64,000 bases of DNA from a virus. The position numbers and the translations under genes are program-made. Shown piece after piece: positions 1 to 64,000 of this stretch (position 1 is the stretch's first letter; the number at the start of each line of letters is the position of its first letter). Location: positions 1 to 64,000 of the IMG/VR virus record IMGVR_UViG_3300026488_000001. The stretch is one strand, 5' to 3'. Under the pieces are notes generated by a model, which saw only the letters and a program-made list of their open reading frames with translations, did not search any database and was not told the origin of the DNA.

Positions 1-195
1 GATTACCAAATTGTTGAATATATCTCCTAAGCAAAGTAATAAATCAGGTTTTTCAACCTCTACAATCTCTGATAACCAGTACATTGAATTTAAGATACGA
101 TTTAACTCCTTTGTGAAGCGATTCTCTTGCCTGTTCCAAGGAATAAATGACCCTTTTTCCCTAAAATGAATATCGGAATAATAAAGAATTTTCAT
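1..195 (-). CDS. Calcineurin-like phosphoesterase, SbcD/gp47-like (3' end outside window)
   Basis: The gene runs off the left edge; only the first 65 residues are present. They start MKILYYSDIHF and reach LLLCLGDIFN, which match the first two metal-binding motifs (D-x-H and G-D) of metallophosphoesterases such as SbcD and T4 gp47. The ATG at 195 has a strong AAGGAGG ribosome site. Within a replication/recombination arm, the nuclease subunit of an Mre11/SbcD-type repair complex is likely, but a different phosphoesterase is possible because the diagnostic C-terminal half is missing. Confidence 0.6.
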   Translation of the reverse strand, partial: MKILYYSDIHFREKGSFIPWNRQENRFTKELNRILNSMYWLSEIVEVEKPDLLLCLGDIFNNLVI

Positions 196-230
196 TATCC
201 CTCCTTTTTGTTGTTTTTACAAGAGATGGA

Positions 231-260
231 AAAAATAGGGTTGACTAAAAAGCCAACCCT
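231..260 (-). terminator. Rho-independent terminator after the 273-aa gene
   Basis: On the minus strand a 9-bp stem (GGGTTGGCT with AGTCAACCC, one G-U pair) closes a TTTT loop and is followed by TATTTTTTCC. The hairpin overlaps the stop codon of the upstream gene (245-247), so it would end that leftward unit just before the phosphoesterase gene. Confidence 0.7.
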
Positions 261-1066
261 AAATCCCTAATCATTTTTCTTCTAATTTTCAACCACTTAT
301 CTCTACCGTCTTTATACTTCCACTTACCTGTTTCAGTTAGTACTTTTGCTAAGAATAAAGGTTCAAACTTTCTATTTTTCCAAGTTCCTTTATTAACTTG
401 CCTTTCCATATATTCCAATACTTCAGGACTTGGATTAAAATATTCTTCAAAAAATACCTTTGTCCCTTCATCTTGGGTTTCAGCCCAAGCCATTATTTTC
501 TCTAATAAATCTCTTGAAACTGCATACATTTCAGGTTCTATAAACTTTACATAAAAAGGATATTTGCTTATATTTGAATATGGAGATATAACACTTTCCA
601 TAAAAGATAATTGTTCTTGAGCTTCCACAACATCTGAAAGTGGAAGCTCTTTCTCTTGTTCTTTTCTAATCAAAGATTTAATATGATTATGAAGACAGGT
701 TTTAATATATTTCCATTTCTGAAATTCCGATAAAATCCTAACTTGTGGAGAGTTAAGAAGTTCCAAACCTTTTAAAAATAACTCTTGATAAAGTTCATCA
801 TAATCTAACTCTTTTGGTTTTCTTTGAAGAAATTTATGAATATGACTCTCAAGAGATACAGCATAGACTTCCTGTGGAGGAATTTCAGAAAGACCATAGA
901 ATCTAAGGATTTTATTGACTTCATCAACATTCTTGCATTTTCTTATGTTATTGATGCATTCATCAGCTATAGAGAACGGGATTGATAGCCATTTTTGGAA
1001 CTTATCTGAAAATATTATTACAATCCTCTGTTTTCCATTTCTAATCCCACGCTTCTGAACTCTCAT
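245..1066 (-). CDS. Unknown protein with a faint sigma region 2-like segment
   Basis: The 273-residue protein begins at an ATG with an AAGGAGGGATT ribosome site. No family is clearly recognised. Residues about 90-145 (DELYQELFLKGLELL, then KYIKTCLHNHIKSLIRKE followed by a polar LPLSD segment) resemble the helical core of sigma factor region 2, where a D-x-x-Q-E helix is followed by an R/K-rich helix. The N-terminus is basic. If this is real it could be a late sigma factor in the manner of T4 gp55, which would fit the non-standard promoters in this genome. Any helical DNA-binding protein could look similar, so this remains a hint. Confidence 0.6.
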   Translation of the reverse strand: MRVQKRGIRNGKQRIVIIFSDKFQKWLSIPFSIADECINNIRKCKNVDEVNKILRFYGLSEIPPQEVYAVSLESHIHKFLQRKPKELDYDELYQELFLKGLELLNSPQVRILSEFQKWKYIKTCLHNHIKSLIRKEQEKELPLSDVVEAQEQLSFMESVISPYSNISKYPFYVKFIEPEMYAVSRDLLEKIMAWAETQDEGTKVFFEEYFNPSPEVLEYMERQVNKGTWKNRKFEPLFLAKVLTETGKWKYKDGRDKWLKIRRKMIRDLGLAF

Positions 1067-1093
1067 AATCCCTCCTTCTACTTTAACAACTTA

Positions 1094-1399
1094 TTACAAT
1101 AAAGGTTCAGCAACCCAAATATCATAACCAATTTCTTCTATCTCTTCAATTGTATATTCTTTCCCAAACTCTAATCTTCCTTTTGGTTTAATCCAAAGTT
1201 GGATATGATCTGGTTGAGGGTTATAAACAGGTCTTCCTTGTACAGGTTTCAACCCCAAAATTTTCACAGTTTGATGTCCTGTAAAAATACCAACCAACTC
1301 ATTTGTCTTAATAAGACTAATAGCATCTTGTTTTGAAATAATTTTAAACTTAAATTTTCCCTGTACTGGAATAAATGCTGATGTGATTGCTACTTTCAT
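1094..1399 (-). CDS. DUF1874-like protein, candidate AcrIII-1 ring nuclease
   Basis: The 101-residue protein has the order of DUF1874 (SIRV1 gp29/AFV3-109 family): a first strand ending in SAFIP, a helix ISKQDAISLIK, a GHQT motif at 41-44, strand HIQLWIKP, then RLEFGKEYTIEEIEEIGYDIWV. In the family, the His of the GH motif (His47 in SIRV1 gp29) degrades cyclic tetra-adenylate, the messenger of type III CRISPR. Here His42 and Arg75 align with His47 and Arg85. The Arg66 and Glu88 equivalents look replaced by His65 and Phe78, and one residue is missing after GH. The fold assignment is therefore moderate and activity uncertain. The ATG follows GGAGGTGTAGAT. Confidence 0.5.
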   Translation of the reverse strand: MKVAITSAFIPVQGKFKFKIISKQDAISLIKTNELVGIFTGHQTVKILGLKPVQGRPVYNPQPDHIQLWIKPKGRLEFGKEYTIEEIEEIGYDIWVAEPLL

Positions 1400-1460
1400 A
1401 TCTACACCTCCATTTATGAGAATTAAAATTGTTATAGTTCTTGACTTTAAAAAGAACTAC

Positions 1461-2171
1461 TTACTCGTTTTCAGGAATGAAATCTACTTCCGCTGTTGGG
1501 TCAACATACTCAATATTTTCATTTTCAGACTCAAAACTATCATAATCCAATCCATCTCCAACTTCTAAAATAACTTCAACAGGTTGTTCTTCCCATTCAC
1601 CGTCCCACCAAACAAAACAACCTATTGTTTTTCCACAAATACCAACAAGTGGTTCAGGATCACCATTCAAATCCCTTCCACGATGGAAATAGAATATATC
1701 CCAACCATATTCTTTTAGTACTTTGCGAAGAGGAGGAAGAGGATTGATACCAAGTTTATAACAACCAAGAATGTAATTCTCAAGTTCTTCTTTACTTTTA
1801 ATACCAAAATGGTCAAGAAGGAGTTGGATAGGGTTATTCTTGTAATATTTTTCTTTTTGTTCCTCTAATTCTTTAGCTATCATTTCTGTCTTGTCAATAA
1901 GATCTAAAATTTCTTGGAGTTCTTTTTCATCAATATAACCATCTTGATAAGCCTTCTTAACTAACTCCCTTGCTCCATCAGGGGAAATTTCGTAAGGATC
2001 GTTCCACAACGGATGAGACACACATCTACAAGTTCCCATTCCTAAATCAATTGATGAATAACAGTTCAGCTCTTCAACCCAAATTTTACCTTCTTTTGGA
2101 TTGATTAGAAGTTCTTTGTCAACAACTTCCTCTCTATGTTGGTTAGTAACTTTACTAAGAATTACTTTCAT
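1461..2171 (-). CDS. Unknown acidic protein
   Basis: The protein has 236 residues and no recognised domain. It contains a central helical, charged stretch (about 75-125) and a strongly acidic C-terminal tail rich in E, D and N. Cys/His residues near 48-53 (CRCVSH) might bind metal, but no complete site is visible. Its ribosome site is locked in a perfect 10-bp hairpin (2178-2218), so translation is likely to be controlled. Confidence 0.65.
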   Translation of the reverse strand: MKVILSKVTNQHREEVVDKELLINPKEGKIWVEELNCYSSIDLGMGTCRCVSHPLWNDPYEISPDGARELVKKAYQDGYIDEKELQEILDLIDKTEMIAKELEEQKEKYYKNNPIQLLLDHFGIKSKEELENYILGCYKLGINPLPPLRKVLKEYGWDIFYFHRGRDLNGDPEPLVGICGKTIGCFVWWDGEWEEQPVEVILEVGDGLDYDSFESENENIEYVDPTAEVDFIPENE

Positions 2172-2177
2172 TTTTCA

Positions 2178-2218
2178 CCTCCTAATCCGTTTTCTCTAAA
2201 TATAACCAGATTAGGAGG
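2178..2218 (-). promoter_or_regulatory. Hairpin sequestering the ribosome site of the 236-aa gene
   Basis: In the leader of the gene starting at 2171, GATTAGGAGG (2178-2187, read on the minus strand) contains the ribosome site. It pairs perfectly with CCTCCTAATC (2209-2218) across a 21-nt loop. The stem contains an exact anti-Shine-Dalgarno. Opening it by heat, a protein or an antisense RNA would be needed for efficient initiation. Confidence 0.55.
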
Positions 2219-2236
2219 AAATGTCAACCCTTTTTC

Positions 2237-2821
2237 TTAAAATCTACCTTGTTTTCTCCACAATGCTATTAACTTCAATTGTTCCAAGTCTTCCAATCTT
2301 TCAGGTAGGTATCTTCTAACCAATTCTTCAAACCTCTCCATATCAAAATTTTTCCAACCTAATATTACCATTAAATCCTGTTCATCCTTGTCTCTCATAG
2401 TATCTAACTTCATCAAGGCAAGATATTCAGGTTTAACAACCGCTAACTTACTTCCTTCATAGTTAACTATATTAGGATTATTCAATGCTTCTCTCTCGTA
2501 ATTTTTTGATTCTACTTTAATATCAACATCTACTCCATTTACCTGTAGAATAATCCACTCTGCATCTTGAAAGTAGTGTTTATCAATTAATTTTGCTTGT
2601 TTAATGAACTCGTCTAATTCATTCCCTGCTTTTAGAGAAATCAGCAAATCAATGTCAGGTGTTAAAGGTCTTGCATTTCTATCGTATATTCTCAAAGCAA
2701 AACCACCGATTATCAAATAATTCTTAATTGAAAATACTTGAGAAATCAATTTCAAAGTTTCTCTTGCTTTAGATTCATTAGTGAATTCTTTAAGAGCTTC
2801 ATTAATATTTTTAACCAACAT
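2237..2821 (-). CDS. MNT-type nucleotidyltransferase (AbiEii/DUF6036-like)
   Basis: The 194-residue protein shows the pol-beta nucleotidyltransferase pattern. It has GGFALRIY (the GG motif, about 38-45), TPDIDLLI (two catalytic Asp, about 54-61) and VDVDIKV (third acidic residue, about 100-106). A KPEYLALMKLDTMRDKDEQDL helix follows, typical of AbiEii/DUF6036-like enzymes. Such proteins transfer nucleotides to tRNA or proteins, often as toxins or abortive-infection effectors; no partner antitoxin is next to it. It starts inside the old reading frame of the upstream methyltransferase, showing that the two genes were translationally coupled. Confidence 0.75.
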   Translation of the reverse strand: MLVKNINEALKEFTNESKARETLKLISQVFSIKNYLIIGGFALRIYDRNARPLTPDIDLLISLKAGNELDEFIKQAKLIDKHYFQDAEWIILQVNGVDVDIKVESKNYEREALNNPNIVNYEGSKLAVVKPEYLALMKLDTMRDKDEQDLMVILGWKNFDMERFEELVRRYLPERLEDLEQLKLIALWRKQGRF

Positions 2822-2868
2822 CTTTAACCTCCTCTATTCTCTTCTTAGCTATTTCACAATATTTCTCA

Positions 2869-3684
2869 TTAATTTCTATTCCTATCAATTTCTATTCCTA
2901 TCCATCTCCTATTTAACTTTTCACAAGCTACTGCTGTAGTTCCACTTCCAAAGAATGGATCAAGAATTATATCTTCAACAAAACTCCCTATTTTAATTAT
3001 TCTAATTACCAGCTCAACCGGAAAAGGTGCAGGATGACCTATTTTCTTAGCTCTTTCTGGTTTAATTTCCCAAATTTGCATCCCAAATTCTTTGAATTCA
3101 CCTGGAGTTAAAGCTGATTTCTTTCTTAGATCATCTGTGATATTTTTTCTTTTTCCAGCCTTTCTAAACCAGAGAATATATTCAACTTCTTGTACTATAG
3201 GAATACAACCAGGGGAACGGAATCGTCCATAACTCCCTAACAACCTATTAGCACCACCACTTGCATGTTTTCCTCTAATCTTTTTCCAAAGTATCATTTC
3301 TTTGTAATCAAAGATTTTATTTAAATTAACTATTAAATAAGCATGAGTAGGTAGAACAATAGATTTTTTAAAAACAGATTTGAGAGAGGTATGAGCATCA
3401 TCTATGTTTATGTAAAGATTTCCTCCTTTAACAAGCACTCTTTCAGTAAGAGTAAAAGTATTTAAAAGCATATTAAGATATTTTTGATAACCTTCTAGAG
3501 TCTTCTCCTTATCTTCATATTCTTTTCCTACAAAATAAGGAGGTGATGTAACAACCAAGTCTACACTCTCTTCAGGAAATTTCTTCATTATTTCTAAACA
3601 ATCTCCACAATAGAGTATTCCATTCTCAGTTTCAAAATATCTGTTTTCTTTAGGAAATATGTCTTTCCAATTTCTCACTTCCAT
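2869..3684 (-). CDS. DNA methyltransferase (beta class, N4/N6), C-terminally frameshifted
   Basis: The 271-residue protein has motif IV TSPPY (about 46-50) before motif I DPFFGSGTT near the C-terminus, the beta-class order of N4-cytosine or N6-adenine methyltransferases. TSPPY is commoner in N4-cytosine enzymes. The start ATG at 3684 has GGAGGGTAAAGAT. The N-terminus (WKDIFPKENRYFETENGILYC) closely matches the methyltransferase at 31011. A 16-bp tandem duplication shifts the frame after WIGIEI, so the last helix present in the paralogue (INEKYCEIAKRRIEEV) is replaced by DRNRN. Most catalytic parts remain, so activity may or may not survive. Confidence 0.88.
   Translation of the reverse strand: MEVRNWKDIFPKENRYFETENGILYCGDCLEIMKKFPEESVDLVVTSPPYFVGKEYEDKEKTLEGYQKYLNMLLNTFTLTERVLVKGGNLYINIDDAHTSLKSVFKKSIVLPTHAYLIVNLNKIFDYKEMILWKKIRGKHASGGANRLLGSYGRFRSPGCIPIVQEVEYILWFRKAGKRKNITDDLRKKSALTPGEFKEFGMQIWEIKPERAKKIGHPAPFPVELVIRIIKIGSFVEDIILDPFFGSGTTAVACEKLNRRWIGIEIDRNRN
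2871..2902 (-). repeat. 16-bp tandem duplication causing a frameshift
   Basis: The 16-mer AATTTCTATTCCTATC (plus strand) occurs twice back to back at 2871-2886 and 2887-2902. Removing one copy restores a methyltransferase frame that continues NEKYCEIAKKRIEEVKDVG and stops at 2811-2813, overlapping the next gene. The intact paralogue at 31.7 kb has a single copy of the equivalent sequence. Confidence 0.85.
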
Positions 3685-6365
3685 ATCTTTACCCTCCAAG
3701 TTTCTTTCTTTGGTGAATATATGAATTGATCAATTGCAGGTTCATCAAAATCTTCTTCATTAATCTTTTCAACCTCAACATTATGACTCATTTCTATTAA
3801 TTGTTTAAACATTAATAAATCTCTTACAAATCCTGTTCCTTCCAATTCAAGACAATCTGGAGTAATCACCTTTCTTTCCCATTCTATTCCTCCAAACCAA
3901 CTTCCATCCCCCATAGTAGCATCTATCCTAATAGGACAAGTTAACCAATCATAAATCCTTATTGGAATAATCTCAGCATTCTTTATTACAAGATTAAAAA
4001 CTGTAATTAATTCTCCAGGATAAACATCTATAACAATAGCATCGTGAACAGTTCCTATAAGAACAGACTTCAGATTTAATTTTTTCATATTCTCCCAAAG
4101 TCTAACTGCACTTGTAGTAGTTAAATCAGAAGCCGATGATTGAACAGGATAGTTAACAGCTTTACGCTTAGCTTCCTCTTTCTTCCACTTATCAGACTCA
4201 AAAGCCATTGGAACTGGAATAACTCTATTGAATGCTGTTACAACAAAACCATTAGCTAAAACAAACCTGTGCTGATTCTCTATCCATTTTCTAAGATTTG
4301 TATACCCTCCATAAAGATTCTCTACCCATTTCTCAGCTTCTTCTAAACTAATATTAAAATCTTCCGCAAGGGATTTAGCTGTTTTACCATAAAGAATTCC
4401 AAATACAACGGTTTTAGCAATCTTCCTTTCTTGTTTAGTAATTTCTTCCATTGGTTTATTAAATATCATAGATGCAGTTCTTTTATGAACATCTATCCCT
4501 TGCTTATAAGCATCTATAAGTTTGGTTTCATTAGCAAGACTTGCAGCAACCCTAACCTCAAGCTGGGAGTAATCAAAACTAACTATAAGCCCACCTTTAT
4601 CCTTCCACCTACTAACAAACATCCTCTTAATGTCAGACTTTGATGCAACAGTATGAAATCCTGATGACCATCTACCCGTTATTGTTCCTGCTATATTAAA
4701 TTCAGGGTGATACATTCCTAACTCGTCTATACTACTTATAAACCCATTTATATAAGTTGACTTCAATTTTTTGAAAAGTTTTATTCTGTAAAACAATTCT
4801 ATAAATCGTTTTTCTTCTGAATCCTCTGGAAGAGAGGAGAGATATGTATTAATGGCATTCTTACCTAAGGAAGGTTGTCCTTTTTGAGTTGTTTCTACCA
4901 CAGGTAATTGATAGACTTTAAATGCTACTTCCTTTTGATGTTTTTGAGAAGAAGGATTAAACCAAGATACTCTTCTTAGTTCTTTCCATTCCTTAATTTT
5001 AGGTAATTCCTGCAACTCTCTTTCAGCTTTTTCTATTTCAGACTGATATTTATAGTCAAGAAAATCTCTAACTTGTTTATCTACCTTAACTCCTTTTATT
5101 TCAGACTCGGCTATCATAATTGTAGCCTTATTAAGAGCTTCCCTAATCTCGTCACAGTTAAATACTTTAACTCTCTCAGAAAGCACTAAATAAATCTCTT
5201 TAGTAAAGAGGACATCAAATCCGGCATACTTGATTAGTAAAGAAGTTGGAATATTTCCATAATGTCTATCTTTCTTTAAACGATACCTTGACTTTAAATA
5301 TTCCTTAACCTCTTCATCCCATCTACCATCTAAACCTAACACCTTAACAGCTATATCTTTAAGTTGTAAAGTTTCTCCAAGTTGAACCTTATTAAATACA
5401 AAATGAGCTAAAAATAATGTGTCGTCTTTTACTTTAACTTTGGATAAATCCAAACCTGTTTTAGTTACCATAAATTTTAAATCAAATTTAATGTTATGCC
5501 CAATGACAGGAATAGTTTCTAATAACTGTTTTGTAAGTTGTAATACCTTTTGCTTAGAAATATTATCTACTACAACATTAAAAATATCATAATTATCTCC
5601 TGGTAAAGGGTCTTTTTGATATAAAGGAACTACATAACCATAAGGGTCATCAGGAAAACTAAAAGTTAGCATTATAATTTCATCCTTGAAAGGATCAAGC
5701 CCATTTGTTTCTATGTCAAAACAAAACCATTCGGGTTTTTCTTCAAGTTTCTTTTGTAAGAAGTTAATAGCTTTTTTAGGTTGTAAAGGTTTAATAAGAT
5801 TTTCCCATTCCATTTGTCTATTATCTATTACCTTACCAAATACAGATATAAATTTTTGCTTCCATTTAGGATTTCTAAGAACAGCAGCAGGATGAAAGTT
5901 AGGTATAACCTTAAATCCATTCCATTCAAGCTCCTTACCTACAAGTTCAGTAATTTTTCCTCGAATACCCAATCCTTTCAAAGCAGTATTACCTAAAGGC
6001 ATTATAACTACATCTTTGCCTTTAAACTTTTCTAGTTCTTCTAATAGGTAAGGTAAACAGCATTCTATTTCCTTATCAGTAGGAGGTCTAACTCCTTTAT
6101 TAGGATTGAATGGGTCTGCATAAGGGCAACACTTAACTACATTAGTAATATAGCAAACTTCTTCAAATTTCTTATTGAAAAGCCTAAATACCTCTTCCAA
6201 TAATTTACCTGATTTACCTACAAAAGGTTTTCCTTCAAAATCTTCTGTTCTTCCAGGGGATTCTCCTATTATTATAATATTAGGATTTTCTAAATTACCT
6301 CTCGGTTTAACAAAATGAGTTTTACATTGTTTATAAAGCTTACAGGTTTCGCATCTGGAGTTCAT
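3675..6365 (-). CDS. Family 4 uracil-DNA glycosylase / family A DNA polymerase fusion
   Basis: The 896-residue replicative polymerase has three parts. Residues 1-180 form a type-4 UDG: Cys cluster CETCKLYKQC, GESPGRTED, a second Cys set (VKCCP, ECC) for a [4Fe-4S] cluster, and HPAAVLR. Residues about 205-400 form a 3'-5' exonuclease with DIET, NIKFD and YAGFD. The rest is the polymerase: motif A DYSQLEVR, motif B RKIAKTVVFGILYG, motif C VHDA. Motif C normally reads HDE; here the Glu is Ala (codon 4038-4040). There is no 5' nuclease domain; a separate gene at 8797 supplies it. UDG domains fused to phage Pol A are known in SPO1-like phages. ATG at 6365 (GAGGGATAAG upstream) is preferred over GTG at 6377. 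Confidence 0.95.
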   Translation of the reverse strand: MNSRCETCKLYKQCKTHFVKPRGNLENPNIIIIGESPGRTEDFEGKPFVGKSGKLLEEVFRLFNKKFEEVCYITNVVKCCPYADPFNPNKGVRPPTDKEIECCLPYLLEELEKFKGKDVVIMPLGNTALKGLGIRGKITELVGKELEWNGFKVIPNFHPAAVLRNPKWKQKFISVFGKVIDNRQMEWENLIKPLQPKKAINFLQKKLEEKPEWFCFDIETNGLDPFKDEIIMLTFSFPDDPYGYVVPLYQKDPLPGDNYDIFNVVVDNISKQKVLQLTKQLLETIPVIGHNIKFDLKFMVTKTGLDLSKVKVKDDTLFLAHFVFNKVQLGETLQLKDIAVKVLGLDGRWDEEVKEYLKSRYRLKKDRHYGNIPTSLLIKYAGFDVLFTKEIYLVLSERVKVFNCDEIREALNKATIMIAESEIKGVKVDKQVRDFLDYKYQSEIEKAERELQELPKIKEWKELRRVSWFNPSSQKHQKEVAFKVYQLPVVETTQKGQPSLGKNAINTYLSSLPEDSEEKRFIELFYRIKLFKKLKSTYINGFISSIDELGMYHPEFNIAGTITGRWSSGFHTVASKSDIKRMFVSRWKDKGGLIVSFDYSQLEVRVAASLANETKLIDAYKQGIDVHKRTASMIFNKPMEEITKQERKIAKTVVFGILYGKTAKSLAEDFNISLEEAEKWVENLYGGYTNLRKWIENQHRFVLANGFVVTAFNRVIPVPMAFESDKWKKEEAKRKAVNYPVQSSASDLTTTSAVRLWENMKKLNLKSVLIGTVHDAIVIDVYPGELITVFNLVIKNAEIIPIRIYDWLTCPIRIDATMGDGSWFGGIEWERKVITPDCLELEGTGFVRDLLMFKQLIEMSHNVEVEKINEEDFDEPAIDQFIYSPKKETWRVKIWK

Positions 6366-6404
6366 CTTATCCCTCACTTTACTTACAATTTATCAGATAG
6401 ATAA

Positions 6405-6707
6405 TTATTGCTTAAAGCAATACCTTCTTGAAACTTCTACTATTTCAACATTTCCAGAAAGTCTTATAAATTTTCCTTCAGCATCTTCAAACTGCCAACC
6501 ATCACTATTTTGCATTGTATTAGGATACTCTGTGTAATACTCAGCCACAACTTTTCCTCCGGAATAAAGTCTTACTCTAAAACAAGTATCACCAAAATCT
6601 CTACTAATATTAGCAAAGTGATTAGAACAAGATTTTGGAACACAAGAACAAGAATAGGGAGTTATCACCCCTATTAACATTAATAATACTAATAAATACT
6701 TTTTCAT
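6405..6707 (-). CDS. Small exported Cys-rich protein
   Basis: The 100-residue protein starts at 6707 (GAGGTGTAAA upstream). It has a basic start, a hydrophobic signal segment (about 4-18) and a Cys-rich region (CSCVPKSC), so it is probably exported. Several later Cys suggest disulfides. The lipobox is not convincing. Its function is unknown; superinfection exclusion or envelope modification is possible. Confidence 0.6.
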   Translation of the reverse strand: MKKYLLVLLMLIGVITPYSCSCVPKSCSNHFANISRDFGDTCFRVRLYSGGKVVAEYYTEYPNTMQNSDGWQFEDAEGKFIRLSGNVEIVEVSRRYCFKQ

Positions 6708-6726
6708 TTTACACCTCACCAAAAAT

Positions 6727-6993
6727 TTATTTCACTTCAACTACAAAATTTTTATCGTTACTTCCTTTAACATAAAAAGTCTTTTCATCATACATACCAA
6801 ACTTCCATTTTTCATTTAGAGGTAAATTAATATCTACTTCTTTCAAACCTTCTTTTAGTGAATCAGTAATCCAAACTTCAATATTTGAAAGATACTTTGT
6901 TAAAACCAAAGGATTTCCTGTTATTTGCCTATATCCTATAAGAATAGTCGAAAGTAGTTTTTCAGTTGGAAATACTTGAACATACTTAACCAT
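6727..6993 (-). CDS. Small unknown protein
   Basis: The gene encodes 88 residues with a GAGGAGGATAATA ribosome site. It is predicted to be mixed alpha/beta, with no recognised motif. It sits 17 bp after the helicase gene in the same leftward operon. Confidence 0.6.
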   Translation of the reverse strand: MVKYVQVFPTEKLLSTILIGYRQITGNPLVLTKYLSNIEVWITDSLKEGLKEVDINLPLNEKWKFGMYDEKTFYVKGSNDKNFVVEVK

Positions 6994-7009
6994 TATTATC
7001 CTCCTCCAC

Positions 7010-8299
7010 TCACGATTGTATTTCTCCTATATACATAACATCAAGTTTTCTCTTCAAAGGAATTCTTACTCCACTCTTACCTCTTCTGTTGAATCCAAGA
7101 TAAAAGAATCCTTCCTCAGAACCAGTTTTAAAGTTTAATGAACTAATACTCCAACTTCTATGGGCTTTCCTTGCCGAATGTGCAAGGTCATTAGGTTCTA
7201 TTACTTCCCCTTTATCTGGTTTATTCCAAGCATCTCTAACAGGTTGTGAGAAAGTTAAAATTGGAACTTGCCATTTAACAGCTAACTTAATTAAATCTGA
7301 ATAAATATCACCTGAATCCTCATACAAGCTATCTTTACCACCCGTAGTAGGTAATAAGCAATCATCATAATCTACAATAATAAAATCAGGTTTCCATTCT
7401 CTTAAAACCTTTTGTCTCACTAACCAGCTCTGTATATCTAAAACACTTGCAGATTTTTCCGGATAATAAATTACATAAAGATTGTCTTTTAACACTTGAT
7501 TAAAAACTCTTTCTTTTAACATTTCCCATTCATCATTATTCATCTTAAGAATATCTACATAAGTAACATTAGCTATTCTTTGTATATATCTCATTAAAAC
7601 TTCATGGTGAGTTAATTCAAGTGTAATATGTAAAACTTTTTTCTCAAGAAGTATATTTATTGAACCAGTATTAACACCTAAAGCAGATTTTCCAGATTTA
7701 GGTGGTGCTTGAACTACATGAATCTCTCCAGGGGCAAAACCACCATAAAATATATTATCCAACTTGGGAAATCCTGTTGAAACTAAAGTATCAGGTGAAT
7801 ACCTTTTCTTAATTTCTTCTCTAACTTGGTCTAAATCTCCCAAACTAACAGCATTATGACTTGTAGCACCTATCGAAGCTATATATTCAAATTTGTTAAA
7901 TATATAACCCATTTGACCTTCTAATACTAACCTTGGCAATTCAGGAAGTAAAGATTTAATCTCAATTTCTTTCAGAAAATCAATAACTTTTTCTTTAACA
8001 TAAGTTGCATCTACTTTTTCTCTAAAGATTCTTTTAGCTTCTTTAAGAATTTCCTTTTTCTGATCATCTAACCCTAATTGACTAATTGTAGTAGTTATAT
8101 CAGTTAAAACTTTAGCACTATTTAACTCAACATCAGATGTAACTAACTGTATTGACCTAAGAAATAGGTCATAAGGAAACTCAAACATAGAAGGTTCAAG
8201 AAGTGGTAAAAAATCAAGTCTAAAAACAGGATCTTGTGCTATTGCACACAAGACTTGAAATTGAAACTCCTTAGAGTAGAGCTTGGGTTTCTCATTCAT
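7010..8299 (-). CDS. DnaB-type replicative helicase
   Basis: The 429-residue protein has a helical N-terminal half and a RecA-like ATPase in the C-terminal half. Walker A is APPKSGKSALG (about 199-209), with ITLELTHHEVLMR (DnaB H1a-like), Walker B FIIVDYDD and later QPVRDAW. The layout matches DnaB and T4 gp41 hexameric helicases that unwind the fork 5'-3'. It lies between the polymerase and the 5' exonuclease, as expected for a replication cluster. No separate loader is recognised, although the next gene upstream could be one. Confidence 0.9.
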   Translation of the reverse strand: MNEKPKLYSKEFQFQVLCAIAQDPVFRLDFLPLLEPSMFEFPYDLFLRSIQLVTSDVELNSAKVLTDITTTISQLGLDDQKKEILKEAKRIFREKVDATYVKEKVIDFLKEIEIKSLLPELPRLVLEGQMGYIFNKFEYIASIGATSHNAVSLGDLDQVREEIKKRYSPDTLVSTGFPKLDNIFYGGFAPGEIHVVQAPPKSGKSALGVNTGSINILLEKKVLHITLELTHHEVLMRYIQRIANVTYVDILKMNNDEWEMLKERVFNQVLKDNLYVIYYPEKSASVLDIQSWLVRQKVLREWKPDFIIVDYDDCLLPTTGGKDSLYEDSGDIYSDLIKLAVKWQVPILTFSQPVRDAWNKPDKGEVIEPNDLAHSARKAHRSWSISSLNFKTGSEEGFFYLGFNRRGKSGVRIPLKRKLDVMYIGEIQS

Positions 8300-8327
8300 T
8301 CTGAACCTCTTTGTTAGTTGTTATTTA

Positions 8328-8774
8328 TCAAACTTTTAAATCATCTTTTATTTGATCTCTCCAATTGAGAATGCAATTTATATTCTTATCATTTAGACAT
8401 TTTAACAACTTCATCATCTTAGTCTTAACGATGTTAATAACTTCGTTATCACTCCTAACTGGTTCAATTGGATATTCAGATTTCCAGTAAAGAATTTCCT
8501 CTCTAATGTTTTCTTCAATCTTATCTAAATCATACCAATCATACAATTTACCATAAGAGATATTAGAACTACTCCTCTTAAGCTTTCTCAAAATATCTTT
8601 AGCCCAAACTGTAATATCCTTGATGTGTTTTCTCCTATCGTCATCTTTCTCAAAAAGGTACAACTTAACCATATGGCTTAATATCTGATCCCATAAACCT
8701 TGAGTTTGCTTTTTAATCTGATTAGCTTCTTCTAACTGGTCTAATAAATCTAACAACTCTCTTATTAGTTCCAT
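8328..8774 (-). CDS. Helical protein, DUF29-like; possible helicase partner
   Basis: The 148-residue protein starts at 8774 (GGAAGGAGGTGAAG upstream); the longer frame would overlap the exonuclease gene. It is charged and mostly helical. The pattern LLDLLDQLEEAN, then SHMVKLYLFEKDDDRRKHIKD, is reminiscent of DUF29. The N-terminus MELIRELLDLLDQLEE also resembles the shared leader of the head-region proteins on the right arm. Position between helicase and exonuclease suggests a replication role such as loader, but nothing proves it. Confidence 0.65.
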   Translation of the reverse strand: MELIRELLDLLDQLEEANQIKKQTQGLWDQILSHMVKLYLFEKDDDRRKHIKDITVWAKDILRKLKRSSSNISYGKLYDWYDLDKIEENIREEILYWKSEYPIEPVRSDNEVINIVKTKMMKLLKCLNDKNINCILNWRDQIKDDLKV

Positions 8775-8796
8775 CTTCACCTCCTTCCAATAGTTA

Positions 8797-9657
8797 TTAC
8801 AAATCCACCAACTTAGACAACAGACTTTTAAACCCATACTTATTAAACAACTTAGTAGCTAACATCAAATCTTTCTTAGCAAAGTCCAACTGGATATCAA
8901 TATCAGTTAAATCAACATATCTAAAATCAATCAACTTTAAATTCCTTTCCACTATATCAAGATTATCCAATATCTTCTTAGCCCAAGATTCTTTCTTTTG
9001 CTTAACTAAAATCTCCAAGTTGGGAACTTCAGGTTCTAAGTTTAGCTTAAACATCTCCTTAACAACTTGAGTAGCCCTCCTATCACCTATTCCTTTAACC
9101 CCAGGAATATTATCTGAACTATCACCCATTAAAGATTTCTTTAAAGCTAGGTATTTAGGATGATAACCATATTTATCTATAAAGTTTTGTTCAGATTCGT
9201 AATACTCTCCTTTCATAGGTCTGTGGATTTTAACACTCCATTGTAACAATTGAAGGTAGTCTTCATCATCAGTATGAACTGTTGACTTATTCTGATAATG
9301 TTTTACAGCTAACCAATAAATAACATCATCAGCTTCTTGTTCTGGAATTTGAACCATAGCTACACCTAAAACAGGTAATATTTCTTTAAGAATTTTTTGA
9401 GTAGTTGAAAATTGTTGTCTAAACTCGTCATCATATTTTTCCTTAACTTTGTAGGTTTCTAATAATTGTTTCCTTCTCTTAGAGTGACCTCCGTCAAAGA
9501 CTACTACTATATTAGATAAGTTTCCAATAGAGAAAAGAGTTCTAAGGAAGATATAAGCTCCTCCTGTAAAAATGTTATTGTGAGTTAATCCTTGTCCTTT
9601 GTGAATAGAACGATGCATAAGATAATTACCATCTATAAAATGGTAGGTTTCACTCAT
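8797..9657 (-). CDS. 5'-3' exonuclease (flap endonuclease/RNase H type)
   Basis: The 286-residue protein has FEN landmarks: VVVFDGGHSKRRK, QEADDVIYW, HTDDEDYLQLL, and the helix-3-turn-helix SLMGDSSDNIPGVKGIG. The acidic metal ligands are in place. It is the stand-alone counterpart of the 5' nuclease domain missing from the polymerase and would remove RNA primers, like T4 RNase H or T5 D15. Confidence 0.92.
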   Translation of the reverse strand: MSETYHFIDGNYLMHRSIHKGQGLTHNNIFTGGAYIFLRTLFSIGNLSNIVVVFDGGHSKRRKQLLETYKVKEKYDDEFRQQFSTTQKILKEILPVLGVAMVQIPEQEADDVIYWLAVKHYQNKSTVHTDDEDYLQLLQWSVKIHRPMKGEYYESEQNFIDKYGYHPKYLALKKSLMGDSSDNIPGVKGIGDRRATQVVKEMFKLNLEPEVPNLEILVKQKKESWAKKILDNLDIVERNLKLIDFRYVDLTDIDIQLDFAKKDLMLATKLFNKYGFKSLLSKLVDL

Positions 9658-9669
9658 TAAAATAACCTC

Positions 9670-9936
9670 CTACTCATTATAGTTAAAAATCTCTTCATCA
9701 AAAGCAAAAACAGGTAAAAACACAACAAGCACTATTGCCAATACAATAACCCAACCATTATTTTCAATATCTTCATCATTAACAATGAAATAACTTAATA
9801 AAAGCACCATAAATACCATAAGAAGAATAGCATGAACAACACCATAAATCTTTCCGATAAAGAATAAACAAACCCAATAAGATATAAGTGCAAAAAACCT
9901 AACAAACCAAACAACAAAGTTATGAAATAGATTCAT
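9670..9936 (-). CDS. Small membrane protein, two to three TM segments
   Basis: The 88-residue, very hydrophobic protein has likely helices at about 8-28, 32-52 and 63-78, with an acidic loop between the last two. Its start overlaps the stop of the dUTPase gene (ATGA), so the two are translationally coupled. Its function is unknown. A holin-like role cannot be excluded, but no lysis enzyme is nearby. Confidence 0.6.
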   Translation of the reverse strand: MNLFHNFVVWFVRFFALISYWVCLFFIGKIYGVVHAILLMVFMVLLLSYFIVNDEDIENNGWVIVLAIVLVVFLPVFAFDEEIFNYNE

Positions 9937-10604
9937 CTTCTACCTCCATATTTCAAATATTCTTCTTTTAATAAATTGTAAGCAGTTTCAAAATTAACTT
10001 CTTCAAGATTCTTCATTAACTCTGTCATTACCTCATTATCTTCTTTACCGTTCCAAATTTTTTGATATTTACCTTCCTTATAACCAAAATCTTTCCTCAA
10101 CTTATTTAAAGCATTCTTAAAGAAATACATCTTAAATAACTCTTCCTCACTCATAAAAGCTCTAACCATTTTGCAATAAGGTTTCCATATAATAGAAATG
10201 TAAATAGAATCTGGTGAAAACTCGGATGCTTCAGTAAAGAAAAGAAAGTTTCTATATAACTTCATTATGGCTTGAGGAGTTTTTTCAACAGGATCAGTTT
10301 GGAAAGCCCAATCTATCCTTGTTACCAAATCTTCAAAACTCATATTTATCTTTTCTGCATATTGAATCATATAAGACAAAAGAAAATGGAGTATATCAAC
10401 CAATTCAACCTTAACATTATTAATATTTGGATTATTCTTTTTCCACCAAGCCCAATTTAAAGAATCCATCAGTTCAGCAAACTCTTGATTAATAGCTATA
10501 ACCCAATCTATTAAATTCCTATTTTGCTTCCAATTAGGGTCAATAGTCTTATTAAGATTGTCTTGAAGAATAATAGCATCTTGAATGATTTTTCTTAATT
10601 CCAT
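9933..10604 (-). CDS. Dimeric (all-alpha) dUTPase
   Basis: The 223-residue protein matches the dUTPase_2 family. It has QDNLNK, NQEFAELMDSLNWAWWKK and KVELVDILHFLLS, containing the E-x-x-E and E-x-x-D metal sites of all-alpha NTP pyrophosphatases. It hydrolyses dUTP to dUMP, lowering uracil incorporation and feeding ThyX at 26.5 kb. It fits well with the uracil-reading domain on the DNA polymerase. ATG at 10604 follows GGAGGAGTAA. Confidence 0.88.
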   Translation of the reverse strand: MELRKIIQDAIILQDNLNKTIDPNWKQNRNLIDWVIAINQEFAELMDSLNWAWWKKNNPNINNVKVELVDILHFLLSYMIQYAEKINMSFEDLVTRIDWAFQTDPVEKTPQAIMKLYRNFLFFTEASEFSPDSIYISIIWKPYCKMVRAFMSEEELFKMYFFKNALNKLRKDFGYKEGKYQKIWNGKEDNEVMTELMKNLEEVNFETAYNLLKEEYLKYGGRR

Positions 10605-10997
10605 TTACTCCTCCTTCTCTATATACTTTTCAATAAAGTTATTTACCAAATCATCTAATTTAGAAACTAAAACATTCCTTTCTTCATCAGTCAAAGAAAG
10701 AAGTGAGACAAGGAAAGGATAATAATCAACAGGATATATTTTTGCTTTTCCAAAAACATTAGTAAGTATCTCACCAGTTTTATCTTCTCGAATAATTAGG
10801 AAAAATCCGTCATAAATAACTTCATCTCCATTTTCATTTCTCACTACCACTCCTTTTTCTTTATCCCATCTAGCCCGACGATCTCTTCTCAATTTCTTAC
10901 CTTCTAATTCAAATTCACCTTCTTCCAATACTTTTCCATTTTCAATAATACCCCAACAACACCCTCTTTCAGATACTCCTATGTGAATTTCCTTCAT
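10605..10997 (-). CDS. Unknown 130-aa protein
   Basis: The ATG at 10997 follows GAGGAGGTTTAAG and is preferred over an upstream ATG inside the previous gene. The N-terminal half is predicted beta-rich (ISVSERGCCWGII is not complete; see GVSERGCCWGII), and the C-terminus is helical. No family is recognised. It lies in the operon with the dUTPase. Confidence 0.6.
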   Translation of the reverse strand: MKEIHIGVSERGCCWGIIENGKVLEEGEFELEGKKLRRDRRARWDKEKGVVVRNENGDEVIYDGFFLIIREDKTGEILTNVFGKAKIYPVDYYPFLVSLLSLTDEERNVLVSKLDDLVNNFIEKYIEKEE

Positions 10998-10998
10998 C

Positions 10999-11193
10999 TT
11001 AAACCTCCTCCTCATCTACACTTTCCAAAACTTCAAACCCCATATTTCTTAATACTTCAATTTGAAATTGAGAAGCTTCTACTACAAAACCATTCTGGTG
11101 AGTTTCAAGAATTTCCCATACATTACTCCTAACCTTTCCTAAATCCATTAATGGTTTATTTGACTTAACAAATACTTTCTTTCTAAGACTCAT
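10999..11193 (-). CDS. Small unknown protein
   Basis: The gene encodes 64 residues, basic at the N-terminus and acidic at the end, with a TAGGAGGTCGAT ribosome site. Its ATG overlaps the stop of a 26-residue upstream ORF (ATGA). No motif is recognised. Confidence 0.55.
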   Translation of the reverse strand: MSLRKKVFVKSNKPLMDLGKVRSNVWEILETHQNGFVVEASQFQIEVLRNMGFEVLESVDEEEV

Positions 11194-11270
11194 ATCGACC
11201 TCCTAGCAAATAACGGTTTAAGAATTTTTGAAACCAAACTGTGTAAATAGAACTTTTCTATAATACTCAT
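11190..11270 (-). CDS. 26-aa mini-ORF directly downstream of a P1 element
   Basis: The ATG at 11270 has a strong GGAGGTAAGCT ribosome site and the ORF (MSIIEKFYLHSLVSKIL...) ends in an ATGA overlap with the next gene. It is the first possible translated frame after the P1 element at 11297-11329. It could be a leader peptide coupling translation to the next gene, or a real small basic peptide. Confidence 0.4.
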   Translation of the reverse strand: MSIIEKFYLHSLVSKILKPLFARRSI

Positions 11271-11294
11271 AGCTTACCTCCTGATTTAGATTTA

Positions 11295-12287
11295 TTAAAC
11301 TAAAGTCAATCGATGGAGAAATTCAGGTTGAAAGAGAAGAATTGATAAGTAGTCTTTCTTTAAAGCTAAATCTAAGTAATAAGGAAATTTACTACTTATC
11401 GAATCTACATCATATCCTTGTGGTAATAAAATAGGATAAACTTTGCAACCTTTAACCAAGAATTTCCAAATATTTTTTTGCCATTCCTTAATAGTTAAAT
11501 CAGGGTCTAGTGCTAAGTAAACTGTTTTAACTCCATTTTCTATCATAATATTGACTTGTTCTTCTGTTATTTCTTTGCCTAAAGTAGCCACGCTGTATAT
11601 CCCAGTAGTCCTTTTAGCATTAATTGCATCAAATATACCTTCACAAACTATGATTTCAGAAGTTTTGAAAGTTCTTGATGGAAATAACTTGTCTCTACGA
11701 TTACCTTTAGAGTTGAGGTATTTAGGTTCTTGATTGGTATAGGTTCTACCCACTATGTAAATAACTTGACCATTTTCAAAGAATGGAAATAAAACCCTAC
11801 CCTTCCACTTCCTTATAGTTCTGTTATCAACTTGGTAAGACTTACCAACCCTTATCTGATATTCCTCTATTTCAGAATCACTTAGATTTCTACTCTTAAG
11901 GTAGTTGTAAGCTATTGGAGTAAAAGTTTTACTAACTGAATAGGAAATAATGTTTAAATCTAAAACTTCTTGAACTTGAGATGTTTCAGGTAAATGGAAA
12001 GGTTTGTCAAAGTAGCTTAAAGCTTCCTTAATAATTTCATCCCAATCACTTTCTAATAGATTAGGACTTTTACCTGTTAAAATTCTTACAAGTTGGTTTA
12101 AGGTTTTGAACTTGCCAGACTTACCACATCTAAAGCAATGGAACACCTTCTTCTTTAAGTGAATGTATAAGTGGTATTTAGTATCGGGAGTTTTACCTGA
12201 CTTCTCACAGAAAGGACAGCAAATCTGAATTTCATTAGGATCAGAAGGTTTAATTTTGTAGTCAAAAGAAAAATTCTTAAGGTTCAT
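11295..12287 (-). CDS. DnaG-type primase
   Basis: The 330-residue protein has an N-terminal CHC2-like zinc finger (CCPFC at about 23-27, then HCFRCGKSG) and a C-terminal Toprim domain. The Toprim shows VCEGIFDA with the catalytic Glu and YLALDPD with the Asp pair. It is shorter than bacterial DnaG and lacks the DnaB-binding C-terminal domain, as in T4 gp61-like phage primases. It would make RNA primers for the helicase at 7010. The last codons contain P1 copy a. Confidence 0.88.
   Translation of the reverse strand: MNLKNFSFDYKIKPSDPNEIQICCPFCEKSGKTPDTKYHLYIHLKKKVFHCFRCGKSGKFKTLNQLVRILTGKSPNLLESDWDEIIKEALSYFDKPFHLPETSQVQEVLDLNIISYSVSKTFTPIAYNYLKSRNLSDSEIEEYQIRVGKSYQVDNRTIRKWKGRVLFPFFENGQVIYIVGRTYTNQEPKYLNSKGNRRDKLFPSRTFKTSEIIVCEGIFDAINAKRTTGIYSVATLGKEITEEQVNIMIENGVKTVYLALDPDLTIKEWQKNIWKFLVKGCKVYPILLPQGYDVDSISSKFPYYLDLALKKDYLSILLFQPEFLHRLTLV
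11297..11329 (-). promoter_or_regulatory. P1 element (copy a)
   Basis: Minus-strand AACCTGAATTTCT, 8 nt, then TGACTTTAGTTT. The element lies within the last codons of the primase gene and points at the mini-ORF and 64-aa gene. It is one of seven near-identical copies, all oriented towards downstream genes, which suggests a phage-specific promoter. Confidence 0.65.
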
Positions 12288-12735
12288 CTTGATCCTCTTC
12301 TAAGAATCTTTCAAAGTAATCACAAATTCTTTTAAATTCTTTTTCAGCAGTTTCACTTATAGACTTCTTGATTTTCTCTGAAACTACTTCTTCTACCACA
12401 TCTAAATCAGTAAAACTTACTATACTACCATTAGATTCTATTACCAAAGCGTTAAATTCCATTTGAATTTTAATTTCATTTTCCAAATCGTCTAATGTTG
12501 CTAAATCATCAATATAAACTACCTTAAACTCCAATATTAAAGTAATTCCTTTCTTAACTTGTTTCCAAACTTCAAATTCTAATATTACTTCTGGAGAACC
12601 AATTTGTTGGAATTGAATTGTTAACTTTCCATCATTAACAAGGTCTTTATGAACCTTATTAATCAAATAATTGATAAATTTTGTATAATAAGTTTTATTC
12701 CATTCTTTTATTACTTTCTTTCTATTAATACGCAT
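12277..12735 (-). CDS. Unknown 152-aa protein
   Basis: The ATG at 12735 follows AAAGAGGTTATT; the longer frame would overlap the upstream gene. The protein is mixed alpha/beta (strands KLTIQFQQI, VILEFEV, ITLILEFKVVYI) with an acidic C-terminus. Its 3' end overlaps the primase start by 11 bp, so the two are coupled. Function unknown. Confidence 0.6.
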   Translation of the reverse strand: MRINRKKVIKEWNKTYYTKFINYLINKVHKDLVNDGKLTIQFQQIGSPEVILEFEVWKQVKKGITLILEFKVVYIDDLATLDDLENEIKIQMEFNALVIESNGSIVSFTDLDVVEEVVSEKIKKSISETAEKEFKRICDYFERFLEEDQDEP

Positions 12736-12745
12736 AATAACCTCT

Positions 12746-13330
12746 TTAGAGTGTTTTATAAGTTTTAAGAGCATTAACTATATCATCAATTACTTGTATG
12801 CTAATTTGTTCTCTTAACTTCTTAGTAACATATTCTGTTATCTTTTTCTCTATTCCTTTCTCAAATTGTTCTGAGTTTAGAATGTGGTCAATTATTTCCT
12901 TTTGTAAAGATTCACTAAATATTTCTTTCCAAATATTTCGTATTTCTACCTGACTATTAGAATCTGGAAGATGGACAATTGAATCTTTTAGGTATTCTGC
13001 CATATTAACTTCCTTAAAATTTTCTCTATTTAAAAGAATTTCCAATATCTGAAAAATTTTACTATTAGGAGTATCTGATTCTTCTAATTTTACTTTAAAC
13101 CAAGTATTACAACCCTCACACTTAAACTTGTTATATTTATGAATATACTTCATTTGATTACCACATTTAGGGCATTTCTTAAATAGGATTAGTTCTTTCT
13201 TGTAAGAACAATTATCACAAGCTATGAAAGGCATACCATCATCAGAATATTTGATAGTCAAAGGTTGATTACATTTAGGACACTTCTCAAAAATCTTTAC
13301 ATTCCAAGTAGTAAAAACAGGAATTAACAT
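12746..13330 (-). CDS. Zinc-ribbon protein
   Basis: The 194-residue protein carries two tandem four-Cys zinc ribbons: CPKC...CDNC (about 18-41) and CPKCG...CEGC (about 53-75). They resemble the C-terminal fingers of topoisomerase I. A helical C-terminal half follows. It probably binds nucleic acid or another replication protein. No catalytic domain is seen. Confidence 0.65.
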   Translation of the reverse strand: MLIPVFTTWNVKIFEKCPKCNQPLTIKYSDDGMPFIACDNCSYKKELILFKKCPKCGNQMKYIHKYNKFKCEGCNTWFKVKLEESDTPNSKIFQILEILLNRENFKEVNMAEYLKDSIVHLPDSNSQVEIRNIWKEIFSESLQKEIIDHILNSEQFEKGIEKKITEYVTKKLREQISIQVIDDIVNALKTYKTL

Positions 13331-13333
13331 CAG

Positions 13334-13771
13334 TTACCTCCTTAAAAAGTTATAGATATTTTTAACTTTAATCTCAGCTAATTTCTGAAATAAAAGAAGA
13401 ATTAATATTCCTTCAACACCGACACAACTACCTAATACAACTGAAACTATAAAAAGTGCCATAAGGAACATTAAAAATCCAATTAATTCAGCAAGACTAA
13501 TGTCTTCACTATCAATTTCATCTAAACAAACTCCTATTGCACAATAAAACATCAGAAATATAAACCCAATGACAATTACTCCAACTCCTCTAAGAACCCA
13601 TAGTAAAAAGTAATCATTAATCGAATACTTAAAAGGATAAGTTAATGAAATTATTACTCCAATTAAAAATCCTATAAAACTAATCATATTAAGACTTTTA
13701 TGTTGCCATTCCTTCTTCATACCTATACTTTCAAAAACTTTTTCTGTATGAAAAAGAATTTTATCTAACAT
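13334..13771 (-). CDS. Integral membrane protein
   Basis: The 145-residue protein starts at 13771 (GAGGTGTACT upstream). It has about four hydrophobic segments (near 24-42, 52-78, 88-116) and a short basic C-terminal tail. Function unknown. Confidence 0.6.
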   Translation of the reverse strand: MLDKILFHTEKVFESIGMKKEWQHKSLNMISFIGFLIGVIISLTYPFKYSINDYFLLWVLRGVGVIVIGFIFLMFYCAIGVCLDEIDSEDISLAELIGFLMFLMALFIVSVVLGSCVGVEGILILLLFQKLAEIKVKNIYNFLRR

Positions 13772-13782
13772 AGTACACCTCA

Positions 13783-13980
13783 TTATATAAGATTATGTCT
13801 TCTTTTAAACTCATCTGGATTATCAGCATATTTATCAATCCAATTGAGAATCTTCTCGTTTTTCTTATCAAAAACTCCATCGTAAACAACTCTGTCTTTA
13901 TCAGTCGTAATTAAAATCTTTTCTACCCAAACCAACTGCTTACCTTTCCTAACCAATTCTTTATATACTACACAAGGCAT
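13783..13980 (-). CDS. Small unknown protein
   Basis: The gene encodes 65 residues, starting at 13980 after GAGGTGTATA. The segment DRVVYDGVFDKKNEKI echoes DEVIYDGFF in the 130-aa protein at 10605, perhaps a shared small fold. No known family. Confidence 0.55.
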   Translation of the reverse strand: MPCVVYKELVRKGKQLVWVEKILITTDKDRVVYDGVFDKKNEKILNWIDKYADNPDEFKRRHNLI

Positions 13981-13988
13981 TATACACC

Positions 13989-14465
13989 TCACATCAAAGG
14001 GTATAATTTTTGATAAAAAATAGAAATTGACTTATAAGTATCATTACCTAATGGTAAAAAATTCTCATAGTAATAAACCTTCTTATCTCTATACAAAAAA
14101 GGATAATCATCTTTCCTTACTTCGTCTAACCATTTCTCCAAACTTTCCTGACTATCAAATACAATAGTCGGAAACAAAAATATATCTTTATTCCAAACTG
14201 AATAAATTACTAAAGGATCATTTCTATTCTGCTGTAATTTCATTCTGGAATCAAGTTGACCTACCCAGAATAGACCTACTTGTGTAGGAAATTCGGATAT
14301 TTTACTTAAAGTTTTCAAGTTATAATCTTTATAATGTAAGATAGTACTTACCTTTTCTTTAATAACTTCTTTGATGTATTTAACATATCTTGGTAATTCC
14401 TCAACTTCTAAAGTCTTAAGTTTTTCTACTACATCTTTAGGAATTAAATCAAGAATACTGAACAT
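13989..14465 (-). CDS. Unknown 158-aa protein
   Basis: A helical N-terminus (residues 1-50, rich in K and E) is followed by an aromatic beta-rich part. The start has an AAGGAGGGTAGTTA ribosome site, and the ATG overlaps the stop of the UvsW-like helicase. Function unknown; operon position suggests recombination or replication. Confidence 0.55.
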   Translation of the reverse strand: MFSILDLIPKDVVEKLKTLEVEELPRYVKYIKEVIKEKVSTILHYKDYNLKTLSKISEFPTQVGLFWVGQLDSRMKLQQNRNDPLVIYSVWNKDIFLFPTIVFDSQESLEKWLDEVRKDDYPFLYRDKKVYYYENFLPLGNDTYKSISIFYQKLYPLM

Positions 14466-15964
14466 TAACTACCCTCCTTTCCATAGACTTCTATTACCTT
14501 CTTCTTAAACTCAATTGAATTATCTATCTCTTCAATAGCTTGTTCTTGGTAAAGCTTTTTCCTTTTCTTATACTGGGCATAAAGGTAAACATGGCCAATA
14601 TCTTTAAAATCAAGCAAGAAACTAACCCCAGTAGAACCTTTCCTAGCTCCTCTACCTATTCTTTGTTTTAGTTTAATAGAAGACTTACCTGCTCCAGCCA
14701 TTATAACTGCTCCAACTTCAGGCAAGTCAACTCCTTCATCCATAACTTGAGAAGCTATAATTGTAAGGATTTCTCCATTTTCTACTTTCCTTTTAAGTTC
14801 TGAGTAATCTATTTCTCCTATGTTAACTAACCCTCCATGTTCACAGATATAACACTCTCCTCCTCCAAATATACAAACTGACTTGTCATCGTTAAGCCTG
14901 TTAAGTAACTTTTTACCATGAGCTAACCTTTGAACTAATACTAAAGTTGGAACTTTCCACTCTTGAAAGAACCTAATCCACTCAATAATTTTCTCATTAC
15001 GCTCTTTGTTTTCTACCACATATTTTTCATAAACAGAATTCCAATTGGTAGGAAATTGGTTAAACTGACCAGAAAGTTTTTCAAAATAAACATACATTCG
15101 TGATATTAACCCAGCCTTAACAAGATAAGGAAAAGTTACTCTATAAATTATTCCTCCTGAAATAGCCTGAATGATAGCATCGCCAAAGTTAGTTTCAACT
15201 GATTCTTTAAAAGGTGAACCTGTATAACCCAAAATATACTCAGCATGCATTGAGTTTAAAACAAGTTTCTTGTAAGAATCAGAACGTCCTCTGTGAAATT
15301 CATCCAAAATTAACCCATATAAATCTTTATGCCAATTAAAGAAATTCAAATCCTCTCTTTTAAAGGCAAGGTTAATAGAATTTATTACTCCTATTGTTAT
15401 TTGTTTTAATTCTTTTCGTTTACCATAAAATAATCCAATCTGATCCTCATTAAAACCTACTTTCAAAAAGTTCTTATAAGTTTGTTCAAGTAGAAACTCA
15501 GAAGGAACAACTACCAAAAATTTAGCATCAGATTTTTCATTTTCCAAAATCCATTTAATAGTAGCTATGAATGTAAAAGTTTTTCCTGAAGAAGTTGCCA
15601 TTTCTAAAACACCAACTTTATAAAGAAGAGCTTTCCTAATTCCTATTACTTGATGAGGAAATAAAGTAATTCCCGGAAGAATATTAGGGTTTATTTCTTT
15701 AACTAACTTGGGTTGAACTTTACCCAATCTAAGCAAGATTGGGTAGTAATCAGTCTCTAAAACTAACTCGTGTTTAACCCAATCTTTTAAGTAAAAGTAA
15801 ATTCCCCAATAAGTTTCCAATAACCTATTTTTCTCTAATTCTCTAAATAGATAGTAAGAATATCCTGTATTCTTATCCCTCCAAGTTAAAATAGATTTAG
15901 CTCTCCTTATCTCCCAAGGAGAACCTTCAATATAACATATTTTATCTTTAAGAGTTACTCTCAT
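14465..15964 (-). CDS. SF2 helicase, UvsW-like
   Basis: The 499-residue protein has superfamily 2 motifs in order: motif I MATSSGKT (about 132-139), motif II LDEFH (DEFH box), motif III GYTGSPF, and motif VI QRIGRGAR with SQVMDEGVDLPEV before it. The N-terminal about 100 residues resemble the substrate domain of T4 UvsW. UvsW remodels recombination intermediates and stalled forks. With RecA and gp32-like proteins next to it, this supports recombination-dependent replication. Confidence 0.87.
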   Translation of the reverse strand: MRVTLKDKICYIEGSPWEIRRAKSILTWRDKNTGYSYYLFRELEKNRLLETYWGIYFYLKDWVKHELVLETDYYPILLRLGKVQPKLVKEINPNILPGITLFPHQVIGIRKALLYKVGVLEMATSSGKTFTFIATIKWILENEKSDAKFLVVVPSEFLLEQTYKNFLKVGFNEDQIGLFYGKRKELKQITIGVINSINLAFKREDLNFFNWHKDLYGLILDEFHRGRSDSYKKLVLNSMHAEYILGYTGSPFKESVETNFGDAIIQAISGGIIYRVTFPYLVKAGLISRMYVYFEKLSGQFNQFPTNWNSVYEKYVVENKERNEKIIEWIRFFQEWKVPTLVLVQRLAHGKKLLNRLNDDKSVCIFGGGECYICEHGGLVNIGEIDYSELKRKVENGEILTIIASQVMDEGVDLPEVGAVIMAGAGKSSIKLKQRIGRGARKGSTGVSFLLDFKDIGHVYLYAQYKKRKKLYQEQAIEEIDNSIEFKKKVIEVYGKEGS

Positions 15965-15982
15965 TTTAAACCTCTTTATTCA

Positions 15983-16195
15983 TCACCAAATTATCTCTTT
16001 AAGAATTTCCTTAGCTTCAGTTTCTTCACCTTCTTTATACCTATGAAGTGCTAGAATTACCTTTTCAAATCTTTCTCTCAACTCCTCAAGCCATTGTACT
16101 TCTATCTCAAGTGCAGGTTTACTTGCTTGATAAGCTATTGAAGAAGCTATTTCTTCAAGATGTCCTTTCAAACTCTCTTCTAACTTTCTCCTCAT
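15983..16195 (-). CDS. Small helical protein
   Basis: The gene encodes 70 residues, nearly all predicted helix with many E, K and L, in a likely coiled-coil hairpin. GGAGGTATAAT precedes the ATG. It lies between the RecA and UvsW genes; a UvsY- or UvsW.1-like accessory role is conceivable but unsupported by motifs. Confidence 0.55.
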   Translation of the reverse strand: MRRKLEESLKGHLEEIASSIAYQASKPALEIEVQWLEELRERFEKVILALHRYKEGEETEAKEILKEIIW

Positions 16196-16229
16196 ATTAT
16201 ACCTCCACCTAATTAAATTCAGTTTCTTT

Positions 16230-17363
16230 CTATGTATTATCCTTCACATTTTTAAATACCTCGTATAACTTTTCTTCCTCTTCATTTAGTTGGGTAATAG
16301 GCTTACCATACCACTTAGTTTCTATTTCTATTAGCCAATCATAAAACTTGATTTTCATAAACATAGAAAGCTCAGCATAGTATTTATAGATGAGGTACTT
16401 AATAAATTCCTCTAGCTCAGGATTTTCCTCTACCTTCTGTTTTAAGAGCTTTTCATTCTGAAACTTAATAGAACTTCCATCAGGTAGTTCTAATGTAAAC
16501 CAAGCTCCACTCTTCTTAACTTCAGGTAATTGCTTAAGAAAATCTGTTATGGTAACCCACTTATCTATTCCTTTTTCTCCAAATATAACTAACGTAGTTG
16601 ATAGTCCTGGAAGTCCTAGTTTGTTCTTTTTAAGAGTAAGCTTGGACTTAATCCCAATAGGAATTTCTACATTGTTAACTACCTTCTTAATCTGAGCTTT
16701 CTGTTCTATTAAAATTCTGGTAGAAGCGTGGAACTTAATACCTCTACCTCCGGGACTTTCCACCTCATTGGTATAACTACCTATAACATCATACACTTGA
16801 TTAACAAAGAGTAATACTGAATCAGTCTTACCTAACGGAATAGTAATTCTTCTTAAAAAACTTCTTATTGTTTTCGCTTTTTCAGATATTCCTCCTCCAA
16901 ACTGACCGTCTTCTTTCTCCTTCTTTGTTGAACAAGAAGCAATAGTGTCCCACACTATAAACACTTTCCTACCTACTTGTTCAGCCTTCTTTAGAACCTT
17001 CTCTATTAGCTCAAACCCATCTTCAACTATCTCCACTTCTTGAACTAATACTTTAGACAAATCTATTCCAAATGCAACAGCCCTTTGAACATCAAAAGCA
17101 CTCTCACTCTCTATCCAAAGTACATTACCTTCATCTTTCCAAAAGTCTAAATATGCTTTAGCTAAGTGAAGTGCTAAGGTAGATTTACCAGAACTTTCCT
17201 TACCAAATACTTCATAAATCTTACCTGAATGAATCCCTCCTGATAACAAAGCATCAAGAGGATATATACCAGTTTCATAAGTAAGGGTAGAAGTACTTGC
17301 CAATTCTTTAACCTTATCCAAAGCAGAATTGGTTTCAAAAATATCAACATCCTTTTTAGCCAT
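16230..17363 (-). CDS. RecA/UvsX recombinase
   Basis: The 377-residue protein matches the RecA core. It has LDALLSGG, Walker A GKESSGKST (about 52-60), IESESAFD, Walker B VFIVWDTIAS, loop L1 region DGQFGGG and VNQVYDVIGS, then ESPGGRGIKFHAS. It catalyses strand exchange on ssDNA coated by the gp32-like protein at 17653. Length and divergence place it with phage UvsX-like proteins. Confidence 0.92.
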   Translation of the reverse strand: MAKKDVDIFETNSALDKVKELASTSTLTYETGIYPLDALLSGGIHSGKIYEVFGKESSGKSTLALHLAKAYLDFWKDEGNVLWIESESAFDVQRAVAFGIDLSKVLVQEVEIVEDGFELIEKVLKKAEQVGRKVFIVWDTIASCSTKKEKEDGQFGGGISEKAKTIRSFLRRITIPLGKTDSVLLFVNQVYDVIGSYTNEVESPGGRGIKFHASTRILIEQKAQIKKVVNNVEIPIGIKSKLTLKKNKLGLPGLSTTLVIFGEKGIDKWVTITDFLKQLPEVKKSGAWFTLELPDGSSIKFQNEKLLKQKVEENPELEEFIKYLIYKYYAELSMFMKIKFYDWLIEIETKWYGKPITQLNEEEEKLYEVFKNVKDNT

Positions 17364-17375
17364 ATCTAACCTCTC

Positions 17376-17651
17376 TTAATTCAATTTAGCATTAACAATT
17401 TGGTTTACTATCATTTCAAACTTTTTCTGATCATTACTTACTATTGCATTAATAATATCCTCAATAATAGCTTCAAAAGTTTTTAAATCGATTACCAACC
17501 TTTCATTATCAAGTAAAAGAGGTTGCTCAACAGAAGCAACCTCTACAATAGCCATAATCTTATTATCGGTTAATAATTGAGAATACTTGTTTTGTAGGTA
17601 TTCTTTTTCATCTTCTGGTAGGTTAGGATTAACATAAACTATTTTAAACAT
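17376..17651 (-). CDS. Small unknown protein
   Basis: The gene encodes 91 residues with a helical C-terminal half rich in I, V and N. AGGAGGATAAA precedes the ATG. It is one base from the SSB gene and could be an accessory recombination factor; no motif supports this. Confidence 0.55.
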   Translation of the reverse strand: MFKIVYVNPNLPEDEKEYLQNKYSQLLTDNKIMAIVEVASVEQPLLLDNERLVIDLKTFEAIIEDIINAIVSNDQKKFEMIVNQIVNAKLN

Positions 17652-17652
17652 T

Positions 17653-18591
17653 TTATCCTCCTTTTTGACTTGCTTGTCTACATTCTATTTCATGAATACA
17701 GATCATACATCTTGTATCATCTTCATTAAACTGTCCAAAACATTCTGGTGCTCCTGGAGGCTTTTGAACAGAAGATTGGTTAGATTTAACCTGAGATTCA
17801 ACTGGTTGAGAAGTTGGAGTAGGCTTACTTACATAAGTAGTTTCAGGTTTGATTTGCTTGGGAGACTCTATAATAGAAGTTCCTGTATCAAGTAATCCAG
17901 CTTTTTCCTTAACAACTATTTCAATTTTTTCAGCTATTTTATTAGCTGTTATAAGATATTCATCATCAGGATGTCTCCAAATCTTAGTAAGATCAAAACA
18001 TTGCTCTGCTATCTGGTTAATTTCATCATCAGTAGATGCTATTGGAGATGGTTTAGGGATAATATCAAACCTAAGTTGATTATTTTCTTGTCTCGTAACT
18101 TTGACCCAAAATCCGGTATAAGGATCAGTAATATCTCCTACCTCATCATCTCCAATAGTTTGCAAGAACCAAACAATTCCTGATTTAGGCATTCCAAGAA
18201 TATAAGGAAGTCCTGAAATGTAATTAGGGTCATCTTTAATTAAAATATTAAAGAACCCCCTCATTGAAGCAAACCATTGACTAACAAGTTCGTCTCCAAA
18301 CTTCCTTTTCAGTTCTTCAATCTTTTTACAAATCGGACATTCAAGACCCCAAGTTTTAAGACAAGTAAAATTGAGTGTCCCTTCTTCAGGACTTGGAACT
18401 TGATAGTGTTTATAAAGTTTGAAAAAAGGTAGATTCATTTCTCCAACAGGAGGGAGAAATCTAATTTTAAGTGTTTCTCCTTTTTCAGGAAGAGAAGCCC
18501 ATCTGTAGTCAGATTGAGGTTGTTTCTGGTTTTGGAATTGCTCTTGAAGTTTCTTGATTTCATTCAAATCAAGTTTTTTAAATCCTGCCAT
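17653..18591 (-). CDS. gp32-like single-stranded DNA-binding protein
   Basis: The 312-residue protein resembles T4 gp32-type SSBs. It has YRWASLPEKGETLKIRFLPP, then KHYQVPSP, a zinc-type Cys pair ECPIC (about 83-87), and beta-rich segments (GFFNILIKD, WFLQTIGDD, GFWVKVTR). A Pro/Ser/Gln linker precedes a second Cys cluster at the C-terminus (C-x10-C-x2-C-x5-C, about 284-304), unlike the acidic tail of T4 gp32. ATG at 18591 (GGAGGATAGAGTT upstream) is chosen over one inside the upstream gene. Confidence 0.8.
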   Translation of the reverse strand: MAGFKKLDLNEIKKLQEQFQNQKQPQSDYRWASLPEKGETLKIRFLPPVGEMNLPFFKLYKHYQVPSPEEGTLNFTCLKTWGLECPICKKIEELKRKFGDELVSQWFASMRGFFNILIKDDPNYISGLPYILGMPKSGIVWFLQTIGDDEVGDITDPYTGFWVKVTRQENNQLRFDIIPKPSPIASTDDEINQIAEQCFDLTKIWRHPDDEYLITANKIAEKIEIVVKEKAGLLDTGTSIIESPKQIKPETTYVSKPTPTSQPVESQVKSNQSSVQKPPGAPECFGQFNEDDTRCMICIHEIECRQASQKGG

Positions 18592-18616
18592 AACTCTATC
18601 CTCCTTTATAAAAGTT

Positions 18617-18811
18617 TTAAAATCCATTTAGAATATTATTTTTCAACCATTCTCTTGCTTCCTTTTCACTATCAAAAGACTTTCCTTTAATAAAATCTTC
18701 ATCTCCAAAAGAGAAAACCCATCTATATTTTTCTTTTTCCAACACCAAAAATATATCCGTAACAAGGTTAAGATTAACAAATAGATTTTCACTAACCTCT
18801 ACCCACTTCAC
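18617..18811 (-). CDS. Small unknown protein (GTG start)
   Basis: The gene encodes 64 residues starting with GTG after GAGGTGAAATT. It has the pattern of a small beta-sheet protein with one C-terminal helix (SEKEAREWLKNNI). It overlaps no neighbour in the chosen frame and precedes the SSB gene. Function unknown. Confidence 0.55.
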   Translation of the reverse strand: MKWVEVSENLFVNLNLVTDIFLVLEKEKYRWVFSFGDEDFIKGKSFDSEKEAREWLKNNILNGF

Positions 18812-18820
18812 AATTTCACC

Positions 18821-19015
18821 TCAATAAAGTTTTATTTCCGGTGCATAACGATTAAGAATAGAAACAAACTCTTCTATAGTCTTTACTTGGCTAATTTCAG
18901 CCAACATAGCAATAATTTTATTTTCTTCTCCTTTCTTCATAAGAAGAAATTTAGCAATTTTCAAAATTTTATTCGGGTCTGAATACTTCTTTTTTGTATT
19001 TAACCATACTTCCAT
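18821..19015 (-). CDS. Small helical protein, first gene after P1 copy b
   Basis: The gene encodes 64 residues; ATG at 19015 follows GGAGGTAAGA. It is predicted helical with no motif. It lies 26 bp downstream of a P1 element and so heads the SSB-RecA-UvsW transcription unit. Confidence 0.6.
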   Translation of the reverse strand: MEVWLNTKKKYSDPNKILKIAKFLLMKKGEENKIIAMLAEISQVKTIEEFVSILNRYAPEIKLY

Positions 19016-19040
19016 TCTTACCTCCATTTCAGCATTTAAC

Positions 19041-19073
19041 AAACTAAAGTCATCAACACAAGAAATTCAGGTT
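19041..19073 (-). promoter_or_regulatory. P1 element (copy b)
   Basis: Minus-strand AACCTGAATTTCT, 8 nt, TGACTTTAGTTT. It lies just upstream of the leftward SSB/RecA operon and immediately downstream of the gene broken by the insertion sequence. Confidence 0.7.
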
Positions 19074-19189
19074 ATATTAGTCTTGTAATATCGTCTACGG
19101 TAGTGTAATAATTGAAAACAGCAATAGCTAACTTTTTCTTATTGTCTTTGTGCTTTTCAAGGATTTCATCATAATACTTCCAAATTAAA

Positions 19190-19330
19190 CTACCCCCATT
19201 GAAATAGGGGGATTTCGTAGTCTCCACTACCCTTCGTGGGGTTACTTGGGGGACTACAAGCTGGTTTATCAGCTTCTCCCGTCGCAACGGGTATCCAGCT
19301 GTTAACTCTCCCTCTGACCCACTTGAAGTG
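19190..19330 (-). ncRNA. Predicted omega RNA (reRNA) at the IS right end
   Basis: The 3' end of tnpB carries dense GC-rich stems. CCCCC/GGGGG lies next to the end (19192-19209). Beyond it, GTAGTC (19217-19222) pairs with GACTAC (19252-19257) around an inner CCAC/GTGG stem. This is where TnpB omega RNAs arise; the guide would be the phage sequence just outside 19190. Exact ends are not determined. Confidence 0.4.
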
Positions 19331-20524
19331 GTAGAGGGAAACAGTTTCAAGGGAGAGATTTTCTTTCCCTCCCTTCAATATGTTAACAGCTCCGTTTAAA
19401 TCTGCGTTTACCTCCCCACAATTAGGACAGATTACATAATGTTGATGCGGTCTCCTAACAGAACTACCACACTTAAAGCACTTTGAGCTTGTATAGTATT
19501 CTGGAATCGGTTCAAACCCGATTCCAGCTGAGGTTAACTTTTCTTTGAGTCTCTTTACTACGTAATCTCTTATCCAAAAATTGTGTAGGAGAACGTTTAG
19601 TTTCCCAAAATCCTTACCTTCCCTGATTCCCGTTAAGTTTCCTACATAAACTTTCTTAACTCCTCTTGAAGTGCAGATTTCTACTACATAGTTGAGCATT
19701 GCGTTAATGGACTGTTTTAATCTCCTGTCTCTTTTGACATATAGCTTTTGGAGTCTCTTTGAAGTGTAAGTTCCACTTTTGTTAAGAACAGACTGACACT
19801 CAGCTATTCTCCTGTTCCACCTCTTGTAGTCCTTGATTAGTTCTCTGCTTTTAAACTGGAAAACTTCTATTCCGTTATCGGTTTCTACCGCAAGAGTTAG
19901 GAAGTTGCGAATTCCAAGGTCTATCCCTGCTAACTTTTCTCCTCTCGGTTTCTTTTCTGGTTCTTCCAGATTAACGGTTACATAGCACCACCACTCTCCG
20001 GCTTTACAGAATACTTCGGCTCTACCAAAACTTTTAATGTTCTCATAAGGAATAGAATATTTTGCTTTGACCTTCAGTCTTTTACTGCTTATATCTTTCG
20101 GAACTGTTAGTTCAAAGGAAAACTTCCCTAAGCGGTAGCTTCTGCTACACTTAACATAGATATTCATTGGAATAGTTTGGTTTTTCTTTCGGTTCTTCTT
20201 GTATTTCGGTGGAGAAACTTTCTTTATGTGGGAGGGTAGTTTCCCTTCTAATTTTTTGAGCTTCAAAAATGACTTCCAGTCTTCTGAGAGCTTTTTCAGA
20301 ACTTCTTGTGCTATGTCTGAGGGAAGAGACTTATACTCTGGTAGGTCTTTTGCTAAACTGTAGATAGCTCCGTTGCTGACTCTAACTTTCCCAAAAGAGA
20401 AATACTGTTGTCTCAAAATGTAGTTAACACGATTGTAAAGGTAGCTACATCTTAATTGAAGTCTTCTTAACTTCTGTCTTTCTTCTCCAGTAGGATAGAG
20501 TCTAACCTTGATTATTCGTTTCAT
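19190..20524 (-). CDS. tnpB: TnpB RNA-guided nuclease
   Basis: The 444-residue protein has the TnpB layout. There is a helical N-terminal WED/REC part (KVRLYPTGEERQKLRRLQ), RuvC-I AGIDLGIRNFLTLA (Asp), RuvC-II region KKVYVGNLTGIREG, a zinc finger CFKCG...CPNCG, and RuvC-III NADLNGAVNIL (Asp). At the usual RuvC-II Glu position the sequence has Gly (VGNL), as in some IS605 OrfB proteins where the acidic residue is displaced; activity is therefore not certain. TnpB cuts DNA guided by an RNA from the element's right end. The C-terminal about 40 residues are encoded by that right end. Confidence 0.92.
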   Translation of the reverse strand: MKRIIKVRLYPTGEERQKLRRLQLRCSYLYNRVNYILRQQYFSFGKVRVSNGAIYSLAKDLPEYKSLPSDIAQEVLKKLSEDWKSFLKLKKLEGKLPSHIKKVSPPKYKKNRKKNQTIPMNIYVKCSRSYRLGKFSFELTVPKDISSKRLKVKAKYSIPYENIKSFGRAEVFCKAGEWWCYVTVNLEEPEKKPRGEKLAGIDLGIRNFLTLAVETDNGIEVFQFKSRELIKDYKRWNRRIAECQSVLNKSGTYTSKRLQKLYVKRDRRLKQSINAMLNYVVEICTSRGVKKVYVGNLTGIREGKDFGKLNVLLHNFWIRDYVVKRLKEKLTSAGIGFEPIPEYYTSSKCFKCGSSVRRPHQHYVICPNCGEVNADLNGAVNILKGGKENLSLETVSLYHFKWVRGRVNSWIPVATGEADKPACSPPSNPTKGSGDYEIPLFQWG

Positions 20525-20565
20525 AGTTCTGAATTTAATTCCAACAGCTTGTATTTCAAGTCTTT

Positions 20566-20606
20566 GCGGTCTCCTCCCCTCTTTGAAAAGAGGGGCTTCC
20601 GACCGC
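20566..20606 (-). repeat. Left-end hairpin of the IS605-type element
   Basis: An outer stem GCGGTC/GACCGC and an inner stem CCCCTCTTT/AAAGAGGGG form a long imperfect hairpin upstream of tnpB. Subterminal hairpins are the recognition sites for IS200/IS605 transposases. Confidence 0.7.
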
Positions 20607-20691
20607 TAAAGGAGTTCTGTGAAAATAACATAGTATAAATTGTTTCTCTAATTTGTCTTCTCCAACCCATAATACACCTCCTCTTCAAAGT

Positions 20692-22914
20692 TTAAGCAAC
20701 CATTTTAGTAATTACATAAGATTTAGCACTTATTAACTTTCCTTTATCTTCCCACCATAACCAGTCATAACTTCGCAATTTCTTTCCAAATAACTTTTCC
20801 CATTCATCTACTACATCAGCAACAGCTTTAGTAACCCAATACCACATATTTTTAACCCATTGATGTTCAAGTTCATTTTCTACCCATTCAGCGTACCAAG
20901 TAACTTTTATCTCTTCAAAAAAGGTATTCAACGCTTTTCTAATATTAGGGGGTAATCCTTTAAAAGAAGTTTCCTTTAATTCTTCTTCACTTATACCTTC
21001 ATACCAAACTACCAATCCTCCTCTTTTCCGTTTAAATACAAATCCTAATCTTTCTAATTCCATTCTTATAGCTTTCCAAACTTTTGACTTTGAGACTATT
21101 TCTTTAGGAATATACTTTGTAACTCTTACAGGTTTTCCTTTCTTTTTTGTAAGTGCTTTTATTAACATAACTGTATAATTAGAAACTTCTTCAAAATGAG
21201 TATAAAGGTATTTATTGTGAATTTGATATTTTTTAATCAATTCTCTGATTTTTGTTCTATCAAAATCAGGTTTAAAATTCCTAATTATAAAATAAAGAAT
21301 CTTAATTAACCAAGAAATGTGAAGGCAAGGTCTACCATCACTTGTATAAGAGACTATATACCTAAATTCTTTAGGTAAATGTCTTAATGCATTTTCAGAT
21401 TGGAAGTAGAAAAACTCAGGATTATTATCATACAGGAAAATATCCATCGGAGTTTTTTCGTTAGGAGATAAAGAAATTTGATAGTATTTTCCAATAACAT
21501 TTCCGTCTTTATCATATTGCTTATACTCCTTAAAAGGAAAACCTACCATATCAGAAAGTTCTCTTATTAATCCAATAATACCTTCTCCATAGTATTTAAC
21601 TTCTTTTTTAAGGAAACTATTAAGTTTTCCTTTTACAGTAGCACAAGCCAAACTTCTCAAGTTCTCTCTCAAAGCAGTTTCAGATTTGCTCTGAGATTTA
21701 CATATTTGGCCATTATTGAATTTTCTCCTACCTTCAAAGGGTTTGGTATTTGATTCATCTTTTAAAGCCTCAGAATCGCCAATTTTTTCACTTTCTTTAA
21801 CTTGAATTGAAAAAAGTTTCTTAGATGTAAGTTTTCCGTGTTTCTCTTCAAAGTACTTTAGAAGTTTCTCTCCACTCACATAAGTTCGTATGTAAAGAAA
21901 ACCTGAATTCTTAACATAATTCTTCCTACCTTCTCTTGTAAGTTGATGTTCTTTTAATCTATCGTGAAGTTCTTTTACAGGTTCTCTTTCTGTCAAGGTT
22001 TCATTAGTAAAAAGAACACTAGCAAGTGCAACATAAGAAACTTCTTCAATAGGATACGGTGAAGAGAATATCAATCTTGCAGGTTCGTAAATAGAAATGT
22101 CAGCAAGCCCTTTTAGTTCAATTTGCATATAATTAAGAATTCTATCAAGTTCGATCTTATCTTTAACCTTAAGTGGAATAAAAATATGAACCCCTTTTCC
22201 TGATTTTGAAGTTTGTTTCAAGTAGTAAGTAACTTTTCCAAAAAAAGTTTCTCTTACTGAAGAGAAGAATTCTATAATTTGATCCTCATTATCTATATCA
22301 ATGCATAGCATTGTAATTGTATTTTCTGGCCTATAAGCATTTTCCTTATTTCTCTTATTATTTTCAAAAACATAAGGAGTATAGAACTTGCCTTTAGCCC
22401 TCATAAGTTTCATAAAGTCATCTATTGAGATTTCCTTTGTAAAGGATTTTCCCATATTCACAGTTGAACCAATACCAATTATAATTTTCTTGTCTTCCTT
22501 CATTATCTCGTTAATATTAAACCAACCTGGTGGTAAATCTACAATATCAGGAGAAGCTGGAAGATGAATTCCATATTGAAAAGAAGTTTTACCCCATTCA
22601 AAATGGATTGGTCTTGTATACCTCAAACCATTTTCCGTCTCAAATTCACAAACTTCTACTCCAGAATCATCGTTTTCTATATCTTTTGTGAGAATAGCAT
22701 TATCAACATACCACTTTAGAGCTTGTTTATCGTGTCCTAACCAGTATTCATAATACTTTTCAGCATCTTCATAAGACTTAAAAGTAAGGAAAGTTTGATT
22801 AGTCTTTTTATCTTTGAACCGAGTAAGAATTATTCCTGATATACTATCTTTCTCTTCTCCAACCTTTTCATATCTTGATACTTTGTATATTCTCTTGACT
22901 TTGTATGTAAGCAT
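20692..22914 (-). CDS. Archaeo-eukaryotic primase (AEP/PrimPol)-like protein
   Basis: In this 740-residue protein, residues about 195-310 show AEP motifs. Motif I is MLCIDIDNED (D-x-D), motif II is SKSGKGVHIFIPL (the SG-x-x-H pattern), and a third region is EPARLIFSSPYPI. A polar linker (about 370-420) and a large, aromatic C-terminal part without recognised motifs follow. No helicase domain is present. The phage also has a DnaG-type primase, so this enzyme may prime replication at a special site or act as a PrimPol. It lies downstream of two P1 and two P2 elements. An antisense copy of the P3 element is embedded at 21689-21731. Confidence 0.65.
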   Translation of the reverse strand: MLTYKVKRIYKVSRYEKVGEEKDSISGIILTRFKDKKTNQTFLTFKSYEDAEKYYEYWLGHDKQALKWYVDNAILTKDIENDDSGVEVCEFETENGLRYTRPIHFEWGKTSFQYGIHLPASPDIVDLPPGWFNINEIMKEDKKIIIGIGSTVNMGKSFTKEISIDDFMKLMRAKGKFYTPYVFENNKRNKENAYRPENTITMLCIDIDNEDQIIEFFSSVRETFFGKVTYYLKQTSKSGKGVHIFIPLKVKDKIELDRILNYMQIELKGLADISIYEPARLIFSSPYPIEEVSYVALASVLFTNETLTEREPVKELHDRLKEHQLTREGRKNYVKNSGFLYIRTYVSGEKLLKYFEEKHGKLTSKKLFSIQVKESEKIGDSEALKDESNTKPFEGRRKFNNGQICKSQSKSETALRENLRSLACATVKGKLNSFLKKEVKYYGEGIIGLIRELSDMVGFPFKEYKQYDKDGNVIGKYYQISLSPNEKTPMDIFLYDNNPEFFYFQSENALRHLPKEFRYIVSYTSDGRPCLHISWLIKILYFIIRNFKPDFDRTKIRELIKKYQIHNKYLYTHFEEVSNYTVMLIKALTKKKGKPVRVTKYIPKEIVSKSKVWKAIRMELERLGFVFKRKRGGLVVWYEGISEEELKETSFKGLPPNIRKALNTFFEEIKVTWYAEWVENELEHQWVKNMWYWVTKAVADVVDEWEKLFGKKLRSYDWLWWEDKGKLISAKSYVITKMVA
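21689..21731 (+). repeat. P3 element (copy c), antisense within the AEP-like gene
   Basis: Plus-strand CTCTGAGATT, one base, then ACATATTTGGCCATTAT and nATTTTCT. It is nearly identical to the elements at 62401 and 63942, which are intergenic. Here it lies inside a leftward gene but is read on the plus strand. Confidence 0.6.
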
Positions 22915-22943
22915 TTATTACACCTCCTAATCTAATACTTATT

Positions 22944-22975
22944 AAAGTAAAGTCAGTAAGATTAGAAATTCAGGT
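22944..22975 (-). promoter_or_regulatory. P1 element (copy c)
   Basis: Minus-strand AACCTGAATTTCT, 8 nt, TGACTTTACTTT, about 30 bp before the start of the AEP-like gene. It lies in a 348-bp non-coding control region (22915-23262) that otherwise holds only P1 copy d, two P2 elements and AT-rich sequence. Confidence 0.7.
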
Positions 22976-23003
22976 TAGTAACTTACTCTTTCTCTTTTCA
23001 TAA

Positions 23004-23035
23004 GAACTAAAGTCAATTGGGTTAGAAATTCAGGT
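23004..23035 (-). promoter_or_regulatory. P1 element (copy d)
   Basis: Minus-strand AACCTGAATTTCT, 8 nt, TGACTTTAGTTC. This is the second P1 copy in the control region of the AEP-like gene, 60 bp from copy c. Confidence 0.7.
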
Positions 23036-23073
23036 TAAGGTAGTAAACTATTTTTACTCATAGATTTCTCTAA

Positions 23074-23132
23074 CATTTCATAAACTTCTAATAATCATTG
23101 TAATACTTATAAAACCTACTGAAAATAGGGGG
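23074..23132 (-). promoter_or_regulatory. P2 element: sigma70-like promoter with conserved leader
   Basis: Minus strand: TATTTTCAGTAGG, then TTTTATAAGTATTACAAT, then TTATTAGAAGTTTATGAAA. TTTTCA and TACAAT lie 17 bp apart as -35 and -10 hexamers. Conservation continues about 25 bp beyond the -10. It points towards the AEP-like gene. Confidence 0.65.
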
Positions 23133-23190
23133 TCTATTTATTAACCAATTTATATTCTAAATCTAACTTTAGATAACTCATATTTACTAA

Positions 23191-23250
23191 TCTTTATAAA
23201 ACTCTAATAAGTATTGTAAATCAAGTAAAACCTACTGAAAATAGAGAGAA
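23191..23250 (-). promoter_or_regulatory. P2 element: sigma70-like promoter with conserved leader
   Basis: Minus strand: CTATTTTCAGTAGG, TTTTACTTGATTTACAAT, ACTTATTAGAGTTTTATAAA. This is the same element as at 23074. It starts just after the stop of the Mor-like gene and points leftward. Confidence 0.65.
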
Positions 23251-23262
23251 ATATTACTTATA

Positions 23263-24336
23263 CTATAACATCTTAAGTACTTCATTAGTAAGTTTAATTA
23301 GTTCTTCTAATCCTTTTACTTCTTGTTTAGAAAGGGATTTATATAGTTCTAAAGCAGTCTTAGAGTTCTTTCTAAGTTTATCTTCTATTTCAGCCATTCT
23401 TTGAGATATTAAGGAATCTTGAGCTTCAATCATTTTGGTTATTTTAGATAATGCTATTATCAAGTTTTTCTTTTCATAGTTAGTAAGTTTGATTTGATTA
23501 AGAATGGAGAGAACGAGTTTTAAATCTTGTCTCTTGATATTGTATTTCTGGGAAAGTTCTTTAAGAGATTTTCCTTTAATGTTATGTTCATAAAAGAGAA
23601 TTATGAGAGGGATGATTTTTTGAAGTTCTGAATAAGATGGAATTCTTACTGTTTGTCCTCCAAGTGTAGCTATTACTCTTGCCATTTCGTCTAAGTCTAA
23701 TACAAGGAAAAGTGGGGAAACCATAATCCCTGCTAATACTCTTACAAGAGATTCTGAACTTGGCTTATTCATACTTACTTCCCTCCTGTTAGATATGTAA
23801 TGAATGAGTTTTAGAATAGTTCTTACAATTTCAAGTTTTCTATGAGAAATATCACAAGATACTCTTGTGTAGATTGTTATATCAAATTCAGTTGATAGTT
23901 CTGTAAGGATTTGGATTTCTGCTTTAGTTAAGTGTGGGAATAGTATTTTTAACATTTCTTTTGGTTCTATGTATAAATCGTCCAAGTTGTTATCCTGATC
24001 TTCGTAATAAATTTCTACTTTCAATGTATCATCATAACTAACATCTCTTGGATGAGAATATTTCTTTAGTAAGGAGAGTAAATACTTTTTTAAGTAAGCT
24101 GACCAGAAATCTACCTTTAATCCTTTTTTAACTTCTATGAATACATCTAAAGCAAGTTGAGGAGAGATTTCATCAAAGTTTAACCCTTTAACAAAAGGGT
24201 ATTGACTAAAGTGAGTTCCTAATAAATCCCTTATCAACTTGGTAAGAGTATCTAAGAAAGTTAAAACATTATCTTCATTATCTAACTTATCCTGTAACTC
24301 AGATAATATTCTGTTGTATTCATTGAACTCTACCAT
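23263..24336 (-). CDS. Mor-like transcription regulator with a sigma-like N-terminal part
   Basis: In this 357-residue protein, residues about 215-285 (ARVIATLGGQTVRIPS, then LKELSQKYNIKRQDLKLVLSIL) match the Mor/C activator pattern: a GG-x-T-x-x-IPS turn followed by a helix-turn-helix. The N-terminal 170 residues are helical. A segment with LTKAEIQILTEL and ISHRKLEIVRTILKLI recalls a sigma region 4 helix-turn-helix, but only weakly. The C-terminal 70 residues are a charged coiled coil. Its position at the origin of the leftward arm, behind its own P2 promoter, fits a master regulator. GGAGGATAGG precedes the ATG. Confidence 0.65.
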   Translation of the reverse strand: MVEFNEYNRILSELQDKLDNEDNVLTFLDTLTKLIRDLLGTHFSQYPFVKGLNFDEISPQLALDVFIEVKKGLKVDFWSAYLKKYLLSLLKKYSHPRDVSYDDTLKVEIYYEDQDNNLDDLYIEPKEMLKILFPHLTKAEIQILTELSTEFDITIYTRVSCDISHRKLEIVRTILKLIHYISNRREVSMNKPSSESLVRVLAGIMVSPLFLVLDLDEMARVIATLGGQTVRIPSYSELQKIIPLIILFYEHNIKGKSLKELSQKYNIKRQDLKLVLSILNQIKLTNYEKKNLIIALSKITKMIEAQDSLISQRMAEIEDKLRKNSKTALELYKSLSKQEVKGLEELIKLTNEVLKML

Positions 24337-24349
24337 CCTATCCTCCTGA

Positions 24350-24411
24350 GTTTCATAAACTTCTAATAAACATTGTAAATCAATAAAAACCTACTGAAAA
24401 TGGAGAAAGAA
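24350..24411 (-). promoter_or_regulatory. P2 element driving the Mor-like gene
   Basis: Minus strand: CCATTTTCAGTAGG, TTTTTATTGATTTACAAT, GTTTATTAGAAGTTTATGAA, followed directly by the gene's AGGAGG ribosome site. TTTTCA and TACAAT are separated by 17-18 bp. Confidence 0.7.
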
Positions 24412-24618
24412 TTATTCTTGATTATTATCAATAGTAACACTAAACATATATCCATTATCAGTATGAGATACTTTCTTAATCTTAACTAATCCTAATCTAA
24501 TTTCTTCATCGATATTTAACATTGTTATAAGACTGATAATTTGAGCTAAGTAATGTTTATTCATAGGATTGGTAGTAGATAACCATTCTTGCATAGATTG
24601 ATAGGTTTTCTTAGCCAT
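24412..24618 (-). CDS. Small protein at the divergent control region
   Basis: The gene encodes 68 residues; ATG at 24618 follows AAGGAGGATAGT. A helical N-terminal half (MQEWLSTTNP...LAQIISLITML) is followed by strands. It is the first leftward gene after P1 copy e, a place often held by small early regulators. No helix-turn-helix is evident. Confidence 0.6.
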   Translation of the reverse strand: MAKKTYQSMQEWLSTTNPMNKHYLAQIISLITMLNIDEEIRLGLVKIKKVSHTDNGYMFSVTIDNNQE

Positions 24619-24653
24619 ACTATCCTCCTTGGAGTTGTAATTTGGTGTCAAAT

Positions 24654-24684
24654 AATTAAAGTTGATTAATAGAGAAATTCAGGC
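24654..24684 (-). promoter_or_regulatory. P1 element (copy e, leftward)
   Basis: Minus-strand AGCCTGAATTTCT, 8 nt, CAACTTTAATTA: the most divergent copy. Its first half forms a perfect inverted repeat with P1 copy f (GAAATTCAGG at 24674-24683 with CCTGAATTTC at 24694-24703), giving back-to-back promoters. Confidence 0.65.
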
Positions 24685-24691
24685 TGGTAGT

Positions 24692-24725
24692 AACCTGAAT
24701 TTCTTGGGTTGATGACTTTAGTTTA
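24692..24725 (+). promoter_or_regulatory. P1 element (copy f, rightward)
   Basis: Plus-strand AACCTGAATTTCT, TGGGTTGA, TGACTTTAGTTT. It is the upstream one of two tandem rightward copies that open the right arm. Confidence 0.7.
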
Positions 24726-24747
24726 GTAAGAAGAAGTTTAGACAGGT

Positions 24748-24781
24748 AACCTGAATTTCTAAGTAAGTTTACTTTAGTTTA
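24748..24781 (+). promoter_or_regulatory. P1 element (copy g, rightward)
   Basis: Plus-strand AACCTGAATTTCT, AAGTAAGT, TTACTTTAGTTT, 27 bp before the first rightward start codon. If the second box is the -10 region, transcripts would start very near the ribosome site. Confidence 0.7.
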
Positions 24782-24807
24782 AAAAAATGTTAAAAAGGAG
24801 GTGTAAG

Positions 24808-25170
24808 ATGACTAGAAAAGTTGATGAACTCAGAAAAGTACTTGAGAGAATTGATGAAAGTCTTGAGTCAAAGGTAAGGGAGTTTAAGACATTACTTGAA
24901 AAGTATAACGGGCTTTATGAAGAGAATGTGTATGGGGAAGAACTCTATTCAATAGAGTATAGTAAACACTCTGACTATGCAAAAATAGAAGGGAAGGTGT
25001 TTCACCAGACTTGGGAGGGAGACTATGATTTTAAGAAAGGTGAGTTTCGTTTATGGAAAATCTGGTTAAATGGTCAAGACCTTTATGAAGGAAAAGAAGC
25101 AATTGAGAAAGGTATTGAGTTAATAAAGTTTTGGGAAGATATTTACAATATTGGGAAAAAGAGAAAATAA
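24808..25170 (+). CDS. Unknown protein, first gene of the right arm
   Basis: The gene encodes 120 residues; ATG at 24808 follows AAGGAGGTGTAAG. The N-terminal 40 residues form a charged coiled coil, followed by an aromatic beta-rich part. It is directly under two P1 copies and so is probably expressed early. A 113-bp gap follows, in which I see no clear signal. Confidence 0.65.
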   Translation: MTRKVDELRKVLERIDESLESKVREFKTLLEKYNGLYEENVYGEELYSIEYSKHSDYAKIEGKVFHQTWEGDYDFKKGEFRLWKIWLNGQDLYEGKEAIEKGIELIKFWEDIYNIGKKRK

Positions 25171-25283
25171 AAGAATGGAGTGTTAGTATTTCTCTTGTAA
25201 AGTTTCCTTTGTTAGAAGTTCACTCTTAAGGACAAATTAGTTTATAAGATAAATAAAGACATTAACAGAATGAGAGGTGCGAG

Positions 25284-25562
25284 ATGAAAGAGATAGTCAC
25301 TCCATTTTGGAGATCTTGTCCTGATTGTTATGGGTATGGTGGTTATGAAGATGTTATGATTGATTATATATCAGCAATAGATAAACTAAGAGAGTATCCA
25401 GAATTTGTTGAATGTGAAAGATGTAAAGGCGATGGAGTAATAAAAGTAAGAGCAAAGGTGAAATATAAATCTTTTCAAGTTCCAAAAATTAGAGATTCTA
25501 ATTTCGTTTACAAAGCTATTCCTACTGCTTTATCTGAAATTGAATTTGAAACTACAATTTAA
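25284..25562 (+). CDS. Small protein with DnaJ-type CxxCxGxG zinc repeats
   Basis: In its 92 residues, CPDCYGYGG (about 12-20) and CERCKGDG (about 45-52) form the paired C-x-x-C-x-G-x-G motifs of the DnaJ zinc centre. No J domain is present. Such stand-alone fingers occur in phage proteins of unknown role. GAGAGGTGCGAG precedes the ATG. Confidence 0.65.
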   Translation: MKEIVTPFWRSCPDCYGYGGYEDVMIDYISAIDKLREYPEFVECERCKGDGVIKVRAKVKYKSFQVPKIRDSNFVYKAIPTALSEIEFETTI

Positions 25563-25573
25563 GGAGGTAAGGG

Positions 25574-26062
25574 ATGAGAAAATTATTTGGATTTGGAGTT
25601 TTAGCAGAAGAGTATAATGATAAGGTTTATCTTTATGCTAATGATTATCCTTTTATTCAAGATTATGATGAAGAAGTTAAAGTTTCCTATAACTTATCGG
25701 AAATAGGATGGATAAATAAAGATACAAAACACGCATTTTTATATCGAGAGTGTTTTTATATTATCCCCATACTGTTAGAGTATGGGGTAAGTTTAGTTGA
25801 GTTCAAAATAAAGTTTGATGTTGAGAAATGGAGGAAGTTGGGGTTTAAACCTTTTGTTTATTCTACTCTTATTAGAAAAGAACAAGAGTATGAAATAAAA
25901 ATTGAAGCTCATACGGATGATATACTTGATATTGTTAAATTTATTGCTAAGTATGTTTATGGAGAAATCCTTAAACCGAATTCATTATCAGCTTATCCAG
26001 AAGACGGAGAATATTCTTTTATAGCCAAATTTGAAACTATAAGGGAGGTACAAAATGGCTAA
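25574..26062 (+). CDS. Unknown 162-aa protein
   Basis: This mixed alpha/beta protein with many aromatic residues has no recognised family. AAGGAGGTAAGGG precedes the ATG, and its 3' end overlaps the next gene by 8 bp. Confidence 0.6.
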   Translation: MRKLFGFGVLAEEYNDKVYLYANDYPFIQDYDEEVKVSYNLSEIGWINKDTKHAFLYRECFYIIPILLEYGVSLVEFKIKFDVEKWRKLGFKPFVYSTLIRKEQEYEIKIEAHTDDILDIVKFIAKYVYGEILKPNSLSAYPEDGEYSFIAKFETIREVQNG

Positions 26063-26492
26063 AGCAGAAATCTTTGTTAAGGTTATGTATGATGTAGGAA
26101 GTATTGAAGTTAAGTTGGAGTCTTGGAAAGACTATATAGGATTAATCAATGGATTTTTCAATTCAAATAATTACTTTCTTTTTGAAACAGAAGGAGAAAG
26201 GAATTTTGTTTCACTTAAAGGAGTGAAAGCTATTTTTGTAACTTCAACTTCTTCAGTTGAATTTAAAGAAAATCTTACAGTTGTTTTTGAGACAGGAGAA
26301 ATTGAGCAAATACCTATTCAAGGTAGGCAATATATGAACAAGTTTTGGGAAAGGTTTAATAAACTTCAATCTTCAATCCTTGATTTCGATCAAGCCCATT
26401 CTGTTCCAGCTATTATTGATTTGAATTCAGTATTTCATATTGTTGAAGGAGAACTGGAGAATGAATTTGATTTTGAAGAAATAAATCTTTAA
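26055..26492 (+). CDS. Unknown 145-aa protein
   Basis: This predicted beta-rich protein with an acidic C-terminus (ENEFDFEEI) has no recognised motif. It is translationally coupled to the gene before it and lies upstream of thyX. Confidence 0.6.
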   Translation: MAKAEIFVKVMYDVGSIEVKLESWKDYIGLINGFFNSNNYFLFETEGERNFVSLKGVKAIFVTSTSSVEFKENLTVVFETGEIEQIPIQGRQYMNKFWERFNKLQSSILDFDQAHSVPAIIDLNSVFHIVEGELENEFDFEEINL

Positions 26493-26507
26493 CTGGAGGT
26501 TAATAAT

Positions 26508-27524
26508 ATGAAATTAAAGTATATAAAGAAAATAGCAAAAAGAGAGATTTATAATTATTCTCCTGTAAAAGGGTTTGTAGAGTTATGGGATTTTTCTTTA
26601 TCTAATCTTAATCAAGAATCAAGAGAAGAAGCTGTATCAGTAGTAGCATCAATCAGCTATGGTAATGAAATGGCTAAAAATCCTAAAAAACTTTGGAACT
26701 TTCTTATTAAGAGAGGACACAAAAGTCCATTTGAATTTATTAGATTTCCTGAAGATGATTTAAATGGATTTGAAGATTATAGTATAAGTGAGAGTTTGAG
26801 GAATAGTGATTTTATTACATATGAAGAATTTTTGAAAGGTAATTCTTTGATAAGTTTAGATGATTTAGTCAAAATACATAAACAAACGATAGCTGTTTTT
26901 AAAATTAAAGTTCCTCTTTTTGTAAGAAGTCAATACCATCGCCATAGATGTTGTTCATATTTAGAACTTTCTCGTAGGTATGTAAAGCCTGATAAAGTAG
27001 AATTTGAGTTTTGGGGTATAATGGACTTACCTTCTCAATTGAACTATGAGATAGATGTTTTAATAGAAAAAGCTGAAAAGGTATATAAAGGATTGGTTAA
27101 ATTAGGATATAAACCAGAAGTAGCTCGTTCTGTATTACCTCAATCTCTTTATACTATATTTTGGGTAATGAAAGATTACAAATGTGCAAGGAATTTTTAT
27201 GTAGAAAGATACTCAAAACAAGCTCAAGAACAAATAAGAGAAGTAGCTAAAGCAAAACTTGAACTTTTATATAAATATCAACCTGAATTTTTAGGTCAAT
27301 ATGTTGAAGTTGTAGGAGATGATAAGTTAGGTTTATATGATAAAGGAGGATTTACTATTAAAATTTTAGATATTCAAGATAAATATAAGCAAATGCAAAG
27401 TAATGGTTGGAATAAAGATGCTAAGTATGTTTATGTAGAGTATGGAGATAAAGATTATTATGCAAGATTTAATTTGGAAGTAGGGTTGTTTGATGAGAAA
27501 ATTCTTAAAGAGGAGGTAAAGTAA
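26508..27524 (+). CDS. thyX: Flavin-dependent thymidylate synthase
   Basis: The 338-residue protein has the ThyX motif RHRCCSYLELSRRY (RHR-x7-S pattern), the upstream HKSPFEFIRF and QYHRHR, and ARSVLPQSLYT followed by QAQEQIREVA. It makes dTMP from dUMP using FAD and methylene-tetrahydrofolate. It complements the dUTPase, NrdAB and dNMP kinase genes of this phage. About 80 extra C-terminal residues, beta-rich, extend beyond the usual end of ThyX. Confidence 0.93.
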   Translation: MKLKYIKKIAKREIYNYSPVKGFVELWDFSLSNLNQESREEAVSVVASISYGNEMAKNPKKLWNFLIKRGHKSPFEFIRFPEDDLNGFEDYSISESLRNSDFITYEEFLKGNSLISLDDLVKIHKQTIAVFKIKVPLFVRSQYHRHRCCSYLELSRRYVKPDKVEFEFWGIMDLPSQLNYEIDVLIEKAEKVYKGLVKLGYKPEVARSVLPQSLYTIFWVMKDYKCARNFYVERYSKQAQEQIREVAKAKLELLYKYQPEFLGQYVEVVGDDKLGLYDKGGFTIKILDIQDKYKQMQSNGWNKDAKYVYVEYGDKDYYARFNLEVGLFDEKILKEEVK

Positions 27525-27955
27525 CGGAACTTACACAATTTTTAACAGGAGAAATACAAGATATACAAATTTCTTTTGAAGAAAGATTTGAAAAATTTAA
27601 AGCATCTATTCTCTTTGAAAATGGAGATTTGGAGTTAGTTTTGACACCTTCTGATTTTATTATTTTTATGGATAGAATTATGACTATTTCTGATTATGTA
27701 GAACTTATATCTCATTTAGAAGATGATGTTTTGAATTTTTATCGTATATATGGGACAATAAAATCAGCAATTGATTATTTAGTTTCTCCTACTGAAGTAA
27801 GAACGAGAATAGTTAATGATAGATTAGTGAGGGTTTTAGGAAAATTAATTCAAGTTTTTGTTTCTAATAGATTTGGCGAACATTCTTCCATTATATGGGA
27901 TTTAATTAGGAAAGGAGATATAGTTATTTTTAGAATTGAACCTATCGAAGTTTAA
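27524..27955 (+). CDS. Unknown protein with a probable ACG start codon
   Basis: The reading frame is open and protein-like from 27524, giving about 143 residues, and ends at 27955. No ATG, GTG or TTG occurs before the TTG at 27629. At 27524 an ACG sits 7 nt after a perfect AGAGGAGG and overlaps the thyX stop (TAACG), exactly where TAATG is expected. I infer ACG initiation or a mutated start. The protein is helical in the middle, with no known family. Confidence 0.55.
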   Translation, partial: TELTQFLTGEIQDIQISFEERFEKFKASILFENGDLELVLTPSDFIIFMDRIMTISDYVELISHLEDDVLNFYRIYGTIKSAIDYLVSPTEVRTRIVNDRLVRVLGKLIQVFVSNRFGEHSSIIWDLIRKGDIVIFRIEPIEV

Positions 27956-27967
27956 GGAGGTTAATAA

Positions 27968-30406
27968 ATGGTAGGGATTGAAGTTGTAAAAAGAGACGGT
28001 CGTAAAGAACCTTTCAGTATGGATAAGATTATTAAGATGTATAACTTTTGTAGGCAAGGTTTAAACATAGACAATGAACAATTTTGGAAAGAATTTCGTT
28101 TTACTCTTAAGTCTGGTATTACTACTAAAGAAATTCAACAAAATTTAATAGCTACTGCTAACAAACTTTCAGTATCAGATAAAGAGAGAATTAAAGATTA
28201 CTCTATTCTTGCTGGTAGATTTTATTTACTTGATTGGATAAAAGATATAAGGCTACATAGAGAAAAAGAGTATGAAACTCTTACTGATGATTATGGGTTT
28301 TTTAAGAATGCTAATGATTGGATTAATCACTTGAAGAAGTATGTAGAGTTAGGTGTTTATGATGAAAGAATACTCAAAATTTCTAATGACATTCTTAGAA
28401 AACTCTATGTGTATGCTAAAAAGGTTCAGTTAGATTATGATTATAACTTCCCTTACTTTATGTGGAATGATTTTTACTACCAGGTAGTAAAATTTTCAAA
28501 ATCATATATTTTGACTTATAACAATAAACCAATAGAAACTTTTGCTGAAGCACTCCTTTTAATTTCTATTCTTGGATTTCTTCCAGACTATAAGCAAAAT
28601 AAAGAATTATTTATAAACAATGTTAAACTATTTTATAGACTATTACTTGATAGAACGATAATTCCAGCTACTCCTCAACTTTCTAACCTTAGAAGAGCTA
28701 AAGGTAATTTATCATCTTGTAATATTCTTGATATTCATGATAATCTTGAAAGTATTATGTATTCTTTTTGGCAAGTTGCAGAAATTAGTAAAAGAGGAGG
28801 AGGATTAGGTATTTATCTTGGAGAGATAAGACCTAATGGAAGTTATATACAAGGGAATAAAGGTAAATCAGTATCAGTATTAAAGTGGTGCAAAATACTT
28901 GATGATATGTTAGATACAATAGATCAGCTTGGAAAACGTAGAGGAGCTGGTACAGTAGCTCTTCCTATATGGCATATGGATGTATTGGACTTTATGGCTA
29001 TGCGTAATCCTATTGGTGAAATCAGAATGAAAATGTTTTCCCTTTATCCTCAAGTAATAATACCAGACTTGTTTATGGAGAGGGTTAAAGAGAATAGGGA
29101 TTGGACATTAATAGACCATTATGAATTGAAAATAAAATATGATATTGATTTAGTAAATTGTTGGGGTAAGGAATTTGAGGAGAATTACATAAAAGCAGAA
29201 GAGTTAGTTGAACAAGGTAAAGTAAGAGGTAAAGTTTATAAGGCAAGAGAAATTTATAGACAATTAATTAAAAATATTCTTGCATCTGGAATGCCGTATC
29301 TATTTTTTGTAGATACAGTAAATCAATACTCTCCCTTTAAGGAACAAATTAAATGTGGAAATCTTTGCGTGGAATCCTATTCCCCATTTTCTAATACAAA
29401 TCCTGAAGGGAAAAAACCTGATAATAAGATAGATAACATAGGTTATGTTCATTCTTGCAATTTACTTTCCCTTAATCTACCTGTACTATATGAACGAGGA
29501 ATTTTGTTTAATAACAACAAGTTAAAACAGGTAATGTCTTTAGTTGTTAGGTATATGGATAACATATTAGATATAGCAGGTCATCCTATAAATGAAATTA
29601 AAAGACATAACCAAGATTACAGAACTTTAGGAATAGGTTTTGTAGGACTAGCAGATTTACTCGTTAGGAAGTCAATAGACGACAATAAGCTGTATGCCTA
29701 CAGGATAACTAATAGAAATATAAATAGAGATGAGTTGTTTAACTTGCTTAAGCAGATATTCGGTAGGATAGCATTCTATTCTATTAGAACTAGTGTAGAT
29801 TTGGCTAAAGAGAGAGGTAAAGCAAATAAGTGTAATGAAACTAAATGGAGTGAGGTATTTTTAGGCCAAATCCTATTTGGAGAAGATTTTGAAGTATCTT
29901 CTGCTGTTGAATTTGATGTAGATAGAGGTGAAGTTGATGAACTGGTAAAAGATATTCAAAAATATGGGATTAGGAATACAATGCTGTTAAATGCTCCTCC
30001 CAATACATCAACATCTATCTATGCAGGAACTACTGCAAGTATTTTCCCTCCATTCAACCTTATCCAGACTGAAAAGCAATCTACTGGAGTTTATGTAGTA
30101 TTTCCAAGATATATTACAGAAGGTTGGTTTTACTATGATGAGTATTCAAAATTTACTGAACAAGATTTGTATGATGTAATTGAGATAGTTTCATTTATCC
30201 AAAAATATATAGATTCAGGAATTTCCTTTGATTATCCAATCAACATAAGAGATGGTTTCATTCCAAAAGAAGAAGTGGGTAGGATATTAGGTCAGTTTAT
30301 CTATAAAGCTTGGAAAAATGGAATAAAAGCTCTTTACTACGCTAGAATAGTAGCTAAAGCAGAAGGAGAACAAACTAAAGAAGAGTGTGTAAGTTGTGCA
30401 AATTGA
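27968..30406 (+). CDS. nrdA: Ribonucleoside-diphosphate reductase, large subunit (class I)
   Basis: The 812-residue protein has an N-terminal ATP-cone (VVKRDGRKEPFSMDKI). The active-site Cys pair is in LSSCNI and HSCNLLSLNLP, the catalytic N-x-C-x-E is CGNLCVES, and the substrate loop is LLNAPPNTSTS. A YY dyad lies near the end (ALYYARI), with a C-terminal redox CVSC. It reduces NDPs to dNDPs with NrdB at 31771. The two genes are separated by two methyltransferase genes. Confidence 0.95.
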   Translation: MVGIEVVKRDGRKEPFSMDKIIKMYNFCRQGLNIDNEQFWKEFRFTLKSGITTKEIQQNLIATANKLSVSDKERIKDYSILAGRFYLLDWIKDIRLHREKEYETLTDDYGFFKNANDWINHLKKYVELGVYDERILKISNDILRKLYVYAKKVQLDYDYNFPYFMWNDFYYQVVKFSKSYILTYNNKPIETFAEALLLISILGFLPDYKQNKELFINNVKLFYRLLLDRTIIPATPQLSNLRRAKGNLSSCNILDIHDNLESIMYSFWQVAEISKRGGGLGIYLGEIRPNGSYIQGNKGKSVSVLKWCKILDDMLDTIDQLGKRRGAGTVALPIWHMDVLDFMAMRNPIGEIRMKMFSLYPQVIIPDLFMERVKENRDWTLIDHYELKIKYDIDLVNCWGKEFEENYIKAEELVEQGKVRGKVYKAREIYRQLIKNILASGMPYLFFVDTVNQYSPFKEQIKCGNLCVESYSPFSNTNPEGKKPDNKIDNIGYVHSCNLLSLNLPVLYERGILFNNNKLKQVMSLVVRYMDNILDIAGHPINEIKRHNQDYRTLGIGFVGLADLLVRKSIDDNKLYAYRITNRNINRDELFNLLKQIFGRIAFYSIRTSVDLAKERGKANKCNETKWSEVFLGQILFGEDFEVSSAVEFDVDRGEVDELVKDIQKYGIRNTMLLNAPPNTSTSIYAGTTASIFPPFNLIQTEKQSTGVYVVFPRYITEGWFYYDEYSKFTEQDLYDVIEIVSFIQKYIDSGISFDYPINIRDGFIPKEEVGRILGQFIYKAWKNGIKALYYARIVAKAEGEQTKEECVSCAN

Positions 30407-30423
30407 GATAAAGGAGGCGAGAT

Positions 30424-31011
30424 ATGAATCCAAATCAATACATAAAAACCGGTAGTGATGAGAGTTATACTTATCCTAATTTGGTTAAGATAATTATACC
30501 TTATATAGAGAAATTTAAACAAAAAATAGGTAAGGACAATATAACAATTTGGTGTCCTTTTGATTTAGAAAGGGATATTGTAGTTAACGGTATTAGATAT
30601 TATCAATCAAACTATGTTAAAATTTTTAAAGAACAAGGTTATAATGTAATAGCAAGTCACATTTTAACAGGACAAGACTTCTTTGAATATGAACCTGATG
30701 AAGAATGGGATGTTATTATTTCAAACCCACCTTTTAAGAATAAAGCTCTCTTTTTTAAAAGAGCTTTGAGTTTTAATAAACCGTTTGCTTTAGTTTCAAC
30801 TGCAAGTTGGTTTAATGACGGTGGTATTAATAATGTTTTTAAAGATTATCAAGATAATTTTGCTATTATAGTGCCTAATAGAAGAGCAAAATTTTTTAAT
30901 AATAAAGGAGAAGTTATAGGGAAACAACCAAGTTTTAAAGCTATTTATTATTGTTATAAGTTTGTTGATAAAGGAATTTATTTTGTAGAACTGGAGAAGG
31001 AGGTTATGTAA
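30424..31011 (+). CDS. Putative adenine methyltransferase (NPPF type)
   Basis: The 195-residue protein has a Rossmann-like order, with the catalytic motif IV ISNPPFKNK (about 101-109) preceded by WDVI. NPPF/NPPY indicates N6-adenine or related base methylation. A clear motif I (SAM loop) is not visible; WCPFDLERD may replace it, as in some short phage Dam-like enzymes. The target could be DNA or RNA. AAAGGAGGCGAGAT precedes the ATG, and its stop overlaps the next start. Confidence 0.65.
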   Translation: MNPNQYIKTGSDESYTYPNLVKIIIPYIEKFKQKIGKDNITIWCPFDLERDIVVNGIRYYQSNYVKIFKEQGYNVIASHILTGQDFFEYEPDEEWDVIISNPPFKNKALFFKRALSFNKPFALVSTASWFNDGGINNVFKDYQDNFAIIVPNRRAKFFNNKGEVIGKQPSFKAIYYCYKFVDKGIYFVELEKEVM

Positions 31012-31781
31012 TGTCTTGGAAAGACATATTTCCTCAAGAGAATAGATATTTTGAAACTGAGAATGGTATTCTCTATTGTGAAGACTGTTTAGAAGGTATG
31101 TCTAAGTTCCCAGAAAAAATATTTGATGCTATAATAACAGACCCGCCTTATGGAATTACTGTATGTAAATGGGATGTAGTTATTCCTTTTGAAGATATGT
31201 GGAGAGAATTAAAAAGAATAAGGAAAGAAAGAACTCCAATTGTTTTATTTGGTAGTGAACCTTTTAGTAGTTTGTTAAGGGTAAGTAATCTAAAAGAGTT
31301 TAGATATGATTGGATATGGGAAAAAGAACAAGGTGCTAATTTTATGAATGTGAAACATCAACCATATAAAGTTCATGAAATTATAAGTGTTTTTGGAAAA
31401 AAATCTCCTAATTATTTCCCTATAATGGGAAAAGGTAAACCTTATATATCAGGTAAAGGAACTTCAGGAGAAATTACTGGTAATGTAGTAAAAATACAAA
31501 CAAAAAACAAAGGCACAAGGTATCCAAGAAGCGTAATAAAGTTTAACACAGATAAAAGGGAGTCTGTTCATCCAACACAAAAACCATTAGCATTACTAGA
31601 GTATTTAATTAAAACTTATACGAATAAAGGAGATTTGGTTTTAGACTTTACTTGTGGGAGTGGAACTACATTAGTAGCTTGTGAAAAGTTAAATAGAAGA
31701 TGGATAGGAATAGAAATTAATGAAAAATATTGTGAGATAGCTAAAAGAAGAATAGAGGAGGTTAGGAAAGATGGTGAGTAG
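31011..31781 (+). CDS. DNA methyltransferase (beta class)
   Basis: The 256-residue protein has motif IV TDPPYG (about 43-48) and, C-terminally, motif I DFTCGSGTT followed by WIGIEINEKYCEIAKRRIEEV. DPPY with this order indicates an N6-adenine or N4-cytosine methyltransferase of the PF01555 family. It is a paralogue of the gene at 2869 (same WKDIFP-ENRYFETENGILYC start) and shows what the damaged C-terminus of that gene should look like. No restriction enzyme is next to it, so it is probably protective. Confidence 0.88.
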   Translation: MSWKDIFPQENRYFETENGILYCEDCLEGMSKFPEKIFDAIITDPPYGITVCKWDVVIPFEDMWRELKRIRKERTPIVLFGSEPFSSLLRVSNLKEFRYDWIWEKEQGANFMNVKHQPYKVHEIISVFGKKSPNYFPIMGKGKPYISGKGTSGEITGNVVKIQTKNKGTRYPRSVIKFNTDKRESVHPTQKPLALLEYLIKTYTNKGDLVLDFTCGSGTTLVACEKLNRRWIGIEINEKYCEIAKRRIEEVRKDGE

Positions 31782-32877
31782 GTTTCCACAGGTATTTAAT
31801 CCAAATGGAAATGATAACTTTAGTGAATTAATTTGGACTAATGAAGTAATAGAAAAATCTACAGGGTTAGCTAACCTTAATCTCAATAAACACTCTTATG
31901 CAATAGAATGGATTAAACAAGCTATGTCTATCCTCTGGAGACCAGAGGAAATATCTATGTCTGATGATAAAAAACAGTTTGATGATTTACCTAAAGGTAT
32001 AAAAGATACTTTTGAGTATGTTATATCTTTTCTAATTCTCTTAGACTCAATAGTTCCCAACAACACTTCAACATTGTTAAGAGTAATGGCTGATGAGGAA
32101 ATAAAAACAGCTCTCTATTGGCATACAGCTATTGAGTCCCTCCACAGAGAATCTTACCAGTATATACTTAAATCAGTATTCGGAGAAGATGATAAAAAAA
32201 TTAACGAAGTTTATTACAAGTTTAAGCATTTTGAACCTCTTCTTAAAAGGAATTATGCTATAACCAGAGATTTTCAAACCCTTAATGATTTGGTTAACAA
32301 AGGAATAGTAGATGAGAATAATCTAAATCAACTTTCTTACAGACAAGAAACATTCCAAAGAGCTATTTTTAGAGCTATGGTAAATGATTTAGCTATCGAG
32401 GGAATAGTGTTCTTTACAGGGTTTAACACTTTTCATATATTTGCTTACAAGTTAGGTATTCTTCAAGGTTCTAACCAACAAATAACCCAAATTAGAAAGG
32501 ATGAAACTCTCCATATTCCTTTATTTACTTACATTCTAAAAGAGTGGAGAGATAGAGGGTATTATTATAATGAAGAAGAAATTAAAGAAATATTTGGTAG
32601 AAGTGCAGAAGCAGATATTGAATTTTACACTAACTCAATAGCAGGAGAAGTTCCATTAATGACTGAACAAAACATTAAAGATTATATTCAAACCTTAACT
32701 AATCAAAGGTTAGCTTTACTAGACATACCTCCAATATTTTCTGTTAATAGAAATCCGTTTGAAGATATAGAAAAACTCTTAACTCAAGATAAAACTTCAT
32801 TTTTTGAAACTGGAGCTATTGATTATGCTCATATTCCTGTTAATGAGGAAGATATAGATAAAATTAACTTTGATTAA
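31771..32877 (+). CDS. nrdB: Ribonucleoside-diphosphate reductase, small subunit
   Basis: The 368-residue protein has the di-iron ligands: Asp in LLDSIV, E-x-x-H in ESLHRESY (with the radical Tyr at the end of this motif), Glu in AIEGIVFF, and ETLH in RKDETLHIPLF. It generates the tyrosyl radical used by NrdA. It overlaps the methyltransferase gene by 11 bp and is followed by a strong terminator. Confidence 0.95.
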   Translation: MVSRFPQVFNPNGNDNFSELIWTNEVIEKSTGLANLNLNKHSYAIEWIKQAMSILWRPEEISMSDDKKQFDDLPKGIKDTFEYVISFLILLDSIVPNNTSTLLRVMADEEIKTALYWHTAIESLHRESYQYILKSVFGEDDKKINEVYYKFKHFEPLLKRNYAITRDFQTLNDLVNKGIVDENNLNQLSYRQETFQRAIFRAMVNDLAIEGIVFFTGFNTFHIFAYKLGILQGSNQQITQIRKDETLHIPLFTYILKEWRDRGYYYNEEEIKEIFGRSAEADIEFYTNSIAGEVPLMTEQNIKDYIQTLTNQRLALLDIPPIFSVNRNPFEDIEKLLTQDKTSFFETGAIDYAHIPVNEEDIDKINFD

Positions 32878-32880
32878 TTT

Positions 32881-32903
32881 GGCAGGCTTTTGCCTGCCTT
32901 TTA
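32881..32903 (+). terminator. Rho-independent terminator after nrdB
   Basis: A perfect 7-bp GC-rich stem (GGCAGGC/GCCTGCC) with a TTTT loop is followed by TTTTAG. It ends the nucleotide-metabolism unit. Confidence 0.85.
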
Positions 32904-32913
32904 GGGGGTTATT

Positions 32914-33591
32914 ATGAGAGTAGTTCAGATAGCAGGGAGGAAAAGTTCTGGAAAAACTTTTCTTTCTGATTTACTCTTTCATTCTTTTTCAAAAGAAGGT
33001 TATAGGATTTATAAGATTAGCTTTGCTTCTAAGTTAAAGTTTACACTTAGAAAGTTGGGTGTATCCAAATCAGGAATAGTAAAAAATTTATCTTTTGAGG
33101 ATTTTTATTCAAGCTTACAAGATATATTTTTTACTTACTTTCCAAAGTATATAAGAAGTCGTTTAATAACTCAGACGATTAAATATTTTTATGAGTTAAG
33201 AGATGCTTATAACATTTTCTTTATTCAGAAAGATTTTGAGAATGGATTTAGGAAATTAGCACAGTTGATAGGAACTGAAATAGTAAGGGAGATAGATGAA
33301 GACTTTTGGGTTAAAGAAGTAGTTAGAAGTATAAAACAAGTAGAAAAATGTGTTGATTTTGTTTTGATAGATGACTGGCGTTTTCCTAATGAAGATTTAA
33401 CTAAATATTTTCCTGAACGGAAAGTATTTAGGATTTTACTTGTAACAAAAGATGAACAAAAAGATAATCACATTTCTGAAAACCTTGTTAATCAGTTAAG
33501 AGTGGATTTAAAAGTAGAAAGGTATGGGGATAAATATAATCCGGATTTTGAAAAGATAATTAGGAGGGTTCGAGGTGAGGAATATACTTAG
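32914..33591 (+). CDS. Deoxynucleoside monophosphate kinase (T4 gp1-like)
   Basis: The 225-residue P-loop protein begins VVQIAGRKSSGKTFLSDLL (Walker A at about 7-14). ISFASKLKF, the conserved RKLAQLIGTEIVREID segment and LIDDWRFPNE (Walker B-like) are typical of phage dNMP kinases. It phosphorylates dNMPs, and perhaps modified dNMPs, to diphosphates. It overlaps the start of the C5 methyltransferase by 17 bp. Confidence 0.8.
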   Translation: MRVVQIAGRKSSGKTFLSDLLFHSFSKEGYRIYKISFASKLKFTLRKLGVSKSGIVKNLSFEDFYSSLQDIFFTYFPKYIRSRLITQTIKYFYELRDAYNIFFIQKDFENGFRKLAQLIGTEIVREIDEDFWVKEVVRSIKQVEKCVDFVLIDDWRFPNEDLTKYFPERKVFRILLVTKDEQKDNHISENLVNQLRVDLKVERYGDKYNPDFEKIIRRVRGEEYT

Positions 33592-35425
33592 TCTTTTTGA
33601 CGGTATTTCTTGTGGTAGGTTAGCATTGGATAGAGCTGGAATTAAATATGAAAAATATTATGCAAGTGAAATTGATAAATATGCAATAGCGGTAACTAGG
33701 TATAATTATCCTGATACAATATTTGTCGGAGACATTAGGAATCTAAAAGGAGAAGATTTTAAAGATATAGATTTAATAATGGGAGGAAGTCCTTGTTTTG
33801 CTGAAGGAACAAAAGTTTTGACAAAAGAAGGATATAAAAATATTGAAGATATTAAACTAAATGATTATGTCTTAACACATAATAAAAGATTTTGTAGAGT
33901 ACTAGATATAGGTTATAGATATGCTGAGACTTATATTGTAAAAGCTCAAGGAATTTTATCTATTGAAACAACTTTTAATCACCCATTTTTAGTTAGAGAA
34001 ATAAGTTGGAAATGGAATAGCAAAAAAAGAACTAAAGAAAGAGTTTGGTCAGAACCAAAATGGAAAAATGCGGAGAAGTTAACAAAAAATGATTTTATAG
34101 GAATTCCTATAATTGAAATTGAAGAACTAGCATTGTCACTACAGTTAGCAGTAACTAAAGTTTATAAAGTTAATAGTTCTATTTATTTCTATAAAAGACC
34201 TAATAAGTATATTATTGAAGGAAGAATTGTAAATCAAAATGATACTTATTTTGTTGAATTTAGAACAGGCAATAGAAAACAGCGAAGAGCAGTAGTTATA
34301 GATGGAATAGTTTGGGTTCCTGTAAAAGAAGTAATAAAAACAGGACTATTTAAGAAAGTTTATAATTTAGAAGTAGAAAACGATAATACATATACAGCTA
34401 ATAATGTTATTGTTCACAATTGTCAAAATTTTAGTTTTTCTGGTAAAAAGCAAGGAATGATAACAAAAGAGAAAATAGAAGTAACTACGCTTGAACAATA
34501 TTTGGAATTAAAGGAACAAGGGTTTGAATTTGAAGGACAATCTTATCTCTTTTGGGAATTTGTAAGATTATTAAAAGAAATTAAACCTAAATGGTTTTTA
34601 CTTGAAAATGTTAGAATGGCCAAAAAGTGGAGGGATGTTATTACAAATGCTTTAGAAGTAGAACCTATTGAAATTAATTCTGCTTTAGTTTCAGCTCAAA
34701 ATAGAAGAAGGTTATATTGGACTAATATCCCTGTTAAGGGATTACCAAAAGATAAAGGTATTTTGTTGAAAGATATATTAGAGGATGAAGTTGATGAAAA
34801 ATATTATCTTGATAAAGGGATAGAAATTTTAAATAAACAGAAAGGAGGTCTTTGTAAAGAGATTGGTAAACTTGAAATTAAAGGTTTTGATTGTATAAGA
34901 AGAGTTTATAGTCCAGAAGGAAAGTCTCCAACATTGATTGCAATGCAAGGAGGTTATAGGCAACCTAAAATAATTGAAGAAAAGTATTACCTATCAGAGA
35001 AACATTTTAAAGCATTTTTAAAAAGTTATAAAAACTTTAGTTTAGATGATAGAAACAGTAAATCTAAACCGTTACTCGCAACTTATTATAAACAACCACC
35101 TCATTGCCCTTATATTTTAGATAAGGACAAATCTCTTTGTATGGATGCTTGTTATTACAAAGGTGGGAACTTAAAACAATATTTTGAGAAACATAGAAGA
35201 CAACTTGTTTTTAAAGTTAATGAAGAAAATAAGGTTAGAGTTAGAAGACTTACTCCTCTTGAATGTGAAAGACTACAAACTCTTCCGGATAATTATACTC
35301 AATATGGTTTATTTGATGACGGAAAGATAAGAAAGATTTCAGACACGCAAAGGTATAAAATGATAGGGAATGGTTGGACTGTTGATGTAATAGCTTGGAT
35401 TTTCTCATTTATAAATGATGAATGA
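33575..35425 (+). CDS. DNA (cytosine-5) methyltransferase with an intein in the catalytic motif
   Basis: The 616-residue precursor (GTG start, AGGAGGG upstream) splices to about 407 residues. Extein motifs: I SLFDGISCGRLAL, IV GGSPC-QNFS, VI LLENVRM, VIII QNRRRLYW, IX RRLTPLECERLQ, X MIGNGWTVD. Between VIII and IX lies a long target-recognition domain. The intein (residues 74-282) separates GGSP from the catalytic Cys, which doubles as the +1 splicing nucleophile. The enzyme is therefore inactive until splicing. No restriction partner is adjacent. Confidence 0.92.
   Translation: MRNILSLFDGISCGRLALDRAGIKYEKYYASEIDKYAIAVTRYNYPDTIFVGDIRNLKGEDFKDIDLIMGGSPCFAEGTKVLTKEGYKNIEDIKLNDYVLTHNKRFCRVLDIGYRYAETYIVKAQGILSIETTFNHPFLVREISWKWNSKKRTKERVWSEPKWKNAEKLTKNDFIGIPIIEIEELALSLQLAVTKVYKVNSSIYFYKRPNKYIIEGRIVNQNDTYFVEFRTGNRKQRRAVVIDGIVWVPVKEVIKTGLFKKVYNLEVENDNTYTANNVIVHNCQNFSFSGKKQGMITKEKIEVTTLEQYLELKEQGFEFEGQSYLFWEFVRLLKEIKPKWFLLENVRMAKKWRDVITNALEVEPIEINSALVSAQNRRRLYWTNIPVKGLPKDKGILLKDILEDEVDEKYYLDKGIEILNKQKGGLCKEIGKLEIKGFDCIRRVYSPEGKSPTLIAMQGGYRQPKIIEEKYYLSEKHFKAFLKSYKNFSLDDRNSKSKPLLATYYKQPPHCPYILDKDKSLCMDACYYKGGNLKQYFEKHRRQLVFKVNEENKVRVRRLTPLECERLQTLPDNYTQYGLFDDGKIRKISDTQRYKMIGNGWTVDVIAWIFSFINDE
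33794..34420 (+). other. Mini-intein (209 residues) in the C5 methyltransferase
   Basis: The segment begins CFAEGTKVLTKEGYKNIEDI (block A) and contains TTFNHPFLV (block B T-x-x-H). It ends with KVYNLEVE-NDNTYTANNVIVHN (blocks F and G), followed by Cys. All splicing residues are present: Cys1, block B His, and terminal His-Asn with +1 Cys. No LAGLIDADG or other endonuclease motif is seen, so it has probably lost mobility. Confidence 0.9.
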
Positions 35426-35433
35426 GGTAGATT

Positions 35434-35616
35434 ATGAGTTGTAATCACCAATGGGAGGAGGTTAAAGTTAAATCAAAACATTACAGATTTTGTCAAACTT
35501 GTTTTAAGATTCAGGTTTACGACAATAGATTAGGTTGGAGACTGTTAACAGATTTGGAAAAAGTAAAATTGATAAAACTCCTGAAAAAGATAATAAGGAG
35601 AAGTAAGTATGGGTAA
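35434..35616 (+). CDS. Small zinc-finger protein
   Basis: The gene encodes 60 residues with CNHQW near the start and CQTC about 15 residues later, a likely Cys/His zinc site, followed by a basic C-terminal helix. Function unknown. Its stop overlaps the next start. Confidence 0.6.
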   Translation: MSCNHQWEEVKVKSKHYRFCQTCFKIQVYDNRLGWRLLTDLEKVKLIKLLKKIIRRSKYG

Positions 35617-36133
35617 GAACAAATCTAAAAACAAAGGAAAACAATTTGAAGAAAGAGTAGCTAAAATTTTTAGAGAATGTTGGCATCTTTCAAAGCATGA
35701 ATGTCACCGTGCTTTATCATCAGGAACTTATCAAGTAGACTATTCAGATATTGTATTCTCTCCAGAAACTATTGAAAGACCTCATCTAATAGTAGAATGT
35801 AAAAAACGAAAATCTGTTCCTGCTAATCAACTTTTAACTTTTACTTCAGAATTCAACAATTGGTTAGAACAGGTAGAAGAAGCATCAGAGAAATACTTTC
35901 AGCATTTTCAAGTTTATCCGGTTTCATTAATAGTTTTTGCAGTTAATAATATGAGACCGATAGTAATAGTTGACCAAGAATTACTCTCATTAATTCCATC
36001 TAAACCAGAATTTAATCTTTATCTGATAAAGCACCCGACTTCATTAAATTTTTACATAGTGAACAATAACTATATAGGAACTTGGCTTGATCTATTTTTA
36101 AACGAATGTCTTCAACCCAAGTACAGATATTAG
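35609..36133 (+). CDS. PD-(D/E)xK nuclease, possibly a Holliday junction resolvase
   Basis: The 174-residue protein has a basic N-terminus, then KGKQFEERVAKIF (Glu on the first helix), YSDIVF (Asp) and LIVECKKR (E-x-K). This is the restriction-nuclease fold signature found in Hjc/RecU-type resolvases. T4 resolves branched DNA with gp49 before packaging; this gene lies just upstream of the packaging genes and may serve the same purpose. A 168-bp non-coding stretch follows. Confidence 0.6.
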   Translation: MGKNKSKNKGKQFEERVAKIFRECWHLSKHECHRALSSGTYQVDYSDIVFSPETIERPHLIVECKKRKSVPANQLLTFTSEFNNWLEQVEEASEKYFQHFQVYPVSLIVFAVNNMRPIVIVDQELLSLIPSKPEFNLYLIKHPTSLNFYIVNNNYIGTWLDLFLNECLQPKYRY

Positions 36134-36190
36134 TAATTATGCAATAGTTTTAATCAAAATTATTATAATTTTAGAAGCTCTATCTATCTA

Positions 36191-36219
36191 AGTTAAATAG
36201 ATATTGCTAATATTTAACT
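36191..36219 (+). other. Inverted repeat in the 168-bp gap before the packaging genes
   Basis: AGTTAAATA (36191-36199) pairs perfectly with TATTTAACT (36211-36219) across an 11-nt loop. It is AT-rich, so it could be an operator or a weak RNA hairpin. Nothing else stands out between 36134 and 36255. Confidence 0.35.
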
Positions 36220-36260
36220 AACGAAATCAGACCCTTCTTATGTTTCCCTCCTTCACAAAC

Positions 36261-36290
36261 AGGGAGGCTAATTTAGCCTCCCTTTTCTTA
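36261..36290 (+). terminator. Rho-independent terminator before the packaging module
   Basis: AGGGAGGC and GCCTCCCT form a perfect stem with a TAATTTA loop, followed by TTTTCTT. It separates the nucleotide/modification genes from the terminase unit. Confidence 0.85.
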
Positions 36291-36301
36291 AAGAGGTAAC
36301 T

Positions 36302-36781
36302 ATGAAGAAACCGATAGTGAAAGTTCAAACTGAGCTTGATAAGCAACTAACCAATCTTAGAGATTATCTTGAAGGTAATCAAACTGAATTCAAATTAGAC
36401 CCGGATTTAGATTCACTTAAACTTGAAGTAGCTTCTTTTACAAGGTTAATGATAAAGAAGTATATGTCCAGATTAATTAAACTAGGAGAAAAACTTGAAA
36501 CTTTAGAAGATGAATTACTTTCCAATGCTAATTTCTCTAACTTTATAGAACAAGTAGAATTCTATAATGGTTTAGTTCAAGCCTATAATTCAGTATTCAA
36601 CAACCTTAAATCCTTAGTACCAATTTTAAAAGAACTTTCCAAGCTATCTCAATCAGTAGAATTAAGAGTAGTAGAAACTGAAGAAGATTCTTCTATACTA
36701 GAACAATTAGAAATAAACCAAGAGACTAGAAACACTCTAAAAGAAATATTAAGTTCAGTAGTAGAACACTTAGAAGTGTAA
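36302..36781 (+). CDS. Probable terminase small subunit
   Basis: The 159-residue, almost fully helical protein has long heptad-like stretches (about 45-85 and 85-125) and an acidic C-terminus. T4 gp16 is also a small coiled-coil protein encoded immediately before the large subunit. The assignment rests on this position and the helical makeup, not on sequence motifs. AGAGGTAACT precedes the ATG. Confidence 0.5.
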   Translation: MKKPIVKVQTELDKQLTNLRDYLEGNQTEFKLDPDLDSLKLEVASFTRLMIKKYMSRLIKLGEKLETLEDELLSNANFSNFIEQVEFYNGLVQAYNSVFNNLKSLVPILKELSKLSQSVELRVVETEEDSSILEQLEINQETRNTLKEILSSVVEHLEV

Positions 36782-36816
36782 TATATTAATAAACAAAATC
36801 CATTTATTAAGCTGGG

Positions 36817-36885
36817 GCAGGGTAGGAGAGCCTGAGCTGGCCACTCAGGTTAAAGGGATTCCCAGCGTCCCTTCTCCTACCCTGC
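36817..36885 (+). ncRNA. GC-rich three-way-junction element before the terminase
   Basis: A perfect 13-bp outer stem (GCAGGGTAGGAGA, 36817-36829, with TCTCCTACCCTGC, 36873-36885) encloses two hairpins. CCTGAG/CTCAGG has a 7-nt loop (36831-36849) and AGGGA/TCCCT has a 9-nt loop (36854-36872). Together they account for almost every base. It is strikingly GC-rich for this genome and has no T-run after it, so it is not a simple terminator. It may be a packaging RNA, a cis-regulatory RNA or a pac site. Confidence 0.55.
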
Positions 36886-36916
36886 AAATCCCTAACAATC
36901 TAAAAAGAGTTCAATA

Positions 36917-37321
36917 ATGCTAAACCAACTAATCAATAAACTAAAAACCTTACCTCCTAAAGAGAAGTCTATATTAAAGAGATTAATTGAAAAGTTCCAA
37001 AATGACCCCCAATCCTTACTCCAATTGTATGCTGAACTTGAAGGTTATAAAGAAGTACCAGTAGATATAATAACATTTATAGAACACCCTAAATATTTAG
37101 GCCTTTCTTTAGGGGGTAAGATATACCCAGTATGGAAAGAAGCTCTAAAAACAATTTTCCCTAACCCATTCTACTCTCCTTATTATGAGTGCATCTACAC
37201 TGGAGCAATAGGGGTTGGGAAATGTCTTGGAAATCAACAACTTATAGAAGTTTATATGAATGAAGAAGATATAAAGAAATATGGATTAGAAGAGTTCATA
37301 ATAGAGGAAAGCAATGAGTAA
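36917..37321 (+). CDS. Terminase large subunit, N-terminal part fused to split intein N-half
   Basis: The 134-residue protein has residues 1-102 as the N-extein, ending in the first half of Walker A (YTGAIGVGK). Residues 103-134 begin with Cys (CLGNQQLIEV...) and form a 32-residue intein N-fragment, then the frame stops. The missing part of the motif (TTIARIV) is encoded 1.3 kb downstream at 38647. Functional terminase needs trans-splicing with the product of 38245-40203. The stop overlaps the start of the homing endonuclease gene. Confidence 0.9.
   Translation: MLNQLINKLKTLPPKEKSILKRLIEKFQNDPQSLLQLYAELEGYKEVPVDIITFIEHPKYLGLSLGGKIYPVWKEALKTIFPNPFYSPYYECIYTGAIGVGKCLGNQQLIEVYMNEEDIKKYGLEEFIIEESNE
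37223..37318 (+). other. Split intein N-fragment (32 residues)
   Basis: Begins CLGNQQLIEVYMNEEDI directly after the Walker A Lys. Its length is close to the short N-part of the atypically split AceL-TerL intein, which also sits in a terminase gene. Block A only; block B is on the other half. Confidence 0.85.
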
Positions 37322-38288
37322 TCCCAAGATAGTAATAACAGAGTTTAGAAAACCTATTATCTTCATTCATACTCTAGATGAGCTTCTTTTCCATCTAAAA
37401 GAAAAGACTAAACATTTTACCCACCCTGTTGTTCGTCTTACTCCTGAGATAATTGAATGGTTTAACTCACTTCAAGAACCTTTTTATGTTCCAAAAGGTA
37501 AATATGCTAAATTCCATACAGTAATATGGAAAGAGGTTTATGGTAAAGAGGAGTGGTTTAGCTCTCAAATAATAAGAGCAAATTTAAATCCATATTACTA
37601 CTACATTAGGGGTTATACAGAAGATGAGGCTAAGGTTTTAATGGAGGAAATGCGTAAAAAGAATAGTGAAGGTGTTTCCAAAGCTTTCTCTTCTATGACT
37701 CCAGAAGAAAGAAAAGCTAAATTTGGTGTGTTTTCTGATGAATATCTGAAAAAGAAGTATGGTAAAGAAGAAGGTTATAAGAAGTGGAAAGAAAGGAATG
37801 AAAAGTGGGCTAAGACAATGTCCCAAAAAGAGAATGTTATCCCTTATGGTAGGAATGATGAGTATATAGGATTTTCTAAAATATCACAACAACTGTTTGA
37901 TAAGGTTGTTCAAAGGTTAGCTGAGTACTTCCCTATGGGAGTAATGGGAATTCAATATGCTACTTTTAAAGAGGGTAAGAAAGTTCAGGCAAAACATTTT
38001 ATGGAAAATGAGAAAAGATTTGGTACTAAGTTTGTAGACTTTTATGATGAAATATCTAATGTTGTAATAGAGTTTGATGGTGCAGAATTCCACGATGATC
38101 CTGAAAGAGATTTAAAAAGATTGGAAGTAATTTATAATGCATCAAAAGCTTTTATTCTTCGTATTCCAGAGGATTTACCAAGACGAGTAGGATTTGACAA
38201 ACTTGCTAGAGTGATAGCAGACTACTTAATAAAAGTGAGAAACTATGGCTTTAAAGAAACTGAGAATTCCAATAGGGTTACTGTTTAA
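37314..38288 (+). CDS. Vsr-like/PD-(D/E)xK homing endonuclease between the terminase halves
   Basis: The C-terminal part of this 324-residue protein has KFVDFYDEISNVVIEFDG followed by AEFHDDPERDLKRLEVI, a nuclease core like Vsr and related EDxHD enzymes. A middle segment (KNSEGVSKAFSSMTPEERK) resembles NUMOD-type DNA-binding repeats. Endonucleases of this type are found between the halves of fractured, split-intein-containing genes in metagenomic phages. It overlaps both neighbours (8 bp and 44 bp), so the three genes form one tight unit. Confidence 0.8.
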   Translation: MSNPKIVITEFRKPIIFIHTLDELLFHLKEKTKHFTHPVVRLTPEIIEWFNSLQEPFYVPKGKYAKFHTVIWKEVYGKEEWFSSQIIRANLNPYYYYIRGYTEDEAKVLMEEMRKKNSEGVSKAFSSMTPEERKAKFGVFSDEYLKKKYGKEEGYKKWKERNEKWAKTMSQKENVIPYGRNDEYIGFSKISQQLFDKVVQRLAEYFPMGVMGIQYATFKEGKKVQAKHFMENEKRFGTKFVDFYDEISNVVIEFDGAEFHDDPERDLKRLEVIYNASKAFILRIPEDLPRRVGFDKLARVIADYLIKVRNYGFKETENSNRVTV

Positions 38289-38646
38289 AAAGTTAGGAAT
38301 AGAACATAACCCTGATAAGGAAGAGCAAGTTCATAACCCTCCTTGCGATGTTTATATTTCTACTCCAGAAAACAACTTGGCTAAAGTAAATTTCTTTGTA
38401 ACTAAAGAAACTGAAGTATGTGAATATGAATTAGAGAACGGTTCTACTCTTATAACCTCAACTAAACATATAGTACTAGAGAATGGAAAAGAAACTTTCA
38501 TAGATAAAGCTGAGTCAGTAGATAATGTAGATGGTAAGTCTTATAAGATATGTACTAAGAGGTATAGAGGCAAAGAGGTAGCTTATGACTTAAGTATAGA
38601 CTATCCTCACCTTTACATTACTCCTGATGGGTCTATTCATCATAAT
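38245..38646 (+). other. Split intein C-fragment (134 residues)
   Basis: Contains block B (GSTLITSTKHIVL, T-x-x-H) and blocks F/G (AYDLSIDYPHLYIT, SIHHN), with +1 Thr. Most of the intein, including block B, is on this C-half; that is the atypical split arrangement. No endonuclease domain. Confidence 0.87.
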
Positions 38647-40203
38647 ACTACGATAGCAAGAATTGTTTTGCTATATGATCTTTATAAACTTCTCTTATTA
38701 AGAGATCCTCACAAAAAATTTAACCTAATACCTACTGATAGAATAGTTATAGCTCTCTTCAACGCTACATTAGGACTAGCTGATCAGGTTTTATATGAAC
38801 CATTTAAAAACCTAATAGCCAATTCAGAATTTTTCCAAGAACACTTAGATGCTGAAAATAAGAAAACATCAGAGATTAGGTTTGTTAACAACATAGGTAT
38901 AGTAGCAGGTTCAAGATTTACTCATACCCTTGGTATGGCTGTATTTGGAGGTTTATTAGACGAAGCTAATTTTGATGTAATATCTAATCAAGCTCAGGAA
39001 AGTTATAATGCACTTCTTAGAAGAATGGAATCAAGGTTTGCTCAGGCTGGTGGCAAACTTCCTGGACATCTTTGCCTTGTTTCTTCTGAAAAGAGTCCTA
39101 CCGATTTTGTTTCTCAACACAGAGAAAAAGTAAGAGGAAAACAAGGAGTAATAATCTTTCAATATCCTATATGGGAAGTTAAAAAACATTTAGGTATCTA
39201 CTCAGGTAAAACCTTCAAAGTATTTATAGGAGATGAAACTACTGATCCATTCATAATAGAAGATGAATCTCAACTACAATATATAGATGAAACCAAAGTA
39301 ATAGATGTTCCAATAGAGTTAAAAGATAAATTTGAACTAGACTTACATAATGCTATAAGAGACTTAGCTGGTTATTCAGTAGGTTCAACTCATAGAATTT
39401 TTAAATCTAAAAACATACTCATAAAACAAGCATCCGTTATTAACCCTGTTAACCAACAGATAATAAGACTTTCCTTTAATGACAAATCAGATGTCTTAAT
39501 TAACTACTTCAACATAAACTACCTAAAGAACCCACTCTTTAAAGAATGTCCAAGAGTTATCCATATAGACCTTTCTATAACAGGAGACAGAACAGGTATA
39601 GCTTCAGGTTACATAAAAGGTTACAAAACAATAGAAAGAGTTGATCCACTAACCTTAGAAAAACATATTTTCTCTGAACCAGAAGTAGTTATTGATTTTG
39701 TAACCTATATAGAACCTTTACCAGGAGAGAGAATTCCATTTTACAAGATAAGACAATTCATAGTAGATTTATCAAGAATAGGTTACCCAGTAGCAATGGT
39801 AACTACTGACGGATTCCAATCTGAAGATATGAGACAACAGTTAACTCAAATGGGTTATAAAACTGCTTTACTATCAGTAGATAGAACTAAAGACCCTTAC
39901 CTTTCCTTTAGAGATGCTATATATGAAGAAAGAGTTTGGATACCTAAACACGACTTACTGATTAAAGAACTATTACATGTAGAAGATATAGGTAAGAAGA
40001 TAGACCATCCTCAAGAGTTTCCTGATGGTACTAAAGGTAGTAAGGATGGTGCTGATGCAGTAGTAGGAGTTTACTGGAACTTGGTAACTAATAAAGATTT
40101 AATTAAACAATTAGCTTTCCAAAGAATTCATAAAACAGAAGTCAAAGAAGAAGAACAAAGGCAAAGTGTAGCAAATCTTTTTTGGAAAGATCAAATAGAT
40201 TAG
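38245..40203 (+). CDS. Terminase large subunit, split intein C-half plus C-terminal part
   Basis: The 652-residue protein has residues 1-134 as the intein C-fragment, ending LYITPDGSIHHN. The extein then starts TTIARIVLLYDLY, completing Walker A. Later parts include the nuclease domain: HIDLSITGDRTGIASG (Asp), TTDGFQSEDM and the C-terminal GSKDGADAVVGVYW. After splicing the terminase would have about 620 residues, normal for T4 gp17-type enzymes. The start lies inside the endonuclease gene and has only a weak ribosome site. Confidence 0.9.
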   Translation: MALKKLRIPIGLLFKKLGIEHNPDKEEQVHNPPCDVYISTPENNLAKVNFFVTKETEVCEYELENGSTLITSTKHIVLENGKETFIDKAESVDNVDGKSYKICTKRYRGKEVAYDLSIDYPHLYITPDGSIHHNTTIARIVLLYDLYKLLLLRDPHKKFNLIPTDRIVIALFNATLGLADQVLYEPFKNLIANSEFFQEHLDAENKKTSEIRFVNNIGIVAGSRFTHTLGMAVFGGLLDEANFDVISNQAQESYNALLRRMESRFAQAGGKLPGHLCLVSSEKSPTDFVSQHREKVRGKQGVIIFQYPIWEVKKHLGIYSGKTFKVFIGDETTDPFIIEDESQLQYIDETKVIDVPIELKDKFELDLHNAIRDLAGYSVGSTHRIFKSKNILIKQASVINPVNQQIIRLSFNDKSDVLINYFNINYLKNPLFKECPRVIHIDLSITGDRTGIASGYIKGYKTIERVDPLTLEKHIFSEPEVVIDFVTYIEPLPGERIPFYKIRQFIVDLSRIGYPVAMVTTDGFQSEDMRQQLTQMGYKTALLSVDRTKDPYLSFRDAIYEERVWIPKHDLLIKELLHVEDIGKKIDHPQEFPDGTKGSKDGADAVVGVYWNLVTNKDLIKQLAFQRIHKTEVKEEEQRQSVANLFWKDQID

Positions 40204-40314
40204 TAATACTAATTAGGTAAATAGTAATACCAAGTATCACTTCTTTTGATTGATTATAGGAAATTTTAAATCAAGATATTACTAAGTATTACGATTTACT
40301 TAAAAAGTAATACT
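40201..40314 (+). repeat. 114-bp intergenic repeat, copy 1 (before portal gene)
   Basis: It starts at the terminase stop codon and is 111/114 identical to 53311-53424. It contains GTAATACT and AGTATTAC in both orientations and TTGATT/AATCAA around TATAGGAAATTTTA, so it could fold. It fills the whole gap before the portal gene. Confidence 0.9.
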
Positions 40315-40327
40315 ACAAAGGAAGATA

Positions 40328-41803
40328 ATGATGGGATTGCTTTCAAAAATATTAAGTGGACTCGGTTTAGACTTTTATCCTGAGCTTAACGAACAAGTTA
40401 ATACTACTTCTTACCAACCTAAACAAGACCAAGTTAAATTTGATAAGTCAGATTTTAGGATTGTATCAGAACTTGTATCTAAGTATCTTGAAGTAACAAA
40501 GAACTTTCAAGGATTTTACAAGGAAATAGAAAGAGTAAGGGAAACTTACATAGCAGAAGTAATACTAGATCAATTTACTTTTGATGCTTTAACTCCAGAT
40601 GTTTCATCTGACAATATAATAGATATAGTTCCTAACATTGACTCTAAGGAAATAGAAAAAGGTTTAGAAGATTTCCAAGAAAAGATAAATGTAGACAGAT
40701 TAGTTCAAGATATAACTCCTGATTTAATAGCTTTTGGAACATACACAGTTAAACCTGTTATTGAAGAAGGAGAAGGATTAGTAGAAATAAAGGATGAAGA
40801 ATTACCTTATGAAGTAATTCCGTTCTATAAGGGAACTGAAATTGAATTTTATCTGAAACTTAATGAGAAAGGACAACCTGAATTTTATCAACCTTATGAG
40901 TATGTAACATTTTTTGTTAATGCAAGAAGAATAAGGGTAAGGATTGATAAATCCATAATAAGAAACTTACCACAAGATAAACTTGATAAGATTCCTACTT
41001 TCCTTAAGGTAGGAACTCCTCTCTTTACAACAGGTGTTATAAAGAAGATTAAAGAACTTGACTTACTTGAAAAGCTAATACCTGCATCTAAAATTCAAAT
41101 GCTTTCTAAAGGCAATGTAGTAGGCGTATATGTTCCACCTTCAATGTCTCCAGATGAAGCTCTAAGTTTTGCTAAGCAACTTGAAAGGAAACTCAACTCT
41201 TTAGGTATATCAGTAGATAAAGATTTAGATCAACTCTCAATAACTGAAATACTTAAAGGTGCTGGTAGAATAAAAGTAATACCTGTTACATCAGAAAAAG
41301 GTCAAGTTACTAAACTCGATTATAAACCAGAAGAACCAAATGATTTATTAAATTCTATACAAGATTTAAGACAAGTAATCCTTACTTCCGTTGGGATACC
41401 TCCTGAACTCATATTCAATACTGGTAATAATACTAAAGGAGAAACTCTTAAGAGATATAGCAGGTATTTAAGGAAACTGAAATATATTCAAAAAGCTATT
41501 GTAGATGGATTGAGAGAATTAGTAATGTTACATCTTATCAATAAAGGTATTTCAGTTACTCCAGAAGACTTTTCAGTTAGATTTGCTAATACTCTCGTAA
41601 ACATAGATGATTTAGACAAAATTGAGTTTCAAGTTACAGTCGCTCAAAACCTTTCTGATTTGAATAGATTTGTTCAAGATTTAGGACAAGATGATAATCT
41701 TTCTCAGTATGTCGATTATGAAGGTTTTGCTGAATTCTTAAACCAAGAACTTACAAAGATTGGACTCGACAAGGTGATAAAGTTACCAGGAGAAGAACAA
41801 TGA
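40328..41803 (+). CDS. Portal protein (T4 gp20-like)
   Basis: The 491-residue protein directly follows the terminase. Portal features include an alpha/beta wing with PDLIAFGTYTVKPV, VIPFYKGTEIEFYLKL, the stem/clip region, and QDLRQVILTSVGIPPELIFNTG-NNTKGETLKR, typical of portal proteins. It forms the dodecameric ring through which DNA is packaged. It overlaps the next gene by 4 bp. Confidence 0.85.
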   Translation: MMGLLSKILSGLGLDFYPELNEQVNTTSYQPKQDQVKFDKSDFRIVSELVSKYLEVTKNFQGFYKEIERVRETYIAEVILDQFTFDALTPDVSSDNIIDIVPNIDSKEIEKGLEDFQEKINVDRLVQDITPDLIAFGTYTVKPVIEEGEGLVEIKDEELPYEVIPFYKGTEIEFYLKLNEKGQPEFYQPYEYVTFFVNARRIRVRIDKSIIRNLPQDKLDKIPTFLKVGTPLFTTGVIKKIKELDLLEKLIPASKIQMLSKGNVVGVYVPPSMSPDEALSFAKQLERKLNSLGISVDKDLDQLSITEILKGAGRIKVIPVTSEKGQVTKLDYKPEEPNDLLNSIQDLRQVILTSVGIPPELIFNTGNNTKGETLKRYSRYLRKLKYIQKAIVDGLRELVMLHLINKGISVTPEDFSVRFANTLVNIDDLDKIEFQVTVAQNLSDLNRFVQDLGQDDNLSQYVDYEGFAEFLNQELTKIGLDKVIKLPGEEQ

Positions 41804-42393
41804 AACTTATAAAAGAACTTAATCAACTTTTAGAAGACCTATCAAGTTTAGGTGTTATTCCTAATAATCCATTAGCTTTAGTAACTTATCAAGATTTTGA
41901 CTTTGACCTAGATGAATTAGAACAGAGATTCCAACAAAGACTTCAATCTTTAGGTTATGACGACATACAAGTTCAAATATTGAACTTTGATCCTGATACA
42001 GGTGATTTACTAATCAAGTTTATTAATCCTGAAAACCAAGAAGATGTAGAAGTGTTATTTACAGTAACAGAAGATGGAATACTCGCTGTAGTAGTAAGTG
42101 AAGACGACGAACATATTGAAGTAAACCTTTCTAACTTGAATGTTCCATTAGTAGAATATGTTTTACAGGTTGGTATTGATTGGGACGAACCTTTAACTTG
42201 GTTAACAAAGTCAGTATTAACAGCACTCCTTGAAGCAGGTAGATTGGTAGAATCTTATTCTCCTGTCAGAGGTAAAAGAAAAGAGAAACTTCCTCTTATA
42301 AGGAAAGGGACTTCTGAACAAGCTAAAGTTAATCTAAAAAGGATTAAGGTTAAGAAATGTGTTAGAAAAGGTAAGTTAAGGAAAAGGAAGTAA
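41800..42393 (+). CDS. Head-region protein with shared N-terminal leader (cargo candidate)
   Basis: The protein has 197 residues. The N-terminus MKLIKELNQLLEDL is the clearest example of the M-x-LI-x-EL-x-x-LLE leader shared by nine proteins here. The body is acidic and beta-rich (about 35-135). A strongly basic C-terminal tail (about 155-197, many K and R) could bind DNA inside the head. A likely protease cut follows LLE (L-x-E rule of T4 gp21). Function unknown. Confidence 0.65.
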   Translation: MKLIKELNQLLEDLSSLGVIPNNPLALVTYQDFDFDLDELEQRFQQRLQSLGYDDIQVQILNFDPDTGDLLIKFINPENQEDVEVLFTVTEDGILAVVVSEDDEHIEVNLSNLNVPLVEYVLQVGIDWDEPLTWLTKSVLTALLEAGRLVESYSPVRGKRKEKLPLIRKGTSEQAKVNLKRIKVKKCVRKGKLRKRK

Positions 42394-42419
42394 CTTGATT
42401 ACAACAAGAGGTTACAGAT

Positions 42420-43190
42420 GTGAAATTTGTAACTGTCAAAGAAAGTGATTCAATAGAACTTATTCCTCTTGCCGATTTGCACTTAGGTTCAGAACTTACC
42501 AACCTAAGAAGAATTCATCAAATAATTGAACACATAAGAGAAAACCCAAAAGCAAGAGTAGTTATATTAGGAGACCTACTTGAATCAGCTATTATAGGAA
42601 GTAAAGGAAATCCTTATAAAGCTAAATCAATAGATGAAGAAGTAAGATTAGCAGTTTCGGTTCTTAAACCTATTAAGGATAAGATAATAGGAATAATAAG
42701 TGGAAATCATAGTAACCGTATCTCCAAAACGATAGGGCTTGATATTTTAGCTTTACTATCAAGAAAGTTAGGAATAGATCGGTATTATTCTCCAGATTTC
42801 TTAGTTTTAAGAATTTCTCTACCTAAAACAGCTTGGTATGTAGTATTACATCACGGAGTAGGTGGAGGAAGGTTAAAAGGAGGAAAGATAAATAACTTGC
42901 ACAGATTTGGTAACATTTTTCCTAATGCAGACATAATTCTAATAGGACATACTCACGATTTCATAATGACTGTTGATAAGAAATACATAATAGACAAGAA
43001 ACACAATTCAATAAAAACTCACAAAACTTTTTACATTAATGTTCCTTCTTTAGCTATGGAATACGGTGGGTATGCTTCTTCTTATGCATATCCTCCAAGT
43101 GTAACAGGAACGATCAAGATTTATCTTCCTAATATTCCAAATTCTAAGAAAAAGACCTTTGAACTAAAGGTTGAACACATATTTGTCTAA
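42420..43190 (+). CDS. Calcineurin-like metallophosphoesterase
   Basis: The 256-residue protein begins with GTG at 42420 (an ATG two bases upstream is followed at once by a stop). Motifs in order: LADLHLGS (D-x-H), VILGDLLES (GD), ISGNHSNR (GNH), LHHGVGGG and ILIGHTHDF (GH-x-H). All metal ligands are present. It might be a nuclease or a nucleotide phosphatase; its place between portal and head genes is unusual. Confidence 0.85.
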   Translation: MKFVTVKESDSIELIPLADLHLGSELTNLRRIHQIIEHIRENPKARVVILGDLLESAIIGSKGNPYKAKSIDEEVRLAVSVLKPIKDKIIGIISGNHSNRISKTIGLDILALLSRKLGIDRYYSPDFLVLRISLPKTAWYVVLHHGVGGGRLKGGKINNLHRFGNIFPNADIILIGHTHDFIMTVDKKYIIDKKHNSIKTHKTFYINVPSLAMEYGGYASSYAYPPSVTGTIKIYLPNIPNSKKKTFELKVEHIFV

Positions 43191-43210
43191 AGTATTAAAG
43201 GAGGATTCCA

Positions 43211-43468
43211 ATGGTACTTAAACCAAAACAAGGAAAAGTTATTATAAACTACAAAGGTAAGCAAATAGAACTTCCCACTAAAGCAACCAAAGAAATCCTT
43301 TCTATCCCTGCTGTAAAAACCTTTCTTTCTAAAGGTATTGTCGAGCTTGTAGAAGAAAAAGAAGATAAGCAAGAACAACCTAAAGTAACCAAAGAAGAGT
43401 TTAAATCAGAAGAAAAACCTAAGCAAGAGAATAAATCAAAAAGAGGTAGATCATCAAAGAAGAAATAA
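43211..43468 (+). CDS. Small protein with Lys/Glu-rich tail
   Basis: In its 85 residues, the first 50 form a small beta-like domain (GKVIINYKGKQIELPTKAT); the rest is a low-complexity tail of K, E and S ending in KRGRSSKKK. The tail may bind DNA or scaffold. The domain resembles that of the 58-aa protein at 54727. Confidence 0.6.
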   Translation: MVLKPKQGKVIINYKGKQIELPTKATKEILSIPAVKTFLSKGIVELVEEKEDKQEQPKVTKEEFKSEEKPKQENKSKRGRSSKKK

Positions 43469-43480
43469 GAGGATTAAACT

Positions 43481-44074
43481 ATGACTCTACAAGAACTCTT
43501 TGACTTGATTCTTATTAGAACAGGTGAATTTCTTATAGGTGCTGATAATGTAGAACTCGATTTACCTAAATTTGAAGCTCTTGTTGATAAATCTCTTAAA
43601 ACCTATTCCAAGTATAAACCTAAAAGAGAGAAACTCTTCATTAATCTTGAGAACTACAAGTATACTTTTACAGATGAAATACCTAACTACATATCAGATG
43701 TAACACCTTGTTATTCTACTGTATTCAATCCACTATTACAGATAGCTAGTCAATCTGGTAATATTCCATTTATAGAGTGGGAGTATAGGAAACCTACTCT
43801 TTATGCTAACTTTAATGGAAAAGCTGAAGTTGAAGCTTGGTTTGATTGGGAAATCAAAACTGATGATTCGGGTAATAAGTATATAGAACTTGAAGATGAA
43901 CTTTTCATTGATTTAATAACGGCAGAGTTTTTGTTAGGGTTAGCAAGAAGTAGGAGAGCTTTTTCAATTCAAGAGCTTCCTATTACAAGTGATTCAGAAA
44001 TACTTGCATCTGAAGGACAAAAACTTTATGAAGATACCATTGAAACTTTAAGACAAACTTCTATTTTAATATAA
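43481..44074 (+). CDS. Putative neck/head-tail connector protein
   Basis: The pattern of this 197-residue protein fits phage connector proteins: a helical start (LQELFDLILIRTGEF), FINLENYKYTFTDEIP strands, WEYRKPTLYANFNGKAEVEAWFDWE and a helical LFIDLITAEFLLGLARSR end with LPITSDSEILASEG. I have no exact family name. It has no leader of the cargo type. Confidence 0.5.
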   Translation: MTLQELFDLILIRTGEFLIGADNVELDLPKFEALVDKSLKTYSKYKPKREKLFINLENYKYTFTDEIPNYISDVTPCYSTVFNPLLQIASQSGNIPFIEWEYRKPTLYANFNGKAEVEAWFDWEIKTDDSGNKYIELEDELFIDLITAEFLLGLARSRRAFSIQELPITSDSEILASEGQKLYEDTIETLRQTSILI

Positions 44075-44099
44075 TTAAATAATAAAAAGGAGGAAGATT

Positions 44100-44462
44100 A
44101 TGAATCTTATAAACGAATTAAATCAAATTTTGGAAACTATAATTAATGTTAAAAATACTGATGGTATTAATTTAAAGAAAGGTGATAAATTTTATTACAG
44201 GAAAGATGATGTAGTTCTTACCGTACAAGAGATAAAAGATATTTCTGGGACAAAATATGCAGTAGTTAAATCTGAAAATGGAGAAGTTTTGAAACTCCCA
44301 GTAGCTATGTTTAATTCAAGTTATGATTTTCTTGTTCCTTATGAACAATGGAAAAAAGAGTGGGAAAGAAAGGTTAGAGCTTTTGTAAATTCTATGAAAG
44401 GTAAAATGAATGATAATCAACTTAAGGAGTTAGAAAGGCAATTATTAAGTAGAATAAAATAA
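44100..44462 (+). CDS. Small head-region protein with shared leader (cargo candidate)
   Basis: The gene encodes 120 residues with N-terminus MNLINELNQILETI. The middle is beta-rich (GDKFYYRKDDVVLTVQEI), with a basic helical C-terminus. The expected protease cut is after ILE. AAGGAGGAAGATT precedes the ATG. A 92-bp gap follows, with no clear signal. Confidence 0.6.
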   Translation: MNLINELNQILETIINVKNTDGINLKKGDKFYYRKDDVVLTVQEIKDISGTKYAVVKSENGEVLKLPVAMFNSSYDFLVPYEQWKKEWERKVRAFVNSMKGKMNDNQLKELERQLLSRIK

Positions 44463-44554
44463 GTATGGGTGAAATTATAAATTTATTGGGTCTCTTATTT
44501 TAATTAATTCGAAGGTTTTGTATTTTTGTTGTACTTACTATAAGGAGTAAGGTA

Positions 44555-45076
44555 ATGAGATTGATAGATGAACTTGTAGAGTTGTTTCGTTTATACGAAG
44601 AGTTAGATGATAAGAAATTGGATAAAGCAGTTAAGTGGTTTATAAGGGAAATTCTTTTCTACTTGATACCTGATTGGAAAGAAAAAGACCCTAACTTAGC
44701 TATATTCCCGAAAAAAGGAAGTAAGTATTACGAAGCTTATGTTACTATCAAGTTTACTAAAACAAGAGGTATTTGGTTAGAATTCTCAAGTAATCCATCT
44801 ATTCAATATAGAATTCTTAAAATTTGGGTAACAGCAATTGATATGGGAGATAAAATAGACTTTTCTATTTCAGTCTTTCCAGTTGAAAGAAACATACAGA
44901 AGTATATTGATGTAAATATACCAAGAAAACTATCTTTTGACATCTATGTACCAAAAGAAGAACTTGAAAAAGGAGTTTCTTCCCTTAAGTATATTGAGCC
45001 AGTTTTAAAGGAAGTAAGAGAAACAATAAAGGAGATATATGAAGGTTTGGAAAAGTTAGTTAAAAGGAAAAAGTAA
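44555..45076 (+). CDS. Head-region protein with shared leader (cargo candidate)
   Basis: The gene encodes 173 residues with N-terminus MRLIDELVELFRLYEEL. The body is mixed alpha/beta, with strands such as YEAYVTIKFTKTRGIWLEF and a helical KEVRETIKEIYEGLEKL end. No known family. The stop overlaps the next start. Confidence 0.6.
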   Translation: MRLIDELVELFRLYEELDDKKLDKAVKWFIREILFYLIPDWKEKDPNLAIFPKKGSKYYEAYVTIKFTKTRGIWLEFSSNPSIQYRILKIWVTAIDMGDKIDFSISVFPVERNIQKYIDVNIPRKLSFDIYVPKEELEKGVSSLKYIEPVLKEVRETIKEIYEGLEKLVKRKK

Positions 45077-45651
45077 TGGGACTTATACAAGAGGTTAATC
45101 AATTGTTGGAGAAAGTTAATAAACCAGATCCAAGACAGATAGTAGAAGTTCCGAAAAGGTTAAGAAGAAAGAATAGAGTAACATTAAAACAGATTTATTT
45201 AAATTTCCCTTACTCCGTTTATAAGTACGATCCTATTCCTCCTCAACCTGTAAAGATTAGAAGAATAGAACTAACTGAAGATGAATTAGTAATGACTGTT
45301 CACGCTTATGTTAAATCTGTTTCAAGACCAGGAAAGTATCATAGTTGTGTTTTACAGTTGGCAAGACCGAATACTAATATAGATTGGAATTGGGATTTAC
45401 CAGTAGCAGTAAGATGTTCTTGTGAGTCTTTTAGATATTTCCTAGCTTATGCTCTTTACTCTCATGGAGCTTTATTTGGTAGACCATCTCTCTGGAATAA
45501 AGTACCTGCTAAAATACGAAATCCTATGAACATCCCTCAAGTATGTTCCCATTTGTGCTTATTAACTGAATATTTAATCAAACATAAAATAATAAAAGGT
45601 AAGGTAATTTGGAATACCCTAAAATATAGGGATGGTGGTAGGAAAAAGTAA
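45076..45651 (+). CDS. SWIM-type zinc-finger protein with shared leader
   Basis: The protein has 191 residues. After the leader MGLIQEVNQLLEKV comes a beta-rich part (about 30-110), then AVRCSCESFRYFLAYALY ... RNPMNIPQVCSHLCLL, a SWIM-like C-x-C ... C-x-H zinc site. SWIM fingers bind DNA or proteins. With the leader it may enter the capsid and contact DNA. The stop overlaps the homing endonuclease start. Confidence 0.65.
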   Translation: MGLIQEVNQLLEKVNKPDPRQIVEVPKRLRRKNRVTLKQIYLNFPYSVYKYDPIPPQPVKIRRIELTEDELVMTVHAYVKSVSRPGKYHSCVLQLARPNTNIDWNWDLPVAVRCSCESFRYFLAYALYSHGALFGRPSLWNKVPAKIRNPMNIPQVCSHLCLLTEYLIKHKIIKGKVIWNTLKYRDGGRKK

Positions 45652-47054
45652 TGTTTAAAAACAAACTTTATCAAGATAAAGATTGGCTTTACCACCAATA
45701 TTGGGAATTAGGTAAATCTACCAGACAGATAGCGAAAGAATTTGGTTATGGTATTAATACAATAAGAAGGTGGATGGACAAATTTGGAATTCCAAGAAGA
45801 AGTGTTGATGAGGGAATTCAGCAAAGATTTAAAGCACCTTACAGGAATAGAGATTGGTTGTATAATGAGTTAATTATAAAAGGCAAATCAAGAATTCAAG
45901 TAGCAAGAGAGTTAGGAGTTAATAGAGAGACTATTGATAAATGGGCAAAGAAGTTTGAAATAGGTTATCCAGAGAAACTTTACCAGAATAAAGAATGGTT
46001 AGAAGAACAATATGTGAAGTTAGGAAAATCAACTATTCAGATAGCAGAAGAATTAGGAGTTTCTGAAACTGTTATATTAAAGTGGTTAAAGAGATTTGAA
46101 ATACCGATAAGAAGATGGCATAAGAAAGGAAAGTATACTAACAAAGAATGGCTTTATAATGAGTATTATGTTAAAGGAAAATCTATAAAACAAATTGCTG
46201 AAGAATGTAATGTAAAACCCTCTTCAGTTAGATATTGGTTTGATAGGTTTGGTTTTGTATCAAGAGAAAAGTTTAAACCCGTTATTGGAAAAGAGTGGTT
46301 ATACCAAGAATATGTAATTAGAAAGAAGTCAATGAAAGAAATTGCAAGAGAGTTAGGAATTCATTATAAAATTGTTTCTAATTTATTAAAACAGTACGAT
46401 ATTCCTATAAGGAATGTAAATGAAGCCGTTTCTTCTGTTTCCAACTTTTATCACAAACTTTCAGATTATTTTAGACAAGTTCTAGATGGGTCTTTAACTA
46501 AACCAAAATCTTTGAACTCTAATTCTTGTTATCAACATACTGATAAACACAAGAATTATATAGAATGGCTAAGGCAACAGTTTATTGATGAAAGTTTGGA
46601 GTGTGGTAAAATTTATGAAAAGGAATATAAAAAATTAAATGCTAAAGCATATTGTTTCTCTACAAGAAGATATCCTTGCTTAACAGAACAATATTATAGA
46701 TGGTATTCAGATAGTAAAAAGATAATACCAGATGATTTAAAACTTACTCCAACAGTTGTTCTTCATTGGTATATTGGTGATGGGAGTCTAATTAAACCAT
46801 CAAAAGGTAAACCTTTCATCCATTTCGCTACCAACTGTTTTACTTTTGAAGAGGTTAACTTTTTGGTAGATCAACTTAATGAACTTGGACTAAAAGCATA
46901 TTTAAGAACTGGAACTGAATACAGAACAAAAAGGAAATTTCCTTATATAGTTTTATCAGTAAAATCAACTTTGGATTTCTTTGATTTTATAGGTTCTTGT
47001 CCAGAACCAATTAAACAAGACTATAATTATAAATGGGAATTAATTAACCTATAA
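45651..47054 (+). CDS. LAGLIDADG homing endonuclease with five helix-turn-helix repeats
   Basis: In this 467-residue protein, residues 1-260 contain five copies of a roughly 52-residue unit (x-NKEWLYNEY-x-KGKS-x-x-QIAEELGV ... KWLKRFEIPIR), each with a helix-turn-helix. Residues about 275-467 carry two LAGLIDADG-type helices (YFRQVLDGSLTK and VVLHWYIGDGSL). It is a free-standing gene inserted between head genes and does not lie inside a recognisable intron or intein. The repeat array would read a long DNA site. Confidence 0.85.
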   Translation: MFKNKLYQDKDWLYHQYWELGKSTRQIAKEFGYGINTIRRWMDKFGIPRRSVDEGIQQRFKAPYRNRDWLYNELIIKGKSRIQVARELGVNRETIDKWAKKFEIGYPEKLYQNKEWLEEQYVKLGKSTIQIAEELGVSETVILKWLKRFEIPIRRWHKKGKYTNKEWLYNEYYVKGKSIKQIAEECNVKPSSVRYWFDRFGFVSREKFKPVIGKEWLYQEYVIRKKSMKEIARELGIHYKIVSNLLKQYDIPIRNVNEAVSSVSNFYHKLSDYFRQVLDGSLTKPKSLNSNSCYQHTDKHKNYIEWLRQQFIDESLECGKIYEKEYKKLNAKAYCFSTRRYPCLTEQYYRWYSDSKKIIPDDLKLTPTVVLHWYIGDGSLIKPSKGKPFIHFATNCFTFEEVNFLVDQLNELGLKAYLRTGTEYRTKRKFPYIVLSVKSTLDFFDFIGSCPEPIKQDYNYKWELINL

Positions 47055-47089
47055 ATTAAATTTAGAAGAATACACTAAAGGGCAATCCA

Positions 47090-48025
47090 ATGATAAAGTT
47101 TAGAGACCCAAACGACAAAATATTATTCCTTTCTGAAGCAGGCTTGTTAAACCAATATGAACCTTTTGATGATGTAGAAAAACTCTCACAGGAAGCTATC
47201 GAAGAAATCTGGCAAGGTATTATTAAACGTCGTAAACCTTTAAAGAAGAGATTAAAAGACAGGAAGCGTTCTAAGATTCAAAAACAGAATTGGAAGAAAT
47301 ACAAAACAAAATATCTTTTGGCTTTAAGAAAGTGGCATCGTTCTGTAAGTGGTAAAAGGTTTCATAGAGCTTTAGGTAGGTTTTTAGCTTTAAGACTAAA
47401 CAGAGAATCTTATAACCTTGATGTTAATGAAAGGTTTGATTTTCTCAAGTTACTATCCAGTCTTAAAACTCATTGGTATATAGAGGGAGTTTATTACAAA
47501 CCACTCTTAGAAGAAGTAGAATATGAACTCTTTACTGAAGAAGTATTACCACTAATAGAAGAGATTGAAAAGAAAGTTTTAATTGAGAATAAACTTGATA
47601 AAGACGATATTGAGTTTCTATTTGGTATCTTTTACGAATCTAAAGAAAGATTTGTATTAGCGGTTCAAGAAATTGTAAACAGAATAAAACAAGGTAGGTC
47701 ACTTTCCAAGAGTTGTATAAGTGATGTTATCAAGTATGTAACTGATAACAAAGAAAAACTAAGAGAAGCAATTATAGGTTGGTTAGAGGAAGAAACTTTT
47801 GGAGGTTATCATTCAGTATTGCTTTCTCAAAGTTTAAGGAAAGTAATTTATGATCCAAATGAGAAATATTTTGTTAAGAAACAAGGTGACACATTTATCT
47901 ATAAGCAAGGAGATTCAGAAGTAGTTTTTAAACTAAAATACTTACTTCCTGTAAAACACCTTTTAGCTTACTTTGAAGGTGAAATCAATAATCTTTCTGA
48001 TAAAGTTTATGAAATAGTTGATTAA
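47090..48025 (+). CDS. Head assembly-region protein, basic
   Basis: Residues about 50-110 of this 311-residue protein are very basic (KKRLKDRKRSKIQKQNWKKY, RKWHRSVSGKRFHRALGRFL); the rest is acidic and helical. It directly precedes the prohead protease. Proteins with a similar basic segment occur beside the protease in T4-like genomes, so a prohead-core role is plausible. It lacks the shared leader. Confidence 0.55.
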   Translation: MIKFRDPNDKILFLSEAGLLNQYEPFDDVEKLSQEAIEEIWQGIIKRRKPLKKRLKDRKRSKIQKQNWKKYKTKYLLALRKWHRSVSGKRFHRALGRFLALRLNRESYNLDVNERFDFLKLLSSLKTHWYIEGVYYKPLLEEVEYELFTEEVLPLIEEIEKKVLIENKLDKDDIEFLFGIFYESKERFVLAVQEIVNRIKQGRSLSKSCISDVIKYVTDNKEKLREAIIGWLEEETFGGYHSVLLSQSLRKVIYDPNEKYFVKKQGDTFIYKQGDSEVVFKLKYLLPVKHLLAYFEGEINNLSDKVYEIVD

Positions 48026-48035
48026 GAGGTTTAAA

Positions 48036-49421
48036 ATGAAAGAACAAGTAATTGATCTTATAGAACCACAAATTCAATTTACAGTAGAAGAATCAAGTGA
48101 AGTAGATGGTATCCACATCTTAGGTAAGGTAAAAGGTCAATTCTTTGTTCCTGACGGTTACTCCAGAAATAATCGTTTTTATCCTCGTAAACTTTGGGAA
48201 AAGGTAATATCCAATCCTGATATTCAAAAGAGACTTAAAGAAAGACGAATGTTTGGAACTATCGGTCACGATACTCCTATAAATGATAATACAATAGCAG
48301 AAGGTAAAATTTCCCACATAGTAACTAACCTTTATATCGATGAACAAGGTAGAGGTATAGGAGAAGCTCTTATCCTTAATACCCCTGCTGGTAGAGTTCT
48401 TAATACTTTGTTAAGGGCAGGAGCTAAACTTTATGTTTCATCTAGGGCTTTTGGAGAATATGAAGGTAAAGATCCTACTGGTAAAGTTCCAGCTTTAAAT
48501 CCTGACAAGTATGAACTAATAGGTTTTGATTTTGTCTATGATCCGGGATTTCTTCAAGCCAATCCTAAACTTGTAGAATCTATCAGAAAAGATTTGAAGC
48601 AATGTATAGGAGACATATGTTCTTTTGTTGAAAATCAAGATAAATCCAATGAAGTAAAGGAGGATAATAGTATGGCTATGGAACAAGTTTTGGAACAACT
48701 TACCAAAGAAAAAGTAGAACTTGAAAAAGAACTTGATAAGGTTCTTAAAGAGAATGAAGAACTCAAGAAACAAATAGAAGAGTTCAAAAAGAAAGAGGAA
48801 GAGTGGAAAACTGTTTCTGAATCTCTTTCTAAAGTAGAAGAGGAACTTAAATCAGCTAAAGAAGAACTTGCTAAATATGAGAAGCTCGGAAAACCTGAAG
48901 AAATTGAAGAAACTATTAAGAAAGCTAAAGAGCTTCTCGAACAATACAAGGAAATAGGTTCTCCTGAAGAAATTAAGGAAAGTATTGAAGATGCTAAAAA
49001 AGTTCTTCAAGAATATCTTGAAATTGGAAAACCTGAAGAAATAAGAGAAACACTTGAGAATGCTAAAAATATTCTTAAGAAGGTTGCAGTTTTTAAAGAG
49101 GAAGTAGGAGAACTTGATGAAGTAAAAGAGTTTCTTGAGTCTATGAAAGATGTATTTGCTAAGATGGTAGAAGAAAAAAGACAAGCTAAGGTTGAAGAAC
49201 TCTCTAAAGAATTTGGTGTAGAAAAAGAAGTTGTAGAGAGACTTGCTTCCAAAATGGAATTTGATGAAGTAAAAGAAGTCCTTTCTAAAATGGTAGAATC
49301 TGCTAAGTATGTAAACAAGTATAAAGTATCTTCTAAAGTTGAAGAAGATAAGAAAGACAATTCAACTTCTAAATTCCTCAAACCAAGAACTATAAGACTT
49401 GCTGAATCCTTCCTAAAGTAA
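48036..49421 (+). CDS. Prohead protease (T4 gp21-like) fused to scaffold
   Basis: The 461-residue protein starts at 48036 (AGAGGTTTAAA upstream). Residues 1-190 are an S80-type protease: GQFFVPDGYSRNNRFYP, GTIGHD (His), LLRAGAKLYVSSRAFG (Ser). Residues about 213-461 form a long coiled coil with three tandem repeats around GKPEEIEETIKKAKELLEQY. T4 encodes these activities as separate gp21 and gp22. An internal start (48672) would release scaffold alone. Confidence 0.85.
   Translation: MKEQVIDLIEPQIQFTVEESSEVDGIHILGKVKGQFFVPDGYSRNNRFYPRKLWEKVISNPDIQKRLKERRMFGTIGHDTPINDNTIAEGKISHIVTNLYIDEQGRGIGEALILNTPAGRVLNTLLRAGAKLYVSSRAFGEYEGKDPTGKVPALNPDKYELIGFDFVYDPGFLQANPKLVESIRKDLKQCIGDICSFVENQDKSNEVKEDNSMAMEQVLEQLTKEKVELEKELDKVLKENEELKKQIEEFKKKEEEWKTVSESLSKVEEELKSAKEELAKYEKLGKPEEIEETIKKAKELLEQYKEIGSPEEIKESIEDAKKVLQEYLEIGKPEEIRETLENAKNILKKVAVFKEEVGELDEVKEFLESMKDVFAKMVEEKRQAKVEELSKEFGVEKEVVERLASKMEFDEVKEVLSKMVESAKYVNKYKVSSKVEEDKKDNSTSKFLKPRTIRLAESFLK
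48672..49421 (+). CDS. Scaffolding protein from an internal start
   Basis: Within the protease gene, AAAGGAGG followed by 8 nt precedes an in-frame ATG (MAMEQVLEQLTKEKVELEKE). It gives a 249-residue, Glu/Lys-rich coiled-coil protein, as expected for a T4 gp22-type core scaffold. The nested arrangement parallels lambda C/Nu3. The strong ribosome site inside a coding region is the main evidence. Confidence 0.7.
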   Translation: MAMEQVLEQLTKEKVELEKELDKVLKENEELKKQIEEFKKKEEEWKTVSESLSKVEEELKSAKEELAKYEKLGKPEEIEETIKKAKELLEQYKEIGSPEEIKESIEDAKKVLQEYLEIGKPEEIRETLENAKNILKKVAVFKEEVGELDEVKEFLESMKDVFAKMVEEKRQAKVEELSKEFGVEKEVVERLASKMEFDEVKEVLSKMVESAKYVNKYKVSSKVEEDKKDNSTSKFLKPRTIRLAESFLK

Positions 49422-49431
49422 GGAGTAAAAT

Positions 49432-49665
49432 ATGATTAAGGAACTTAATAAGTTACTTGAGGAATTTCAAAGAAAAGATGAATATGCTATGAGAGTTACT
49501 GAAATTCCCAAGTTCTTTGAAAAGATTAAGAAACAACTTGATAAGGTAACTGATTTACCTGAAGACTTGTTTAAAATTGATATGATTCAGAAAGATATAG
49601 ATAAAGTGAAACAAGAACTTGATAAGATTTGGCAGAAGTTTAAATCAGGCAAGTATGAAAGATAA
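49432..49665 (+). CDS. Small helical head protein with shared leader
   Basis: The gene encodes 77 residues starting MIKELNKLLEEFQRKDEYAM, the leader form without the LI pair. It is helical and charged. Between scaffold and major capsid genes, it may be a minor core protein like T4 gp67/gp68, which are also cleaved by the protease. Confidence 0.6.
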   Translation: MIKELNKLLEEFQRKDEYAMRVTEIPKFFEKIKKQLDKVTDLPEDLFKIDMIQKDIDKVKQELDKIWQKFKSGKYER

Positions 49666-49688
49666 ATCAATACTATTTTGTTTTTCCT

Positions 49689-49714
49689 AACTAACCTGCA
49701 CTATCAGGTTAGTT
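49689..49714 (+). promoter_or_regulatory. Hairpin upstream of the major capsid gene
   Basis: A perfect 10-bp stem (AACTAACCTG/CAGGTTAGTT) with a 6-nt loop, 65 bp before the capsid start. It is preceded, not followed, by a T-rich run, so it is unlikely to be a rightward terminator. It may stabilise a processed or re-initiated capsid mRNA. Confidence 0.5.
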
Positions 49715-49779
49715 AACCTAGAAATCTCAATAAAATCTAAATCTACAACATTATTAAGAAATTAAGGAGGTAGTTAATA

Positions 49780-51165
49780 ATGAGCGAACTCGTTATTGAA
49801 AAGAAACTCAGAGAAGTAGAATACCAAGCTGAAGATTATCTCAAAAGGTATCGTGAACAAGTAGAAACTCTTGAATCTGCAACTTTCCTTGGAAAAGTAA
49901 GGGGAGTTCAGGCTTGGGACGTAGTTCAGCTCGGTAAGCAACTTGAAAAGTGGGAAATGCTTGAATCTATGGTTAAAGAAGATGGTGGACTTGCATCTCT
50001 TGGTGCACTTCCCAAAGTAGCTTTTGATGTTATCACAGTTGCTTACGGAAACTCTGTAATTCCTTTCATAGCTTCTGTTCAAAACATTGAAGAAGAAAGA
50101 GGAAATGTTTACTTCAAAGTAATTAAAAGACAAGATACAGGAAATACTATTATTGATCCTAGAACTGGAGCTGTTCTTCCAAGTGGACTTGCTTCCAATG
50201 TAGTTTCTGATAAAGTAGTTGCTACTGGAGATGGTTCTACAACTACTTTCAATGTTACTCTTGATTCTATCCCTGTAAGACCTGAAACTTTTGAAGTTAA
50301 AGCAGGTTCTGCTTATGGTAAGGACGATGGAAAAGGAACAATTCTTGGTGTAGGTGTATGGGGAACGATTGACTACTCCACAGGAGCTGTGGAACTCAAC
50401 TTTGCTTCTGCACCTGCTTCTGGTGAAGAAATTAAGGTTGGATATCAAGTAGATATAGAAGGTGCTAATGATCTTCCTTCTATTGGTTCTGTATTTGAAT
50501 CTATACCTGTTACAGCAAGGATTTATGCTCTTAAGGGAGTAGTAGGACTTCTCCAATCTTATGCCCTCAGGCAAAGGTTTGGAATTGTAGCTGAGGATGA
50601 ACTTGCTAAAGACCTTGTAGTTGCCATTAACAATGAGATTGGTGGTGACCTTATCAGGAAGATGAATGCTAATCCTGCTGGTGGGACAATTACTTGGGAT
50701 AAAACTCCTCCTTCTGGAGTAAGCTACTTTGAACATAAGCAAACAATTAAAGACAGCCTTGCTGATCTTGAAGGAAAGATTGTTAGCAATGCAGGTAGGG
50801 GAGTTATTAATGTTATCATAGCAGGTGCTAAAGTTGCTGCTATTCTTTCTACACTACCTGGATTTGAAAAGGTAGCTGATGGTAAAGCTATGGGTGCTCA
50901 TGTATTTGGAACTCTTGATGGTGTAACTGTTATCAGGGTTAATGATGCTAATGCTCTTCCTGGTAATGTAGCACTCGGTATTTACAACCCTGATAATCCG
51001 TTTGAGGGTGCTGCTGTTTATGCTCCTTATATGCCTCTTACAACAACTGAGCTTATTCCACTTTCACCTAATCCATTGACAAATCAGAAAGCTGCTGCTG
51101 TATGGGCAGGTGTAGAAGTTCTTGTTCCTCAGTTTGTAGGTAAACTTAATGTTCAAAATGCTTAA
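49780..51165 (+). CDS. Major capsid protein (T4 gp23-like)
   Basis: The 461-residue protein follows protease/scaffold, with a strong AAGGAGG site and codon use typical of a highly expressed gene. The N-terminal about 65 residues are helical and charged, like the gp23 propeptide removed by the protease. HK97-fold stretches include IYALKGVVGLLQSYALRQRFG and GVTVIRVNDANALPGNVALGIY. Residues about 140-225 form a beta-rich insertion (TGDGSTTTFNVTLDSIPVRP ... GTIDYSTGAVELNF), a surface domain. Confidence 0.88.
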   Translation: MSELVIEKKLREVEYQAEDYLKRYREQVETLESATFLGKVRGVQAWDVVQLGKQLEKWEMLESMVKEDGGLASLGALPKVAFDVITVAYGNSVIPFIASVQNIEEERGNVYFKVIKRQDTGNTIIDPRTGAVLPSGLASNVVSDKVVATGDGSTTTFNVTLDSIPVRPETFEVKAGSAYGKDDGKGTILGVGVWGTIDYSTGAVELNFASAPASGEEIKVGYQVDIEGANDLPSIGSVFESIPVTARIYALKGVVGLLQSYALRQRFGIVAEDELAKDLVVAINNEIGGDLIRKMNANPAGGTITWDKTPPSGVSYFEHKQTIKDSLADLEGKIVSNAGRGVINVIIAGAKVAAILSTLPGFEKVADGKAMGAHVFGTLDGVTVIRVNDANALPGNVALGIYNPDNPFEGAAVYAPYMPLTTTELIPLSPNPLTNQKAAAVWAGVEVLVPQFVGKLNVQNA

Positions 51166-51167
51166 TA

Positions 51168-51193
51168 TAACATAGTAAAGTATTTGCTATGTT
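51168..51193 (+). other. Hairpin directly after the capsid gene
   Basis: AACATAG and CTATGTT form a 7-bp stem around an AT-rich loop. It begins within a few bases of the capsid stop codon and precedes the larger structure at 51196-51252. Confidence 0.4.
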
Positions 51194-51195
51194 CG

Positions 51196-51252
51196 GTAGG
51201 AGTCCTCTGGCCAAGGTAATAACCTTGTTATGCTGGGGGACTCCTACTTTTA
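51196..51252 (+). terminator. Structured terminator-like RNA after the capsid gene
   Basis: GTAGGAGTCC and GGACTCCTAC form a perfect 10-bp stem enclosing an AAGGT/ACCTT hairpin with an AATA loop, and the structure is followed by TTTTAAT. The U-run is short, so termination may be partial, lowering expression of genes beyond the capsid gene. Confidence 0.6.
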
Positions 51253-51280
51253 ATAAGAAAACAATAGGAGGATTAACATA

Positions 51281-51970
51281 ATGAGTCTTATACAAGAGAT
51301 AGTTCAACTTGCAGAAGAAGCAGGAATAGAACTTCCAACTAAAACTTGCATATGTCCTAATTGCGGTTATGAAATGGAAACTCCTATGGGGATTCCTTGT
51401 TCTAACTATGATTGTCCTAAATGTGGAACTCCTATGACAAGGAAAATTGGGGAAGGTTATTCTCAATCTGTAAGAGATAAGTTTATTGAGTGGGTTAAGA
51501 AATATTTTAGTAATCCGAATGGATATTATTCTTTGACTAATTATGTTTTAGATATTTTAAGTAAGTGTAAAGATGAAGTAGACTCTCTTCTTGACGATTT
51601 TGGGACATCTGAAAAAGAATGGGAAGATAATTGGAAAGAAATAGCTGATGCATTAATGAATTATGAATTTGATCCTTATTCAGACCAATGGACAGACTGT
51701 GTTCATAAGTTAGCTAAAAAGTATGGTTATTCGGAATCTAAGAATGAATCTAAAACAGTAAAAGCAAAACTTGTATTTAACGGTTCAGAAGAACCTACAT
51801 TTTCTCTTATAGATGAACAAGGTAATGAAATTTTTAAAGGAATAGGAAAAGTAGATACTATTGCCAAACTTCTCCAACTTAATTCCAATCCTACTGCTGA
51901 AGATGCTGTTGTTTGTGCTATGGAAAAAGGAGAGTGTGAAGTTGAAGTAGAATTGGAGAAAGAGGGATAG
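51281..51970 (+). CDS. Zinc-ribbon protein with shared leader (cargo candidate)
   Basis: The protein has 229 residues. The leader MSLIQEIVQLAEEAGIE has LAE as a protease site. It is followed at once by a zinc ribbon (CICPNCGYE ... CSNYDCPKCG, about 23-48), a helical part (about 60-150) and a beta-rich C-terminus. ATAGGAGGATTAAC precedes the ATG. Function unknown. Confidence 0.65.
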   Translation: MSLIQEIVQLAEEAGIELPTKTCICPNCGYEMETPMGIPCSNYDCPKCGTPMTRKIGEGYSQSVRDKFIEWVKKYFSNPNGYYSLTNYVLDILSKCKDEVDSLLDDFGTSEKEWEDNWKEIADALMNYEFDPYSDQWTDCVHKLAKKYGYSESKNESKTVKAKLVFNGSEEPTFSLIDEQGNEIFKGIGKVDTIAKLLQLNSNPTAEDAVVCAMEKGECEVEVELEKEG

Positions 51971-51972
51971 GG

Positions 51973-52173
51973 ATGGTTACTATTGATTATGAACTGTGTA
52001 TTAATTGTTTTCTTTGTATGAAAGAATGTCCAATGTTTTGTTTTTCTGAAGTAGATGGTAAGTTAGTTTTAACTGAATCAGGTAAGAATACTTGTATTGG
52101 ATGTGGAAATTGTATTCAAAGCTGTCCTACTCTTGCTTTAGATTGGGACTATAATCATATCAGGTATTCCTGA
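51973..52173 (+). CDS. Two-cluster [4Fe-4S] ferredoxin
   Basis: The 66-residue protein has two complete C-x2-C-x2-C-x3-CP motifs: CINCFLCMKECP (about 9-20) and CIGCGNCIQSCP (about 41-52). It would carry electrons at low potential. It lacks the head leader and lies 3 bp after a cargo-candidate gene. A ferredoxin inside a head-gene cluster is unusual. It may support host metabolism or an Fe-S enzyme such as the polymerase's UDG domain. Confidence 0.88.
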   Translation: MVTIDYELCINCFLCMKECPMFCFSEVDGKLVLTESGKNTCIGCGNCIQSCPTLALDWDYNHIRYS

Positions 52174-52190
52174 TAACAAAGAGGAACAAA

Positions 52191-52490
52191 ATGGCTTTGA
52201 TTGATAGTTTAAAGAAAACACTTGAACAATTGGTAATAAATAATGATCCTTACTCCTTTGATAGAGCTTTGTTAGATGCTCTTCCTCCATATAAAATAAC
52301 CAAAGATATTCCCCCTCTACCTAATTCAAAAAACATAAAACTTGCTCTAAGAATCAAAGGAGGATTTCTGGCTTTAACTAAAGACAATGAACTTATTATT
52401 TATCACCAGAATGGTTCTTCAGGTTCAGTTAAGATTATTTTTGATAGAAAGGATATTAAGTATTTAAAGAAGTTTTTAAAGGAGGTTTAG
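52191..52490 (+). CDS. Small head-region protein with shared leader
   Basis: The gene encodes 99 residues with N-terminus MALIDSLKKTLEQL (cut expected after TLE). A short Pro-rich loop and a beta-strand/helix body (LALRIKGGFLALTKDNELII) follow. No known family. Confidence 0.6.
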   Translation: MALIDSLKKTLEQLVINNDPYSFDRALLDALPPYKITKDIPPLPNSKNIKLALRIKGGFLALTKDNELIIYHQNGSSGSVKIIFDRKDIKYLKKFLKEV

Positions 52491-52493
52491 ATA

Positions 52494-52814
52494 ATGGCTC
52501 TTATAGATGAGCTTAAACTTACAATAGAGAGTTGTAAATCCAAGAAAGAGTTTAAAGAAGCTCTTACTAAAGAACTTTATGATAAGATTGGAATAATACT
52601 TAGGGAATCAGCTTACTTTGATTTTGATCCTATTGATGAAGAACAAGGTACATATATGATTTCTATTAATGTAGCAGGCAAAGAAATAATTCAGATTAAT
52701 ACTAAGAAAGATGGAGAAAATATAGTTTATGATTCTTATGAGATTGATGAAGGTGGTCTTAAAGCAATGATTGAATTTATTGAGAACAAAGCTAAAGAAC
52801 TTTCTAAGGAGTAA
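52494..52814 (+). CDS. Small head-region protein with shared leader
   Basis: The gene encodes 106 residues with N-terminus MALIDELKLTIESC. An acidic alpha/beta body includes GTYMISINVAGKEIIQINTK. AAGGAGGTTTAGATA precedes the ATG, only 3 bp after the previous gene. Confidence 0.6.
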   Translation: MALIDELKLTIESCKSKKEFKEALTKELYDKIGIILRESAYFDFDPIDEEQGTYMISINVAGKEIIQINTKKDGENIVYDSYEIDEGGLKAMIEFIENKAKELSKE

Positions 52815-52818
52815 GGTT

Positions 52819-53313
52819 ATGAGATTGATAGATGAACTTTATTCTCTTCTCTATCAACTTGATGAGGAACAATGGATAGACAAAGTTAAGCCCAAGTGGC
52901 ATCCTCCTGAAGGGTTATTTACCAAAGACCCTGAAACAATAGCTAAAACAGTTGCAAAAGCATCTAAAGATTATAAACAAGCAGTAGCAAGAGTTAATTT
53001 CTTCTATAATAGGTATGGTTGTTCTGGTGATAGAAAAGGAGATGAGATTTGTAAGAAAAGGGAAAAGGTTTTACAACTTCTTAGAAAACTTTTTAAGGTA
53101 AAAGAAGAGGAAGCAACTAAAGTAATCATTACTTATGATGGAGAAACTTTTGATGTAGTTTATCCGAGTGGAAATGTAGAATCTTTCCAAGATGAAGTTT
53201 CTTTCCTTCAGTTTATTAGGCAAAAGAATATTAAAGGTAAAAACGGTGTAACAGACCAGCAACTTGTAGATTGGGTTAAGGAATCTGGTTATATAGAAGC
53301 ATTTTTGGGTTAG
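52819..53313 (+). CDS. Head-region protein with shared leader
   Basis: The gene encodes 164 residues; ATG at 52819 (AAGGAGTAAGGTT upstream) gives the leader MRLIDELYSLLYQLDEE, while a longer frame would overlap the previous gene. A basic helical middle (about 38-95) is followed by a strand-rich ATKVIITYDGETFDVVYPSG end. Its stop codon begins the second 114-bp repeat. Confidence 0.6.
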   Translation: MRLIDELYSLLYQLDEEQWIDKVKPKWHPPEGLFTKDPETIAKTVAKASKDYKQAVARVNFFYNRYGCSGDRKGDEICKKREKVLQLLRKLFKVKEEEATKVIITYDGETFDVVYPSGNVESFQDEVSFLQFIRQKNIKGKNGVTDQQLVDWVKESGYIEAFLG

Positions 53314-53424
53314 TAATACTAATTAGGTAAATAGTATTACCAAGTATCACTTCTTTTGATTGATTATAGGAAATTTTAAATCAAGATATTACTAAGTATT
53401 ACGATTTATCTAAAAAGTAATACT
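53311..53424 (+). repeat. 114-bp intergenic repeat, copy 2
   Basis: It differs from 40201-40314 at only three positions (two of them adjacent). Both copies begin exactly at a TAG stop codon and end shortly before the ribosome site of the next gene, marking the starts of the portal and neck/tail units. Confidence 0.9.
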
Positions 53425-53438
53425 GATAGGAAAGAATT

Positions 53439-53633
53439 ATGAATAAGCAGACTATAATCAAAACCATTCTAAGACTTTCAACTTATGAACCTGATCTATA
53501 TGTTATAGAAGCTAATCAACTTCTGAATTCTGCTTTGTTAATAATTGAAGAAGACCCAATAACAGCATCTATCCTTTACAGTAGAGCTGAAAAACTCCTA
53601 ACTAAGAGAAAATCTAAACTCAAGGAAAAATAG
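53439..53633 (+). CDS. Small helical protein
   Basis: The gene encodes 64 residues, helical throughout, with a basic end. It is the first gene after repeat copy 2 and opens the neck/tail unit. Function unknown. Confidence 0.55.
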   Translation: MNKQTIIKTILRLSTYEPDLYVIEANQLLNSALLIIEEDPITASILYSRAEKLLTKRKSKLKEK

Positions 53634-53635
53634 AT

Positions 53636-54064
53636 ATGTCAACTGTAATAGAGAAAGTTCTTTCTACAATAGGTAAAGTAACAGCTATTAGGTTAAAAGT
53701 TCTTGCTAATATCTTAGGTTTTCCTGCCGAAATTTACTATCCACAACAGTATGACTCTCTGTTAGACGATGATGCAAAGATAACTTATAATTCTACTCCT
53801 GATGAAGTTAAGAATGTTCTTATAGCAGGAGTTTATAACAGTCCTTTTCTTTCACCAGGTATTTTTAATTCTTTTGAAGAGTCTTTTTCTCAAGATGAAG
53901 AAATCGTTTGGTATTTATCGGGGGAGGACAATCCTCCTCCAATCGGTTCTAAAGTTGTTTTAACTATTAACAACAAGAAAATGAGTTTTCAGGTTTCTTA
54001 TGTTAGAGAAGATGTAACAAGGAATGGTGCTTATTATGAAGTTTACCTAACTCCAATGAGGTAA
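53636..54064 (+). CDS. Putative neck/tail-completion protein
   Basis: The gene encodes 142 residues: a helical N-terminus (about 1-28), then beta-rich (EIVWYLSGE, SKVVLTINNKKMSFQVSYV, YYEVYLTPM). Its position between capsid and sheath genes is where neck or head-tail joining proteins are encoded. No direct family match. Confidence 0.5.
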   Translation: MSTVIEKVLSTIGKVTAIRLKVLANILGFPAEIYYPQQYDSLLDDDAKITYNSTPDEVKNVLIAGVYNSPFLSPGIFNSFEESFSQDEEIVWYLSGEDNPPPIGSKVVLTINNKKMSFQVSYVREDVTRNGAYYEVYLTPMR

Positions 54065-54066
54065 GA

Positions 54067-54714
54067 ATGTTTACCAATCTAATCCTATTTGGAATTCTTA
54101 ATGAAATTCAAGATTATCTCGAATCTGATTTTTCTTTCCCTTTGTTAAATTCAACATATAATATGAACGGAAAAACATTTCAGAAATGTTACTATTACTC
54201 GCAAGACTTGCAGTTTGAACCTGATTTGTTAAAAAGAATAGGAATATCTGATAAACAAGAGTTCTTTGCTTTATTATTCAGAAGAAACTCTATTCAGTTG
54301 GAAAACTATCGAAGTTTTACTATAAGAGCTTATGACAAAGAATTTATCCAAACTTTAGTTGATTCAGGTTTACTTCCTAAAGACTATTCAGGAAAGGTTA
54401 GAATGGTTAATCTAACACTTCAAGTTAAACCTTATTCTAATGTAACAAGATATGTTTATGAATTTGAGGAAAACTTTTTACTTGATTGGGTAGGACACGG
54501 AAGCATCGATATTAATATTCCACTTAATAGTGAAGTAACTTTAACTACTAAGTTAGGTTACTCTTGTGAACCTTTCCAAGAGATATTAAAAGAAAATCCG
54601 TCTAAGAAAGTTTTTACAGGTAGTTTTGAAATTAATCTTGAATTTCCTTTGGTAAAACTTTCTGCTGAAAAGTATCCTTTGATTAAGGATATAAATGAAA
54701 TTGTTTATGCTTAA
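54067..54714 (+). CDS. Putative tail-completion or neck protein
   Basis: The gene encodes 215 residues: a helical start (NLILFGILNEIQDYLE), then mostly beta (SFTIRAYDKEF, KVRMVNLTLQVKPYSN). It lies just before the sheath gene and its partner. A gp15/gp3-like role is possible from position only. Confidence 0.5.
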   Translation: MFTNLILFGILNEIQDYLESDFSFPLLNSTYNMNGKTFQKCYYYSQDLQFEPDLLKRIGISDKQEFFALLFRRNSIQLENYRSFTIRAYDKEFIQTLVDSGLLPKDYSGKVRMVNLTLQVKPYSNVTRYVYEFEENFLLDWVGHGSIDINIPLNSEVTLTTKLGYSCEPFQEILKENPSKKVFTGSFEINLEFPLVKLSAEKYPLIKDINEIVYA

Positions 54715-54726
54715 TAGGAGGAAATA

Positions 54727-54903
54727 ATGGCTAAAAAAGAATCCAAATCAAAATCTGTTTTTCTTGTTAATCCTAACAATTTTCCTGTTACGGTTGAGTA
54801 TGACGGTAAGTCAATAGTAATTTCTCCTAAACAGAAAGTAAAGGTTAGTGATGAATCTAAAGTAGGTAAATCTACTGGAAAACTAATTAAAGTCAATGCT
54901 TAA
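54727..54903 (+). CDS. 58-aa protein with small beta domain
   Basis: The ATG at 54727 follows TAGGAGGAAATA. The protein begins MAKKESKSKS and has strands SVFLVNPNNFPVTVEYDGKS and VISPKQKVKVSD. It resembles the N-terminal domain of the 85-aa protein at 43211 and might be a small structural or decoration protein. Frame, ribosome site and spacing to neighbours support it as real. Confidence 0.65.
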   Translation: MAKKESKSKSVFLVNPNNFPVTVEYDGKSIVISPKQKVKVSDESKVGKSTGKLIKVNA

Positions 54904-54930
54904 TAGAATGCTTATTAGGAGGTAAAAATA

Positions 54931-56544
54931 ATGTCTGCTCCTTTTGTTAATGTAGTAGAATGGGATTTGTCTCAAAGAGTTCCAGGTTTTCCTGGTGTTT
55001 ATGGTGCAATGGTAATACCTGCTAAAAGAGGTGTAGTTGGAAAACCTGTTCTTATGACTTCTCAAACTCAATACCTTAAAACTTATACTTGGAAAGAAAC
55101 AGTAGAAGTTGGAGATACAACAGCTCACTTTAGTGCTTTATCTTACCTTGAAGCGTCTAATAAACTTTGGGTAATAAGAGTAGCAAACCAAGCTAAATAT
55201 GGTGGTGCTTTAATTTCTACTGGCCAAGATTTAGATGGTTCTGGTTCTCCAGAAACTACAACTGCTCTAACTTCTGGAGTTGAAGATCCTTTTGCATTCA
55301 CTTTTCCTTCTAATGACTATGCTTTTGCTATATTTGGAGCTAATCCAGGAGAATGGAATAATAAAGTAGGGATTAAGATTTTTAACTATTCTACTTATCC
55401 TGATAAGGTTAAAGTTCCTAATGCTTTTCTTATAGAAGTATATGAGGAAGGAGATGAAGTTAATCCGGTAGAAACTTTTGTATGTTCAAGAGACCCTAAT
55501 GCTAAAGACGGTTATGGAAGAAATATTTATATTGAAGAAGCTCTTAAATCTTCCAACTACATTCAAGCAGTAGATAACCTTGCAGTAGATAAGTCAATTA
55601 ATCCTGAAGATGTTACTACCATACTTTGGCTTGGTGGTGGAGATGATGGACTTGCTGTAACTGATGCTGATATAGTTACAGCTCTTCAAACTCTCAAAAA
55701 TCCTGATGACATACCTGTAACACTTCTTATGGATGCAGGTTGGGCAACTCCTGCTGTCCAACTCGAAATGCTCAAAATAGCAGAAGAAAGACAAGATTGT
55801 GTAGCTATTCTTTCTACACCTTATAGTGCTGAAGATTCAGCTAATTACCTTAATGAAATAGTAAATTATAGAAAGACCACTCTCAATGCTAATTCTTCTT
55901 ATGGTGCTATTTATACTTCTCATGTTAAAATACTTGATAGATTTAACAATAGAGAAATTTACATTGATCCTACTGGATTTGTAGGTGGAATTATCTCTAA
56001 AACCGCTATGCAATTTGAAATTTGGTATCCACCTGCTGGTTGGAGAAGAGGAATTCTTAATGTTCTTGATGTAAGAAGAAGGTTTAGCAGAGGAGAAATG
56101 GATTATCTTTATGACAATGGAATTAACCCAATTAGGTTTAGACCTGGATATGGTATAGCTGTATGGGGTCAAAAGACTCTTCAAACTCTTCCATCTGCAC
56201 TTGATAGGCTTAATGTCAGACTTCTTCTTATTGTTATTGAACCTGCTATTAAGAAAGCACTTGAATCTTTTGTATTTGAATTTAACGATGAAACTACAAG
56301 ACTTCTTGTTAAATCTATGCTTGAGTCTTACTTGCAAAACATTAAGGCAAGAAGAGGTATTTACGACTTTATGGTTAAGTGTGATGAGGAGAATAACACC
56401 CCTGAAGATATAGATAACTATAGGTTAAATGTTTGGGTATTTATTCAACCAACCAAGTCTGCTGAATTTATCAAAGTTCCTATTATCATAACAAGGACTG
56501 GAGCTAATTTTGGTCAAATAGCTTCTACTCTTCTAGGAGGTTAA
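54931..56544 (+). CDS. Contractile tail sheath protein (gp18-like)
   Basis: In this 537-residue protein, the N-terminus (PFVNVVEWDLSQRVPGFPGV) and the segment GAMVIPAKRGVVGKP are typical of sheath proteins. The C-terminal domain has GYGIAVWGQKTLQ followed by LDRLNVRLLLIVIEPAI and the final beta-strand region used for sheath handshaking. TAGGAGGTAAAAATA precedes the ATG, and codon use is that of a highly expressed gene. Confidence 0.92.
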   Translation: MSAPFVNVVEWDLSQRVPGFPGVYGAMVIPAKRGVVGKPVLMTSQTQYLKTYTWKETVEVGDTTAHFSALSYLEASNKLWVIRVANQAKYGGALISTGQDLDGSGSPETTTALTSGVEDPFAFTFPSNDYAFAIFGANPGEWNNKVGIKIFNYSTYPDKVKVPNAFLIEVYEEGDEVNPVETFVCSRDPNAKDGYGRNIYIEEALKSSNYIQAVDNLAVDKSINPEDVTTILWLGGGDDGLAVTDADIVTALQTLKNPDDIPVTLLMDAGWATPAVQLEMLKIAEERQDCVAILSTPYSAEDSANYLNEIVNYRKTTLNANSSYGAIYTSHVKILDRFNNREIYIDPTGFVGGIISKTAMQFEIWYPPAGWRRGILNVLDVRRRFSRGEMDYLYDNGINPIRFRPGYGIAVWGQKTLQTLPSALDRLNVRLLLIVIEPAIKKALESFVFEFNDETTRLLVKSMLESYLQNIKARRGIYDFMVKCDEENNTPEDIDNYRLNVWVFIQPTKSAEFIKVPIIITRTGANFGQIASTLLGG

Positions 56545-56547
56545 TAG

Positions 56548-56574
56548 GGGTAGGAATGTCCTACCCTTTTCTTT
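56548..56574 (+). terminator. Rho-independent terminator after the sheath gene
   Basis: GGGTAGGA and TCCTACCC form an 8-bp stem with an ATG loop, followed by TTTTCTTT. It lies 4 bp after the sheath stop codon. Confidence 0.85.
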
Positions 56575-56599
56575 AACTTGAAAAATGGAGGTTTAAATA

Positions 56600-57121
56600 A
56601 TGGCAAGACCTACTCTTTCCCAACTAAGAGCTTTACCTGATAAAAGAACAACCTACCAATGGAATCTTACTTTTGAAACTTTTCCTTCTGCTGTTTCAAC
56701 TAACTTATCATCTGAAGATATAAATCTTAGATGTATTTCTACAACAGCTCCCTCTAAGGAAGTTCAGAAGATTGAATATAACATAAGAGGATTCACACTT
56801 CACCAACCTGGAACTTATACAGTAAACTCCCCTATCGAATTTACTTTCATATCTCCTGTTGATATGAAGATTGAAGAATTCTTTAGGAATTGGAGAGAAG
56901 CCTGCACAGCTACTGATACAATGAATCATAAATCTATGGAAGAAGTTACTTGTAATATCATTATTACCCTCCTTGATAGAGAAGATAAGCCGATATGGAA
57001 GTATAAGCTGATTGGTTGTTGGCTTTCTAAATATGAAACAGGAGATTTAAATGCTGATAATGCAGTAGCTAATACTACTGCAACTATTGAATTTATAGAT
57101 TTTGAAGATGGGGCTGTATAA
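56600..57121 (+). CDS. Tail tube protein (gp19-like)
   Basis: The 173-residue protein directly follows the sheath gene, as in T4. Tube-fold features include RTTYQWNLTFETFP, ISTTAPSKEVQKIEYNIRGF, SPIEFTFISPVDMKIEEFF and a C-terminal KLIGCWLSKYETGDLN strand. It polymerises as hexameric rings. Confidence 0.87.
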   Translation: MARPTLSQLRALPDKRTTYQWNLTFETFPSAVSTNLSSEDINLRCISTTAPSKEVQKIEYNIRGFTLHQPGTYTVNSPIEFTFISPVDMKIEEFFRNWREACTATDTMNHKSMEEVTCNIIITLLDREDKPIWKYKLIGCWLSKYETGDLNADNAVANTTATIEFIDFEDGAV

Positions 57122-57133
57122 GAGGGATAAGAT

Positions 57134-57628
57134 ATGAGACTTTCGATTTCTAAGTTGAGAGGGTTTATACCCTCTCGTTCTTATAAATGGGATATAAAAT
57201 TTCAATCGTTACCTAATTCCAAAGTTCCTAATCCTCCTGACCCTTTTTCTGATTGGTTTCCTGCTGTGTCTTGTGAAGTAGATGAACAAAATTTTAGTGA
57301 GGGAGATTTTTCAGTAGGAGGATTTTCTTTTAGTTACCCATCAAATATTAGTCTGGGTTCAGTTTCATTATCTTTTATACCAGATGAAGAAGAGAAAATA
57401 GTTGATTGGTTAAAATATCAAGAAGATTTAAGAAAACAAGGTTATCTACTATCTGACTTAATAGTAGGATTGTATATTGTAAAGTATTCAGGTGATAATC
57501 AAATAGTTAGGTCTTATAATTTAATCGTATTTTTATCCTCAAATATAAAAAGGAGTTGGAATTCAGATAATAGTGTAGAAGTTATCCCAGTAGAATTCAA
57601 GATAGCTGGATTTCTTCAAAAGAAATGA
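57134..57628 (+). CDS. Second tail-tube-like protein, probably tube initiator (gp54-like)
   Basis: The 164-residue protein has the same order of elements as the tube protein: SRSYKWDIKFQSLP, SCEVDEQNF, GGFSFSYPSNISLGSVSLSF and a C-terminal strand. In T4, gp54 is a gp19 paralogue that starts the tube on the baseplate. Weaker codon bias here suits a lower-copy protein. Confidence 0.72.
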   Translation: MRLSISKLRGFIPSRSYKWDIKFQSLPNSKVPNPPDPFSDWFPAVSCEVDEQNFSEGDFSVGGFSFSYPSNISLGSVSLSFIPDEEEKIVDWLKYQEDLRKQGYLLSDLIVGLYIVKYSGDNQIVRSYNLIVFLSSNIKRSWNSDNSVEVIPVEFKIAGFLQKK

Positions 57629-57645
57629 TTGGGATGAGGTTTTAG

Positions 57646-58407
57646 ATGAAAGCATACACTAAAGAGGAATTTGTTAATCAAAAATCAATTCAACCGAGAT
57701 TACCAGAATACAAAGTAAAAGATTTACCATCTAAGGGTATTTTCTATCCAAAAGGGTTTTCTATCAAGATTAGACCATATACATACGGGGAGATAAAATA
57801 TATATCCCAATCTGATATTGGATTAAAAGACAAAATTAGGTTTATACTTGAGGGGGTAGTTACAGAAAATCTTGATAAAGAAGATTTAACTTTTTATGAT
57901 TTCATCTTTCTCGGATTGCTTAGAAGATTATACTCTTTTGGAACTGAAGAATTAAAAATTACGATTACTTGTGAATGCGGTAACAGGATTGAAAAAGTTT
58001 TTGTTACTGAAGACATAGAATTTGAAGATATAAGTGTTAGTTCTTATAAGCCTATTAAGGTAGAGTATAACGGACAAATTTTGTTAATAGATGTCTTTAG
58101 GATAAAAGATATACTGAATTCAGATTACTCTTTTGATTCTTTATCAGAGGAAGACCAATTAGCTTTTCATATCAAGTCTTTACCATTTCAACAAGCTAAA
58201 GAATTTATATCCAATCTAATTCCTTTTGACTTACAAGAACTTGATAAAATTATTTCGAGTAGATTTTTCCATTACATAAAACCTTTCCAAATTAAATGTG
58301 ACAAGTGCGGTAAAATAAATCAAGTTGACTTGATAGATGGGGTGGATTTAATTACTCCCTTTCGTAGAAGTGAAAGAACTTCTTCATTTAGAATACTTGA
58401 CGATTAA
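57646..58407 (+). CDS. Baseplate hub assembly/tail chaperone protein (gp26-like)
   Basis: The 253-residue protein contains LPSKGIFYPKGFSIKIRPYT, FLGLLRRLYSFGTEEL, a CECG ... CDKCG pair of Cys sites, and helices resembling the T4 gp26 family of myovirus hub assembly proteins. It lies directly before the tape measure, where tailed phages encode the tail assembly chaperone with a frameshifted longer form. Near the end, CCC TTT C (58357-58363) could shift ribosomes to +1, giving a longer product. Confidence 0.7.
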   Translation: MKAYTKEEFVNQKSIQPRLPEYKVKDLPSKGIFYPKGFSIKIRPYTYGEIKYISQSDIGLKDKIRFILEGVVTENLDKEDLTFYDFIFLGLLRRLYSFGTEELKITITCECGNRIEKVFVTEDIEFEDISVSSYKPIKVEYNGQILLIDVFRIKDILNSDYSFDSLSEEDQLAFHIKSLPFQQAKEFISNLIPFDLQELDKIISSRFFHYIKPFQIKCDKCGKINQVDLIDGVDLITPFRRSERTSSFRILDD

Positions 58408-58510
58408 ATTTGGTTTTGCTGATGCTTATACTATTAACTTTCTTGACTATGCTACTCTTCTTTTCTTACACAAATTAGAGGCCGAATACAATGAAAAGAA
58501 TAAGTCTTAG
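58361..58510 (+). CDS. Frameshift extension of the tail chaperone
   Basis: In the +1 frame an open stretch of about 50 codons continues from the CCC TTT C site: FVEVKELLHLEYLTIKFGF, then ADAYTINFLDYATLLFLHKL, ending EAEYNEKNKS. It is amphipathic and protein-like, and overlaps the tape-measure start by 20 bp. Such short second frames before tape measures are expressed by programmed frameshift in many phages. Independent starts at GTG 58370 or TTG 58397 are alternatives, but neither has a good ribosome site. Confidence 0.55.
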   Translation, partial: FVEVKELLHLEYLTIKFGFADAYTINFLDYATLLFLHKLEAEYNEKNKS

Positions 58511-60287
58511 TAAACTCATACCAGAAACTACATCTTTGATAGTAAGGGAAACAAAAATAGTAATTGATAGGTTGATAGGAAAATCTGAAACAGAGAACCT
58601 TCATAGGCAGTTAGAACAGATTGCTTATAAGAACAAAGCTCTAATATCAGTTATTAAAGAACTTAAACTTTCTAAAGAACAAAGAGAAACAGTTAACAAA
58701 ATCATACCTATTCTTGATAAGGTTTCTACAAATATTCTCAACCGAGAGAGGATTTCTAAGGAGGAAGCTGACAAATACATAAAAGCTACTGATAAACTCG
58801 TTCAAGTTCTTAATGAGCTTCCTGATAACCTATCAGCTTCTCTAAATCCTATTATCAGAACTCTTACTGAAGTTTTAAAGAATAGTAAAGTAAGCATTGA
58901 AACTAAATATCAAGTTTTTAAGGACACTTTAGATTCTCTTGTTGAACTTAATAAACTACCTAAAGAGCTTGAAAAGTATCGTGGAATTGATAAGGATACT
59001 TTTCTGAAGTATCAGAAGGATATTATCAAAACCCTTGCTGATAAAAGTCTTCTTCAACAGTTTAAACAAGAGGAAAAATTTAATGATTTGATAGCTAAGT
59101 TTGATGAGTTAACTAAATCGAAAGAATTATTTGAGAAGAAGAAAGATGAAAAGTCTTTAGCTCAAAAGTTTCTTGAAAGACCTTTACAACTTGCAAGAGG
59201 AAGAGGATTTCTTAGTGGAGCAGTTGAACTTGGTTTTTCAATGCTTGGAATGCCCGGAGTAGGGCAGTTAGTTGGAGATTTGTTAGAAGGAACGATAGGA
59301 GATTACTTATTCAAAGGTTTAGGAAAAGGGTTAAGGTTTGGAGGTAAGTTATTAAAACTTGGAGGAAACAAGTTATTAGGGAAAGTAGGAGGTAGGTTAG
59401 CATTATCTACATTACCTTCCTTGCTTCCATCTATTCCTGCATTAGCTAATAGTGGAATAGGGTTATTATCTAAAGGAGTTGGATTATTAGGAGGTGCTTC
59501 AAGAATACTACCTGGAGTAGGTTTATTAGCTACTGCTGGATATTCTCTTTACAAAGGGTTTAAAGGATGGCAAAGAGCTAATGAAATATTCGGAACTGAT
59601 AAAGCTACTCTTGGCCAAAAAACTTCAGCTGGTATAGGAGGAGCTTTATCAGGTTTAACTTTTGGTCTTCTTCCTGAAGATACAGTTGCTAAGTTTGTTT
59701 ACAAAATAGGGGATTTAGGAGTTGAGTTTTTCAAGAAAGTATTTGACTTTAACCCTATTTTACTAACAACTAAAGTTAGCAAGTATCTTTTTAACAAAGT
59801 TCAGGATTTTGGTTCAAGTATAGCTAATGGTTTATCTTCAGTAAAAGATTTTCTATGGAATAAGTTTACTTCAATAGGTAAGTGGTTAGAAAACACTTTC
59901 TATTTACCAAAAATACCTTCTTTACTTGAATTGATAAAGAATTTTTTAGGAAAGTTTTTACCTGGATTTAACCTGTTTGAAACTGCAAGTAAGGGTGTTA
60001 ATTCTCTTCTTTCAAAAGGTATTTCTTCTGTAAAGTCATTCTTTGGGTTTGATAATGATAATAAGAATGAACCTAAAGCAGAAGTAGTTAATCATAAGTC
60101 AACTTCTACAGTAACTCAATCTGAAAAGGTTTATGTAGAAAAGTCAAAATCTTCTGAATCTAAAGTAACTCAACCAATTGTAGTTCAACAATCACAACAA
60201 GAGAAAAAAGAAACTCCAACTATACCAACTCAAAAAGAAATTGATAGTTATGGAATAGCATTTACTAATGCTTTGCTTTTTGATTAG
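58491..60287 (+). CDS. Tail tape measure protein
   Basis: The 598-residue protein has an N-terminal helical, charged half (1-230). A long Gly/Leu-rich hydrophobic region (about 240-390) follows, with several potential membrane segments (GAVELGFSMLGMPGVGQLVG, LLSKGVGLLGGASRILPGVG). The C-terminus is low-complexity, rich in S, T, Q and K. This fits a short tape measure that may enter the host membrane. Its position after the chaperone and before hub genes is standard. Confidence 0.75.
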   Translation: MKRISLSKLIPETTSLIVRETKIVIDRLIGKSETENLHRQLEQIAYKNKALISVIKELKLSKEQRETVNKIIPILDKVSTNILNRERISKEEADKYIKATDKLVQVLNELPDNLSASLNPIIRTLTEVLKNSKVSIETKYQVFKDTLDSLVELNKLPKELEKYRGIDKDTFLKYQKDIIKTLADKSLLQQFKQEEKFNDLIAKFDELTKSKELFEKKKDEKSLAQKFLERPLQLARGRGFLSGAVELGFSMLGMPGVGQLVGDLLEGTIGDYLFKGLGKGLRFGGKLLKLGGNKLLGKVGGRLALSTLPSLLPSIPALANSGIGLLSKGVGLLGGASRILPGVGLLATAGYSLYKGFKGWQRANEIFGTDKATLGQKTSAGIGGALSGLTFGLLPEDTVAKFVYKIGDLGVEFFKKVFDFNPILLTTKVSKYLFNKVQDFGSSIANGLSSVKDFLWNKFTSIGKWLENTFYLPKIPSLLELIKNFLGKFLPGFNLFETASKGVNSLLSKGISSVKSFFGFDNDNKNEPKAEVVNHKSTSTVTQSEKVYVEKSKSSESKVTQPIVVQQSQQEKKETPTIPTQKEIDSYGIAFTNALLFD

Positions 60288-60295
60288 GAGTAGTT

Positions 60296-60931
60296 ATGTT
60301 AGAAATAGAAAAACTATATTCTGATCTTAAATATACAGTCCAGATTATAGCTCCTGGTCTTGGGAGCTATCTTTTTCTTTATTCTGGTCAGTTTACTTTT
60401 TCTGGTAGTGCTGAATTTACCACTATGTTTCAATCATCAAGAATAAATCAAATTAAGCAAATAGGAATTCAAGCTCAGCAAATAGCATCTGAGTTAGGTG
60501 TAAAAAATGCAAGTCAGTTAGGAGTAATAGAGACTGTTAATCAAACTTTGGCAATTTTTACAGGATATTCCAAACCAACTATTACAGTTCAGGTTTTAGA
60601 TTATGCATATTCAAAAGATCACAATCCAGTAACAAGACTTAAACAACTTTTAAGGGCTGTTTATCCTGAAGTTGTTAATGAAGTAACAATTTCTAAACCA
60701 TTTAACTATCAACCTGATCTTAAAAATCCTAAAAGTGCTAAAGGATTAGTAGGAGTTAGGGTTTCTACTTTCTTTGAAGCTCATTCTTTCTTTGTTATAA
60801 GAAATGTAAATCTATCCTTTTCACAAGAAATTTCTAAATATGGATTTCCAATTTATGGGACTGCTGAAATAACATTTGAACCTTACAAGTTACCTTCTTT
60901 TAGTGAAGTTCAATCTTGGTTCAAGTTTTAG
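60296..60931 (+). CDS. Baseplate/tail tube cap protein (gp48-like)
   Basis: The 211-residue protein has GSYLFLYSGQFTFSGSAEFT, TRLKQLLRAVYPEV and a final GFPIYGTAEITFEPYKLPSF strand, typical of baseplate proteins that cap or start the tube. The assignment is by pattern and position. Confidence 0.55.
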   Translation: MLEIEKLYSDLKYTVQIIAPGLGSYLFLYSGQFTFSGSAEFTTMFQSSRINQIKQIGIQAQQIASELGVKNASQLGVIETVNQTLAIFTGYSKPTITVQVLDYAYSKDHNPVTRLKQLLRAVYPEVVNEVTISKPFNYQPDLKNPKSAKGLVGVRVSTFFEAHSFFVIRNVNLSFSQEISKYGFPIYGTAEITFEPYKLPSFSEVQSWFKF

Positions 60932-60940
60932 GAGAAAAAG

Positions 60941-61288
60941 ATGTATTTTATTAATCTCAACTATCAAGGAACACCTAAATATTCATTGGGGAGATTTTGT
61001 GAATATTTAGATGACTTATACGACGTCATTCCAAGTTATTTTCTTCAAAGATTAAGAAATTTACCTGTCAAAGGGTATCTAACAATAACTCCTGATTTGG
61101 AGTTTAGACCAGACTTACTTTCCTATAACCTTTATGGTGAAACTCAATATTGGTGGTTATTACTTTTCTATAACGATTTAATTAGTTTTGAAGATTTAGT
61201 TTCAGGGTTGGAAATAAAGTATTTTGATTTGGTTGATTTGGAATCTCTTTATCTCTCTTTGAAACCTTTAGAGTTAACCAGAGGATAA
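60941..61288 (+). CDS. Baseplate wedge protein (gp53-like)
   Basis: The 115-residue protein has the wedge/LysM-type pattern FRPDLLSYNLYGETQYWWLL followed by YNDLISFEDLVSGLEIKYFD. It corresponds to T4 gp53 or similar proteins in contractile tails that tie wedge units to the hub. Confidence 0.72.
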   Translation: MYFINLNYQGTPKYSLGRFCEYLDDLYDVIPSYFLQRLRNLPVKGYLTITPDLEFRPDLLSYNLYGETQYWWLLLFYNDLISFEDLVSGLEIKYFDLVDLESLYLSLKPLELTRG

Positions 61289-61292
61289 TTCT

Positions 61293-62402
61293 ATGATAAG
61301 ACTTGAAAAACAGCAGTTTCTAAAGTTTGAATTAAAGGGTAATGATTTTATTGATACAGAAAACTTTATTAAGTTTGTAGTAATAGAAGAAGCAGGAAAT
61401 TACTTACCCTCTTTTGAACTTGAATTCCTTACTCAAGATTTAGAGCTTCTAAAAGAATTCAAAGAAACTACTCCGATTAACCTTACTTTTGGATTTGATA
61501 TTTCGGAATCTCTCCAATCTCAATTCTTAATATTGGAAAAAGAATATTCAAAAGTTGGTAATGCTTACAAAGTAAATGTTAAAGGAATATACAATTGTCC
61601 GAGTTACCTTTATCAATCAAGAATTAACTATTATGAAGATACTTCGATTAATGTTATAAAACAAGTTGTTTCAACTTCATTCAAAGAATCAGAATTTTCA
61701 ACTCTTTCTTCAAAGGATAAGCAAGTATGGATTCAATACAATATTCCAGATAGAAAGTTTATAACTGAGGTTTGGTTACACTCTTACTTATCAGAAGACA
61801 ATTTCCTATTAATAGGAATTACATCTTTTGGAAAGTTTAAATGTTTATCGTTTAAGGAGATTATTCAGAAACAACCTTGGAAAGCTTATGGAATTAACAA
61901 AACAAATCTATCAGAAAGAGAATTCATTTTTGATAGTGATATAAGAATAGAATCTAAAACAGGATTCATAAACAAACTTATAACCAATAGGGAAATAGTT
62001 ACTTATGATAAACTTCAAAACTCTTATTCAAATGAAACATTACAGTTTCAACCTTTACTCGGTTTAACGACTGATATTGATTCTTCAACTCAACCCAAGT
62101 TTCAATCTTATAACCAAGTAGATACTGATAATGTTCATCCTAATTTCCCAAAAGCATATGAAAGGAACTTGGCTAATCTTCTATTACTAAGCAGAACTCA
62201 AATTGAATTATCTTATACAGCAACTTTTTATCCTCATGAAGTATTAGATCCTGTGTATGTAATTGATAGTCATCCTAAAACTAAAGGTTTTGAAGATTTG
62301 TATGCTGGACTATACATAGTAAGCAAGGTTGTAAGGATTTTTGCTAACAAGTCAATGAGAACAACTTTAACTTTAGTTAGAGATACTTTAAACCTTGACT
62401 AA
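61293..62402 (+). CDS. Baseplate hub protein (gp27-like)
   Basis: The 369-residue protein has beta-rich domains as in gp27/gpD/VgrG N-terminal hubs: IEEAGNYLPSFELEFLT, NLTFGFDI, YKVNVKGIYNCPSY, and a C-terminal TATFYPHEVLDPVYVID-SHPKTKG. It would form the trimeric hub that connects the tube to the spike at 62526. Confidence 0.75.
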   Translation: MIRLEKQQFLKFELKGNDFIDTENFIKFVVIEEAGNYLPSFELEFLTQDLELLKEFKETTPINLTFGFDISESLQSQFLILEKEYSKVGNAYKVNVKGIYNCPSYLYQSRINYYEDTSINVIKQVVSTSFKESEFSTLSSKDKQVWIQYNIPDRKFITEVWLHSYLSEDNFLLIGITSFGKFKCLSFKEIIQKQPWKAYGINKTNLSEREFIFDSDIRIESKTGFINKLITNREIVTYDKLQNSYSNETLQFQPLLGLTTDIDSSTQPKFQSYNQVDTDNVHPNFPKAYERNLANLLLLSRTQIELSYTATFYPHEVLDPVYVIDSHPKTKGFEDLYAGLYIVSKVVRIFANKSMRTTLTLVRDTLNLD

Positions 62403-62460
62403 AACAATCTCTCTCGTAAACATATTTGGCCATTATCAGACTTTCTACCCAATCTAAAGG
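62401..62460 (+). promoter_or_regulatory. P3 element (copy a)
   Basis: AAACAATCTCT, then ACATATTTGGCCATTAT, then TTTCTACCCAATCTAAAG. It starts at the hub stop codon and lies in the 123-bp gap before the spike gene. Copies at 63942 and 21689 share the core. Confidence 0.65.
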
Positions 62461-62525
62461 GGTTATACTTAATTCAATCAAAACTCTCTTAAATCGGAAA
62501 TATATTAACGGATAGGAAAGCAGAT

Positions 62526-63134
62526 ATGCTAATTAAACTCTACGATATTCTGCAAAAGAATGATTTACTCAGTAGGTTATGGATTGGTAAAGTTGTAAAC
62601 AACAATGATCCAAAGAAACTTGGTAGAATCAAAGTTCAAATTCCACCACTCTTTCAAGGAATACCTACTGACAAACTTCCTTGGATTTCTCCAGTTAGAC
62701 CTATTCTATTAGGAGGTAAATCTGATACTTCAAGTTTTAGTATTCCAGAACTAAACTCTTATGTAATAGTTAAGTTTGAAAAATCAATCTACAATGCTTA
62801 TTACTTGGGAGAAATTCAATCTTTAGATACTCATCAATCTTTATTCAATGAAAACTACCCTTTCACTTATGGTTTTCTTGATTCAACAGGAACTTATCTT
62901 AAAATCAATAAGCAAACTAAAGTTACTGAATTTTATCACACTTCAGGAACTAAGATTACAATAGATGCTCAAGGTAATGTTACCATCAATATTCCATCTA
63001 ACCAAACTATAACAGTAGGTAAAGATTCAAATATTACTATTCAAGGTAACTGTAATATATCTGTATCTGGTAATACTAATATTTCATCAGGAGGAGATAT
63101 AACAATATCAGGTAGTTCCATTAACCTTAATTAA
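62526..63134 (+). CDS. Baseplate spike protein (gp5/gpV-like)
   Basis: The 202-residue protein has an N-terminal OB-fold (WIGKVVNNNDPKKLGRIKVQ, LPWISPVRP) and a C-terminal beta-helix with repeated T-I/V-x-I strands (NVTINIPSNQTITVGKDSN, ISVSGNTNISSGGDITISG). There is no lysozyme domain. It makes the membrane-piercing needle, tipped by the PAAR protein. Confidence 0.87.
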   Translation: MLIKLYDILQKNDLLSRLWIGKVVNNNDPKKLGRIKVQIPPLFQGIPTDKLPWISPVRPILLGGKSDTSSFSIPELNSYVIVKFEKSIYNAYYLGEIQSLDTHQSLFNENYPFTYGFLDSTGTYLKINKQTKVTEFYHTSGTKITIDAQGNVTINIPSNQTITVGKDSNITIQGNCNISVSGNTNISSGGDITISGSSINLN

Positions 63135-63136
63135 CT

Positions 63137-63190
63137 TCTATTTTCAGTAGGTTTTACTTGATTTACAATACTTATTAGAGTTTCATAAAA
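63137..63190 (+). promoter_or_regulatory. P2 element before the PAAR gene
   Basis: CTATTTTCAGTAGG, TTTTACTTGATTTACAAT, ACTTATTAGAGTTTCATAAA. It is nearly identical to the minus-strand copy at 23191-23250, 40 kb away. TTTTCA/TACAAT hexamers are 17-18 bp apart. Confidence 0.65.
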
Positions 63191-63203
63191 CTCAGAGGAA
63201 TAT

Positions 63204-63494
63204 ATGAAAATAGCAAGAGTAGATGATATATTTGAAGGTTACTGTAAGATATGTGATACTAACGTAACAGGAAGAATAATAACAGGTTCTGATAATGTAT
63301 TTGTTAATTCAAAAAGAGTAGCAAGAATAGATGATATAGTTCAAGCTACTTGTGGTCATATAGGAAGAATAATAACAGGTTCTAACTCTGTTAAGGTTAA
63401 TGGTAGATATATAGCAATAAAAGGTTCTCAAGTAGATGGTGATATAGCTGGTTATATAGTAACAGGTTCTGATAATGTTTTCACTAATAGTTAA
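63204..63494 (+). CDS. PAAR-type spike tip protein
   Basis: The 96-residue protein carries the repeating PAAR pattern VDDI ... C ... GRIITGSDNVFVNSKRVARIDD, TCGHIGRIITGSNSVKVNG, YIVTGSDNVFTN, with Cys/His residues for a metal at the tip. It sharpens the spike made by the gene before it. Confidence 0.85.
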   Translation: MKIARVDDIFEGYCKICDTNVTGRIITGSDNVFVNSKRVARIDDIVQATCGHIGRIITGSNSVKVNGRYIAIKGSQVDGDIAGYIVTGSDNVFTNS

Positions 63495-63496
63495 CT

Positions 63497-63557
63497 CTCT
63501 CCATTTTCAGTAGGTTTTATAAGTATTACAATATTTATTAGAAGTTTATGAAATATT
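63497..63557 (+). promoter_or_regulatory. P2 element before the gp25-like gene
   Basis: CCATTTTCAGTAGG, TTTTATAAGTATTACAAT, ATTTATTAGAAGTTTATGAA. TTTTCA and TACAAT are exactly 17 bp apart. It is closest to the copy at 23074-23132. Confidence 0.65.
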
Positions 63558-63573
63558 AATAGAGAGAAGAGAA

Positions 63574-63939
63574 ATGGAAAAGGTTATATACAAGGATTTA
63601 AACAATAAAGCTAATCCTAATAATCCAACTTTAACTAATGAATATGCTGTATTTCAAGCATTAGATAATCTTCTCCTTACTAACATAGGAGAAAGACTGT
63701 TCTTACCAGAGTTTGGTTGTAAGTTAGAAGAGTTATTATTTCAACCAATAGATGAAATAACAGCTTTTGAGATTAAACATTACATTATAGAAGCTGTAAG
63801 GAGATGGGAACAAAGGGTAGAGTTAATATCTACTGAAGTAATTCCTAAACCAGATGATAATGCTTACGAGATAAGATTGATATTTAAGATAGTTGGATTG
63901 GAAGGTGAATATAAGTGGGAAAGGATAATACAAAGGTAA
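63574..63939 (+). CDS. Baseplate wedge protein (gp25-like)
   Basis: The 121-residue protein has the gp25/gpW family pattern: NEYAVFQALDNLLLTNIGER followed by LFLPEFGCKLEELLFQPID, and a conserved amphipathic C-terminal half with IIEAVRRWEQRVEL. gp25 initiates sheath assembly at the baseplate. Confidence 0.88.
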   Translation: MEKVIYKDLNNKANPNNPTLTNEYAVFQALDNLLLTNIGERLFLPEFGCKLEELLFQPIDEITAFEIKHYIIEAVRRWEQRVELISTEVIPKPDDNAYEIRLIFKIVGLEGEYKWERIIQR

Positions 63940-63941
63940 CC

Positions 63942-64000
63942 AAAACAATCTCTGAGATTAACATATTTGGCCATTATCGGATTTTCTATCTAATCTAAAG
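63942..64000 (+). promoter_or_regulatory. P3 element (copy b) at the right edge
   Basis: AAACAATCTCTGAGATTA, ACATATTTGGCCATTAT, GGATTTTCTATCTAATCTAA. It directly follows the gp25-like gene and probably precedes the next baseplate gene outside the window. It is closer to the intragenic copy at 21689 than to copy a in its left half. Confidence 0.65.

What the first reader, a model, noticed from the sequence alone, without database searches (positions are those of the whole stretch)
36917..40203. Fractured terminase gene: atypical split intein in Walker A with a homing endonuclease gene between the halves
Seen: one frame stops 32 codons after the Walker A Lys, following an intein-like Cys. An endonuclease frame overlaps that stop. 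A third frame begins with intein block B, ends in HHN, and continues with the missing TTIARIV of Walker A and the terminase nuclease. Known: fractured genes with split inteins and Vsr-like endonucleases were described from metagenomes, and AceL-TerL is an atypically split terminase intein with a very short N-part. Inference: packaging here depends on trans-splicing, and the endonuclease spreads the broken arrangement. The 32-residue N-part makes it a possible thermophilic relative.
Basis: partly seen in the sequence, partly recalled or inferred. Interest (0 to 1): 0.9.

Follow-up and report, generated by a model that had tools for sequence, protein, structure and literature searches.

The report
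Split-intein-fractured phage terminase gene
A probably heat-loving phage carries its essential DNA-packaging gene broken in two by a selfish element (two halves of a self-splicing protein with a DNA-cutting gene between them), so the packaging motor should work only if the halves splice together; this is a clear, well-preserved new example of a kind of element already described from metagenomes.

Summary
In the window, terL is split between Lys and Thr of Walker A by a 1,424-bp insert (37223-38646). The insert holds a 32-aa N-intein, a 324-aa endonuclease gene that overlaps both neighbours, and a 134-aa C-intein ending HHN. Four relatives (84-93% identical C-exteins) have the uninterrupted site, and the predicted spliced protein (620 aa) matches their 621-622 aa. 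The intein catalytic residues are intact, both terL halves are under purifying selection (dN/dS 0.03-0.06), and no second terL exists in the 88,755-bp record. DNA identity to the empty alleles is lowest at the insertion site, as expected from homing with co-conversion. The endonuclease belongs to the Vsr-like/EDxHD family.

A motif survey of viral contigs gave dozens of similar fractured genes; 33 distinct ones have both intein halves recognised, and most are terminases. Cultured Campylobacter phage F379 also has a fractured terL. So this is a typical member of the known 'fractured gene' class (AceL-TerL, GOS-TerL, Cat), not a new kind of system. What is special: a likely thermophilic host, a slightly earlier split point than most, and sequenced empty-site relatives. 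Splicing and cleavage themselves are not shown.

The parts
36917..37321 (+). terL N-part ORF (134 aa): N-extein (102 aa, to Walker A Lys) plus 32-aa IntN and stop
   Evidence: collinear with residues 1-102 of intact TerL in L001-L003
37223..37318 (+). IntN, CLGNQQLIEVYMNEEDIKKYGLEEFIIEESNE; Cys1 follows GK of Walker A
   Evidence: resembles IntN of fractured gp41 of Vibrio phage vB_VmeM-32, CFVAGEEIEVEMNEQTHQEYLRFKNEN
37223..38646 (+). whole inserted element, 1,424 bp, absent from L001-L004
   Evidence: empty-site alignment
37304..37310 (+). Shine-Dalgarno-like GAGGAAA inside the N-part ORF, upstream of the endonuclease ATG (translational coupling inferred)
   Evidence: sequence
37314..38288 (+). 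homing endonuclease gene, 324 aa; family motif KYGKEEGYKKWKERNEKW and Vsr-like/EDxHD catalytic domain
   Evidence: hhalign 97.6% to endonucleases of other fractured genes; alignment A5; top PDB fold match 3r3p I-Bth0305I
37866..38246 (+). catalytic domain (residues about 185-311) with conserved D242, E253, G256, H260, E286
38245..38646 (+). IntC, 134 aa, block B TSTKH, ends HHN
   Evidence: PDB intein hits; Hint fold, top match Npu DnaE; family profile hits VidaL, gp41-1, CatC
38647..40203 (+). terL C-extein (518 aa) starting TTIARIV: rest of the ATPase plus nuclease domain
   Evidence: 84-93% identical to intact TerL of L001-L004; 38% to Thermus phage phiLo, 41% to Rhizobium phages

Best explanation
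It is a mobile 'fractured gene' element in terL. N-TerL-IntN and IntC-TerL are made as two proteins, the intein halves associate and trans-splice, restoring GAIGVGK-TTIARIV and a 620-aa large terminase. The Vsr-like/EDxHD endonuclease translated between them cuts intein-less terL alleles at Walker A in co-infecting phages; repair from the broken allele copies the whole 1,424-bp block with short flanks. Shown here: anatomy, empty sites, intact catalytic residues, family membership of both parts, selection on both halves, local divergence at the site. Inferred: splicing, cleavage, homing.
For: Empty sites in four relatives, spliced length 620 vs 621-622. Catalytic intein positions present (Cys1, block B TxxH, HHN, Thr+1) and a Hint fold. 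Endonuclease homologous to those of other fractured genes, with D242/E253/G256/H260/E286 kept and I-Bth0305I as top structural match. At least 33 distinct viral loci have the same N-part/endonuclease/C-part order; at least 23 of 39 C-exteins are terminases. dN/dS 0.064 (N) and 0.044 (C) vs L001. Lowest-identity 60-bp windows of the 1.78-kb gene lie on the insertion site, with pN 0.14 within 60 nt vs 0.02 elsewhere. No other terL in the record. Endonuclease not found in the intein-less relatives' records.
Against: No splicing or cleavage data. The record is 88,755 bp and may be incomplete, so a second terL elsewhere is not fully excluded. The 3r3p structural match has Foldseek E = 0.12. The IntN is too short to score on its own. 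No close relative of this endonuclease was found, so selection on it could not be measured. Much of the measured selection on terL may predate the insertion.
Confidence: 0.9

Rival explanations
1. A self-splicing RNA intron with an intron-encoded endonuclease joins the terL exons at the RNA level.
For: An exact in-gene insertion with a HEG also fits an intron; RNA splicing of terL is reported for phage ICP1 (PMC10448857).
Against: No Rfam intron match in the insert. The last 402 nt are an open frame in phase with the C-extein and encode intein blocks ending HHN; the first 96 nt are open in phase with the N-extein and start with Cys.
Confidence: 0.03
2. The element is a dead relic: TerL halves work without ligation, or packaging is supplied by a second terminase or a helper phage.
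For: The record may be incomplete, and no splicing was measured.
Against: Intact catalytic residues in intein and nuclease, open overlapping frames, dN/dS 0.03-0.06 in both halves, no other terL in the record. Unligated complementation through a cut P-loop would be unusual (general knowledge).
Confidence: 0.05
3. Sequencing or assembly artefact (frameshift, chimera) creating a false split.
For: Metagenome contig; the frames differ.
Against: The 1,424-bp block holds three coherent coding segments with family-conserved motifs, exact empty sites in four relatives, and the same order in dozens of unrelated contigs and in cultured phages F379 and vB_VmeM-32.
Confidence: 0.01

Closest known systems
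Fractured genes with split inteins and Vsr-like (EDxHD) homing endonucleases (Dassa et al. 2009, NAR 37:2560; not held here, seen through citations)
   Same: Order N-part, free-standing endonuclease, C-part; EDxHD-type nuclease; phage gene
   Different: Host gene is a TerL of the phiLo-like clade from a probable thermophile; IntC carries the IPIGLLF segment that most others have in IntN
AceL-TerL, GOS-TerL and the consensus Cat atypical split TerL inteins (PMC11766414; 6dsl in PDB)
   Same: TerL extein, short IntN (25, 37, 30 aa vs 32 here), long IntC (104, 115, 104 vs 134)
   Different: +1 residue Thr here, Cys there; split one element earlier than in most fractured relatives; kinship within the group unresolved
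Fractured gp41 of Vibrio phage vB_VmeM-32 (KU160494)
   Same: 27-aa IntN of the same look, endonuclease overlapping the C-part, early split
   Different: Extein is a replicative helicase; IntC about 30% identical
Fractured terL of Campylobacter phage F379 (MT932329)
   Same: Fractured terL in a cultured phage, endonuclease overlapping both parts
   Different: Endonuclease has a GIY-YIG-like end; sister phages CPt10/CP220 keep a contiguous intein in the same gene
Contiguous mini-intein in the clamp-loader Walker A of huge phage LR756508
   Same: Closest intein by BLAST, 32% over residues 4-134
   Different: Not split, no endonuclease, other extein

Membership tests
Fractured gene / split intein with HEG (Dassa type) | Host gene split into two ORFs at an intein insertion site | tested here: met
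Fractured gene / split intein with HEG (Dassa type) | IntN and IntC with intein splicing motifs and catalytic residues | tested here: met
   Cys1; TxxH; HHN; Thr+1. IntN alone gives no database hit
Fractured gene / split intein with HEG (Dassa type) | Free-standing endonuclease ORF between the halves, of the family found in other fractured genes | tested here: met
Fractured gene / split intein with HEG (Dassa type) | Halves trans-splice | not testable with these tools
   needs co-expression
EDxHD (Vsr-like) homing endonuclease | Conserved acidic/His catalytic positions | tested here: met
   D242, E253, G256, H260 invariant in 29 proteins, not part of the search motif
EDxHD (Vsr-like) homing endonuclease | Vsr/I-Bth0305I catalytic fold | tested here: met
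   top Foldseek hits 3r3p_B/A, prob 0.95, TMt 0.59, but E only 0.12; DUF559 weak
EDxHD (Vsr-like) homing endonuclease | Cuts the empty allele | not testable with these tools
   empty alleles exist; cleavage not assayed
Atypical split TerL intein (AceL-like) | Short IntN (about 25-40 aa), long IntC, TerL extein | tested here: met
   32/134 aa; survey median IntN 38
Atypical split TerL intein (AceL-like) | Closest phylogenetic relative is AceL-TerL | tested here: inconclusive
   AceL itself not in the tree; long branches, no well-supported sister
Group I/II intron | Catalytic RNA core in the insert | tested here: not met

The most novel reading that the evidence does not exclude
A natural, thermophilic, early-split TerL intein in which only about the first 13-20 residues of the short half are needed, with naturally occurring empty alleles in very similar phages: a complete, heat-stable trans-splicing plus homing system.
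Probability: 0.45. Interest if true: 0.5.

Novelty: new member of a known kind. Interest (0 to 1): 0.38.

Why it matters
It gives one of the cleaner natural tests of the fractured-gene idea: a broken essential gene together with closely related unbroken alleles, and local sequence divergence that points to copying by the endonuclease. A heat-stable short-N split intein would also be a useful protein-ligation tool. The survey shows that such elements are common in phages and sit at Walker A of terminases, SbcC/gp46-like ATPases, helicases and clamp loaders, with endonucleases that keep one conserved motif but carry different catalytic ends.

Tried and rejected
Close-relative searches for this endonuclease in viral contigs, GTDB genomes and phage records found none. 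The intein alone gave no close viral-contig relative. RNA intron: rejected. The Pfam Terminase_6N search does not see this TerL, so a protein search was used. The intein tree left the window unplaced because of long branches. Checking whether the co-converted flank came from an L004-like donor was uninformative. TnpB as a pointer to the host found nothing.

Full report
Anatomy. The N-part (36917-37321) is 102 residues of TerL up to the Walker A lysine plus 32 residues that begin with Cys. The middle ORF (37314-38288, 324 aa) starts inside the end of the N-part, behind a GAGGAAA site. The C-part (38245-40203, 652 aa) starts 44 nt before the end of the middle ORF, runs 134 residues to HHN and continues TTIARIV into 518 residues of TerL. 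The insert is 1,424 bp long, which is not a multiple of three.

Empty sites. A viral-contig search with the C-extein found four relatives with 93, 93, 88 and 84% identity. All have one continuous terL, GAIGVGK-SSIARV or GAIGIGK-TTIARI, 621-622 aa where complete. The DNA alignment shows the insertion exactly between the Lys and Thr/Ser codons. The protein predicted from splicing the window halves is 620 aa. Neither the endonuclease nor the inteined methylase of the window is found in the relatives' records, which may be incomplete. The window's own 88,755-bp record has one terL only.

Trace of homing. Against L001 and L002 the gene is about 89% identical, but the lowest 60-bp windows of the whole 1.78-kb gene lie on the insertion site (63-67%). 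Within 60 nt of the site pN is 0.14 and pS 0.64, versus about 0.02 and 0.34-0.40 elsewhere, while L001 and L002 have no amino-acid difference from each other there. This is what co-conversion of flanks from a diverged donor would leave; the inference rests on one filled allele. Away from the site dN/dS is 0.03-0.05 in both halves, so both are constrained, though part of that constraint may predate the insertion.

Intein. The IntC hits solved DnaE inteins (E 1e-6); an AlphaFold model made with 35 related IntC (mean pLDDT 73) matches Npu DnaE and many other inteins, including the atypically split Cat. The profile of IntC parts from fractured genes hits VidaL, gp41-1 and CatC best. The nearest single sequence is a contiguous intein at the Walker A of a clamp loader in huge phage LR756508: it aligns with IntC residues 4-134 from its own residue 20 onward, so the split lies near residue 19 of a contiguous intein and the last part of the 32-aa IntN is probably an extension (inference). 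Of 33 distinct fractured loci with both halves recognised, 25 have the xG-x-(F/L)(Y/F/H)-type segment in IntN by a regular expression, and several of the other eight have a variant of it there. In the window that segment (IPIGLLF) is in IntC, as in L141 and apparently in gp41 of vB_VmeM-32. This is a minor variant of split position.

Endonuclease. Pfam gives only a weak DUF559 match. hhalign to five endonucleases from other phages, most of them lying between gene halves, gives 97.6%. A degenerate DNA motif for KYGxxEGxxxWxxRxx(K/R)W found 112 stretches in viral contigs, of which 80 could be read. By simple pattern rules 46 have a Vsr-like end, 18 GIY-YIG, 4 HNH and 12 other. In the alignment of 29 Vsr-like members, D242, E253, G256 and H260 are invariant and E286 nearly so, although none of these positions was in the search motif; the KYG...W residues are invariant by construction. 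The predicted catalytic domain is confident (pLDDT about 90) and its best match among 350,542 PDB chains is the I-Bth0305I catalytic domain (prob 0.95, TMt 0.59, E 0.12).

How common. Of 67 distinct endonuclease tails, 44 have an intein C-part ending HN within 1.5 kb downstream. IntN is 25-63 aa (median 38), IntC 116-155 aa, and the C-part usually overlaps the endonuclease by 8-41 nt; window values are 32, 134 and 44. At least 23 of 39 C-exteins scanned match PHROGs terminase families, 10 SbcC-like, others DnaB, clamp loader and protease (the window's own TerL is one of the 39 and passes no PHROG at that cut-off). Recognition of halves used regular expressions, so single loci may be misjudged. 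Cultured phages show it too: F379 terL and vB_VmeM-32 gp41 and a RecA-like gene.

Site. Walker A of this TerL clade attracts inteins: among 39 further relatives of the C-extein with readable junctions, L038 has a contiguous intein with a LAGLIDADG-like region at the same GK|TT site and L031 one a few residues upstream, while the others are uninterrupted.

Thermophily. The IVYWREL index of window proteins gives 68 C, against 71 C for Thermus phage phiLo and 35-40 C for three mesophilic phages. The index is affected by base composition (31% GC here), so this is suggestive only. The nearest cultured TerL relatives include phiLo but also Rhizobium and enteric phages.

Literature. PMC11766414 lists AceL-TerL (25/104 aa, Cys+1), GOS-TerL (37/115, Cys+1) and Cat-TerL (30/104, Cys+1). 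PMC12350094 cites Dassa 2009 for the EDxHD/Vsr endonuclease domain; PMC3943268 describes EDxHD enzymes and I-Bth0305I. Dassa 2009 and Taylor 2011 themselves are not held, so what they report rests on these citations and on general knowledge. Two searches for papers on split inteins with terminase, one with thermophily and one with homing endonucleases, returned no title that describes a thermophilic natural case.

Verdict. Observation confirmed, interpretation supported; a new member of a known kind. Its worth lies in the matched empty alleles, the co-conversion-like trace, the early split and the probable heat stability.

Noticed in passing
window 36811-36890 (+): GC-rich three-way-junction RNA in the leader of terL, z -4.4 against shuffles, no Rfam match; kept at about 92% identity in L001/L002, absent in L003.
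   Followed up: partly
window 33575-35425 (+): Contiguous intein in a cytosine-C5 DNA methylase, inserted at the catalytic PC motif (GGSP|C...VHN|CQNFSFSG); Pfam Intein_splicing over cut-off; the gene was not found in the records of L001-L004.
   Followed up: partly
window 45651-47054 (+): 467-aa protein with repeated helix-turn-helix-like segments and a LAGLIDADG-like end (WYIGDGSL): probably a second, free-standing homing endonuclease.
   Followed up: no
window 19190-20524 (-): TnpB-like transposon protein with no relative found in GTDB genomes by motif scan.
   Followed up: partly
window 3675-6377 (-): 900-aa family A DNA polymerase whose N-terminal part looks like a uracil-DNA glycosylase fusion.
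   Followed up: no
L015 1346-4692 and L011 78-2273: Campylobacter phage F379 has a fractured terL with a GIY-YIG-type endonuclease while sister phages CPt10/CP220 have a contiguous intein in the same gene: a before/after pair for the fracturing step.
   Followed up: partly
L076-L155: Endonucleases of fractured genes share one conserved motif but carry Vsr-like, GIY-YIG, HNH or other ends, suggesting swapping of catalytic domains.
   Followed up: partly
L038 2729-5641; L031 2342-5686: Contiguous LAGLIDADG-like inteins at or next to the same Walker A site in distant TerL relatives.
   Followed up: partly
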